Origin: Polytrichum commune
Taxonomy: Eukaryota; Streptophyta; Polytrichopsida; Polytrichales; Polytrichaceae
Assembly: GCA_950295325.1 (NCBI GenBank)
Contig: OX485805.1
Coordinates: 16,107,501 to 16,171,500, forward strand
Length of the DNA stretch: 64,000 bases
Reading direction: 5' to 3'
The position numbers and the translations under genes were made by a program. A model generated the notes under the pieces. The model ran no database searches and had not been told where the DNA came from. It saw only the letters and a program-made list of their open reading frames with translations. Shown here in pieces: positions 1 through 64,000 of the stretch. How positions within the stretch are numbered: position 1 is the stretch's first letter; every line of letters begins with the position of its first letter.

Positions 1-3000
1 CACCACAATCATGAGCTTTTGTAGGGACAACGTATGCCTATGCATCATCATGTGTTGACTAGACATGTACATAGTGCGGGGAGAATGGAATGTATGTCCT
101 TATACTTTATTGGGCAACCGGTGAAATGGAATGGAATGGAATGTCATCCTCCTAGTTTGTTTTATTATTCTATTTTATAGTGTAGCGGACCTGCCTTGAC
201 CGTGGCTATCTAGCCACTATGTGGAGCTCAAGTGGAGGAAACACACCCGGAGCTTTTCATGAAAGGCCATCTCAGACCAAAGAGGTGCAATCGGATGTTT
301 TGAAATTTGCGGTCACATTACATGAGCCGGCATTCTCAAAAGTTAAGTGACATGTGGCAAGTTCAAGAGTCCCCCCCCCCCCCCCTTGAAATCATTTTAA
401 AGAAATGGCAGTTTGGAGGAATACAAATCCATGTTCCCAGCGAATAGTTCACTATGGAGTAATCTCTTAGTTTTATTCACGAATAACGTGATGGTAGTTG
501 CCACCACCTAAAATGTTAGTTCTTGACCATGTGTGGTTGTAATGTGGCAATCCACATGGTCATGGCGAACATTTAACCAATAAGGTAGATGGGTTACATA
601 GTTACTCTCGGAATAACCCCTATGAAGGGTTCGATTGATTTCTTGATCAATTAACCTCTTGATTGTTGTAATTAAGAGTTCAAAAATAAATAATGAGGTT
701 GGTTGATTGATTTTAATGATAGAAATTAGCTTAGTTAGATGAAAACTTAAACTATGAATATAAAATAATTATTAATAATTTAGGTCCAAGACAAATGCGA
801 TGATTAGGAGTTATAAGGTGACTTTGAAGACCCAAAATGATTACACGCCAACACAATCAAATGAGTGGAGCTACTACGCTAAGTTGATTGGAGAATTGTT
901 ATATTTGACCCTTGATCTAGTAAGACACCCCTCAAGAAGGGATTATTTTGCTTCACGAGTCTCTTTTGACACAACTAAGTCAATGATGAATGAATTGTGG
1001 ATGAAAATTAACGAGGACTTAATCTTTGAATGGATTTTTTAAATAAAGAGACAGTGAACGAAGCTATACTTAGTCAAGTGAAACGTGGTGAGGCCAAACT
1101 CAAAGAAAAAGCTCACCCCCTATTGCTAGAAGCAATCCTTTAAAAAAATCACAACTTCAACTTCTACATTTCTTACTTCTCCAATTCCAAATTCTTATTT
1201 TTGTACTCGGATCTTAGGAAGCTAGAACCAACACTCTATCATCTCCCATATTGTTTTCAACCAACTCTACCCTTAAGTAAGACATGCAACTTAGTCATCT
1301 TTGTGAGTTTTAAATGATATTTTAATATTGTATAAGAGAAAGTGATGTGATATTCACTCCTTAAATAAAAGTCTTTTTACGTCAAGTTCTTTACATTTAC
1401 TTTAGTTGAAAATATTTGATTAGTGAATCATCTTAAGTCTGATAAAAACAACTCACTTCAAAACCTTACCACCTTTTATTTTTAAGTCCATTATGTATAG
1501 ATCTTTCATGTGTATATAGATCTTAAAGTTTTTCAGAAGATATATCCTTGTAGCAATTTAATTTTTTTTGTCTAGAAGTAACGGAAGATACCTTGAGACA
1601 AATACTTATAATTATATTAGATGTTAAGCATAATTAGGTGTATTTCAGTGATTAAACATATGATAAGGGTCTAAGTTACTTACTCCATGGTGATCAAGCT
1701 TAAATTAGACTTTAGATGCTTAGTAAGACTAATTAGATCCATTTCACTCCTTAAAAAATTTTGAATTTTAATCTAGTTATTTGTAACTAAAAAATAAGTG
1801 CAAACCCAACTTCGACTTCGAAACCAAGGGACACTTACTTTATCTCACAACCTACTTTTACAAGCATATAAAATATATAATTAGTACAAGGTGGTCAACA
1901 AATCCAAATCAAAGCCATAGCCACTTTCTTCATAATTTTTGGAGCTCATATGAATGTCTTAAGATAAACTTGTTCACGAAGGATCAATACACAAATGTAT
2001 ACATATGGTTTGTGTAGTAATGCTCACAATAATTATCTAGACATTTTAAAAGGGTTGTTGTTTTTGAGAATATCTTGTAAACATAGAATGAATTTATTTG
2101 GGTAGAATCATGTTTTCATATTTTTGTTATACATAAGTATAAAGTTTCAAAAAAAAATTTGCAACGATGAATTTCTCATATAGGTCAACTATTTGTCATG
2201 TGTGTCAATATTTTTAGTTATTGACAATAATCCTACACTACAAAAGTGTGGTGAACCTAACCTCGACAACACATTGCAACTAAACATTGAGTGGAGTGCT
2301 CAACCAAACCTCAAGCCTTTAGCCTTCCCCCCAAAACCCATTTTTTTTATATAATTTTCTTAATCTTAATTGCATTAGAGCTACTCTAACACCCCCTAAC
2401 CAATTTGTCAAGGTGAGGGAGAGACCAAATATGGCATTTTAGGTGCTTAGGAGTTGAAGGTCATTGCACCTATTATGAAATGTTACCTAAGGTAGACCCC
2501 TAAATCCCTAAGCCTATTTTCCTCAAAATTCAGCAAATTGGCATGGTTGCCTTTATAGTAAACCTGTGCGTAATCCAAGAAGACCATGGAAAATGATGAA
2601 TCTATCCATGAAGTTGTCATTGTCTTGGATAAAACCCTATTTTCTTTGAAAAAAATGAATTGTATGTATATTCATATCACTAAGATTTTAACCTCTTTGT
2701 GTTTGTGTGTGTGTGTGAGGGGGGGGGGGGCTCATTAAATCACATTTCCAAAGTTTTTGAAAGCTCTTGGTTCACATATTTTGAGTGATGGATTGGTTTG
2801 TAAATGAGGTGAGATTTGGTGTTGTACATCAAAAATTGGATCATGCACACTAAGAGCTTTGATTTAGGACTTTTGACTCAAGATGAGAAATTGGGAGGCC
2901 TTGCTTTGGCCATGGCCTTGTGCTTGACCTTAATGAAACATGACGTGTTTTCACATATGATAGAGGGAGAATATCAAAACCATGGTGATAGATGTTTGCA

Positions 3001-3949
3001 ATGGGACATAAATAGAATCATGTGAATTTTTAGAGCAATTGAGTTGATGCAGCTTTTTAGATCAAAATTTGACTTAATACACATGTAACTAGTGTATATT
3101 ATTTTTATTCTTCAAATTTGTTTGGAGATGATGTGAATGTCTTATTCATTCTCAAATTGAAGCTCTTCTTTTTTAATCACTAGAAGATCATACAAGTCCC
3201 CCTCAATTATGTTGATTGCTACACATGTAGTTCGATCTCTTAAACACATGTCTTTTTGGTGTTCATTTTTATATCCACACTCCGTCACATATCGCTCAAA
3301 TATAGACATCTTACTAAGATAAGTAATCAAACTAAGCTTGTTTACATGATAGTGGGTTTTTTAATAATATGTATGTATATATCAAAGTCTAAAACGTACA
3401 TGTGCAAAAAAACAAGATCATTCATTACATGTTATGTATAATTTAATTCAACACTTCATAAGCTATTTGCCATGTTTTAAACCTAGCAAGATGAATTGTC
3501 ATGTTCATCATTTGAAGTCAACAATAGGTTTTAGCTATTTATTGTTTAGGGTTTAAGGTTTATGTATAGTTTCTTTTTTGTTACAATCCTCTACATATGT
3601 CAACATCCAAAATTTATTTATAATAGTCCATGGTGCAAGCACGGTAAAGTGGACAATTTTCTCAAGATCCTTACATAGGTTTAAGTGAAAGTAATTCAAA
3701 AATATACACTTGTTTTAAATTTTGTGAAGAAAAACCCTACACATTTGAAAAGACATATTGATATAAAAATCCAATCGAGCTCGATTGCAAACATACACTA
3801 AGGTAAAAGTCATCTATGGAGCACATTAAGACACCTACAAGCTCGATATCTTATCCTTGTACATAGCCTTCAATCTAGGAAAGTCATAGGGAATAGTACT
3901 TCATGTTAAGTTAGGTGGAGACTTTTCTCTCCGCACCCACTTGTTGTAG
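1..3949. other. Gene-free AT-rich intergenic DNA
   Basis: No convincing gene was seen. The stretch holds a C homopolymer (371-385), a G run near 2720-2729 and an imperfect foldback at about 511-576, whose arms read AATGTTAGTTCTTGACCATG and a diverged complement. The piece near 1845-2030 resembles stretches near 15505-15660 and 19850-19990 (shared core TTTTTGGAGCTCA), so part of this region is an old dispersed repeat of unknown class. An 80-codon frame at 800-1042 has no recognisable domain. Confidence 0.5.
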
Positions 3950-4239
3950 GATACTTCAGATGATAATCGTGCCTTTCAGTGTGCAAGAGAAAGATATTTT
4001 TTATCATATTAATGGCAAGTATCATATTTTTACATTTTAGGATGTAAGAGAGAGATTTTCTTGAGCATACTAACAACAAGTGTTATTTTTGTACACTTTA
4101 GTCAACTTGTAGACCATCTTGTACATATGCATGTACCTCACAACATGAATGAACATACTCATGTGAAGATATTAGTAAGCGCATGTGAGCGCCAAATGTC
4201 ATGAGGTGACACTTATGGCGAAGTTGTTAATCATCAATG
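3950..4239 (-). mobile_element. Mariner-like MITE, family B, partial
   Basis: The reverse complement matches the better copies at 26570-26969 and 22681-23010 across the interior, including the stretch around GAGTATGTTC and the AAGTATCC end. The right end, in reverse complement CATTGATGATTAACAACTTC, keeps the family terminus and is followed by TA (4240-4241). The left terminus is not clear, so the copy is probably truncated or rearranged there. Confidence 0.5.
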
Positions 4240-4758
4240 TAACCTAGCATACGCCTCAAAATATGGTGTTATGGATAAGACACTAAATACCATTAATGGT
4301 GCACTCTACCTTGAGAAGTGTTTGCTTGACTTTGAGTCTCAAATGAAAGTTGAACTAAACATAAAAACTTTCTCCTTCTTGACAATTTCAGTGAACATAG
4401 TTGGGAACGAATTTTGAATCAATTGCTTATTACTAGGTGTGAGAAATGTTGGAAGCATATCGATGTGATCTCTGGCGGTACACTGACATCAAGTTCCACA
4501 TATACATCATTAGTATTTGCTTCTTATAATGTCAAGCTTGCAGGTGTCTTAATGTGCTCGATAGATGCTCTCAATTATCAATTGAAGTAAGGGATAATGA
4601 GTTTGCAATGACAACGAGTGCACAAAATTTTTTGCATTTTGAAGTTGAGTTAAATCTTAATCATCCAAATGTTCCCACTAAGTAAGATATCTTAAATGCT
4701 CTTAGTGCATTAGAGGTATGTGAAAACACAAAGGATGATTCGGGAATCAGTGCAGTGG

Positions 4759-4943
4759 TACACTACATTGTCGTATTAGTGTGGGTTACCATTTGGAGTT
4801 ACATTTTATGTGTTGCTAGAACTTTAAATTGACACTATCCTTTTTGACCAAGTAAGTTATGATAAGAATCATACGCTCAATAAAATGTTATAGCAATGCA
4901 TAACTCCAAATAGTAACCCACACTGAGAGGACGATTTAGTGTA
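4759..4943. mobile_element. Short foldback MITE
   Basis: Two arms of about 43 bp face each other around a spacer of roughly 100 bp. The left arm starts TACACTACATTGTCG and ends ATTTGGAGTTA; the right arm is the diverged complement and ends TAGTGTA. If the outer TA is the target duplication, the element starts CACTA, like families A and B, and is a small TA-inserting element. No coding capacity. Confidence 0.6.
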
Positions 4944-5672
4944 GTTCATGAATTTTCATTTTGTCAAGCACATGAAGCAACGGCAACCCAATCTATAATT
5001 CTGGAACAACAAAACAATGTTTGTGAACTTAGGAAAAAGCTCTTGTCTTTAAGACATCCACCATTATTTTTTCTTGTATTCAAGAGTCTCTACAAACACC
5101 AAAAGACTCTTATTTTGACCACTAAGTAAGTGTAAGTTTATTTATTTATGAATACATGTGACAATACTTCACAGGTGTTACTAATTACTCAATTTTGACC
5201 ATGTATTATTACTCTCATAAGTGTTATTTTAAGCATTTTCCAACACACTCTTATACTCCCGAGAGGTAACACTTATAGAGGGTAGACTATACAAAGTTGA
5301 TGACTTGTTGATTTAGTAGAGCATGATGAGCGCCGGACAACCGGGGCTTTGCTTCAACCACCGTATTGCCACCTTGCACAAGTAATCATCAAAGGGATAC
5401 TATGTTATAAATTGGGTTTACAACTCGTGGTGCATCAAGGATCCGAAGGAGAGCCTCGACAATTGTGCCATAAGGGGCCAATGCAATGTCACCCATGATC
5501 CCATCACCATGTGCTTACCAATCGTGTAAGCCCACATGCACTCATGTGCTCAATAAGCGAGTCTTTGTGTCATGATGATTAACTTACTCGTAGGAGTGTT
5601 CCTCGAGGAATTCACTTGATTAACCTCAATGTACATGCCAAATACTGCCTTTGTCCATGTGGTGCATACTTA

Positions 5673-6137
5673 GGCCCTTTTTACACTAGAGCAATAGACA
5701 AGTTTTGTGATTGGTCGAGAAGCCGGAGATGGTCCAAGTTCACTTTACACTGGACTTAGAAGGCTTGAGAGACCAGAGAATATACAAATAGATGAAATAT
5801 CTACATGGTGTTTTCCATAGCAACGAATGGATAATGTTGCATGGTTTACTAGATATTGGGTAAGGTTTGTTGAAAGAGGTGCGTAAAGCACAAAACTAGG
5901 GGCCATGGCAATCAATTAAATTGTCATTGGTTTCTAGAAATATTACATTGTCATGGGGATCTAAACGCAAGAATATGTTGCGGTCCTTCAACATGGTCCA
6001 CTTTCACTTCACACTGAGCTCGAGGACCCTTTGATTGCAAAATTGAATTTGCATTTCCCACAGTACGACCTTCGGATGGTTATCAAATGCCCTTAGATTT
6101 TCATGAACACAACTCTTGGTTTGTGTGTAAAGGGGTC
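5673..6137. mobile_element. Harbinger-type MITE, family H2
   Basis: A 465-bp element flanked by TTA on both sides (5670-5672 and 6138-6140), the target duplication used by PIF/Harbinger elements. Its termini start GGCCCTTTTTACAC and end GTGTAAAGGGGTC, an imperfect inverted repeat. The right-hand 250 bp matches 28432-28868 and, inverted, 59156-59335. There is no transposase frame, so it is non-autonomous. Confidence 0.75.
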
Positions 6138-6140
6138 TTA

Positions 6141-7099
6141 GGCTCGTTTACAGTAGCGATCACAAACCATGACCACTACATTCTGAATTTCTCTCATTGG
6201 TTGAGAAACGAGTGGCGATCACACTTTGTTTTACAAAAATCGCCATAAATTAGGGTGTCCATTCATGATATATACAAGATAGTGACATTGAATCTTACAT
6301 GTCCAAAAATGGATAATGTTATGTGGTCACCCATATTTTGTGATGAGAACACCCAAATGACTTGTCTTATATAGAATATGAAGATAGCCATGTTGTACAA
6401 TTATTTTTAATATCTATCATCAAATATTATTTATATTTGAACATATTTTTAGTGATCTTTCTTTCTTATTTTCATTAAAAAGATTACATCTTGGTTTTAA
6501 CGTTGCTTTACACTATATCTTGTGGCAAAGGCTTTTAAAAAATGATTTAGGTTTTCTCATGATCATGTCTCTTGACCATCAACCATGACCACGAGAATTC
6601 TTTCATCATTTAGTCTCATGGTCCCTATGAACAAACACTCGACTCATACAACAAAGGCTTTTTATTCACTCAATCTAAGGACCAAAGATTTATAAGACCA
6701 CCCATAAACACACCCATTACAAACAAACCTAAGATACAAAGCCCAAGGTGACAAATCACATGTATCTAACCAAATTGGCCACTACTAACTACCATACCAT
6801 CATCCATAACATAATGGATATGGGAAATATTTGCACATACCTCACCGCACCCCATGATCAAGTTCCTACAATTGCTACCCCAAGAATTTGCAACCGAAAT
6901 ATTGCGGCTCACCCATCGATATATCACAATCTTCCCCCGGAAAAAATGCAAAAGACATAATCCACACAACAACCATTACACATTATACTGAACAACACTA
7001 ACAAGCTCACATTCATGCCGGTACCTTGCTACAAGCATTACTTTTTTCTTTTCTTTCTACCGAACAACACTAAAAACCCTAATTAAATCCTTACAAATC
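6141..7099. other. Intergenic DNA downstream of the LINE
   Basis: No gene seen. A stretch at 6141-6260 and another near 6550-6640 have Harbinger-like motifs (CATGACCACGAGAA, also near 20145). From about 6690 to 7090 the plus strand turns A/C-rich and carries a 70-codon frame with no recognised domain. It may be the 3' tail of the neighbouring LINE or an unrelated insertion. Confidence 0.35.
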
Positions 7100-7762
7100 A
7101 CAAACCCATTGGATTGCAGCCTAATATGGGTTGGGTGGCAATGTGGTGGAAGGGGGTGATCGAGATATATGGTTCTTGTGCTCCTTGTTTGGCTAGCTTG
7201 TTTACCTCATCACATCCAAGTAAATTTGGTTATGCTATGACTTTTTGGGTAGTGGTATTGTGGGTGGAAAGTTATTGACTTTATAATGTGGGCTATGAGA
7301 AGCTTGCCGGGATGGTTATATTGGGAGGAGGGATGTCTAATGTGGTTTGGGAGTGGATATATACTATTGAGGTTGTCCATGAACATGATTGTGTCCATTG
7401 TGATTATTTTGGTGTATTCAATTACTAATAGTAGTGTGCATAATATGGCTTTTAGGATGTTTGCGTATTCAGGGAGTTTAGCAATATCTTTTTAATGTAG
7501 TTGCCAATTTCTTGTTTGCATAGGGTGTGAATGAGCCATCCATGTAATATGATTGGGCTGGCGGGTAGAGTATGGGGAGGATATTTACGGGAAGAGGGGG
7601 TACTATTGGGTGGGGGCGCAATGGAGTGCCATTTTTGTTTTTGAGATTTTGGTTGTGTGTGTGGGGGGGGCGGGGGGGTCGTGCTTACAGTAAGCATTGT
7701 GGGTGGTAGTGATTTTAGAAATATAGGTATGTGGTGTTGGTGTGGTGTGTGTGATATGAGTA
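7100..7762 (-). pseudogene. LINE RNase H domain remnant
   Basis: Minus-strand translation gives fragments typical of LINE RNase H. NYIKKILLNSLN lies near 7520-7470. HPSSQYNHPGKLLIAHII lies near 7330-7270. DEVNKLAKQGAQEP, near 7190-7150, matches the end of the fold where ...ADKLAKQGA is usual. The frame shifts between these pieces. The pogo insertion at 7763 separates this part from the post-RT region. Confidence 0.7.
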
Positions 7763-9229
7763 CACCCTAACCTTGATAATATCACACTTGTTAATAGAAC
7801 ACCTTGATATTGTCACCTAAAAGTTTGAAACCGATTTCCATAGTGTAAAACTCCCTCGTTATTATCACTATCACCCTTGATAATGTCACATTTTTTTTTC
7901 AAAATTTGTAGTGTAAGTGTGATAATAACAAGTGACATGGATGAAAAAAGGCCGGATGGACAACAAATTCTATGGATGACGTCGGCATCTTCACCTGCTT
8001 CCGCTTGAATCTTGGGTTCTTGAATCTTGAATCTCATGTGCCGAAGAAGCAACGGTTTCTCTCGCATATCAACTTCTCGCAGCTCCGCCTACATCGTATG
8101 CTCTCTCCTCTCGCCGCTCCACACACCGCAGATTTGCATTATTATGGATAATGCAGGAAGCTATGATATTCATGGTGAGGTCAAGAAAGTTATAGATGGG
8201 TTTAATGCTTTTGTACTCTCCCATGTCACCATCTTGTTCCTTCCACCAAATGTGACTTCAGTTGTTCAGCCTTTGGATCAAGGAGTGATTGCAGCATTCA
8301 AAATGTGCTATAAGCGCAAGCTTGTTGCCTGGACTTTGCAACAAATTGATAACAACTCAAATGAAGATTTGGGGAAATTGAATGTTGATGTATTTCAAGC
8401 TATGCTATGGTGTGTGGCGGCATGGCATGAATTAGATGATCAAACCATTAGAAATTGTTGGAGAAAGTCCGCCATATTGCCTGCAGAGTGGAATGCAGAT
8501 ATAAACAATCTTGATGAACGTATGAAGTCCAAAATGGAGGAAGCAACTTTGGAATTGGGTAGACTCATCGCCGCATTAAATTTGGGTTTGGATGTTGAAG
8601 GCAAGCCTGTAGAAATGCTTTGTCCTTTGGAGTACATAAACATGGAAGGTGAAGATGATTTTGAGGTGGAATTTTCTACTGAGGAGCTTGTGCAATTAGT
8701 GCAAGATGGCGAACAAGATCTTGATTCCATGGAAGTGGACCCATTGATTGTTGATAGCAGTGATGATGAGTCTAAAGTAGTGAAGCTAAGCGATGCACAA
8801 AAATATGCTAAAGATGTTTTGAATTTTATGGCTAGCCAAGGTTCTCAGATTTTCAGCACTCATGAGTTGTTAGAAATGGAAAAAATCCATGACAAACTCA
8901 TTAGAATTGGTGTTGCACATTTAACATCAACAAAACAATGTAACATTAGAAGCTTCTTTGTCTCTAGTGAGAGGTCTTTACCTGATCTCAATGACACATT
9001 ATGATGTGCTCTTGTTGTTATTCACAATTTTGTATTAGATTTTACATTCAAAAACATTGAAGTCTCGTATTTGTTATTTTAAAAAAATTGTAATTATATT
9101 TTGATTTTCTACATATATTTTGATAACATCACATTATGCACAAAATGTGACATTATCAAGTATGTCACACCTTGTTTATATCACATTTTTTGGTGAAACG
9201 GAGGGTGTGACATTATCAAGGTTAGGGTG
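7763..9229 (+). mobile_element. Pogo/Tigger-type DNA transposon, internally deleted
   Basis: A 1,467-bp element with TA on both sides (7761-7762 and 9230-9231) and terminal inverted repeats of about 25 bp (CACCCTAACCTTGATAATRT; the right end is the complement with one mismatch). The motif CTTGATAATGTCAC recurs just inside both ends (near 7875 and 9140), as expected for subterminal transposase sites. The interior keeps the C-terminal half of a DDE_1 transposase but has lost the N-terminal DNA-binding part, so it needs transposase from elsewhere. It lies inside the minus-strand LINE. Confidence 0.9.
8027..9004 (+). pseudogene. Pogo/Tigger transposase, C-terminal part (DDE_1)
   Basis: Open frame of 325 codons. 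From about residue 38 it reads as the second half of a DDE_1 transposase. IIMDNAGS carries the second catalytic Asp (residue 41), and LPPNVTSVVQPLDQG carries the third (residue 84), with the usual spacing of about 42. The C-terminal 150 residues are acidic, as in plant Tigger-like proteins. The first catalytic Asp and the CENP-B-type helix-turn-helix are missing. Residues 1-37 look like former 5' leader read through after the deletion, so the annotated ATG is probably not a natural start. The conserved part has no stop, so the copy is fairly recent or under weak constraint. It cannot be a complete transposase. Confidence 0.85.
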
Positions 9230-11285
9230 TAGTGTGGAAGTGAAGGATGGTTATTTAGTGTAGCATAGTTTGGGGAGGGTTGGTGATGTGTTGTATTGAT
9301 TTGGGAGGGGAGCTATTGTGAGGATGGGGGTTATGTCTAATTGTTGGAGGTGTTAAGTGTGTAATGAGACCAATCATCATGTGTGATGGTAATTATAGTG
9401 TTGGAAATTGGACTCATTTAAGCTGCTAAATGGGCCCATGTTATGACTTTGTGGATGGTGATTAGGTCAATTATGTGGGCGAGTCCATGTCCTTGCCATT
9501 GGTGGAGAAGGTTTGTCCTAGTGAGCCAAGGACTTGGTCTCTAGTGTGTGGGGAGTGGTGTTGAGTAAATTGTGTGGGGCAAGTGAGTGGGCTAAAGAAG
9601 TACGAGTGCATGAGGTGGAAGTTTTGATAAGGATGGTTAGTAACTTTGGAGGGAGAGCATGATGGTTGTGGGTGAGATGGATATAGGTTGGGTTTCAGAG
9701 AGGTAGTGGTTTTTTGTATTTGTTGATCAATAAGAAAACCTTCATTGCAAAGTCATGTGGGGGTGGGGACATGCTTTGCATGTGTGTGTTGATGTGGTTT
9801 GTATATATTTCCCAAAACCACATGAGTCATTCTAGCGGGATGGTTGATTAGAGGTGGCCTTTATTGTGACGAATTTGGGCAAGGGAAGGATGGATTTGAA
9901 TCATGGGGCATTAGTGCTAAGTATTTTTTTTATCTAAGTTGCACTTTTGGGTTTGTACAAAAAGGTGGGGTATAAATAGGTTTGGGTGAATGTAGTGTCT
10001 ATCTTTGGACTATGTCATTATTATGATGTTTAGGAGTTTTTGTCTCATGCATTGGTATTTGAATTGAGCTAATTTGGTATCTGGACTAGGCTAATTTGGT
10101 GATGAGTAGAGAATTGTGGTGATATATTAGTTGATTTGGGTTTAGGAGTGGTGTTCAAGATTTTCATTTTGTATACATGTTGTTGGAGGAGTGCCAATGT
10201 CATTTGAATGCATGTGTGCATTTTTACGCTCCCCGAATAATTTCCTTAAGGATGGCTTAAAGATGGAGATATGTGTGATAGGGACACTAAACCGTATAGT
10301 GGAGGTTGTATGCCTTGGAGAGGGGTCTAAGGGTGGAGGTGGGTTGATACATCTGGGGTTGAGAGCGGGTTGTAGTGAGTTATTGGTAGGCAAGTGGTTG
10401 TGGTTTGGAGTACAACTATCTTTTATTATTTTGGGATTGGTGTGGTATTTTTGTTGAAATTCTAGGAGTATATGGATATAGGTCTTTGTGGGGTCTTGTA
10501 GTTGGGGTAGTATAGTGACATTAAATGTGGCTAATTTTTTGAGGGATTTTGTTGTGATGGCTTTTTGGTCGGAGCGAAAGATGGTGAAGAATGGGCTTCT
10601 GTACCAATCATCATGGAGTGGTGAGTTATTGTTGGGGAATGTGGTGTTCCTTGAGTCAATGTGGATGTTGGATTTCTTTTTCCAATACGTATAGGAATCG
10701 AGTTGTTGGTAACCTTGAGCATGCTTGGTAGTTTAGCAATTGTAGATATTCAGTGCCACCATATTTTGGTGACTATGAAATTTTACTAGTCCTTGGTATA
10801 TTTTCCCTACTAGACATGGGTCATTGAGTTTCTATGTAAGTTTCCTTAGTGCGTTGGCATATATTGGGAGGAGGGAGAATGCTTCAATGCCAAATGTTTC
10901 CTTTGGGAGCTAGGTGAAGGTATTTGGGGCACTTTGGGAAGTTTATGAATAGTTCTAGTGAGTTTGATGAGAAGTTTGTCCATTCTTCAAATATCTTGTA
11001 CGGAGAAAGGGACACCATAGAGAGCATATGCTATATTGGGCATATGAATGTGTTCAATATTTTGATTTTTTGTTGTTATGGTGAGGCCGGTGATAAGAGC
11101 AGGGCATTGCTTTGTTTTTATTTTTCTATAATGATTTCTTTTTGGATGGACCATTTGAGAGATGGGACTAGTTTACTGCCTAGACATGTATAAGGTTCGG
11201 TTCCTGATAGGGTTGGGTAGTTGCTCGTTTCATAGTTGATGTTTTGGGATTGAGGTGAGGTGTGAAGGCTAGAGGTTGTAGTTTT
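9230..11285 (-). pseudogene. LINE post-RT region remnant
   Basis: Minus-strand pieces match the segment between RT and RNase H of this LINE type. NIAYALYGVPFSV lies near 11050-11010. KETFGIEAFSLLPIYANALR lies near 10910-10850. KIYQGLVKFHSHQNM lies near 10790-10750. Several frames are needed to follow the domain. It abuts the hAT-type insertion at 11294 (through its duplicated target) and the pogo element at 9229. Confidence 0.65.
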
Positions 11286-11293
11286 GATTTATT

Positions 11294-12697
11294 CATAGGG
11301 AGTGGACTCTTCCTTGAAAACTTAAATGACATGTGTGGGTTGCTATGAATTTGAACCCCCTACATATGAGAAGTTTCTAAAGAAAAAAAAATGTACACAT
11401 ACTAATGACATCCTAGGAAATGGACTCATGTATTTGCACTAATTGTTTCATTGTAATGTAATAAATGCCTCCACCACATATACAAAAAAAACATTTAATT
11501 TTAAGAAAACCTTTTTTACATATGAAATCCATTCTTTCTTTCCAATGAGAAAGTCATTGAACTTTTTATTTATTTATTTCATCTATAGCATGCAATTCAA
11601 TAATTGCACCAAGCAAACAAAGACAAGAGTACAATAACTTAGCCACATTCTAGAGAGCAAAACTAAAGGGAGCCCCTGAGCGCTCCAAGAGCCTCAAGCT
11701 TGTAAAAATCAAGACCCTAAATGCAAACCCCAACAAGAATGGACAATGTAGTCATTCATGACTATTACCATATGACAACAACGGATGATTAGGTGAATTG
11801 GATGAAACTAAGACATCTATTGTCAATTTACCTCTAAACCCAAGGCCCCTTTTGTACATCTACCTTTACATCAAAATTCTCAATAATCCTTTTAAGTGTA
11901 CACACTAGAGAAAATTAATACCTCTTCGTTATGTATACTACAATAGGTTGATAGCATGTAGGGCAAAAAATAATTTGAAAATATAAAACCTAGTTTTTTT
12001 GGAATCATTGGGCCAATTAGCCTAAATGAATAGAAAGGTAATCATCAAAATATCTAAATGTAAGGAAATGTGTTGAGTTGGAACAACACAGTTCAAAGTC
12101 AATACCTCACATGCACTAACGACACAACTTGTCAAATGCATACACTGTGGCTTTCACATGAAGTCTAATTGGCATTTACATGGAATCTACTTGGCATTCA
12201 CATGTTAGGTAGTCAACCTCTCGAATTCAAAAATGTAAAACGAGGTATGAAACATATGACTAATTTTCTTCTCCCTCTTAGCCATATTTTCAAATTTTCA
12301 AATAACTTTTACCAAACATGAGCACAAAATAATAATAAGATTATTTTTCATAACACTAATTAGCAGTCTAAGACGGCTTAACCTAAACCCTAAAGGTTAG
12401 TATCGAGTACTTAGCCATCATGAATGAATGAAAAATAAGTTATAATACTTGTAAGTATATGTAGGATATGTTATGTGTCTATATCTATATATATAGATAT
12501 ATAGATATATCCACATATTTGCCTAATTTTTCATAAATGTTTTTATAGACCGCCTAAGCCTTTTTTGCAATCAATTAATTAATGGGCATTTTTTGTCCAA
12601 CTTGCTTTCAATTTACGTATGTATGCTAATGCCTCAAACAATACATGTCTTTCACTCGCATTAGTTCATGCATGTTATGAGGAGTCCACCCCTCAAG
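11294..12697. mobile_element. hAT-type non-autonomous element F1
   Basis: A 1,404-bp element bounded by a perfect 8-bp duplication GATTTATT (11286-11293 and 12698-12705). Its ends are imperfect inverted repeats (CATAGGGAGTGGACTC at the left; complement of CTTGAGGGGTGGACTC at the right). An 8-bp duplication with such termini points to hAT. Deleting the element and one duplication joins the LINE reading frame exactly (CSNKS to KLQPLA). No transposase is visible. A relative lies at 54006-56919, and each copy has a middle section the other lacks. A TATAGA-rich palindromic low-complexity patch lies at about 12480-12512. Confidence 0.85.
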
Positions 12698-13090
12698 GAT
12701 TTATTGGAGCATCTTGTTACAAGGCATTTTTTTACGCCTAGGTTCATGTATGCCCAATCTAAGAATTGTATGAGTTTGTATAGTTGGATGTGTTGGATGT
12801 AATATGTGAGTATAGCAAGATCATTTGTGTAGGTTGTGGTCATTATTGTATTGGTTGACATATCATAGTTGGCCCTATTAAAAAATTTCCAACCATATTA
12901 ATAGTGCTTTTAAAAATATAATGAAAACCTATGGGATGAGGGTGTATCCTTGGATAGTGCCTGGGCTAATTTTGTATGGGTGGGGTTGTTGTGAACTGGA
13001 TGCCTCTGAAAGAGGTAGAGAAATACGAACATATGTTTTTCACTAGGGTGACGTTGTCTACAGGGTAGCCTAGGACTTCCATGATGGCTA

Positions 13091-13465
13091 CACTAAATAG
13101 TGTATTTAGCATCACCAATTATATTTGTCTTGCCCAATACTAATTGTGAATTGCATGTGTAGTGTCACCAACACTAAATGTAAACCTAGCATTATTTGTC
13201 ATTCTTGTCAAACAAAAAAAACCAAAAAAAAATTGGGAGTTAGAGATTTATAGTTGCAATTGTTGTCACTTACTACAAAATTTTCCATCCAAATTTCAAA
13301 TATTCATGGCAATATTTCATTACATAAATGTTAGGATGCAAAATTTACCAAAAGTGGATGAACTAAATGTAAGTTGAGATGACAATATTTGTATACTAGT
13401 GTCATTAGAAAAGTAATAACAATGACATAAAATACCATTTGGAACCAAATACAAATACATTAGTG
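13091..13465 (-). mobile_element. Mariner-like MITE, family A, copy inside the LINE
   Basis: A 375-bp element with TA on both sides (13089-13090 and 13466-13467) and CACTA/TAGTG ends. In reverse complement its interior matches 30066-30435 and 39015-39385. It sits between the RT palm motif and the next RT block of the LINE, so it inserted after the LINE. Confidence 0.8.
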
Positions 13466-13674
13466 TAGAAGCCTAGTTGGTCGATTAGCCAAATGCATTT
13501 GTAAAGTCTGTGTAAGTGAGGTATATGTCTCTATTTGTGAAATTTGTGTCTTCTAGGGTAGCTGCAATGGTTTGGATTTGGTAAGCAATATTTTGTTTTT
13601 AATGGGGCGGAAGCCCTCTTGGATGTGGTGTAGGATTTTGTGTTGTTTGCCAAAGGTGGTGAGTAGGGAGGTTA

Positions 13675-14170
13675 GGGCCACTTCACACATGAGCCAAGAG
13701 CCATGACCATGATATTGTGAGAGCCCAAAAGAAAGTGTCCAAAGGGCATCCCAAGACACCTCCAAAATCATGTAGTGTGGTCACAGACGTCAATGGTAGT
13801 GTGAAGTCATATGTGACTAGGCCCTCAACCAAATGCTATTTCAATGAAATTCTATTCATGTAGGTCCTCGCACATGATAACATAGAATATATCATTGTTT
13901 GTGAGCGTTTGGAGTGCCATGGTCTCCCATTTTGTGTTAGGCCTACCTCCAAGAGGTGGGTTTTGAAAATAGTCCAAGTGACCATGAAACATGACCATTT
14001 GCCACTATGTAGGAATCCATGTAGACTTTACATCCATCTTGCATTCACTTACTTTGTTGGTCCCTAAAGCGTAGTGTGAAGCGAACTTGGACCAACTCCG
14101 CCTTTTCCATTGATGAGAGTGCTTGAAGTGTAATGGTCACAAGCTCTCAGTCTCATTTGTGAATTTGCCC
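13675..14170. mobile_element. Harbinger-type MITE, family H1, inside the LINE
   Basis: A 496-bp element with TTA duplicated on both sides (13672-13674 and 14171-14173). Its termini are GGGCCACTTCACACATGAG and CTCATTTGTGAATTTGCCC, imperfect inverted repeats. TTA plus GGSC-type ends is the PIF/Harbinger signature. It splits the LINE RT between NYRPI and the next conserved block. A full-length relative of the same length lies inverted at 18126-18621. Confidence 0.9.
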
Positions 14171-14742
14171 TTAGTGTAATTGTGAATTTTTTTAGATGGT
14201 ACATGCAAACACTATGGGTCTATAGTTAGTGACAATGATAGGGTGGTCTTTCATATGTAGTAGTATGGTGATGCTATGTTTCCATTCCTTAGGTATGGAT
14301 TCTTGGTGGTAGCATTGGAGGAAGACTAGAGACATCAAGTTGTGGAAGTTGTTGGATGGGGCGTTGAGGATATCATTAGGAATTTTGTTTGAGCAAGGGG
14401 TCTTCCTTTTTGAGAGATTTTTCAGGCATTTGACATATGTGATTTTTGTGAACATTGAAGTGAGGGGAGGTGTGAGAAGGTTCTTTTTTTATAGGGTGAA
14501 CCTTCTTTGATTTGTCAAGGGTATTGTCTAACTACAAACATGCATTCATAAGGGTGGTATGTAGGGTGTGAATATATTGGTGCTTGCCTTTTGAAGGATT
14601 TCAATTGTGAGGAGTGTATGTTGTTGGCTACGACATTAGATGCGTAGCTATAGTACAGTCTTTGTCTATCACGCAATCTAACGGTAGGTTGTCTCATGGG
14701 TTGAATATTCTTTTGTGGATTTTCTTTGGTTTTCGTCTAATG

Positions 14743-14743
<1 letters not shown>

Positions 14744-14782
<39 letters not shown>
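14744..14782. repeat. (TG)n microsatellite
   Basis: An uninterrupted TG run of about 39 bp inside the endonuclease-to-RT linker of the LINE. It is probably a later slippage product. Confidence 0.95.
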
Positions 14783-14784
<2 letters not shown>

Positions 14785-15546
14785 CTTTTTTGGGTATTTT
14801 TTGGGTATTTGGAGGTTTCACATCAAGCATCTCTAACAAAACATGTGTTGGTGTCTAGCCATTTTTGTATTTCTTGAGGGTTATTGGTGTGTGAGGGGGT
14901 GCGTGGGGAATTTTATAGTTTTTGGATACATTGTTGAAGGTGCCAACTTGGTGAAGTTGAGAATGTGGTATCTTTTATAGTTTGTTTGATGTGGTGGTAG
15001 GTGGTAGGTGGCAAGATGTTTTTCCAAGTTAATTGTGCCTTGCAAGGGAGGAAACCTCCTTGCCTTTTTACGTTGTGGGGTGAGGATTATGGGGTGAGGG
15101 TTAAGGGTTGGGAGGTTGTGCATGTTTGAATGGCACATTCGCTAATGGATTGTATGATGATGTTGATTTGGTCTTGTGCTTCTAACTATTTGTATGAGGG
15201 GAATGATGTGGGGTTTTGTAGTAAATGGGTAAGTTGGAGGATATTGATGAGGTTAATTCGTTGAATTTGGTGAGGAAGGAGTGTTCACTTTCTTCCGGTG
15301 GGAGGTATGTGTATTGGGTGGGATTGGTTTGAATTGTAGGGGACTGTCTCTAGGAATTAGAAACTAAGAGTAGAGTATTGTGCTTGGCAACTGGTGAGGA
15401 CGATCTCTTGGTTGAAGTCTATGATGAGAAGTGCGGAGAAATGTTGGGTACATGTTGATTGTGAGTTGAGTAAGGGGGAGGGGTGCAAGTTTGAGACAAA
15501 CACTCTTCTCTCTACACCCACTTCTCATAGAATATGAATCATGCAA

Positions 15547-16215
15547 TCAATGTGAGATGATCAACAAATGCAGATGGTGCAAGTAGCCACTTTCCTCATG
15601 GTTTCGGAGTTCATTTGTATAAACTATAAGTTGTCTTAGTGAAGATTTTATGAGTTAGTCAATGATCATATAGCCCCCCCCCCCAACAAAAAAAAAACAA
15701 CAAATAAATGATGTTGGTTATAGCATCTAGAATGGTCATTAAATGTTGAACACATAGTCTAATCTCGCTTCAACACATGTCACTATGGTGCCCGTTCTTA
15801 AATATAGGTTCCCGTTCAAGACCATTCATCAAACTAGGCACATTGACCTTATGTAAGAAATTACAATGTAAAGAATAAAGCAAACCCTCTCAATTTCTCA
15901 TAAGATCCACATTAGTGTCTAGGAGATTTTTGGGCATAAGGTAAGTGTGCCTAAAATGGACACTTCCAACATTCCAACATATGTAGGGGTTCGACAATCC
16001 AAGAAAACTTACATGAACACATTAGCAAATCCAAATTAGGAAGATTATAAATGTTCTTGTTATTTTTTTTGAATGAAAGTGAATATCTTAAGAATTCTTC
16101 AAGTGGTGCTCAGAGTTTTTTTTAATTGGTTTTCTTTCAGATGTGTACATATCAAACTTGAATATGTACATGTATGCTAAAAATTATGTAAGATCACATA
16201 GCACTTTAGAACTAC
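15547..16215. other. Gene-free relic DNA
   Basis: No gene seen. The first 130 bp resemble the dispersed repeat near 1845-2030 and 19850-19990 (GTAGCCACTTTCCTCAT, TGGAGCTCA in the relatives). A C run followed by an A run is near 15675-15700. Confidence 0.4.
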
Positions 16216-16281
16216 ATGTCCGAAAAACATTTTGGGTAGAAAACTCCCGGGGATAAGACAATCGTTTTGAGACGAAGGGAG
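16216..16281. mobile_element. Stowaway-like MITE, one end only
   Basis: The stretch ends ACAATCGTTTTGAGACGAAG then GGAG, followed by TA. This matches the right end of the complete Stowaway-like element at 39517-39619. The left arm is not recognisable. Confidence 0.5.
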
Positions 16282-17769
16282 TAGGTAAAGAACGCCAATT
16301 TATTTGATACAATGATGATTAGTTAGCCATCGTCGTTACATATCCATGAATACAACTAGTTGTCACATTTAGTTGGTGTTCGCATTATCATCCTATGTTT
16401 ACCCAACTTAAATGCATTCATTGAGCTTGCATGAATTTATTCTAGATCACCATCACTTATTCATTGTCAAGTGTAGGTAAACGTCAACTATCACGGAAGC
16501 TATTTTATGTAAACTATGATTGATTTTGGACACTTCACCTTGATCATGGCCTTGAATTTATACATGAACCCAAAATGGGTTTATATAGTTGGAATCAATT
16601 ATCTCATTTAACTCGAGTTTGCTAATGAAATGTTAGCATGACTTGTATCGTTGCATCACAAATGCTTCAATTTGTTATTACATACCAACATAAGGCTATC
16701 TAGTTTTGCACTTTGAATGCCAATATACAAAATTCACATGACTTCAATTTATATAAATAGAGCCAACTAACCACAAAATAGATGATAAACCCTACATGTA
16801 TCAAGGGACTTTTGAGCACGATAGGATCAACATGTTCATTTTTATGACAATAATAACTACAATGTTAGTTTTACTTCCTTCCATGTAAAATGTGGATCCC
16901 AACTAAGACCTAATGGGGGAGTAACGCATGTAATTAAGTTCCCGTAGCTCTCTAGTAGCTTGGGCATAAACTAATTAATTTTGAAGGTGTCTAAAATTAA
17001 ATTTTTTGAGTGTTGAAATTTTTTAAATAAAAGAATTCAAAGAGTGCCTAAAATCACAACAATGCAAGTGACATTCACTGGAATCCAACAAAGTAACATC
17101 AAATCAAAGCAAAATTTGTTGCCAAGCAAATACCTTACATACAAGTAAATGACAAACTTTAGGGTAAGGAATATTGGTTAAGGGAAGTGTTTAGGTTAAT
17201 CGTAAACGCCATAGATGAAATTAAGAAAACCATCCATGAATTATAGAAATGACTTGGATGAATGTCTAACTTATTTGAAATCATTTTTCAAATTTGCCCA
17301 AATTTAGAATATCATTTTATGGGTTGCTTAACACACTTTTGCACTTTGATTAATTATAAAGCAGAAAGGTGCCCAAGCTACGAGAGAACTGTGGTAGTTT
17401 TGATACATTTTATGTCAAACCATACTCATAGGCATCAATTTTGAAGAAATTACATTACCTTCACCCCAAGGGTTTTCTCAACTATGAATGTAAGTCGTAC
17501 TTGAAGCTACCACTAACACCTCAATGCAAAATCAAAATTGTTACCGCACCTCAAACCAAAGACTTGCCATTGAAATTACAATGTATTTTACTATTTGGGA
17601 TTATGAGGTGCAATAACGTCTTACTCATGGGTTCAATTTCTACTAACAAAAGTTCAATAGGTTGTTCGGACATTATAAAGCACAATGACTTTTTCTTGGT
17701 AATATGCTACATTCTCGTTGATAGTTGGAGCATTGTATAACTCTGAATAATAACACATATCGATCGGGA
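16282..17769. other. Gene-free AT-rich DNA
   Basis: I see no gene, RNA or clear element. Frames at 17262-17444 and 17441-17740 (60 and 99 codons) have no recognisable motif and look accidental. Confidence 0.4.
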
Positions 17770-18060
17770 TAATCATTGTAGTCAATGATCGACTCTTCCG
17801 ATTCCTAGGGATAACAGATCATGTCCACTATGTTATCATGTCGATGAAGTTCAAGATGCGACACTCTTTGTATTGTAGTTTCCCCTCTACAACTTCATTG
17901 GAGATAGATTCCCATTTTTACATCAAAATGTAGGACTCGATAGTCTCAAGTCTTTCATCCAATTAGACCATCAAGTTGATAATATTCTTTTACTTGTTGA
18001 GGCCATTGCACTCCATTGCTTCATAAATTACCCTCTTGGATACCATTTGATGTAGTTCTA
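17770..18060 (-). mobile_element. Possible LTR-retrotransposon leader/gag fossil
   Basis: On the minus strand a TGGTATC-type stretch, resembling a primer-binding or post-LTR leader, is followed by a short Met-initiated gag-like start (MASTSKR). The fragment is old, broken in several places and has no visible LTRs. The family is not assigned, and the call rests on weak similarity only. Confidence 0.25.
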
Positions 18061-18125
18061 GTCCCAAAAGCCATTTGGCTTCTTGAAAGTTCAAAATCAA
18101 TCGCACTTCATTTGGGGTTATATTA

Positions 18126-18621
18126 GGCCCCCTTCACACACGAGATTGAGAGCCCGTGACCATTACACTTCAAGCACTCTCATTGGTGGAAAAGGTGGAG
18201 CCGGTTCAAGTTCACACACTACTCTTGAGGGACCAACGGAGTATGTGAATGCAAGACGGATGTAAAGTCTACATGGATTCCTACATGCCATCGAATTGAT
18301 CATGTTTCATGGTCACTTGGATTATTTTCAAAAACTACCTTTTGGAGGTAGACCTAACGCAAAACCAGAAGACCATGGCACTCCGAACACTCACAACAGT
18401 TAATTTACTAAATTTTATCATGTGTTAGGACCCACATGAATATAATTCATTTAAATAGCATTTGGTTGAGGGCCCGGTCACATATGACTTCACACTACGC
18501 TTGAGGTTCTGTGACCACACTACATGAGTTTGAAGGTGTCTTGGGATAGCCTGTGGACACTTTTCTTTTGGGCTCTCACAATTTCACGGTCACGGCTCTT
18601 GGCTCGTGTGTGCAGTGGCCC
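18126..18621. mobile_element. Harbinger-type MITE, family H1, second copy
   Basis: A 496-bp copy, inverted relative to 13675-14170 and alignable along its length. The left flank is TTA (18123-18125) and the right flank TCA (18622-18624), a mutated duplication. Its termini are GGCCCCCTTCACACACGAG and the diverged complement. It carries no coding sequence. Confidence 0.85.
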
Positions 18622-18960
18622 TCAGCCACTGATGAAATCGACGGAGCCTGTAGCCTGGCCAACACGAACGGACGAACAAGCGAACGAACCGTTGGTGGAC
18701 GCGGGGGACTGAGATGACGTGGCCACCATGTGGAACGCAGGCAGCCGCCAGTGGACGATAATGTGCGATGCACGCAAGACCTGGACGAACGATCAGGTTC
18801 TCGTCCACATCCTCGTGCGGCCGGCGTGAGAAACGGGGGGAGGGAGGGAGAGGGGGGGGGGCATTCATGGCGGCCATCAACTTTTTCGTCGTGGTTCTGA
18901 CGACGAATCGTTCGAGGGAGATTGTCTTAATCATTAGAGGTGCGTAATTAGGATGATCTG
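18622..18960. other. GC- and CpG-rich block
   Basis: About 340 bp that stand out as GC-rich and rich in CpG (GACGGAG, GAACGGACGAAC, GTGCGGCCGGCGTG) against AT-rich surroundings. It directly abuts the H1 MITE. The 142-codon minus frame across it (18590-19018) looks like a by-product of high GC: it has no domain and is His/Pro/Arg-biased. Origin unknown; it could be recently arrived sequence or an unmethylated regulatory patch. Confidence 0.4.
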
Positions 18961-20515
18961 GGCGGCCCGTTGCCATCATGGGACGGTGGAGGTTGGCCCC
19001 ATGCTTGTGGTGTGCCACCTCACCCCACGCTTGGGCGCCTTGAATGGGTTTCCCCTTACCATTTTTACTTTGGGCAGCCCTCGTGTCTAATTTGGGACCA
19101 TCCTATAAGTGGCCATACATTAATTGTGGAATATTTTGATGGGAATTTTGGGGGCCCGTTATCATCATGCTTTTTCTTGTTATTCATTACAAGAGCTTCA
19201 CATGGTGTGGGCTCTTTCACGTTACCGGGAGGCTACATTGTCACTCTACTCTACTCCGATTTTGAGTTTCCTAATTACCAGCTATGATCGGGGAGAACCG
19301 GCAGTTAGTTACATATGAACCGGTTGAGTTTGAGAAATGACCGGTTGAAGTTCAAGATTGCAGGAAAATTATCAATCGTTTTAGAGGAATTTATGGATTT
19401 TACTCCTATTTAATAAAGGAAAACCAATGGATGTCAACATGTAACCGGTTGGACTTGCAAGCACTAGGATCTCAATTGATTATGCCCAAAAATCTCCATG
19501 ATCCCTGATGACCTGTTAGTGCATATTAACCGAGGACAACAAACGTTGTGGAGATGTCCAAACTTAGCCTTGGCTCATAGAAGTTGGTTCTCTTAAAATT
19601 AACAACCATCATGGAACGTGGGGAACGTGGGACGACATGGCTGCCTCAATGGGCAACATTTCTAGACGGCACTTCAAGTCTTCTCCTCGAAAAGAAAAAG
19701 AGAAGAAAAGAGAGCCTTGTTCGATGTGAGTTGGAGCATTTGATGTGTATTTACACAAGGTAAACATGTATGAAATTGTTACATTTGGCTATGCGGTCAC
19801 CTCTCTCATAGGATATGAAACACAAACTAAGTTGAAGATGATTAGCAAATTGAAATCGTGCATGTAGGGATTTTCTTTGTAATTTTTGGAGCTCACATGA
19901 ATATTAGTATTTTATCCATTATCAAGGAAAATACTTTAATTCTTATTTTATGATCATATAAATCCCCACAAGTATGTATTAAAAAAAAAATTAAGTCTAT
20001 AATGATCAACAAATATAATGCATGTTATAGTCAAATATTTTATATACACAATTGAGTTCACATCTAAGAGCCATGAGAGAAGAATGATCTACGATTTCTC
20101 ATGGTCGTCATTGAGGGTCTGAAGTCATGACCACGAGAAATCCTAACCTTTTTTTTTTTACCAAAATCCTTGATCACGGGACATAGTGTAAAGCGGTTTT
20201 GGCAATGTTATCAACAAATGAAGAGAATAACCTAGGATATTATTCACGTAAAACATACCTTTCAAGATTGGTATTAACAGGAAGTATCTGTCATGACATG
20301 GCCACCTTCGTATTATGTTGATACAACCTATTTGAGTTCTCTTGTTGCAATATCAAGTGACCATTGAACAATACTTATTTTTGAGCATGTGGGAGTCCAT
20401 ACCACTTCCATGTCACTTTCTCATTCATTTCTTGATCTCGATCATTTTATTTTTGGGGACCTTGTATAAAACTAAGTGGGATTGCTACTCTATTATCAAC
20501 CAATGAGAGAATCTA
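18961..20515. other. Gene-free region with old repeat remnants
   Basis: No gene supported. A 105-codon frame at 18970-19287 has no domain. The stretch 19740-19990 resembles the dispersed repeat at 1845-2030 and 15505-15660. Near 20090-20190 there is a Harbinger-like motif (CATGACCACGAGAA). Confidence 0.35.
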
Positions 20516-20614
20516 GGGCTAGTTTCCATGTAGGTTGGTCGCCCAACACATTCTAGTGGAGATGTAGATTCCTCTAGAATTTGGGAGACAACCAACCTAC
20601 ATGGAAACCAACCC
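20516..20614. mobile_element. Terminal-only foldback of Harbinger family H3
   Basis: A 99-bp near-perfect hairpin. The left arm contains GTTTCCATGTAGGTTG and ATTCTAG; the right arm is the complement. The arms match the terminal repeats of the 414-bp element at 48656-49069, but the interior is gone. Flanks are CTA (20513-20515) and TTA (20615-20617), a diverged 3-bp duplication. Confidence 0.75.
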
Positions 20615-22046
20615 TTAGAAAGCAATCATCATGGTTTGTGGTCACTAGTGTAAAAATGCCCCGACCACATACCACTCAAATACATGTGTCCATTTAAGAC
20701 CAATAGACCCTCTCACCTTACATAATGAAAAGTTATGTTGGGATTGTGTATTTAACACATTATATACTTCTAGATCAAGTAAGGTGTGTGTTTATATATC
20801 ATGCAAGAAGTGATTCATGGTACCCATGTTCGGTGAAGCCGAGAAATTGAAAACCCTTTTGTTTATTCTACAATTCATATGACTTCAGAAGTAGCATCAT
20901 AAACAACATGTTATTTTTGAGAGTATCCGTTTAGGATGTTGAATCAACCACAAACCTATAGGAGCCAAGTTGTACTGAAGTTTTAAGCAAACCCCTAACA
21001 TGGGTGCAATGAAATATCAGTCATTGACTACTTCTAAAACCTAGTAGATGTTATGTTTTTACATGAACATCAAAAAACATTTCAATATCACCAATATAAA
21101 CACCGTTTGATGTTCATGCAAATTTTGCATTGGAGTGGCAACCATTGATTGCAGTCAACACCCTCACATGAACTCCCAACACAACAAAAACATGATCACT
21201 TCCCACTTGATAGTTTGTTTCCACATTCTAAACATCTCCGATTTGTATGGCTCATGTGTCTACGGGTAGATATCCATGTGGGATTGGTGTTTATAATTGT
21301 TTTGATTTTTGATGAATGAGTTAGGTGGGGTTAATGTGGGGAAGAAATCATCCATCAACAAAAAATTGGGTTGTTTGGGAAGCCAGGAGCTAATCCATTG
21401 AAATCTAAGCTCCATATCGATACATTTAAAAAATATCATCCAACATGTATATACAACGGAAGACGTGATGGCAGTATTAGGTGTTGTTGCACCCTTCCCC
21501 ATCCATTATGGAAAGGTAAGGGACCACATGGACCCGAGGACCATGTTAGAGTGAATACATGTTATTATACACAAGTGCAAAGGGCCAGAGTTGCACATAT
21601 CCGAAATAATAACATCAATAAGCAAGCATACATGATAGTGGGTATTGCCATCTCGAATTTGGCTTAATTTCAACTTGATTATAATACAATGGGGGCTCAT
21701 TACATGCTATACTTAGTCCCACATAACAATAAGGTTATTTTCCAAATCAATTGCAACACTTTAATTAGGAGAATTAGCTAACTTAAGAGTTAATGAAATT
21801 ATGTTAACCAAAGTGCTAGTTTACTTAAATTAAGGTGAAACCATCCACAACACCTAGTAAGATGAATTAGCTAATGAAATGAGCCATTGATATTACCTAA
21901 TTGGGCTCACACCAAAAATGTCCGGCCATGATTAACAAAGATTCACCAACTTAAGAGACATGTCAACGTTGATAGACAAGAGTTCTACTCTAACTTGCCT
22001 AAGTTTTGAACATTACACTTATTATGAACATTGTGGCCCCCTTGTG
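20615..22046. other. Gene-free region with a dispersed repeat
   Basis: No gene seen. About 21053-21400 is shared with 31955-32310 (for example TGTTCATGCAA, GTGGCAACCATTG, AACACAACAAAAACAT). This is an unclassified dispersed repeat of at least 350 bp. The upstream 20680 stretch also resembles 32350-32400. Confidence 0.4.
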
Positions 22047-22160
22047 TAAGGTAGGGGTGGCTATTTCCGTCCAAATTTCAGATGTGCCTAGTTGGGATGC
22101 TGAAACTATTTTTTTATGTGTTAAGAGTTCTTCACAAAGGGAGCTCCAAAAAGTTGAATA
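22047..22160. mobile_element. Single end of the AGGTAGGGG element
   Basis: AGGTAGGGGTGGCTATTTCC and the following 100 bp match the left end of the complete element at 28946-29363, preceded by TA as there. No right end follows, so this is a truncated copy. Confidence 0.65.
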
Positions 22161-22244
22161 ACTTCTAATCTGATAACTCTCTTTTTAACCAAAATTCTAA
22201 CTACGTAGTGGATGCATGGGGTTAGCTACCTCATATGACAACTC

Positions 22245-22583
22245 CGCTAAATATGATATTTAGTGTCATATGGCTACTTCTCGGATGACACTTATGAATA
22301 AATGAACAAATAATGTCACAAATGATGGATGACTTCATCCATTGGCCAAAATTCTACATTCTTTTGTCAGCAACTTGTGATGAAATATTGTCATGGGTGA
22401 TTGAAATTTGGATGAAAATTCAACTTGGTAAGTGATAGTAAATGCAACACTGTAAATCCATAATCCCTCAAAATAAATACAAGGAATGACAATAAATGTT
22501 GGGTTAACATTTGACACCGTGGTTTTACATATAGTATTGAGCAAGACAATTAGAATTGGTGACACTCAATATCATATTTAGTG
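22245..22583 (+). mobile_element. Mariner-like MITE, family A
   Basis: Matches 30066-30435 along its whole length (for example CAACTTGTGATGAAATATTG, ATGACAATAAATGTTGGG). The ends are CGCTAAATATGATATTTAG and the complement type, with TA after the right end (22584-22585). About 30 bp shorter than the relative. Confidence 0.75.
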
Positions 22584-22680
22584 TAGTGTATTGATGGGAA
22601 AATCCAGAGGTTAAGGATGAAAATAGGTCTTTGACATGTCTCCATGTGATTCCATGGAGAAGAAAAATAAGGCATAACTA

Positions 22681-23010
22681 CAGTGTTTATCATGATTTTA
22701 GTGTCACTAGACTATAGCCTAAGTTACACAATGGTCAACAAATTGACCGATAGTGTAGATGCATGGCATATGACATTATTTTTGTCCAACAATATCTTCT
22801 TCTTGCATACTAAAATGTAAAACTATCATCTCAAGCACTCCAATGTAAAGTGTCACAAGTTACCGTTAAAATAATTCACTTCAACAAGTTGCTTATATTG
22901 ACAAATGATGTCATATTGATGGTTAATGAACGTGACATTTCAAATCATGTAGGCAAGTAAGTGTAACTCTTCACAAATAGTGTACGTACCACTAAATACC
23001 TGGAACAATG
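22681..23010 (+). mobile_element. Mariner-like MITE, family B
   Basis: A 330-bp element with TA on both sides (22679-22680 and 23011-23012). The left end reads CAGTGTTTATCATG and then TTTTAGTGTCAC, which matches the complement of the right end of the copy at 26570-26969. Its interior is shared with that copy (CTCAAGCACTCCAA, TTGACAAATGATGTC). Confidence 0.7.
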
Positions 23011-23640
23011 TAGCATGCTCATGGATGGAAGACTGGAAGTATGGATTAAACGCTCGATGCATGGATCCAAAAGAGATAGAAAAAGAACATATGGAAGATG
23101 TTGGAAGTGCTCTCCGCTTGGATTGTAGTCGATGTTGTTCTTTGATATCATAAAAATATGGGAAAACTATTCCCTAAGGCAAATTTGTTGATTACTTACA
23201 ACTTGTCTTGTTGTAGAAGCCCGAGTAACCTGAGAGTCAGTTAGGCTTTTGACCTGCCTCCATGTGACTCATGGAGAAGCATCGTTTGTAATATCTACAC
23301 ATGCAAAATAACATTATTAGTTAAGTGAACAGCTTGGACGGGGCTAGGAATATGTCATGTAAGGAGCTAGAATTACACGTTATCCATGGATGCTTGTCTA
23401 AGCATATTCATCATGATAAACTAAAGTAAAGCATTGTCATTGAATAATTTAAAATGCAACTGTTGATTGCATTGAATATTATTATGAACATACTTCATCA
23501 TGTCGTAAGCTTAAGTTTGCCGAGTGGGCACAAGTATTATGTTCATGGACTGAAACCGAAGGTGCGGATGAATGATCTATATGTGGACATAAAAGCATAT
23601 GAAAGATCTTGGAAGTGTTCTCTACTTGGATGAGCAATTA
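23011..23640. other. Gene-free stretch with a short dispersed repeat
   Basis: No gene seen. CATGTGACTCATGGAGAAG at 23261-23279, then GTAATATCT and CACATGCA, recurs at 25000-25018 and in weaker form near 22640. A small unclassified repeat. Confidence 0.4.
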
Positions 23641-23853
23641 CACTAAATATTGTATTTTTGTGTTGATTACTACTTAGAAGTACACAATGCTATAACTATT
23701 TAGTGTATATCTCATTTTTTGCCAACAAAGGTTAAATTGGTTGTTTGGACATTGTATTGTAGAACATCAACATCTTTATTAGGTTAAAAATCACATTAAA
23801 AAAATCACTATGTAACCACAAATAGTAAGTGACACTATATACAATAGTTAGTG
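23641..23853. mobile_element. Mariner-like MITE, family A-type ends
   Basis: A 213-bp element with TA on both sides (23639-23640 and 23854-23855). The left end is CACTAAATATTGTATTT and the right end is TATACAATAGTTAGTG. It shares termini with family A but has a shorter, diverged interior. Confidence 0.7.
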
Positions 23854-24309
23854 TAATGATTATGTCTTAAGAGATTGAACTATTTCTTCAAAATTTATTG
23901 ATTACTTCACACTTAATAGTGAACAACAATTGTGAGGACTTGTATTTTCAAGCCAAGAAATAAACAAACATGCATTTCTAATAACCATAACTAAATCAAG
24001 GTAGATATGATTTTCAACTTGATTCTTGTAGATGTTCATCATAGATTTGCTAATACAACATAATGTTGCACACTTAAACATGATCAATACAAGATAGAGC
24101 ACAAGAGAAATGAACTCAACACAACATTACACATCATAGGGGAATTGGTCCTTTGTCTAAGGGGAAGGCTAGTAGATGGCTTGTACCATGCAAACAAACC
24201 CCCAACACAATTATACCAATGTGTGTGTTGACTTACCTAGGCAAACCCACATGTTTGTTCACCCTTGCAAAGTGAACACTATTCATGTTGAGTAACGTTC
24301 ATTTAACAA
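23854..24309. other. Gene-free AT-rich DNA
   Basis: Nothing recognisable on either strand. Confidence 0.4.
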
Positions 24310-24580
24310 GGATGGCCCAATGGCCTTATCAACTAAAATGAGCCAATTGGGCCATTATGAGACAATCCGTATCATCACAATTGATGAGATCTTTCATATT
24401 ACAATTGATTATTTGCATGGTTTTATAAACATGTGTGGGTGTATTGGAATGGTTGAGTTGTATTTTAAGAACCCTCAACAGGTATTCTCTTGTACCAACT
24501 AGCAATCATTACGTTCCCATCACATTCCCTACATTAAATTGAGTGGACCAATTGGCTCATTTTAATTGATAAGGCCATCC
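24310..24580. mobile_element. Foldback MITE, unclassified
   Basis: A 271-bp element with inverted ends of roughly 40 bp. Both arms contain GGATGGCC, CTTATCAA, AAAATGAGCCAATTGG. The target duplication is not clear, so the superfamily is left open. No coding capacity. Confidence 0.6.
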
Positions 24581-26569
24581 CAACATAAACAAAGAACAAT
24601 TCTTCCAACATCTAGGCACAAGAGGTCCAACTCATGAAGACTTATTGGTGAGTAATGTCATGAATTGAACAACACCCCCATAACTTACATCAATTCTTAA
24701 GGCATGTTGTCTGCTTATAGAAGCACAAGTAATGCTTGGAATTTAGTGTGGCCCACGTTGATTTTCTAGTGCTTCCCTTCGTTAACATTAGTAGTTTAAT
24801 AGCACTAGTCTTGCCTCAAATTTTCATCCAAATATGCATACAAAAAAAACCACACTAATTTTTGACACTGGAAATTATTGCAGGCCACATCAAATTATAA
24901 TTAAAAAATATTATTGTGGATAATTGGGGGTTAGTGTGGCCCACACTAATTAGAGAAAACAGAGTAGCTGGCTTTCGACTCGACCCGGCCCGGCCCGGCC
25001 ATGTGACTCATGGAGAAGAAGCCGTTGTAATATCTGCACATGCAGAGTACTTGAACATCATAACATAAGCATCAGTCTCCCAGAATTCATTCTTGGCGTT
25101 GCCCAATTGGCCTTCTGTCTCTTTATAAAACAAAAATAAAAAGAGAGAGAGAGAGAGAGAGAGAAGAGGGGAACAAAGGAAGAAAAAAGCATCAGTCTGG
25201 CAGTGCAGAGTCATGTTAGATAGCAAGTGTGGACTCGGTGGGTGTCAGCCAAAGGATATGGGCCACCAAATTACAAGCCCCCAGACCCATACCACTAGAG
25301 TACAGTGGCGGCTGAGCTCATTGCGAGGACCGAATTCAGCTCTGCTGAAATCATCGGCCTCCATGTAATTAGGAGCCCATATTCAACAATTTTAACCTTC
25401 TAATCGAAGCAGTGGAAAAAAGTGGGAGAACTCTTACAGAGCTAGGATGTTGATATAAATGGTAGTAGCGTCCAAGAACAGGCATGCAATGGTGTTGTAT
25501 ATTCTAAGAGTAGTTAATGGTCTGGAATAGTCGTTGCGACTCAAGATAGATGATCTGGTGAGTTGAGTGTTGGTGTTGCACAAAGATTGCGTGCATTCGA
25601 AAGGGGTGCTGCATGGAATTGAGGCTTTTGGACAGCGTCCTCCGATGCATTGACTAAAGATTGGACTGCACCAAAAGCATGAGTGATTTGAAGCTTATCA
25701 TCACGATCTGGGTCCGGGGCCTCCAGATACTATGGACTCGTTTTCTTGAACACTTAACTTATATATATATATATTACGAGGAACCAGTAATCAACTAACT
25801 TCTAAGTTCAACTTGTTGATGCGATGTTTTTATAATTGTAATATCCGACACCTGCCAAAATACCATTTGCTCAGACTATAGGAGATGCATTTCGGAATTC
25901 GGGTCCAGACTTCAAGAAGAGCCAGATCAGATTGAGCGATTGGCAGTAGCTACTTAGCGGATGCCTAAGTTCATGGAAAAGTTAAATAACTGCCTCATAC
26001 TCGGGCTTCGGAAATGGTAGTCTTTACAACCAATGGAGCACCGAGCTCACGCTTATCCAAATGCAATCATGTGCTGCTGTATGATGATTGTGTTGCACTA
26101 ACTGACAAGTTGACTGAAATTCATGTGAGGTTTCAAAATGCCATCTGAATGGATCCATATATATGTGGCCAATATAATGGGTCCGATGCAATTCTTACTT
26201 TACTGTAGGTATTGCAAGTGTATGTATATCAGGTTCTCGTACATGTATTGTGCAATTGCATTTGAGAACATGTCTGATCACATAACAACACTTAACCTAT
26301 ACGTTGTGTTCCCTTTTCTAAAAGGATCTAGTTGGTTGTCATCTTGAAGAATGGTGAAGCGGAATCTTGTCACGAATTACTCTTGAAAGAATGGTGTGTG
26401 TCGATGTGGAAGGCAAGGGGGGGCCTGACACCAATTGAATAGTAACACGTGTCGACACAACATGCAAGCAAGCCGACTTGCAAAGAATCTTGAAGTTCTT
26501 CTTTTTTGAAATAGTTTCAGTTGCAGATCCCTCAGTATTTCCCACATTTTTTAGGTGTATGGTAAGTTA
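24581..26569. other. Gene-free region, unidentified content
   Basis: A palindromic motif TTAGTGTGGCCCACACTAAT near 24932 with a partial partner near 24740 suggests a small foldback. A short GC-rich run of CCCGG repeats is at about 24984-25000, an (AG)n microsatellite at 25142-25164. The stretch 25200-26100 is less AT-rich and looks like former genic or UTR sequence, but I find no domain or credible exon. Confidence 0.35.
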
Positions 26570-26969
26570 CACTAATGATCAATAACTTCACCACTAGTGT
26601 CACCTCATGAAACTTGACGTTGAGGTGCATTTACGAACATGTTGACATGAGTATGTCTAATAGAGTTATGAGGTATATGCCTATGTTACACAATGGTCTA
26701 CATGTTGATTGAAATGTGCACATATAACACTAGTATGTTCAAGAATATTTTCTCCTTGCAACTAAAACGTAATTATCATCTCAAGTATCCCAACGTGCTA
26801 CGCTAAATGTCATGATCACACAAATACATTTTCACTTCAAAAGTTACTTATGTTGACAAATAGTATCATGATGGCAATCAACAGACTTGACACTTTCAAA
26901 ACTCTAAGCATCTAGTTTAGGCCCTTTACAAGTAGCATATGTGACACTAAAAAGAAGCCATAAACGGTG
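26570..26969 (+). mobile_element. Mariner-like MITE, family B, longest copy
   Basis: A 400-bp element with TA on both sides (26568-26569 and 26970-26971). The left end reads CACTAATGATCAATAACTTC. The right end carries GTGACACTAAAAAGAAG and closes AAACGGTG. Relatives are 22681-23010 and, inverted, 3950-4239. It is non-coding. Confidence 0.75.
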
Positions 26970-27357
26970 TAGTGTTGCACGAACATAGGATCTCACGTAA
27001 GCTTAAGTGTGATGCAAATTGCAATGGTAAAACATGCAGTTATTAATAGTAGACGAGAAGATGTCTGACTAGTAGATCTTGATACAGATACCATGTAGAC
27101 CATTAATACCCAGCTGCCATCATACAGTTCAAGAATATCCGTATACTTTACTTGAGACTTGGGGCACCCGACATTGATCTGCGTGTAATTTGACATGAGT
27201 ATATATGGAGGTCATTTGCATGGTTCCCATGCACCGAGTCTTTCTACAGCAATCTTGTGCGGTGTGTATAGGATCTCACCTAGGTATGGTACAATGGTAT
27301 GTGCAAGTTTGGTATTTGGGAACGTGCCCAACCGACATCAAGATTTAGGGTGAGTTT

Positions 27358-27710
27358 CCATATAGGTTGTTCCGCCATTGGATTCTAGTGTGAATAAGGA
27401 CAAACTCGTCCAAATGTAGAGGGAATATGGTGGGATAGGGTTTGTATGTGCCAACTAGCCATTTCCATTTTCTCAATTTTGGGCCCACTTACTAACCTCC
27501 TCCTCCCATTGGCTCTCTCGAGTCTTTAACAGGTCTCAATCCTTTGGTGACCGCACCTGTAGGTTAAATATTCTTTAGGGGGCGCATTGAAGTAGAGCGG
27601 CATGTGTTCATGGCCCTCCATACTCTAGCATACCACAAGACTGTGGATGGGTGGTGGCTTGTGCTTAACTACATGTATAGTGGGCGAGCAGTCTACATCA
27701 AAACTCAACC
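27358..27710 (-). mobile_element. Harbinger-type MITE, family H3
   Basis: A 353-bp element flanked by TTA (27355-27357 and 27711-27713). It aligns in reverse orientation with 48656-49069 over nearly all its length, including CCTCCTCCTCCCATTGG-type and CTGTAGGTTAA segments. The left end GGGTGAGTTTCC is well kept and the right end AACTCAACC diverged. Confidence 0.85.
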
Positions 27711-28431
27711 TTACAATACTATGCAAAGATCAATGTTAATCCCTAAATGCCTTGGAATCCAAAAAGTGGTTGCGAGTTTTTTTCAAATCATATTTTTCTT
27801 GGTTTTTTCTTGCACCTTGACATAATAAAGTTTTGTGCCATCTAGAGCAAACCAATCAAATTGCTTTTATCCATGAGTATAAGATATGGACTTTGAAGTG
27901 ATTGAAACCCTTTATTTTTCTTTGTTGCAAAATCAACTATTTGTAGAAAGTAACAATGTAAGTGACATGAATATTTTGGTTTTCCACACCAAATTATGCA
28001 ACTTATATACTTAACCAATCATATTAGAGATCAAGTGTTTTTCATGCATCAAGGTTTGTGTTTTTTATTAAAAAAAACACCTTACATAGGAAAATGCTCC
28101 CGACATAAATATTATTCCCTATAAATGCATATTTGGTTCATGTGTGAAGTGGCCCTAAGTGTCAATTGTAAGATTAAATAAGATTGAAATACCAAAGTCA
28201 ACAATACTTTATCGATATATGTGTAGTAGTTATTTGGCATTTTTTTATATATATATAGAGAGAGAGAGATCTTTGCCAAGTTGCCAACTCCTTTGAGGAA
28301 TCTGATGATTATATTTCAACAACTTCCTACTAACAACTCATCATGTGATATTCTATGCTCTAAAGTACTTTGTGCATTTAGCGAAGCCAATGCCACCTAC
28401 TCCAATAGGGGATCTCTCTCTCTCTCTCAAA

Positions 28432-28868
28432 GGGCATCTTTAAACTAGAGCTTGAAGGCCTTTGACCCATGATATACAAATTACGTGATAGGTCAAAAAG
28501 ACGGTGACAATCCAAATTTAGTGTACACCTAAGCTCAAAGGCACGAGGGACCACCAAAATTCAATGGATGAAACGTCCATATTGTGCTAGGTCCATTACA
28601 AAGACGTGGATCTAACGTAAACTAGGAGCCATAACAATCAGTTAAGCTTGTCATTGGATCCTATTATTATTATATCATTATGGCGAGGATTTGGACCCAA
28701 ACATGTGTTTTCACTCCCTCAATATGGTCCACTTTCACTGTACACAAAGCTCGAGGCCCATCAACTACAAAAATGGACTTCAACTTCTCATGGTGTGGCT
28801 TTTGGATGATTTTCAAGGGCCCTTGGATTTTCATGGTCAATGCTCTTGGTCTATGTATAAAGTGGCCT
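28432..28868. mobile_element. Harbinger-type MITE, family H2, second copy
   Basis: About 437 bp. The right half matches 5673-6137 (GGTCCACTTTCACT, GCTCGAGG, CTTGGATTTTCATGG). The right end TATAAAGTGGCC is followed by TTA. The left end GGGCATCTTTAAACTAGAGC resembles the left end of the first copy. The left target site is not preserved. Confidence 0.65.
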
Positions 28869-28945
28869 TAATTCAAGCACAGTGGGCTTGTTTATGGTTG
28901 AAGTTGATGTATGCAAACTTATGTTTTCACTCCATTTGACAAATA

Positions 28946-29363
28946 AGGTAGGGGTGGCAATTTCCGTCCAAATTTCAGATGTGCCTAGTTGGGATGCTGA
29001 AACTATATATATATATTTTTTAATTGAGCGCTCCACAAAGCTGGTGCAAGAGCAACTATGAAAAAATCAAAATTTTCCAACATGTTTATGATTTCCTACA
29101 AATTTTTAAAGGAAACCTTGTAGAGTGACCAACACTTGCACATAGGGTACGTGGTATATCCACAGGGTGGATTTCTAAAACCGACCACTGGCAGCATTAA
29201 ACGGACCGCTGCCAGGCTGCCAGCCAATGAAATGTTGGCAACACTGTGAACGGTAAAAGCACCTTGATAGGTGCTTTTGTAAACCCAAGTAAAAACACCT
29301 AGATATGTGCTTCCGACATAGGGGTCGACTTTAGGACCCGCACGGAAATTGCCACCCCTACCT
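28946..29363. mobile_element. TA-flanked inverted-repeat element (AGGTAGGGG)
   Basis: A 418-bp element with TA on both sides (28944-28945 and 29364-29365) and terminal repeats AGGTAGGGGTGGCAATTTCC, continued by GT; the right end is the perfect complement. The interior is non-coding. TA insertion would fit Tc1/mariner, though the ends are not those of families A or B. A truncated relative is at 22047-22160. Confidence 0.8.
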
Positions 29364-29540
29364 TATGTGGACACCGAGTTAATTGGGTTGTAAATTATGA
29401 ATATGTGTGTACTGACTAGATAGTAAGTTTGTTATGGTACCAAGTAAGAACATTGTATTCCAATGTTTCACAAAAATCTCACAATATCCACAAATTGCGA
29501 CATATATGTGGGTCTAAGTTGTTCCATTTGGGGTTGTTAG

Positions 29541-29890
29541 CAGTGTTGGGCAAGTATTCGATTTTGTTACTAACCTCCGGTTCCGGTTCTTGAAGACAAA
29601 TTAGAAGCAAAGAACATTTGATTATGGGATTTTGAGAGTTTTATGAGAAAAAAACCCTGTGGTCCCAATTATTTAAAATATCCCAAAGATCTAGTGATTT
29701 TCACAAAACTAACGGCAAAGAATCGGCACACTTCTAAAAGGTTATTTCACTGGGGTTTTGATTCTCAAGAACCACGTTTATGAATCAAGTATGGTTATTT
29801 GAAATTTGAGAACCATGATTATAAATTTTAGAAACCACCCTAACAACCGGCGGGGGTTTTGGTGCCAATTGTAATTCCCGCCCAAGATTT
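29541..29890. mobile_element. hAT MITE with perfect 8-bp duplication
   Basis: A 350-bp element flanked by GTTGTTAG on both sides (29533-29540 and 29891-29898). The left end CAGTGTTGGGCAAG is a classic hAT terminus; the right end complement contains CTTGGGCGGG. No coding sequence. The perfect duplication suggests a fairly young insertion. Confidence 0.85.
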
Positions 29891-30065
29891 GTTGTTAGTT
29901 TGGGGAGCCTTCGTACATATTTGGAAATTAATTTACAACTGCTAACAACCAACGTGTGGAAGAGGTGATGAGAGTATGCCATGTGTTCATATTTTGGACA
30001 ACCGCGAGTATTGACACTCGATTAAATGAGACATTCTACAATTGATAATTTTAATTAAATTAGTA

Positions 30066-30435
30066 CACTAAATATGATATTTAGTGTCATATGGCATTTA
30101 ATATCACTGTGGTAACTTTTGGATGACACTTCTTATGAATGTGTGAATAAGCATTGTCATGGATGATGGATGAGTTCATTCATTGGTCAAACCTCTACCT
30201 TCTCTTGTCATCAACTTGTTATGAAGTATTGCCATGGATGATTGAAATTCGGATGAAAAGTCACTCGGTAAATGATGGTTATTGGAACATTGTAACTCCA
30301 TAATCCCCCAAAATTTTACAAGGAATGACAAATAATGTTGGGTTAATGTGTAGTGTTAGTGACACTATACCGTGGTTTACAGTTGGTATCGAGGAAGACA
30401 ATTAGAATCAGTGACACTAAATATCATATTTAGGG
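30066..30435 (+). mobile_element. Mariner-like MITE, family A, reference copy
   Basis: A 370-bp element with TA on both sides (30064-30065 and 30436-30437). The terminal repeat CACTAAATATGATATTTAG, then TGTCA, is itself nearly palindromic. Other copies are 13091-13465, 22245-22583, 39015-39385 and a short one at 23641-23853. It is non-coding. Confidence 0.85.
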
Positions 30436-31954
30436 TAGTTTGCATGTGTTGTGTTTATATTTTTGTTGTTTTGTTGTTTTGTTTTCCTGTCATTGTCTTG
30501 AAACTTACTAGACCTTACTGCTTATTTTGATAAACCATATGTAGGCATCTTTTCAATGATGCAACCTTTACATTCATATGGGGTTCACTACTACAAGAAA
30601 ATGTGATGAATGAATAGAAACGAATGTTTGATCCATGACATGGCTTAGATTCATGGCATGATGTTAGCTGATCTGGTAAAACCATCCCCTAGAGTCCTAT
30701 GAATGTGTCTCTCATTAGATCAATTCGGGACCTCCAAAGCTGATTCCGAAGGGGTTAAATGTTACTTATAAAAAGAAACTTGAGTTGCAAGGGGGTCTCA
30801 AATTATGTTTTTACCTTCAACATTTATGGCTACCACAACTATGCGCCCACATAGTACACTTGCATACATAAGGTAAGCGGACCTGTTTTGAGTACTTATC
30901 TTGAATGGAAACCTAATGTATTTGAGACTTGGTGTATGGTTAGGTGTGGATCTAAGAATGGAGGATGCCAAAAAGATATGTGTGCATTCAAAAGAGTACG
31001 TGCTCATAATTTGTTACTGTTTAGTGCAATTTAGTCCCATTTGCTTGGGCAGGGTGATGTAATCATTCAAGAAGAAATAGACCTTTCATTTTGATAGTAA
31101 AGACGATATTTGATTCATGTGCTCCAAATTTTACGAGAAAATGCCCACGGCCTCAATTTGGATTTGCGAATCATAGCATCTTAATTGGGGCAAGAGGGAA
31201 CTAACACATAAAAGCATGTCTCTCGTCCATTCAACATAGAAACTTGATGCCCCTTATAGGTTTGTGTCCGACTCATCTCAAATGAATTGGATTGATAACT
31301 AATTCCAATGTCAAATCATCTATAGAGAAATCTCTTGGCTATATACTATGTCATGATTTTTATCCTGGATGAATGGGAGGTAATATATGTGGGTGTTATT
31401 CAATGTTATTTGTTCATGTTCTCCAATTTTTACCAACTAGATTCACACAACAAAATGTGTGTTGCATTAGCAAATCTTCGATGCAACATAAGCATATATT
31501 GGATGGAAAATCATACCTCCCCTAATTGGTTGATGGTTTGTGAAAGTGCATGTTTGTCGATTCTTTAATGAAATACATATGCCATCCCAATTATGTTCAC
31601 TATTGAGTGTGGAATAGTTAACAAGATTTGAAGACACAATCCAATATCTTTTAACCCTTAACTTCTCAAGCCTACGAAAGGGATGTTTTCAGTGTATTTC
31701 ACTCAGTGTTGGTTGTGGAATTTTTATGGACAAATTTTAAGGTTAAAATGGGGTTCGTCCGTAAGACCTTGAAACATGAGAGATGAGCTATATCGAGGGA
31801 AAATGTGCAAACCACAACTTGCTAGCCACCTTGCATTTGGAGTGTGTACATTGTTCCATATGTCTAAACATGTATATGCAAAGAATTCCTTGAAAAATTA
31901 GAGAGTGTTGGAATGTCAAATTGAACAGTCGGTTTGAGCACAAAGATCCTTTTT
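30436..31954. other. Gene-free relic DNA
   Basis: No gene seen. Short frames (69 and 77 codons) have no domain. Around 31220-31330 there is weak similarity to the dispersed repeat at 37430-37490 (CATTCAACATAGAA). Confidence 0.35.
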
Positions 31955-32310
31955 ACATGAACATAAAAATATCACTTATACCAAAATAAACATCTTTAGT
32001 GTTCATGCAATGTTTGCATTGCAGTGGCAACCATTGCTTGGAGTTGACACCCTCGCACGAGCTCATAACACAACAAAAACATAACCACCTCCCACTTTGA
32101 CATCTTCAAATTTGTACACATTTTGGCATTTAGACATTTGACACATTCTAATCATCTCCAAATTGCACGGGTCATGAGTTTATAGGTTGATATCCATGTT
32201 GACTTGATGTTCATAATTATTTTGATTATAGATTAATGAGTAAGGTGGGTTATTGTAGGGAAGACATCATCCATCGACCAAAAATGGGTTGCTTGGGAAG
32301 TTAGGGATTA
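31955..32310. repeat. Dispersed repeat shared with 21053-21400
   Basis: About 350 bp in the same orientation as the other copy. Shared pieces include GTGTTCATGCAA, CAGTGGCAACCATTG, AACACAACAAAAACATAA and GGGTTGCTTGGGAAG. No terminal repeats were found, so the class is unknown. Confidence 0.6.
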
Positions 32311-32779
32311 AACATGTGTCTTTGTAATGTATGTTCTTTGATCCTCACCTAACCACACACCATTCAAATACAGGTATCCATTTAAGAAAAGTAACCATTT
32401 AACACCTGCATAGCTTACGCTCGAATGCAATAATTCCTTCTCGCCCTAAATGGGTGTCTAATGTCCTAGAAGAAGTTATGGCTACTTGGACAAAGTAATC
32501 CTCACACATTGACAATGATGATGATGATGATGATACGTGATGTCTGTGCTGCAGAGTTACCTTGTGAGAGTGGAAGAAATTATCCACCATATCATCAACA
32601 CCATCAGAGCTTCAAGAGGGAGGATTTGGAGGTTTTCGTGAGCCGTGAGGTTGAAAGTCAAAGGGAGAAAGCAGGAAGGGAGGCCTAGCGCAAGCCTGCA
32701 TCATGCCAAAGTTTTAGAAGAGTGAATAGTAGGTAGCTATAAGCAGGGTTGCTAAAAAATCCCCATAAGCTCCTATAAA
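32311..32779. other. Sequence upstream of the possible transcription unit
   Basis: A short (ATG)n-like run lies at about 32516-32533. Base composition becomes less AT-rich from about 32590 towards the TATA box at 32782. No gene supported. Confidence 0.35.
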
Positions 32780-32781
32780 AG

Positions 32782-32792
32782 GCCAACACCAC
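32782..32792 (+). promoter_or_regulatory. Possible TATA box
   Basis: CTCCTATAAAAGG is a good plant TATA box on the plus strand. Start of transcription would fall near 32815. It is followed by a 14-codon frame (ATG near 32829) and a 60-codon frame (32881-33063), neither recognised. Confidence 0.4.
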
Positions 32793-32814
32793 TTCATGCC
32801 CTTCTACATTCGTC

Positions 32815-34094
32815 TCCCATTGCACCCATGGAACTTCTTGTTCTGGTATACTTGAAGGTGTTCCTGTAACAGGACCAGCCATGTTGTTCAGGCTTCCATC
32901 GCCGAGCAAATTTCAGAGTTTGTTGTGGAAACGAGTAGTACTTCGAGATGAGAGACATCTTGACGATGCAAGGAGAGCCACAAAGATGGTGTTTTGGTGT
33001 GGTGGTGGCAGATTAGTGCTCTTTGGGTTGCTTTTTTTGGTTTTTTTTGGGGGTGTAATTTGACCTAGCCTAGCGGGCTTTCCAGTGTTCCCAGGCACTT
33101 AGTGTGTGTCACAAAGGTCTCAAGGATTCATTCTTCTCAAGGTTAGCCTAAGTAGTAGTCTTCGGTGTCCGAACCTCTCTAAGATTCACTTCTTATGCAA
33201 CACTACGGTCTGCATCTTGTAGTAATTAGTCATTACAGTTTCGTCTTTGGCAGACAATCTGGCTCTTGTGAATAGCCCTCGTGGATATGGTGTAGCTCAC
33301 ATTGCAGCTGTGCTCCCTCACATCTCTTCAGTGCTGTTTAAGCCTCCCTGGTCCATTCCTGCGCTGCAATTCTTCTGTGGAGGGTTAGGTGCCAAAAGTT
33401 TCTGTCCTGCATCAAAATCTTGGGGTTGTTGTAGTTGTTGTCAATCTTCACATCTCGTAGGGGGTGGACTAGTCCAACACCAGTACCAAGTGTTCACTCT
33501 TTTCTGTCAAGCTACGAATCCCAACGTTGGGATTACCCGTGTGCAGCGCCATCCTATTGCTTGCTTACCTCAACAACCAAAGGCAGGGTTATCATCCCCG
33601 AATCTGTGGAAGAAGTCTAAATCCATGCAATTCGCTTGAAAACACTTGCTGACGCTGTCTGTTTGAGGTGATTTCAGACGCTTCAACCTTCTGAGTCTAC
33701 CGATCTTCCCTCTAGTAGCTAGGTTTGAGTTCAACACAGATCTATTGTTTTGAGCACAGTTACAGAATTGATGCAATCACTGCTGCAGATTTTTGCACCC
33801 GAGTTCCACTCTTTGGGTGAAGTCTAGGTATCCAAGAGCTATGATCCTTTTCTAAACAATCTTCATAGTAATCTTCAATCTGATGTGCCTGAGAAACCAA
33901 AGCCAAATCTCTGACAAGTATTTTCCCACGCAATGCAGGTTACACATGCTGAGGGCGGCTTGGAGGTGCAACAAACTGCGAAGTAATTAATTAGCAGGGA
34001 GGAGAGTCATGAGGCTCTCATCTGGCAGATCCAGGATGACTACGGGGCTAGTCCCTGGAATGATCTCATCTCCACCGGTGGACATCCTCTTTGA
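32815..34094 (+). other. Possible unidentified transcription unit
   Basis: A GC-richer stretch downstream of a TATA box with several good splice-like signals (TTACAG near 33239, TTAGCAG ending 33997). The 60-codon frame at 32881 begins MLFRLPSPSKFQSLLWKRVV and is basic. A 130-codon frame at 33247-33639 has no domain. The most protein-like piece is 33998-34094: after an AG acceptor it reads EESHEALIWQIQDDYG, then ASPWNDLISTGGHPL and stop. I could not join these into one frame or name a family. It may be a decayed gene, a noncoding transcript, or a gene whose exons I have not resolved. Confidence 0.3.
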
Positions 34095-34540
34095 AGATCA
34101 AACCAGAAGTTCGGGAAGAATATTATTGGTGATGTTGATAGTTGTGCACTTTGTCTCCCTGGCTCATGCAATATGTAATTAGGTTTCTGTTAGGCGGTAT
34201 CCGTCTTGAGCTAAGTTAAGCAAGGGTTAGGGCTGGGCTTGTGGGCGGGGTGCTAGGCACTCCGGTGCGAGCTCCGTCCTAAGACGTCAGCTGGGGCTCC
34301 GTAGGGTGTGATGAGTGCTTTACCAGCTACTCATCACCTGCCCAGCCCACCTACCCTTGGGACATGGGCTGCGTGGATTCATCCTCAGCCCCTGTCCGAT
34401 GTGTATCACTCCTGAGCTAAGTATGTAGTGCACCCCGTCCGTATCCGACTTCTTTCCTGGATCCATGTAGAAATAAAGATTTGATGATTGTATGAGAGGC
34501 TTAACCTCACAAATCATAGGTGCTTGAACGACAGTTGTAG
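34095..34540. other. GC-rich, partly self-complementary block
   Basis: A GC-rich stretch at about 34190-34460 has short direct and inverted repeats (GAGCTAAGT twice, GAGCTCCGTCC against GGGGCTCCGT). I compared it by eye with 5S rRNA, SRP RNA and telomerase RNA templates and saw no match. Possibly a structured noncoding RNA or part of the neighbouring transcript. Confidence 0.3.
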
Positions 34541-36345
34541 TCACGCGCCATGCCAACTTGTTGGCTGCCTGTACAAGCAGAAGTTCATATTGTAATGAAA
34601 AGAAAGCAGCATCTTCTGATTGAATTTGTATCTTGAATCTTCAGGCAATGCTTTGCAACCTGTGTATGGTGACAGTTGTAATGGTGTAGCGGGAGTTCAG
34701 CATATTTTGGTTGAATTTGTGTCTTCAATCTTCGGCTCATGCTTTGCAACCCATGCAGCTGTAGCCAAGCGCCATGCCAACTTGTTGCCTGCCTGTACAA
34801 GCAAGAAGTTCATGTTATAAACAAAAGCAAGCGGCACCATTTGACTGGATTTGTATCCTGAATCTTCAGGTCTTGCTTTGCAATTTGTGTATGGCGATAG
34901 TTGTAGTAATGTAACAGGAGTTCAGCAATTTTTTGATTGAATTTGTGTCTTCAATTTTCAATTCATGCATTGCAATCTATGCAGCTGCAGCCATCCGCCA
35001 TGCCAACTTTTTGGCTGCCTGTACAAGCATAAGTTCATGTTATATACAAAAGTAAGCAGCATCTTCTCACCGAATTATTATCTTGAATTTTTCAGGTCAT
35101 GCTTTGCAATCTGTGTGTGGCGACAGTTGTAGTAGTGTAGCAGAAGTTCAGGTTACGAAGTACAGCGATTTTTGGTTATATTTGTGGTTTCAATCTTCAG
35201 TTCATCCTCTGCAATCTACAAAGCTGACAGTTTATATTGGTGTGCGTCTGAATGGTATTTTAGTCCAGTTAAAGAGTTTGTCTGTGATGTGCTCCGTCTC
35301 CTCTCCTGGGTACATGTGTTTTGAGATTGGCGTATGTCGAATCGTGTTAGGGGCTTTTTTCTCAGGAAAAAGTTGTTCAGGCTATAGCTGGGGCCATACG
35401 CCATGCCATCGTGTTGGCTGTCTGTACAATCAAAAGCCGATGTTATAAATAAGAGCAGCAACTTCTAGCTGAATTTGTATCTTGAATCTTCAGTACATGC
35501 TTTGCAAACTATGTATGCTGACACTCGTAATGGTGTGAGCTGCAGTTGTTCATGCTATGAAGAACAGCTTTTTTTGTTTGAATTTGTGTCTTCAATCTTC
35601 GATTCATGCTTTGCAATCTGTGTACGTTTGCAGTAATGGTGTAGCAAACCATGCTGTAAAGAACGACGTCTTTGGACTAAGTTTGGGACTTTAAGCTTCA
35701 GCTTATGCTTGCAATCTTGTGTATGCTGACAGTAAGGGTATAGCAGATTATGCTGATAATAACAGCATATTTTGACTGAATTTTGTGTCTTCAATCTACA
35801 GTTCATGCTTTGCAACATGTGTATGCCTACAGAACTGGTGTAGCGTAGTAACGTGCTCTGTAGAAGTTACTGCATTCCTTGACTGAATTTGTGTCTTCAA
35901 TCTTTAGTTCTTGCTTTGCGATCTGTGTATCCTGACAAATACTGGTGCATCAAAAAATGCTAATATGAAGAAGTTAGTTATAGCATTGGTTGACTGAATA
36001 TGTGTTTTCAATCGTCAGTTCATGGTTTGCAATCTATGGTGACATGATTGGATAAGCAAAAGCATTTCGTGACAGAACTTGTGGCTTTAGTCTTTGGTTT
36101 ATCAATACTTTACTATCAATGTTTACAGGATTGGTGTAGAAAAACATGCCATAAATAACAGCAAATTTTAACTGAATTTGTGTCTTCAAAGATTTACAAC
36201 ATTCCCTCTTGGCAGGAATTATGTCAAAGTGGGAATGTTCATAGTGGGAAAACCATCCCTTTTCCCATGCGGGAATTTCCCAAATGCTCCTTGTGTTCAA
36301 TCTACAGTTTATCCTTTGCAATCTGTAGTGCCTGAAGTAATGGTT
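34541..36345 (+). repeat. Degenerate tandem array, about 110-bp monomers
   Basis: About 15 diverged copies of a monomer centred on GAATTTGTGTCTTCAATCTT, then CAGTTCATGCTTTGCAATCT, GTGTATG and TGACAG. The first part also shows a higher-order period of about 225 bp marked by CGCCATGCCAACTTGTTG (near 34546, 34770, 34998 and, diverged, 35401). Each monomer contains a pyrimidine-rich tract ending in CAG, which looks like a splice acceptor. No long frame runs through it. It could be a decayed minisatellite in an intron or UTR. Confidence 0.75.
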
Positions 36346-36889
36346 CTGTGTGTCTGTACTGTGGTATTCATTACTCCAGTTAAAGAGGTGTCTGTAATGC
36401 TAACCTAGTACCTTGAAAAAGCAGATTCTTTCAAGTGCACAGCATACTACTCTACTAGTAACTTAAATATAATGAAGCTGCTTACTTACAACGAATATGC
36501 ATTTAATTTCAGCAGTGTGTTTGTTGATCCCGGACTTGTGCCTTTATAAAGTGATGATGTGGGTTTGGAGTATAGATAAATGGAGAAAGTTTTCTACCGG
36601 ACATACGTGTGATCAATAAGCTGCATTGAATTATGGAATGACATGAACATGGATAATGAGTTCTTTTAATTGAGCTTATAAGTCTATTAGCCAGCACCCT
36701 GCAATCCTTTGTCTCCTCAAAACAGGAGGACCTGGACTTTGAACACTAGCACAAAACAAGGCTCTTTCCAACACTTGGCTTCGACATGGATATTTTTGTG
36801 TTCAAATCCACGCTCTTTTGGACTGCCATTGGAGCCATTTTGTCTAGATTATAATCACATTCTTGTAGGCCATGTGGAAGGACCATGAA
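36346..36889. other. Gene-free DNA
   Basis: Nothing recognisable apart from short frames with no domain. Confidence 0.35.
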
Positions 36890-37490
36890 GTTTTTGTTAT
36901 ATTTTTGGTTACTTATTAGATATAAATTCCATTCAAGCTTACTCATAATATCTAGATGCCATGTATATTAATTATTGAATGTACAATATGAAGGGACTCA
37001 TAACATTACTCAGTTGATGAGTTAAGTTTAGTTGCCTTGACTTAATGTTCAATTTGAAACATTGGGATTCCGGCATCCAACGTCTTTATTCTCAAATGTA
37101 CTGTTGGGTCCATGAACACAACTCACAAGTTGAGTAATGTTACGATGTTCTCTCTTTGTTTAATTTAGAGATCTTCTTATAGTGAATAGATTCCCCTCCT
37201 CCAAATTGTTATATTTTTGACTTCTGACATTCAACCTCACACGTCTCTTTGGAGACATCTTATAAAAATGACATTCAACCTCACACACTAGATTCCATGT
37301 TGATTATTGAATGTCCTTGAAGGAATGTTCTATCTTTGTTTAGTTTTAGAAATCTATAGATCTAGATCTAGATGTGAATCACCTTCCTAAGCGATAACTA
37401 ATGGAAGAGAGAGGGAATTACCGCATATAAAAGTGCCTTTCATTCATCCAACATAGAAGCATTGAATAGTAAATGGTATGCATTTTATTA
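36890..37490. repeat. Dispersed repeat shared with 60515-60893
   Basis: Both copies contain TTAGATATAAATTCCATTC, AGGAATGTTCTAT, CTAGATCTAGATGTGA and GAGAGGGAATTACCGCAT, then TTCATCCAACATAGAAG. Internally the unit seems duplicated, because the TATTGAATG...GTTCTAT stretch occurs twice. The class is unknown. This copy has a small foldback inserted at 36997-37145. Confidence 0.65.
36997..37145. mobile_element. Small foldback element nested in a dispersed repeat
   Basis: About 148 bp absent from the sister repeat at 60515-60893. The ends are inverted: CATAACATTACTCAGTTGAT at the left and ATCAACTTG-like, GAGTAATGTTACG at the right. The empty site in the sister copy supports insertion. Confidence 0.6.
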
Positions 37491-39014
37491 TTTTAAGTTA
37501 TCTAGACACCATGTTTAGGTTTAAAGACCCCAAATTAGTGTAGTTCAAGTCATTTGAGATGAATCCTTAAAAAAATTGTAAGGGATAAGTTTTTATGTTG
37601 GATGGATGAGAGGTACTTTACTTGGTAGATTCTTAAATTATAAGGCAATAAAGCATGTACATAAGAGTGCTTCAAAGCCCTCTCTTTACACATGTGTTGG
37701 TGCAATGAGTTAGTGGCTAAGACATCAAAGTGGGGGCCATGAGGTCCAAGGTTTAAATTTTGGCCACCACCCGTAGCCTAATCTTGTAGATGGCTATGTA
37801 CATGAGGCAACTTAGATGTGGAGGGCTTACCAATGTGCTAGAGATTTTTTTTTTGTTTTTTTCTATTTTAAATTTATGGGGAAGAATATGATTATTCATT
37901 TTTGAAAACCTACCTCTAGAAATTATTAACACAATTTATTGCCTGAAACTTATCATGGACTAGAAAATTACCATGTTAAAACAATTTTTTTTTGTTAATG
38001 CATAAATGAAATTTGTTTGTGTCAAAAGGGACATCACCTTTAGCACATGGCTTGAATGACACTCTTTGGACCACCTTAGGAGCCATAAATTTTAAAATTT
38101 GAGCATGCGTCAAATGGACCCTTTTTGGTTTGTTTGTTTGTTTGTTTGTTTGTTTTTTGGTTGAAACAAGTGTTCAAAAGAGCCATGTTTTGTACTAGTG
38201 GAATGTCTTGCACAACCAACCTACTATGTGAAAATCAGGTTTCAAGTTTTTTGGGAACCCATATTGAAGGTATGATATTGGTCCATGTGCAATAGCTATT
38301 CTAAATGCTTGAGCAATATCACTAGTGTGTTAACGTAATTACATTGATTCCCTAGCCTACATTTAGATCAGCCTATTGTGATCAAATCTATCTCTTTGAA
38401 ATTTATGATGCTGATATAGTGGCTTGTTTTTGGTGTCATGATTGAGATGACTCTATCCATCATGTTTCCAAAATTTTGAAACTAGTACCATGCCCACACT
38501 TATTGGCATGGGTAACCAACGAACGCCTCCTACTAGTGGAGGCAACTTTTAACTCCAATTCAGTCAGGGAGAGCCACATAATGTAACTAGTGCTGATAGA
38601 ACCATTTCACTGGTGGCCTGCACCAGTAGGTGTGAATGGATTGTAAGTTAAGGTTAGGTGGCCTCAAGGTCACATGAACTTGAACAAATTGCCCTATTTA
38701 TGTCAAGACCTTATACATTATTAATGAGAGTAGAGGAGGAAACATTTGATCTTCGATCAAAGCATGTCTTCTATATTGTAGGGTCTAAGTTACACACTAC
38801 CAAACTACAAACGAAGAAAACCTAAAGTTTTATTCTTTTAATTTGTCTATGATAGAATTTCATCTCCATAAATTGGTAACTATTTCCTTCACACAGGACA
38901 ATTTTTTTTAAAAATTGAATTGAGGCCTTCACTCTTGAACCAATCCAATATATGTTTGTAATTGGTTGTAACCCATGAATCAAGGATTTAGTCTGTGTAC
39001 GTATAGAATCACCA
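37491..39014. other. Gene-free DNA
   Basis: No gene seen. A (TTTG)n microsatellite lies at 38127-38154, and several poly-T or poly-A tracts are present. Nothing else recognisable. Confidence 0.4.
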
Positions 39015-39385
39015 CACTAAATATTGTATTTAGTGTCACATGGAATTTTATGTTACTGTGATATCTTTTCTAATGACACTTCTTATGAATAAGTTTACAA
39101 AGATTGTCATTTCAACTTAGTTTAGTTCTTCCACTTTTGGTATATTCTGCATGCTAACAATTCTATAATGATTATATTGTCATGAAAGATTGAAATTTGG
39201 TGAAAAATCACTCAGTAAGTGATAGTAATTGCAACCTTTTAAATTTACCAAGTTCAATTCTTTTTAACAAGGGATGACAACTGATGTTAGGTTGACTTTA
39301 AGTGTTGGTGACACTACACGGGCGGTTTACAGTTAGTTTTGAGCAAGACAAATAGAAGTGGTGACACTAAATACAATGTTTAGTG
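39015..39385 (+). mobile_element. Mariner-like MITE, family A
   Basis: A 371-bp copy with ends CACTAAATATTGTATTTAG and the complement type, with TA following at 39386-39387. The left flank is CA rather than TA, probably mutated. Its interior matches 30066-30435 and 22245-22583. Confidence 0.75.
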
Positions 39386-39516
39386 TACTAAAGTCCAGTA
39401 AAGCTTCAAGATATAAGCTACTCCAATGGGAGGGGTGATAATGTAGTGTGGCCTCATGACCTGAAATTGTTATTCTTAGATATTTGGACACCAGACTTGA
39501 GTCTTCAACCTATTTA

Positions 39517-39619
39517 TTGTCTCCGTTTCAAAATGATTTTCCTACCCCCAGAGTTTTTCATCCCAACTTTGGGACATAAAACTCCAAGGGGTAGGACAAT
39601 CATTTTGGGATAGAGGGAG
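39517..39619. mobile_element. Stowaway-like MITE, short foldback
   Basis: A 103-bp hairpin with TA on both sides (39515-39516 and 39620-39621). The right end read inward is CTCCCTCTATCCCAAAATGA, the well-known Stowaway terminus; the left arm is the diverged complement. The arms continue inward through CCTACCCC / GGGGTAGG. Confidence 0.85.
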
Positions 39620-41344
39620 TACCATAAACTTGCAAGGGACATACTTATATCACACCCCTGTGGTAAGTAGGTGCCACAATTTTTTTTCTTCTCCCGAATC
39701 AAGGTATTTAACAAATTTTGTGTGGTGATAAATCTCACATAACATTTTGAGACAAACTGAATTACATAATTAAAAGTGATGAAATTAAAGGGTGTGGGAG
39801 AAATTGGCTTCAACTTTGTGGCATCTGGATAAATTCATCCATGTTGGATGAAGGGACTCTTAGAAAAAAACAAATCTTCTATAGCTTGAGGGCTAATTTA
39901 CCCCAATTGGACCCTACTTCACCAATTAAGGGCACCCGGTGTCATTTTTGAAGTCGATCCAACATTAAACAATAATTATAGGCATAATAAAATATTAAGT
40001 TGCATATTCACTTTCTCAATGAGTGACTTTATCTAGACAACATGAAGCTCTAGTCGGGGGTCGACTGTGGGAAACTACAAAACTACATATAGAGTGTGAG
40101 GATTCATTTAGATTTGATATCATTGTTCTTGGAACTTGTCACTTGATCCCACCTCTCAGAAGAAAAGCATTAAACCCTACATGATGCTCATTACAACTTC
40201 ATACTAATTAAAGGGAACACTGACTCAAATTCACATTAGTGAAAATGCACTAATAATTTTCTCCTCTCCATGTTCTTTGATAAAAACTATGTATATGAGA
40301 ATGTTTAGATTGGAGTACAATGTGGAGTTTAAGGATACTACTTGAGGGCTGTCACATTACACTCCGCTCTAAACATTTTCTTGCATTTACCTTCGTGGAT
40401 ATCTTTCTGGATGTGTGTGCATTATACATACCGTAATAGGGATGGTCAATGAGGGCTGGGGCGAACCAACCCTACACTGGTTCCTTGGAGGCAAGGGTTT
40501 AGGCATCCAACAAGGAACAAGTGGATTGTCAATTAGGACATGCTACAATCCACTGTCCGCCTCTATCCTTCTCTGCCTGCAATATTACGCTCTACAATGA
40601 GCATAAATTAACAGGGGAAGACATCCAGAATTGCTCATGAATGCTAAATTTCATTTACAAGAATGAGAGATGTCATTCATCCAACCAAGCATGTCCTGCC
40701 AAATGGCAGGGCATGAAAGTGTTGCGGCTGCCGAAGATGCATAGAAAACAAGAGTGTACGCCCATCTGCCCCATTGTTTTGCTCCGTCTCCTCCACATTT
40801 CCAAGCTTCGCCATCAAATTAGAGATAACTTATTTTCAGTGCAATTTCTCTGCTCTCAAAAAAGTAAGGATTTCATTTCGGTTGCATGCTTTGTGTGCAG
40901 TTTTACTAAGAATCATCTGGCTATGCGCTCAACAAGTACCTATAAGCTCAAACTCCTCTGATGCATGTACTTGTCACTCTTGTGGGCGGCATTGATTTTG
41001 GGTCCATCTGAAAATGAGATGTAAGACTCTGTCACATTGGCGATTGGAAGACATTTGTGTTGGTTTTCCGAGTTTGTATCGCTTGTGGAAAACTTTTTGT
41101 AGGATTGGATTATGGGATGTGGAGGAATTTCTTGAGGAAAAATGATTTCTTTTGATTAGGGCAACTGGGCTAGTCGGATTAGTTCACTAGCATTTCAGTT
41201 CCTTTTGTGCTCTCTAGAGTTCTTGAGGCAGCGAAGGGTTTGAAGGGGTATTTACCCGAGGTAATGTGTTGGGTGCATTTTTTTAATTTAATTTTATGTT
41301 ATTTATTATGATTTATTTTTCATGCTAGGTATTGAAACAAAGTT
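39620..41344. other. Region upstream of the hydrolase gene
   Basis: No coding gene. Base composition becomes less AT-rich from about 40400. CTCCGTCTCCTCCACATTTC (near 40783) looks like a plant 5' leader. CAAAAAAGTAAGG has a good splice donor with GT at 40864-40865. A leader exon near 40750-40863, spliced to an acceptor just before the ATG of the hydrolase, is therefore possible but inferred. Confidence 0.4.
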
Positions 41345-42516
41345 GCAAATTTATGGTGGGAGAAATTCCTTTGTTTTCTTCATTGCGATTATGGTTACAA
41401 GTGTTCATGGTGCTTTGGTTTTATGCCTCTTCTTAGTCTACGTTCTTAAGAAAGTGAGGTTTTGATGATATCTGTTGATGGTCATGTGAACCTAACATAA
41501 ACCTCTGTATCATTCTTTCGATTTCCCTTCTAATTTCTACGAGGAGTTGTTTTTTCTTGTCTTGAATGTTCATGTACCTTGTCTTCAGCTCATTTTAGGT
41601 TTCTTGCATCACAAATTTCTCATTATTTTCCTATGGTGGAAAGAAATTCTCTGCTTCCTGCACTGTGATTTTGGTTGCAAGTGTTCAGGATGTTTTGGCT
41701 TTTGTTCCTCTTAGTCGATGTTCTTAATGCAATGAGGCTTTGATGATATTTGTTGATGATCAACATGTGAACTAACAAAAACCTTTGCATCATTCTAACG
41801 ATTTCCCTCCTACTTTCTATGAGGAGTTGTTGTTGCCAATTTTTGTGAATGCTCTCATGTCCCTTGTCTTCAATCCATTCTGGGTTCGTGACATCAAAAT
41901 GTCTCCCTGTGATATTACAGACAATTCCCGAAACTCTCTGTTTTCTGCAATGTGACTACGATTGCAAGTGTTCAAATTGCTTTGGTTTTGGTCCGTCGTC
42001 TTAGTCGATGGTCTTGGTGAAGTCAGGTTTTGATAATATCTGCTTTTGGTCAACATACACATGAACCTAACAAAAACCTTTGCATCATTCTTTCAATGTC
42101 CCTTCTAATTCCTACGAGGAGTTGTTGTTGCTTTTTGTGTGTGCTCATGTCCCTTGTCTTCAGCTCAGTCTGGTTTGCTTTCATCAAATTGTCTCCCTGT
42201 GATTCTAGACGAAATTCTCAAATCTCCAACTATGGTGGAGAGAAACAGTCTGTTTCTTCGATGTGATTATGGTTGCAAGTGTTCATGGCGCTTTGGCTTT
42301 TTTTTTTGCCTCTTCTTATGCGATGTTCTTAGTGAAGTGATGTTTTCGTGATGTCTGTTGATGGTTAATATGTGAACCAAAGTAAAACCTTTGCATCATT
42401 TTTTCAATTTCCCTTCTAATTTTTTTACAAGAAGTTGTTTCTTTTTGTGAATGCTCATGTGCCTTGTCTTCAGCTCATTCTGGGTTGCATCAAATTGTCT
42501 CCCTGTGATATTACAG
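41345..42516 (+). repeat. Four tandem units (about 280-310 bp) before the hydrolase ATG
   Basis: The landmark GTGTTC inside GCAAGTGTTCA recurs at 41401, 41681, 41968 and 42279. Other shared pieces are CTACGAGGAGTTGTT, CTTGTCTTCAGCTCA and TGTCTCCCTGTGAT. The last unit ends GTGATATTACAG at 42516, followed by 31 nt and the start codon, so it looks like a 3' splice site plus leader. The same acceptor-like end is kept at 41920 and, altered to GATTCTAG, at 42208. The duplications thus copied what may be the end of a leader intron. Confidence 0.8.
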
Positions 42517-42547
42517 ACAAATTCCTAAATCTTCCCTGGAGAGGGCA

Positions 42548-45500
42548 ATGGAAAAAATAGCGGCTCCTCAAGAGATGACTAGTTCCAAAATGTTTGGGGG
42601 CTTCAATCGACGCTACAAGCATGAAAGCAGCTCTCTGGGCTGTTCGATGACATTCTCCATCTACTTCCCGCCTGCAGCAGACTCTGACAAAGTTCCGGTA
42701 CGCTTTTCTTTCATAACTTTTCTCAAAACCCTGTCGGAAGGGTCTAGGTTTCATGGATTATATTATCCTTTTTCCTGGCAGTACTGCAATCTTATGGACC
42801 AATGCAGAGTTGATACATTTGAGCCTGGGTTTTGGATCTGAAGCAATACCAGGTTTTATCATTTCTATGACATAATAGAGCTATCCATTTACCCCATGGG
42901 ACTTTTCGACCGGAGTTGGTCTGCTATGATTTCCAATTGGTTGTTTTGCATACAATATCAATTTTTCTTTCTATTTGGGGTGCACCCTCGGAGGTAGTGT
43001 TTGAGATTGAATGAAGAGCTCACTATTTTGGTTCATTGAGGGCCCAAATCATTTTAGCACCTCTTGGCATTCCAAAATGAGTTTGACTGTCAATGAATCG
43101 AACAAGAATATTCCTGGTTCAAACCTCCACACTACCTCCAAGCATGCACCACAAACTTACTGACACATAGATGGTGTTGTATGCAAAACAACCAAATCCT
43201 GACCAAAAGTCATGTTGAGTTACAGGAGAACTCTAAATATTCAAAAGATTACAACAACAGGGAGTCATATCGCAGCCAATCTTTCTTGAACGAATTTCCG
43301 ACTTGGTTAGAACAAAGACTGCAAAGTAGATTCTATTATTTGTGAATTTCATCACTGACACAGTTGCAGACAGGTTCTGTATTGGTTATCAGGTCTCACC
43401 TGCAATGATGAGAATTTCATCCAGAAGTCAGGTGGACAGCGGGCAGCAGCTGCCAATGGCATTGCTCTTGTTTGCATGGATACTTCTCCTAGTGAGTTTT
43501 CCCATCTGCAAAATTTGGTCTGAATTTTAAATATTTCCGTGGGACAATGTGTGAGAGGTTTGTGGTACCATCGCCTAACCGCCTGTAGATGCTACTGATA
43601 TTTAAGTTGTTAAATGATAGGAAAGAAGTTGTGGGGTGTCTTAACAAAAAAACTGCTGATAGTAGTGCTCTTTTGTGGATCATTGATCTATCTGGCATGT
43701 TCCATCATGGTTTTGATGGTTATTATCTGGATACCCATTTCAGGTTTCCAAAGGAGTCAATAATCATGCTGTATTGGTGAAGCTTGGTTCTCGTGACTTC
43801 TGTTACTATCTTCATATATTTCTTCAATTGAAACGCTAAATTTCTACATGTGCTTATTCTCAGGAGGATTGAATGTGGAAGGGGAATCCGACTGCTGGGA
43901 TTTTGGCACAGGTAGGACTTGCAAAAGTTAATACTCAATAGTTGTTGAGCCCTCTTTTAGAGCACAAGCTTATACCACCTTCTCAGATCACACATGACCG
44001 TAGCACACATTTTTCTGGGTCAAAAGAAAATTCAGTGATAACCTTTATCTTGATGAAGGCAATTGCACTTGGAAGCTCATGTGAAGTATGCATGTATGTT
44101 CATGAGGATCGCCAAGACAAAGCTTATACAAACCAACTGGCAACGTCCATCTGGCAGATAAAATTGGTATCATATTTAGAGTTGTCCTGTAACTCAACAT
44201 GACTTTTGGTTGGGATTTGGTTGTTTTGCATACAACACCTTCCATGTGTCGGTAAGTTTGCGGTGCATGCTTGGAGGTAGTGTGGAGGTTTGAATGAAGA
44301 ATATTTTTGATCGATTCATTGAGGGTCAAACTCGTTTTGGCATGCCAAGAGGTGCTAAAATGAGTCTGGTCCTCAAGGAACTGAAATAGGTTGCTCTTCA
44401 CATAAATTCAAACACTGCCTCCGAGCTTGCACCACAAGTGGAAAGACTCTATTGTTATTGTATGCAAAACAACCAATGGAAGAACATAGGGGACTAACTC
44501 CCGACAAAAGTCTCGTTGAGTTAAAGGATAGCTTCATAATCTGACTACTAATAATTTGACCTTGAGTCGCATAGAGATGGAGTTATAGCATTGTCAATTG
44601 GACTTAAATTGGAGTGATGAAACAGGTGCGGGTTTCTATTTAAACGCTACCGAAGGAAAGTGGAAGAACTGGCGCATGTATGACTATGTCGCAAAGGAGT
44701 TGCCTTCTCTTTTAAGCTCCCACTTTTCTCAGCTGGATACCTCCAAAGCCTCCATTTTTGGTCACTCAATGGGCGGCCATGGCGCTCTCACCCTTTTTCT
44801 GAAGAATCCTAGCAAGTATAAGGTGCTCATCTATATCTTTTCAGCCTTTTAAAGTCTTTAAAGTCAGTGACGGTGCTTGTTTGTCTGGGTCAAACATGTT
44901 TTAGCCCAATTAGTTATTGATTGTCTTTGTGGATTGTGACATTGCAGTCGGTTTCAGCATTTGCACCTATCTGCAACCCAACAGAATGCCCTTGGGGGAA
45001 CAAAGCTTTTAAGGGTTATTTGGGAGAGGACAAAGCCACTTGGGAGGTGAGAACAAAACTATAACTATCCATCTATCCTAGAATGCATCTTACTCTCATT
45101 TATATGATGATCTTTGTGAACATGATAGAGTTATCCTCTAACATAACATGGCTTTTAGATGGGAGTTGGTTGTTTTGCATACACTGCCTTCCATGTTTGG
45201 TAAGTTTTGGTGCATGCTTGGAGGTATGTTGAAGGTTTGGATGAAGAATAGGTTGCTCTTCATTCAAATTCAACCACTACCTAGGAGCATGCACAACAAT
45301 TTTGTATGCAAATCAACCAACGAAAATTATAGGGACCCAACTCTCTGTGAAAACACCAATTGAGTCAAAAGGATAACTTCAATTGTGTATCACCTGAATG
45401 CAAAGCAGTTATGTCTTGGCAGTTATTTTCTGTATGGAACTGGCATCATAAAAGTAACAGTATTCTGGTGCAATTTTCTCTCATTTTCAGGAGTATGATG

Positions 45501-45903
45501 CTACTCTGCTTCTTAAGAATTATGAGGGTCCAAAAAGTACCATCCTCATTGATCAGGTAACTTGCAACTCTTTGAGCCGTCTCATCATGTTGTTGTCATT
45601 GAAGTCATGTTTGACACACATACATCCCAGTGCCGACAACACAACAAAATGGGTGGTGGTATTTCTTTGAAATAATTGCATGCTGTAGTAGCTAATGTGG
45701 GAAATGTGACTGGTTTGCAGGGTGATGGAGACAAGTTTTATGTTGAAAAGCAGCTTCTTCCAGAAAGTTTTGAAAAGGCTTGCAAGAGTGCAGGAATGCC
45801 CATCATTTTTCGACTCCAGCCAGGCTATGACCATTCATACTTCTTCATTGCTTCTTTTGTTGAAGATCACATTCAACACCATGCAAAAGCTCTGGGAGCA
45901 TAG
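42548..45903 (+). CDS. SFGH: S-formylglutathione hydrolase (esterase D family)
   Basis: Cytosolic serine hydrolase that splits S-formylglutathione into formate and glutathione, the last step of glutathione-dependent formaldehyde detoxification. Seven coding exons: 42548-42697, 43374-43491, 43864-43911, 44626-44822, 44948-45046, 45491-45556 and 45721-45903. All introns have GT/AG ends and phases agree. The product is 286 aa, close to the usual 280-285. The catalytic triad is Ser153 (GHSMGGHG), Asp230 (GDGDKFY) and His264 (PGYDHSY). Cys60 (GLTCNDENF) matches the cysteine near the active site of plant homologues. The start was chosen because it precedes the conserved [15 protein letters not shown] and no upstream Met is in frame. 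No signal peptide. Introns 1, 3 and 5 each hold one copy of the same MITE. The sequence shows no break, so it should be functional. Confidence 0.96.
42877..43234 (+). mobile_element. MITE family G, copy 1, in intron 1 of SFGH
   Basis: A 358-bp element with inverted ends (AGAGCTATCC at the left; complement of AGAGTTCTCCTGTAACTCAA at the right). The interior has GGTTGTTTTGCATACAA near the left end and its complement TTGTATGCAAAACAACC near the right, so the inverted part is long. No clear target duplication, so no superfamily is given. Confidence 0.75.
44178..44534 (+). mobile_element. MITE family G, copy 2, in intron 3 of SFGH
   Basis: A 357-bp element, ends AGAGTTGTCCTGTAACTCAA and the diverged complement. 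It shares GGTTGTTTTGCATACAA, GTGCATGCTTGGAGGTAG and the complementary right arm with copies 1 and 3. Flanks TCATATTT and TCATAATC could be a worn 8-bp duplication. Confidence 0.75.
45127..45379 (+). mobile_element. MITE family G, copy 3, in intron 5 of SFGH
   Basis: A 253-bp copy, lacking about 100 bp of the middle. Left end AGAGTTATCCTCTAACATAA, right end complement AAGTTATCC. It shares GTTGGTTGTTTTGCATACA and GGTGCATGCTTGGAGGTA with the other two. Confidence 0.75.
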
Positions 45904-46745
45904 CAGACTCTGAACAGTCACATGATGCCATTTCGTGTGACTAAACCAAAAAGCTCCTTGTAATGGATCCTTTCAACCATGTTGTGAATTATTCTCTGCC
46001 ATGGTTCCTACATCAGGGCTTCAATGTTGGCCATGAAATAATAGGATAGAGGTCGGTACATGTCAAAGCGTTGACCTATCTAATATCTTTTGGGCCCTGT
46101 TTATTGAAGGCGGTGCAGTGCACTGTTATTCTAGCATGCATGTATGTGCTTAAACTTCACTCCTAAAGGCCAAGGCGGATGATTTAGTCTGGGCAGTCAC
46201 TCAACCCAACAACAACAGTTTCCACGTTTCCATTATAATCTTCTGATTTTGGACACGTGTACAGCTAAAAAAATGTGTGAACAATCCTAACTTCACAAAG
46301 CTTTGATCCAGTCAGATCTACCATAAGAAGCAACGCTTTTCTTCACAAAGCATCTAAATTGGGCTAGATTGTTTTAGGTGATATTGGGAAGGGTTTGCTT
46401 CGGCCTTGAGGGGTTAATATAATCTAATTGAACCCATGTCCATGAATTGGGAATAAATTTATGTTGATAATGCTCATGGGTGCACTCTAGACATGCAATT
46501 CCAGCCATGCAATTCTAGACATAAAATTATGATTTTAGAAGATGCCTTATTTATTCCAATACGAAGGAATGTTTTGCACATGGATTTGAGCGCTTTGCTT
46601 AGAGATCTCTCTCATCAATGCTACCATCATTCTGCGTATTCATGGAAGTTTACTTGCTTCAATCAAAGAGGAATTCTTTGATGTGAGAACTAAACTATTA
46701 TACTATGTTGCACCTTCACAATATTGCACCAAATACATGTGGTGC
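45904..46745. other. Convergent 3' intergenic region
   Basis: 842 bp between the stop codons of the two convergent genes, so it must hold both 3' UTRs and poly(A) sites. AATAATAGG near 46037 and AATAAATT near 46453 are possible plus-strand poly(A) signals. No other gene seen. Confidence 0.5.
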
Positions 46746-52760
<6,015 letters not shown>

Positions 52761-52875
52761 TTTGTTGTTGAAGCAATGACAGTCCTGGATGCAATGCAAC
52801 CTGGATTAAGATGTTTCTACAATATGGCCCTCAATCAGGATTGCAAGTAGTTGTATCTTGCAATGCCTCAGGTGC

Positions 52876-52884
52876 AATATATAG
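52876..52884 (-). promoter_or_regulatory. TATA box of the beta-glucosidase gene
   Basis: On the minus strand CCTATATATTG lies about 116 nt before the Met codon at 52760. Transcription would start near 52848, which leaves a leader of about 90 nt that also contains the alternative Met at 52799. Confidence 0.6.
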
Positions 52885-54005
52885 GGTACACAAGCAGCAC
52901 TTGTAGTAGTAGAAGACAAAACTTAGTTGTAGTATCTACTGGATTTTGTACTGAGGAATCACGTGGCCTCACAGAGTAACACTTTAAGGTCTTCATGTGT
53001 CATGTTCGTTCATTGGTAAGTAGGTGAAAGGTGTGCTTGCTTTGGTGTGGTCTCACACAGGGACTGACCTCTTGACTGTCACACAAAGTGGTGCATTTTT
53101 TGTATTTCTCCTCTTCGTCTCTTTCAAGTTCTCTGAGAACGTTACTCAGCTTAGTCATGGCGCACAGAACGCCATTATAGCTAAGCTGAGGAATGTTCTG
53201 TCTTTCGTTTTGTTGTTCTTTGATGAATGTAAATTCAAAATGTGATTAAAAAAAATGTTCAAGGTTCTTACAATAGTCCTCCCACTCAGAATCTGTCATG
53301 ATAATAGAAAGACATGTATTAGATAGCTTATACCTACATGGGTTGGAGGTTAAGTTTCAATACAGATGTTGACATCTTAACACATTGTGCTTGATGATAT
53401 ATGACAGACAGTTCACAGTGTCAACCATTCTGAGATCTTGTTGGCATGTCAAGTTGTCATTGGACACGAATATGTCGAGTATAGATCATAACCCATGACC
53501 TTCGTAAGACGATCAACGCTACACCTAAAATTATACATGTGTTGCCTTGCTATGGGTTGTAGCAAATCGCCTCATATAATAGATTTGATTAGAAAGTAAA
53601 GTAGGGTCACCCATTGCCAAGAAGCTTATGAGGACTTATGTTGTGAAAGTTCTTGGTGAATTATGAGTTAAGTCAGAGTCCTCAAGTGGTGGAAGGGAAT
53701 GTCACCCTCCCCAAGAGCACTCTCCCTTGGGAAAAAGTGGGCGCCAACAACCAGTTTAAAGAATCCTCCTTTTCCAGTCTCACAACTTAAGCGGGAGACA
53801 TGCACACCAAAATTTCATGTTGACAAAATGATGATCAATTTATTTTTATTTTAATCTAATAAATTGGTGTTATAACAAGACATAGACTCACCATCATGTG
53901 CGTGTCACTTTGAGGTATGTTAGCTTAAAACCTACACTTTTTCTTCAACAGTTACTCATGTATGATGCTCCTAGATTTGCGTATCAAATTAAAGCGATGT
54001 GATAC
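52885..54005. other. Upstream region of the beta-glucosidase gene
   Basis: No gene seen. A 73-codon frame at 53024-53245 has no domain. A short hairpin is at 53136-53199. The rest, to the hAT-type element at 54006, is AT-rich and featureless. Confidence 0.4.
53136..53199. repeat. 64-bp hairpin
   Basis: The left arm AGAACGTTACTCAGCTTAG, then TCATGGCG, pairs with the right arm CGCCAT, TATAG, CTAAGCTGAGGAATGTTCT across a 7-nt loop. There are two mismatches and a small bulge. It lies about 380 bp upstream of the beta-glucosidase ATG. It could be a minute foldback element or a small-RNA precursor. Confidence 0.6.
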
Positions 54006-55485
54006 CCCAAGGGGTGGACTTCTAATTGAAAACCTAAATGACGAGCATGGGTCACTATGAAATGAAATTCCCTATATATGGGAAGTTTATAGAGATCAAA
54101 GAATGTATACATATTAACAGCAAGCAAGAAAATGGACTCATGTAATTATATTGAGCTTTTCAATTTAATGTGGTAAATGCCTCCATAACATATATAAAAT
54201 ATAAATCATGAATTAAATATGGATTTTTTACATGTAAAATCCATGTTCACTTTCTAATGAGAAATTTATTGAACATTTTTCATCCAAGGCATGTAATTCA
54301 ACGATTGCATCAAACAAACAAAGACAAGAGCATGATAACTTAGCCACAATCCGGAGGGCAAAACTCAAGGGAACCCTTGAGCAATCCAAGAGCTTCTAGC
54401 TTGTCCTATAACTCAAAAGCCAACCCTAACATTAATGAACAAGAGAATCATTAAGGACTATTACCATATGACAACAATGGATGAAATTATGAATTAAGTG
54501 AAACGAATGTAGAAACACCTTGTATTAGGACAAAGGCAGGAGCTACGAGGGGAGTGTTACCGAACTTTGACAAGGGATGGAGCTTGGAGGATTTAGCGAG
54601 ACGAAGTTCCCATGACCGAGGACCTCGGGAACATGCAAGGGGCCGTAGGGGAACGGACTCAGGCTCAGGAACATGCAAGAGGCCATAGGGAACGGACTAA
54701 GGCTTGGGAATGCGCAAGGAACCATAGGGAACGAGCTAAGGCTCGGGAACTCAAAAAGCTTGGGAACATGAGCCCTTATTTATAGGAGCATTTGATTAGA
54801 TGAATTGGTGGATGGATGGATGAGCCTTAGATGGAAATCCAACCACTAGATGAATTTTGATACCAAGGGGTGTGTAGTTAGGAAGTGCATTTCAAATAAG
54901 CTAAATTCAGAAATATAGAATTAAGACTTTAAATTCATGATATAATTATATAAATGAACAAACTTGCAATTCCGGGTACGCAACTCCCGTATTATATGGT
55001 CCTGATTATAATCACTTATAATGCGTTTTAGTCCAATATTGAGTGATACAATTTGTTTTAATGTAGGAAACCCTTGTAGCCCTTTTAACAAGGAATCCAA
55101 AAATGTAATTATATATAGGAAATGAATATATTTTGAAGCATATAATTGCATTAAAAACCTAATTATATGATTTTTTAATACATGTACCATAGGTCAAACT
55201 ACCCAACTTTTGGGATTTTTTAATAAAGTTTTAACATTGTGAATGACTTATAATTTTAATGGGAGGCAACTATTCGTGGCTTATTATTCTAATTGGAGGC
55301 AAATATTCGTGTGGATTTTTTAAATTATGTATAGGCAACTTATTGGTCTAACTGTTGGGATAGAAAACTAATGATTTGTGTTAGGATACACTTGAGGTAT
55401 GTATTTTTAAAACCATATACATCATATGGTGCCCCAACTACTCAAGGGTATCATGGGGTATTTCAAAATATCATGGGTTCCTGGT

Positions 55486-55526
55486 TTAGGGTTAGGGCTT
55501 AGGGTTTGAGGCTTCTATATATTCGC
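55486..55526 (+). promoter_or_regulatory. Telo-box-like motif and TATA box
   Basis: TAGGGTTAGGGCTTAGGGTT at about 55486-55506 resembles the telo-box of plant housekeeping promoters. TCTATATATTCGC follows at about 55514-55526. Transcription would start near 55550. Confidence 0.45.
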
Positions 55527-55665
55527 TTTGAAGCTTTTGTGTTCGGTTTTGGAGCCTTTGTGTCTTTGCTTTGGAGTGTGCGGCTTTGCTTTGGAGCCTT
55601 TGTGTCGTCGCTTTGGAGTGTGCTTGTGCTCATTTGGGAGGGTCATCCTTGGCTTAAACAAACAC

Positions 55666-55860
55666 ATGGATTGTGAGATGAAGCGTAGAGGCTCATGTAG
55701 TGGAGGTAGAGATAGGGAGAAGGAATATGTTACACTTGTAATTGCCACAACTCCTTCCAAAAGAGGGAGACCTCAAAAGGACCCTCTATCATTTGTGAAT
55801 ACTAATCCGACATCTACATTGAATACCCCTCTTAGACGCTCTACAAGGTTAAAAAACTAG
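55666..55860 (+). CDS. Small basic protein with AT-hook, carried by the nested element
   Basis: 64 aa, strongly basic. It contains an AT-hook-like core (KRGRPQKDP, about residues 34-42) and ends LRRSTRLKN. An AT-hook binds the minor groove of AT-rich DNA, so a DNA-binding or nuclear role is suggested, not shown. The frame is open back to 55528, but an ATG there lies only about 12 nt after the TATA box, before the likely transcription start; it also reads as Cys/Leu-rich repeats (TTTGGAGCCTTTGTGTC units). I therefore take the internal Met. It could be a complete tiny protein or the first exon of a captured gene. Confidence 0.4.
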   Translation: MDCEMKRRGSCSGGRDREKEYVTLVIATTPSKRGRPQKDPLSFVNTNPTSTLNTPLRRSTRLKN

Positions 55861-56927
55861 GTGTTTCAATTGTTTATATACGTTGGAGTTTTTTTTAATA
55901 AATATGCAACCCAACTTTTTTTTCATCTGATTTAATTTAATTTGGTCTTCACCCAACTTTTTGATCATTTTAATTTGATATAATTTGATATAATCTTTAC
56001 AAAAGCCGTCCTCTAAGCCGTTTTTAATACGATGCCCTCTGCGTATAATATGGGAGTTGCATACCCGGGCTTGCAATTATTAAAGATAACCTAGGAGAAT
56101 TTAAGGGAAATCTTTGACTAAGCATTTAAGAGATAAGAGAATCTAGGACCTATACCATGTAAGTGGTAGGGTAGGTGAGAATTAACTTAACCTTCACATT
56201 ACACTTGAGAGATAGTTGAGAGTTACATACCTAGTTCATCACAGAAACCCAAAACCTTAACACTAAGATTTCTAGGGGAACATAAGCTTATAAAAGTCTA
56301 AGGCACTTAATATTGGGGTTTATTCAATGAGATTTGATAACCCGTTTAACTAAGAGGACATCTTACCCCTTTAAATTCCCTTGAATATCATGAAAGTTCA
56401 AGGGTCTAGTTTGATATTCAAGTGTTGGGAACTATCTTGGACACAAAGTGCTATGAATTCGGGGAATGGTGTGGAACTTGGAGAAATTCAAAGTATACAT
56501 GGAAGAGGATACTTCCCTACACCCTTTAAAATTGGGGTTTCCATTAATATAGTCCCTACTTGATTGCGCAGGAACAAGTTAGAATAAGTCCTAGAACTAA
56601 ATAATTAAGTTGCGATGTTTATGTAACTGGTCAAGCAACGGATTACACTGTCTAAGGTTGAGAGACTCTCTTAACCTATGAGGCAACCTCAACAACTAAC
56701 ATATCTATTATTACCAAAATCTCTAAACCTTAGGGCCCCCATTTGTATATCTACCTTTACATCAAAAAATTTAATTGTCATTTTAGATGTATACACTAGA
56801 GAAAATTAGCACCTCTCCATTATGTATACTATGTACACTAATGCCTCAGATAATACCCCTTCTTACACTCATGTTAATTCATACGTGGTATGAAGAATCC
56901 ACCTCCAGGTCTGATACTAAATTTTAG

Positions 56928-57397
56928 AAGATTAGATCACTTTATAATCAGTGTTTCTTTTGGGCTTACTTACCATAATGGAATGCCAACTCTTGTAGAG
57001 ACACACCTTTTAGGCTCAACATGCGAAGGACATTTCAATCTCGGAATGTGCACCTTCATAGGGAACCAACTTGGGGACACACATATACACTTGTAGGTAC
57101 AACACAAATGCACATCAAATGAACACCTATTTGTGGGCTATAAATATAGTATTCACACCTAGAATTATCCTCTTAAGCCATATTAGGACACTTGTCATGG
57201 TTGATCGCCTCAATGACATCTTAACAAAGGGGTTTTAGACACACTGTGAATGACATATAAAGTTTACAATGTTGATTATAGGTGTGTCCAAAAACCAACC
57301 CTAGACTCTCATGTTCAAACGATGTTCAATTCAAGTGAGAACAAAGTTAAGTGTCATAAATGAGGCCTACCTAGTTGCAATAACTAAGGCAATTTGT
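56928..57397. other. Gene-free DNA
   Basis: Nothing recognisable between the F2 element and the next hAT element. Confidence 0.4.
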
Positions 57398-57405
57398 GAT
57401 TATAC

Positions 57406-58193
57406 CAGAGCCCAACATTTTCCTGAAAAATTGCACCCATACCTAGACCATGCCCATCAGCAACGACCTATGCCCACCCATGCCCATCCATAGCATGACA
57501 TGTGCGCACCCATGCCCACCCATGCCCACACATAGCATGACATGTGCCCACCCATGCCCACCCATGCTATTCAAATTGCACCCATGTATTCAAAAATTGT
57601 GTAATGTGTATTACCTGCCTACACCAAGTCTTGGTTGGATCGAACAAATAAAAGGTTGTTTACTATCGTTGGCTTCAGCCCGGAGCGCTTCTTGGTTATC
57701 GTATTCCCTGCATCCGAGAAGTTTGACTCCGATTTGGAGTTGGATGCAGGGATGCACAAAACCGAACGCGCCACGAGCGACATGATGGGGAATGTGGGGG
57801 CTCCTTTCAACTTCCACCACAAGAGAATACTGAATTTAGCAGTGGTATCCTGATTCATTGGCAATGCTAAGCTCACCGCTGCGATGATCTCATTTTTTTT
57901 GAGATCAATGACTTTGTATGGCTCATACATACAAGGAGAACAAGAAGAAGACACACTGAGGGATGGACTCACCTTACTGGGTGAAGGTGATTTGGTGCTC
58001 TTACCCTCGAAAGTATTGAATGAGAGCTCATTCAATGACCCCTTCCAATATGCTTTGCTTTAGCCCATGCTCACCCATGAATAATAATATCGAACCCATG
58101 AACAATAATATTGCACCCATGCCCACCCAAAACCCATGGGCATAGGTGGGCATGGGCATGGGCATGGGTATGGGCACCCAATGTAGGGCTCTG
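57406..58193 (-). mobile_element. hAT transposon, internally deleted
   Basis: A 788-bp element with flanks GATTATAC (57398-57405) and GAGTATAC (58194-58201), an 8-bp duplication with one mismatch. The terminal repeats begin CAGAGCCC(A/T)ACATT. Both subterminal regions are full of CCCATGCCCA-type repeats in opposite orientations (57440-57570 and 58100-58175), as expected for hAT transposase sites. It retains the last part of the transposase gene on the minus strand. Confidence 0.9.
57619..58035 (-). pseudogene. hAT transposase C-terminal dimerisation domain
   Basis: 138-codon minus-strand frame. From about residue 65 it is the typical hAT dimerisation domain. FSILLWWKL, then FPIMSLVARSVLCIPAS, the Ser/Glu-rich SKSESNFSDAG and the end RSGLKPTIVNNLLFVRSNQ follow the family pattern. 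The catalytic part and the BED zinc finger are missing, so it cannot transpose itself. The frame has no stop inside the domain. The first 40 residues are low-complexity and may be former linker. Confidence 0.9.
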
Positions 58194-58201
58194 GAGTATA
58201 C

Positions 58202-59070
58202 ACAACAAGCTCTCAACCCTTAGTGGAGGTAGTGACTCAAATTTAAGCAAAACTTAAGATTTTCCAAAACATTGGCATATTCATTAACTCAATTTTATGG
58301 GCAGATACGTAAATACACTTTCAATATTTATAAATAAACAAAATGAGCGATGTGTGAATCTAGTTCTTCGTCCAAATGTCCTAGTACTAGTATGATTTGA
58401 TGGAAAACATGAATACATCATTACATGTTTAATTTATGTGATAAATCTTTCGAGAATTATTTAATCCAAACATCTTACTTCAATATTATTGTGATCATCC
58501 CCACATGCGCATTTACATTTATTGTTTCACCCATACAACTATCTATGTTGTAAGTTGAACATAGGGTATACAAACAATCCTCGTACTCCACGTGCCTAGG
58601 TTACTACCTACTAGAAAGAGAAGCGAGAGAGGGAATATCACCTACTAGTATTGTGACCAGCTATGGCAATTAATGTATATAGCATATGCCCTACGTAAGA
58701 GACCATTATGTGTCAATACACTAAAAACGAGTTTGAGGTATGATCCAACCATCATACTTATAATACAACTTTCCATATGGTCTCAGGGCTATGGAATTAT
58801 TAGTGTTGGTGGGGGAAAAAAAATGGGGGTCAAATGACATTTATATTGATGGATTTCTAGAAAATTTCATTCCAATTACAAATCCCATTTGCTAGCAATC
58901 CAAAAATACACAAAGAAAAAACCAATTATGGGCCTTGGCAACCTTGAGGCCCTTAACTCCGAAACAGAAGTCAAGAAACCAAAAGACAACGAGGTTTCAG
59001 ATTAGTCTGACACAATCTAACATGAAGAGATCACATACAACATCATAAATTGCACCCTCTCAAAGACATT

Positions 59071-59105
<35 letters not shown>

Positions 59106-59155
59106 TTTTTGGTACAAATTGAAAAACCCTCTCGGGTTTGGCAAATGCATAACTT
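58202..59155. other. Gene-free DNA with (TTTA)n microsatellite
   Basis: No gene seen. A (TTTA)n run occupies about 59069-59110. Nothing else recognisable. Confidence 0.4.
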
Positions 59156-59335
59156 GGGACCGTTTACACACACATACCAAGAGCCGTGACCTTGAGAATC
59201 TGAGGGCCATTGAAAACCATCCAAAGGCCAAATGTGAGGAATAGAATTCTAATTTTGCAGTGGATGAGGCCTCAAGCTCAATGTAAAGTGAAAGTGAACC
59301 ATGTTTTGGGGACTGCAACATATGTTTGGGTTGGG
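59156..59335 (-). mobile_element. Harbinger family H2, one end only
   Basis: GGGACCGTTTACACACACAT, then ACCAAGAG, matches the complement of the right end of 5673-6137. Homology runs to about 59335 (CAAGCTCAATGTAAAGTGAA, CTGCAACATATG). The other end is lost. Confidence 0.6.
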
Positions 59336-59483
59336 GTTCCACTAGTAGGAAGCAGGTCCTTGACAACACACCGGTCTGACACACAGACTCCAGTGTGTCA
59401 TATATTTATACACTTGTGTATATTTTGGCTTGAAGTCAGTTAAATCTGACACCGTAAAAAAAACACAAAGGAGGTGTGTACCT

Positions 59484-60480
59484 GTGTCATGTCCCAGCTC
59501 TGTCGTAACCCTCGCTAGCTTCTTTTTACTAACTTGGTCATTTTTTCAATTCTAGCAGGGATCACGAGTGTTAACCCTTTGTATTCCATCATGCTAATGG
59601 TTAGCTCCCTATACCACAAACCGTAGTTCATAAGAGGGGAACCAACCCTCCTACTTTGCTTTCAGGACTCACCCCTTAATCGGTAACCAATTCTTAGATG
59701 TGGACCTCTATCCATGAAAGTCCAATCTTATGTTGATCATTGTGTTGCCGGAGCAACACTACAACAACCCGAATCATACTAGGCAACTATGCCCTGATAT
59801 TGGGCCAATGCCCGTGAAGGCCGTGCCGTTCGGCCTCGGGTGGGTGAGGCCACACCACCTCACCCATATAAGCCTTTATATCTTTTGGCAGGGCCCCTAC
59901 CCCACCGTCAAGAAACCTTTTGTCTCTCTACCAAGAGTTGGGGCCAAGTAGACATTTCTCCTTAGCCGCTATGGCTAGAAGCCCCAAGCAACTTCAGAAC
60001 ACCATAACTTCCTTGTATGATGTCTGATGCTAACAATCGACCACTTGATCGTCATCTTAGTTTCCCTTAACTGCCAATGGACTCCTCACTTGCCCCATTC
60101 AGGCAAGTATCGAGGAAGTTATGCCTACTCAGACCTTGACAGTCCCCGAAACCACTCCCAGGCCACTGCTGTACTAGAGCGTCGTCCCGGGAGAGAGCCC
60201 CACTCAAATTGCCATATCTCCTAGCTCACACCTCGGATTGAGATGTTCTTGACCATTTTAGAATTCACACATCATAGGCTACTCATAGCTTATGGCCTTA
60301 TCCTTGTGCCTCTTAGTCTCCATAGGTGGGAGGCGTTTCCAATGCCCGGGGCCCTCACCCACACTAAGATCACTTGGGCCCTCTCACCAACAGCGTCACA
60401 ACTCTCGGGTGTCACTCTAGGGTCCCCTTAGCTTATGTCTATGGTGTTTTGGGCACTCTTCATGGAGAGGTGAGCGACAA
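59484..60480. mobile_element. Possible LTR-retrotransposon fossil (LTR-like segment)
   Basis: A GC-richer block that starts TGTCATGTCCCAG and has the composition of an LTR or internal leader. No partner LTR, coding remnant or target duplication is visible, so it would be a solo or partial copy, old and broken. Family not assigned; weak call. Confidence 0.25.
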
Positions 60481-60514
60481 GCTTTATCTCCCACGTAGCT
60501 TATATAGATCTAAT

Positions 60515-60893
60515 TATTATAGTTATTCATTAGATATAAATTCCATTCAAGCTTATTCATTAAATATAGATTTCATGTATACGATTGAATGCGAATGGAG
60601 GAATATTCTCTCCTAGTTTAGTTTAGGGATCTTTATACAATTATCCATTTCGCCTTTCTAAATTATTATATTTTTGGGTACTCATTCAAGCTTACTCACT
60701 AGATTCTGTTTTTATTATTGAATGTCCATAAAGGAATGTTCTATTTTTGCTTAGTTTTATAGACCTTCTACATCTAGATCTAGATGTGAGTCACCTTCCT
60801 AAGTAACTTCAAAGGTGGGAGAGAGGGAATTACCGCATACAAGTGTGTCTTTCTTTCATCCAACATAGAAGGATTGATCTCGTAAATGGTAAA
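60515..60893. repeat. Dispersed repeat shared with 36890-37490
   Basis: Same order of blocks as the other copy and without its 148-bp insertion, so it serves as the empty site for that insertion. Class unknown. Confidence 0.65.
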
Positions 60894-60907
60894 CAATAGA
60901 TTTGAAT

Positions 60908-61666
60908 TCCTTGGCCTTTGCTTTTGGCCTAGCTTGGTAGGTGGTCATCTACCAAAGGTACAATAGGAGTGGAGGCCTACCACCCCTATTTGATTTTTAA
61001 TGAGATAAATAAAATTCATAAAATTACCATTGAAATTTACAATAAAATTTTACCCATAATCCAAATTTACCAATATGGTAAAATATATACCAGCATATAG
61101 CATGACATGCATGATTTTTATTAGATAAATATTAATATTAAATTCATAAAGTTACCATCCAAATTTACCATTACGTTTAAAAATTGCACCAACATATAAT
61201 ATGACATGGTTTTGACATCTTGTTTATTAAAAAATAGGACTAATCCAAGGTGACACCATCTCCACAGTGGTTGTGACCTCCTCACTAGAAGGAAACCCTG
61301 TTTTTTTCCACACAAAAAGGACACCAAACTGACACTTTTAAATGACCAACACACATGTTGTGAAGGTTACAGCCACTGTGGAGAAGGTGTCATCCTGGAC
61401 CAACCCTATTTTTTAAGAATTGGGATGTCAAAATTATGTCGTGGTTTCTGCATGTGCAAATTTTGACCATAGCAATAATTTATGATTAAGGGTAGATTTC
61501 AGAGGTAAATTAAATTTATTTTAAAATTTAAAACATCTCATTAAAAATATATATGGTTGGTAGGTCCCCTCCTACTCTACCTCCTAATAGGTGATTACTT
61601 GCCAGAGGTAGGTGGCCACTTACCTACCGCCTTCATTCAAGTGTAGGTAAAGGGCGGAGGCCAAAG
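60908..61666. mobile_element. Large foldback element, Mutator-like
   Basis: A 759-bp element flanked by GATTTGAAT (60899-60907) and GATTCGAAT (61667-61675), a 9-bp duplication with one mismatch. Its arms are long and complementary: CTTGGCCTTTGC and TTGGTAGGTGG at the left, GGTAGGTGGCC-like and GCGGAGGCCAAAG at the right. Complementarity extends inward (GACATGGTTTTGACATC; 61227-61416 with CCATCTCCACAGTGG against CCACTGTGGAGAAGG). No coding capacity. Confidence 0.7.
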
Positions 61667-61675
61667 GATTCGAAT

Positions 61676-64000
61676 CTTGAACCACGTGGCTTGTACTTCA
61701 AGGCCGTAGCCACTAAGTCATCACCCTACACATGTAATATAAGGTGCGGTTCAAACTTTTCTAGACTAAGGCCGCTATTTAATGTTTATGATTTACTATT
61801 ATTGTAAATGATTTTACTATTTATTTTCTATTATTTACCATTTAGTATTTTATTTTAGTATTTATATATAATATATAATATTTTATTGATTGTCTAATAT
61901 ATATAATATGTAATTTATTATTAAATATTTAATGTGTATTGTTTTCTATTTACTGTATACTATTTTACTATAAATTGTCTAATATTTTACTATCTAGTAT
62001 TTACTACTTATTATTTTCTATTTTCTATTTATTATTTATTGTTTATTTTATATTGTTAAATATTTATTATTTATTGTCTACTGTCTATTAGTATCCCTAG
62101 ATTTACACCTAGATCTAGCGAGAAGATTTATAAAACTAAAAAAATATAGAATATTCTTTGATGGACCTTTTGCATGACAATAAAGTGGCACAACTCCTAT
62201 ATATGTAAAAACATTGCGCAGAGCTCAAAACTCCAACACCAAAAAAATTAATGTCATGGCCGCATGTCAAAGTGACCGGTCTTCCTACTAGTGCATGACC
62301 ACTCTACGATATGTGTGGTGGTCGCTCAAAAATGTCAATTCATTGTCCTTCTGATGTGGAGAAGGACCATGCTTCCTACTAGTGTCCCCACCATGGTAAT
62401 ATAACTGCTAAGTGTTGGTGCCTCCCAAGGGCCAACTTTGGGTCCCACAAATGATTAGTTTAGGCTATGGTGAATTAGTGCACCGGTTAAGAATTTTAGG
62501 AGAATAAAACAATATGATTGGCTACGAAATGGGTTCTTCATTGACCGGGTTTACACTATGGCCAAGATTTTTTTAGTGGAGAACTTTAAGCATGAACGAA
62601 AAAATGATATGGTTGTCAACATGATAACAATTTTTGCTAAGGGGATTCTCTGGAGGTCAAGTTTTTTGGGCAACCTCAAACCCTTGGACAAGAAATTTGG
62701 CCTCCGGGGAACTTGAACTTGAGGTATTTTATTTATCATTTTTCCATCTTGTTTGTCATACCAACCGTTGCCTCAAATAATTTTATCTTGGGCTCAAATT
62801 ATGGACCAACTAGTGCACTTCTTCATTGTAATCTAAACCAATCTTGATTAGAAAATATAATTATACTTCCAAGTTTGAATCCCATGAGAAAGAGAGAGCC
62901 CAAATTATGTCATTTTAAGCTCTTAAGTTTGCACATGTTTGGTTGAATATGTTGTTGTCATAAAATGCTCCCTATTTCGATATGGCGTGCGATATGGCAT
63001 GTTGAAATTATTCTATTATTCCATCTAGTAGGGTCTGGCACCGTTAATCAATCTATCACAATTCATTCAATTATGCTACAATGATTGAATGATAGAGTGC
63101 ACCGGAAATTGAAATCTAGAATGTCATCTATGTCATTATATTATTTTTAATTTTAGGTGGTGTGGTGACAATTGTTACTTCAATTGAAGTATCAACCCGC
63201 AAGATTGGCTGGATGGATAGATGTGAAGGTTTAAATTGATTATTTTATCGAATTAAACTAGTATTAGTGGTAAATAGAAAATAGATAGTAAATATTATAT
63301 CGGTTGGATAGGTTGGGAGTTAGAAATTAGTTTAGTAAGTAAATCCTAATAGAACAAGAGACAACAAATTATTATAAGACTATTTCGGGATTAACTTAGC
63401 TAAAGGCAGTAATCGAGTGGTTGATAAGACTAAATATTTAAAATATTTAAAATTCAAAATGACTATACGACAAAACTATTAAAGGAGTAGAGTAAAACGA
63501 CATTGACTAGTAAAAATACTCCTTTGATTTAGCCGATTCGCCTCGATAAAAAAATATCTAATTTGACAAATGTTTTTTAACACTACTAGGTCAAAATTGG
63601 ATGAAGTCTTTTGGATAAAAAGAATCAACAATGGCTAAAAAAATCCACTGCGAATGTGGACATGGCGAGGCAAAATGCCACAAAAATGTTCAACTCCATT
63701 GCGTGAGGCAACCTTATTAAGGGACGTCGAAGCTCCTATTAACATCACCATTCTTTTATTTTAATAAATTTTCTCGGTCTCGGCTCTTCAGAGATCCAAA
63801 CCCCTCCAAGCATAGGCATTTTCTTCTCCAACCCAAGCGTTTTCAACTTCAATTAATCTTTGATTGAAGGACCTGCTGTTGGTATTTAGTAGTTTGAACG
63901 TTTGTGGTCCTTAATAACAAGTAGGTTGTTCTTATCATTCAAATAAAGTATTTTCCTATAGTATATATATTTTTATAGTATTTGTTTCTTTGTATTGAAG
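61676..64000. other. AT-rich gene-free end of the window
   Basis: A low-complexity TATT/ATTTA-rich stretch lies at about 61780-62090. CTTCCTACTAGTG occurs twice (near 62281 and 62370), hinting at a small repeat. No gene or clear transposon was seen up to the window end. Confidence 0.4.

Follow-up and report, generated by a model that had tools for sequence, protein, structure and literature searches.

Transposons of the hAT superfamily leave 8-bp target duplications and have short terminal inverted repeats (TIRs), and PIF/Harbinger elements duplicate TTA or TAA and have TIRs beginning with GG or GGG. A 3-bp target duplication is given for PIF/Harbinger in PMC2213677, and nested transposable-element insertions are used for relative dating (interruption analysis) of mammalian genomes in PMC2517846. 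Such nests allow transposon families to be placed in sequence with no need for a molecular clock. The locus described here, in a 64,000-nucleotide stretch of DNA (the window), is almost certainly a two-level transposon nest: one old, decayed LINE interrupted by four later DNA elements, with a fifth nested in one of these, a hAT-type MITE. The single collinear LINE, the element limits, their duplications, the empty sites in relatives, and the nesting are established directly, and the insertion mechanisms would be those expected from superfamily rules. The features are as follows (LINE residues are those of the ORF2 protein of L049, a full-length relative on which the domain limits were taken from Pfam).

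6618–7110, plus strand: fragment of another, different LINE, inverted relative to the first and meeting it tail to tail
7111–7760, minus strand: LINE piece 5, covering the RNase H region as far as residue ∼1974; LINE 3′ end lost here
7763–9229, plus strand: pogo-type element, internally deleted, 1467 bp; target-site duplication TA at 7761–7762 and 9230–9231
8024–9001, plus strand: remaining transposase frame, DDE_1 C-terminal half (profile 78–177 of 177; Pfam PF03184, E = 8.7e-18)
9232–11293, minus strand: LINE piece 4, the stretch that separates RT from RNase H (residues 1062 to ∼1740); includes the place of the PCIF1-like domain
11294–12697, no strand assigned: hAT-type MITE with nested insert; target-site duplication GATTTATT at 11286–11293 and 12698–12705
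11941–12617, no strand assigned: 677-bp DNA element, the fifth, lying within the hAT-type MITE; target-site duplication TA at 11939–11940 and 12618–12619
12706–13090, minus strand: LINE piece 3, final RT part, residues 917–1050; tblastn and DNA match
13091–13465, no strand assigned: TA-flanked MITE, 375 bp; target-site duplication TA at 13089–13090 and 13466–13467; imperfect TIR CACTAA...
13468–13674, minus strand: LINE piece 2, RT, residues 849–909; tblastn and DNA match
13675–14170, no strand assigned: PIF/Harbinger-type MITE, 496 bp; target-site duplication TTA at 13672–13674 and 14171–14173; TIR GGGCCACTTCACACATGAG
14174–15473, minus strand: LINE piece 1 (5′-most kept), C-terminal end of the endonuclease, linker, and first RT part, residues about 426–843

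Two relatives in this genome, L049 and L050, have open ORF2 proteins (2295 and 2568 aa, respectively), which served as tblastn queries against the window; both gave minus-strand matches in strict order. With L049, residues 466–843 align to 15350–14189, 849–909 to 13675–13488, 917–1050 to 13091–12697, 1062–1755 to 11252–9179, and 1793–1974 to 7624–7126, leaving 5, 7, 11, and 37 residues at the four joins as aligned to this protein; shuffled or reversed ORF2s produced two chance matches in 64 kb (E = 0.080 and 0.047). The 11252–9179 match is made up of two HSPs that overlap and differ in frame, the final one running ∼50 bases into the pogo-type element, and the overlap is a frameshift rather than a repetition because the nucleotide alignment continues straight through it (window 9231–11293 to L049 7859–5803). 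At the outer limit, tblastn starts from 15350 and the DNA match extends to 15473 (L048 and L049), 15470 (L047), or 15466 (L046), stopping inside the endonuclease. At the protein level the LINE is collinear with L049 residues 466–1974, and at the DNA level collinearity starts at about residue 426. The original prediction of minus-strand LINE remnants in the right order but in five pieces is thus borne out, as one 5′-truncated LINE ORF2 whose five collinear pieces, about 4.6 kb together, span 15473 to 7111; the predicted limits of 7100 and 15546 were too wide.

Five pieces could also be several LINE copies lying side by side and mimicking one element, given that the genome holds many related LINEs (799 candidates at first look) and that the fragment adjoining on the other strand at 6618–7110 demonstrates LINE-on-LINE clustering at this very place. 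We rejected this model, which we consider extremely improbable, on the basis of order, joins, and empty sites: the pieces lie on one strand and match the same ORF2 in strict order, no protein region occurs twice, the joins close to within 5–37 residues, every gap is exactly filled by an element flanked by a duplication of its own, and relatives have single-copy sites. In the 27 related LINE loci searched (L010 and L040 overlap one place), all 21 that match at least three pieces show these on a single strand in an unchanged order, and join-spanning rows identify copies without the inserts. The hAT site is spanned in this way in 20 loci (17 of them cleanly without a second GATTTATT copy; L005, L009, and L046 have no clean single-copy site, and L009 has other sequence there), the site of the TA-flanked MITE in 22, the Harbinger site in 20, and the pogo site in 8, of which L003 and L013 alone are unambiguous; the joins in these alignments lie a few bases away from the final element limits, which accounts for their small constant gaps. 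The single LINE came first, as had been predicted, because later DNA elements with target duplications of their own interrupt it. Neither of the outcomes named in advance as telling against that prediction, pieces belonging to different LINE families or covering one protein region twice, occurred.

All four separators have TIRs, which are imperfect in two cases, and their target-site duplications are intact and exactly the TA, 8-bp, TA, and TTA duplications that had been predicted; each represents a dispersed family with limits elsewhere close or equal to those at the locus. The pogo-type element has TA on both sides, a 25-bp TIR (CACCCTAACCTTGATAATATCACAC) with one mismatch, and a match to DDE_1 (PF03184), which we take to be the pogo/jerky-type transposase; Pfam returned no match to the first part of the DDE_1 profile or to any DNA-binding domain within it. 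It had been described as a pogo relic; type and TA duplication hold, but this internally deleted derivative is recent, with three other full-length copies at 98–99% identity. The prediction of a Harbinger MITE agrees with both TTA copies and the TIR (GGGC[C/A]A[C/A]TTCACA[C/A]ATGAG), and its family comprises at least 39 other copies at 88–90% among the best 40 places scored. For the TA-flanked MITE, with at least 39 other copies at 74–79% (again among the best 40 places), the TA duplication was recovered and is what the proposed mariner label stands on, being the sole Tc1/mariner trait observed in this MITE and in the 677-bp element.

The fourth separator had been read as one 1.4-kb hAT element with an 8-bp duplication. 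It is indeed of hAT type, with GATTTATT present twice and imperfect TIRs (CATAGGGAGTGGACTC / CTTGAGGGGTGGACTC), but it is a composite, which a repeat library might treat as a single element, of a MITE of about 727 bp (11294–11940 and 12618–12697) and the 677-bp element; accordingly, there are five DNA elements rather than four, with four separating the LINE pieces. The 677-bp middle might instead be the hAT-type element's own interior, short relatives being deletion derivatives, a model that gains something from one copy, C3:23228976, which matches query 33–832 and 1149–1421 and so shares part of the middle, and from the imperfect TIRs of the middle, which agree at 83% over 24 nt and lie inward of its ends. 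We regard it as unlikely. An exact TA duplication flanks the middle, whose ends are inverted repeats (CAATAGGTTGATAGCATGT; CCATAGGTTGATAGC in its relative L075), and it occurs nearly full length in three independent places (C2:19065080, C2:56473036, and C3:36826511; 69–71%), with flanks that do not align with the hAT-type element in the two copies read and TA at both ends in L075. The hAT-type family, with at least 39 other copies at 75–81% over the left part among the best 40 places scored, breaks at the limits of the insert: the left part stops at query 668–673 in 31 of 39 scored copies, and 16 right-end rows begin exactly at query 1349 (window 12618). The empty site is readable in four of seven aligned relatives (L068, L069, L070, and L072; the L071, L073, and L074 rows were left out of this reading, L073 being unreadable at the nested site), in keeping with a nested insertion.

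Nesting alone orders only the LINE before the four separators and the hAT-type MITE before its passenger; the remaining order rests on divergence. The LINE stretches differ by 21.9–30.9% from the majority of 18–19 relatives, several of which are themselves 22–37% from the majority. All of the divergences are upper bounds on insertion age. From small sibling sets picked by similarity among the best 40 places scored per DNA search (such that the nearest relatives may be missed), the left part of the hAT-type MITE differs by 12.8%, the TA-flanked MITE by 12.0%, and the Harbinger-type MITE by 8.3% from the majority of seven siblings each, the nested insert has 77 private differences of 626 (12.3%) versus two relatives, and the pogo-type element has 15 of 1471 (∼1%) versus two siblings. 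The values do not conflict with the nesting, and the hAT-type MITE, its passenger, and the TA-flanked MITE cannot be ranked by these sequence divergences. Nearest-sibling identity was set aside as a sole clock, because the nested element must be younger than its hAT host despite its lower identity (at best 71% full length versus up to 81% over part of the host).

At its 3′ side, the LINE ends at the junction with the inverted fragment at 6618–7110, which matches residues 1471–1626 by tblastn (E = 8e-14), is 61% identical in DNA to L049, weakly matches, over 68 bp, the sequence that follows L049 ORF2, and gives no DNA match to LINE piece 4. Twin-priming as the origin of this fragment was rejected: it repeats a region of the main LINE, without a DNA match, and at the 3′ side. 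Self aside, LINE-side matches begin at query 551 (window 7110) at the earliest, with no match extending across that position. No target duplication, poly-A tail, or 3′ end of the LINE itself was seen at the locus; tail and duplication are unreadable because the 3′ end is missing at 7110/7111, and the locus bears no direct trace of the LINE's insertion mechanism. In the probable history, a LINE of a family abundant in the genome would have entered by target-primed reverse transcription, with 5′ truncation within the endonuclease domain. Four non-autonomous cut-and-paste elements would then have entered it, each at a different site and each generating a target-site duplication there, with divergence suggesting the order hAT-type and TA-inserting MITEs, then PIF/Harbinger-type, and, last, the young, internally deleted pogo element; the 677-bp element would have inserted into the hAT-type MITE with its TA duplication. 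The LINE 3′ end was lost in a separate event at the present junction, presumably by deletion or rearrangement between the two tail-to-tail LINEs. We see no function for the locus, which presents nothing beyond dead mobile DNA.

The LINE family carries a domain that is more interesting than the nest itself. PCIF1 is the cap-adenosine methyltransferase of animals, and NPPF is its catalytic motif. The PCIF1 profile (PF12237) matches L050 with 41.6 bits against a curated cut-off of 31.1 and L049 with 25.5, below the cut-off, and scores above it at all 150 scored places in the genome. In single-sequence PDB searches with this region, PCIF1 chains came out on top, weakly (E = 0.035 and 0.087; 0.019 and 0.057, with BlaR1 next at 0.23 in the latter search), and a two-sequence profile found nothing in the PDB at E ≤ 1. 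The place of NPPF reads HPHN in L050 and FPTD in L049, the only two copies read, a change of motif that lowers the claim of activity, not that of descent. The family probably carries a PCIF1-family domain as a standing part, one that may be catalytically dead and reused for RNA or cap binding in retrotransposition; if homology and use hold, an RNA-cap enzyme fold would join the domains captured by LINEs.

As in APE-type LINEs, endonuclease, RT, and RNase H follow one another in the single ORF2 of L049 (Pfam: Exo_endo_phos 206–368 / Exo_endo_phos_2 324–453, RVT_1 821–1089, then RNase_H); at E ≤ 0.1, Pfam found RVT_1 but no endonuclease in L050 ORF2 and no match in L049 ORF1, and the L049 endonuclease stretch has no PDB match at E ≤ 0.01. 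The family differs in that its RT, despite the APE-type endonuclease, is nearer to R2 (E = 3e-30) than to human LINE-1 ORF2 (E about 3e-15) among solved structures, and in the PCIF1-like domain between RT and RNase H. The pogo-type element shares the TA duplication, the 25-bp TIR, and the C-terminal half of DDE_1 with pogo/Tc1-mariner transposons and differs in being internally deleted. The other two typed MITEs resemble hAT and PIF/Harbinger MITEs in their 8-bp and TTA duplications, short TIRs, and many copies, the labels here coming from duplications and TIRs rather than from a linking transposase. As a transposon nest the locus is ordinary, though unusually readable: as in the interruption analysis of PMC2517846, older elements are interrupted by younger ones and nesting gives relative age, but where that work takes mammalian genomes as a whole, here it is a single locus in a 408-Mb genome, and each of its five inserts retains a readable duplication.

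With the open ORF2 of L049, a LINE-related locus of the same genome, as a tblastn query, the decayed minus-strand LINE was found in the window in five pieces in strict order, and the order was identical with the ORF2 of a second open copy, L050.

LINE pieces (residues of L049 ORF2, tblastn) and adjoining elements, in LINE order
15350-14189, minus strand: LINE piece, residues 466-843
13675-14170: Harbinger-type element, exact limits, target-site duplication TTA/TTA
13675-13488, minus strand: LINE piece, residues 849-909
13091-13465: TA-MITE (TA-flanked), exact limits, target-site duplication TA/TA
13091-12697, minus strand: LINE piece, residues 917-1050
11294-12697: hAT-type element, exact limits, target-site duplication GATTTATT/GATTTATT
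11941-12617: fifth DNA element, 677 bases, TA on both sides, inverted ends
11252-9179, minus strand: LINE piece, residues 1062-1755 (end overruns ~50 bases into the pogo element)
7763-9229: pogo-type element, exact limits, target-site duplication TA/TA
7624-7126, minus strand: LINE piece, residues 1793-1974
6618-7110, plus strand: second LINE fragment, residues 1471-1626

Apart from a plus-strand match at 6668-7108, both ORF2s and both ORF1s gave no further LINE match in the 64 kb at E <= 1e-3; shuffled and reversed ORF2s reached best E values of 0.080 and 0.047. At the DNA level, the LINE can be followed on the right to window position 15473 by its match to L048 and L049, to 15470 by L047 and to 15466 by L046. 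Among 27 related loci compared (two of which, L010 and L040, overlap at one place), all 21 that match at least three pieces carry these collinearly on a single strand, providing, together with the tblastn order, support for a single dissected LINE as originally predicted. From the 7111 side, the five pieces are 60, 58, 63, 64 and 58% identical to L049; the four found in L050 are 56, 59, 61 and 55% identical, so that L050 is farthest or missing in every piece. Older relatives show 57-74% identity, the majority being closer than L049. A (GT)n run is read at 14740-14783, within the LINE linker region, and CpG is depleted in the nest (observed/expected 0.30 over 7100-15546 vs 0.42 for the whole window).

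Each of the four separators carries, as had been claimed, its own target duplication (TA, 8 bp, TA and TTA), all read as exact repeats. For an empty-site search, 80 bases from either side were joined, with joins a few bases off the final element limits, and the 27 loci were queried. Join-spanning rows were obtained in 20 loci at the hAT site, 22 at the TA-MITE site (the L012 row being poor) and 20 at the Harbinger site. At the hAT site the second 8-mer is missing in 17 of the 20; L005, L009 and L046 lack a clean single-8-mer row, and L009 has other sequence there. The pogo site gave nine rows in eight loci, unambiguous in L003 and L013; rows that fall at another place in the locus are that of L049, one of the two from L006 and probably that of L009. 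All four inserts are dispersed: among the best 40 places scored per DNA search, each has 39 other copies, at 88-90% identity for the Harbinger-type element, 74-79% for the TA-MITE, 75-81% over the left part of the hAT-type element and 95-99% for pogo (five full-length). Another dispersed repeat, at 15937-16200, is 79-85% identical to 39 other places among the best 40 and reaches the end of the searched stretch.

The supposed 1.4-kb hAT-type element is instead a ~727 bp MITE with a passenger, because relatives have an empty site and the TA-flanked 677-base insert has independent copies. hAT-type relatives align to query 15-673 and 1344-1436; the left part stops at 668-673 in 31 of 39 (best 40 places), and 16 right-end rows begin exactly at 1349. 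In one relative, C3:23228976, the match extends to 832 and resumes from 1149. Four of seven aligned relatives (L068, L069, L070 and L072) read straight through where the window has 677 extra bases; L071 and L074, on the wrong strand, and L073, unreadable at the nested site, were not counted. The passenger occurs nearly full length, at 69-71% identity, at C2:19065080, C2:56473036 and C3:36826511.

On the left, the LINE ends at 7110/7111, near residue 1974 of 2295; apart from the self match, nothing aligns across 7110, and LINE-side matches begin there at the earliest. The plus-strand fragment in the next 490 bases shows no DNA similarity to residues 1471-1626 as the main LINE carries them. It matches sequence 3' of L049 ORF2 weakly over 68 bp, and may contain some 3' UTR. 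We infer that two distinct LINEs meet here tail to tail and that the main LINE has lost its 3' end.

In the host genome (408 Mb, 64 contigs; window at C3:16107501-16171500), an 84-residue query from the RT remnant found 799 candidates, and several of the best 150, which were scored, lie in open frames >2000 aa. L049 and L050 were chosen as two such stretches, with ORF2s of 2295 and 2568 aa, each preceded by a shorter ORF1-like frame. Pfam places endonuclease (206-453), RVT_1 (821-1089) and RNase_H (1819-1958) in L049 ORF2; L050 ORF2 matched RVT_1 and RNase_H, with no endonuclease match at E <= 0.1. Among solved structures, R2 proteins are closest to the RT, followed by human LINE-1 ORF2, and RNase H1 is closest to the RNase H (E 6e-7). 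LINEs elsewhere are known to carry 2A-like sequences, and a motif of this kind, GD(V/I)KPNPGP, is read 5' of the endonuclease region in both copies.

2A-like motif, as read in sequence
L049: towards the end of frame 1155-2732, which precedes ORF2 and is in another frame
L050: in ORF2, near residue 225

Between RT and RNase H in this LINE family sits a PCIF1_WW-family domain (PF12237; counterpart within window 9232-11293), which scores 41.6 bits in L050 ORF2 (residues 1813-1908), above the 31.1 cut-off, and 25.5 bits, below it, in L049 (1556-1641). Across the genome all 150 scored places (best 150 of 697 candidates) exceed the cut-off, the best at 55.6 bits. At least 32 of these are on the same strand as an RT match and follow it at a distance of 2402-2592 bases, a minimum since both lists hold the best 150; in 300 random placements the count never exceeded 1, and on the wrong strand it was 0. 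None of 14 control genomes matched PF12237, which says little, the named controls being prokaryotes. Single-sequence PDB searches weakly ranked PCIF1 chains first (E 0.019-0.087), and a two-row profile of the region found none. NPPF, the catalytic motif of PCIF1, aligns to HPHN in L050 and corresponds to FPTD in L049. No report of PCIF1 with retrotransposons was seen in titles or abstract beginnings, which is not proof of absence.

The nesting shows that the LINE is older than the four separators, in agreement with the predicted order, and the hAT-type element older than its passenger. LINE divergence from the sibling majority is 27.2% (10400-11285), 30.9% (12706-13088), 21.9% (13468-13671) and 22.9% (14174-14600), in a sample that includes several relatives differing from the majority by 22-37%; the hAT left part, TA-MITE and Harbinger-type element differ from the majority of sampled siblings by 12.8, 12.0 and 8.3%. 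The nested element has 77/626 private differences against two relatives with 56 and 76. These divergences, and that of the pogo copy given below, set upper limits to the time since insertion, since any closer sibling outside the sample would reduce them; they are compatible with the nesting. Among the 41 differences of the Harbinger-type copy (13675-14170) from its siblings, 20 are C>T or G>A and 3 A>G or T>C, a bias of the kind that methylation decay would produce. The pogo copy, described earlier as a relic, is recent, with 15/1471 private differences (1 and 2 in its two siblings). It is non-autonomous, since only the second half of its DDE_1 domain is retained; of the 34 other partial matches, 30 show a further matching part, as expected of longer copies. 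LINEs insert by target-primed and the DNA elements by cut-and-paste mechanisms; from these superfamily rules and the duplication lengths, the LINE would have arrived by target-primed insertion and the others by cut-and-paste. Nothing points to a function other than that of dead mobile DNA. The use of nested elements for dating is an established approach (PMC2517846).
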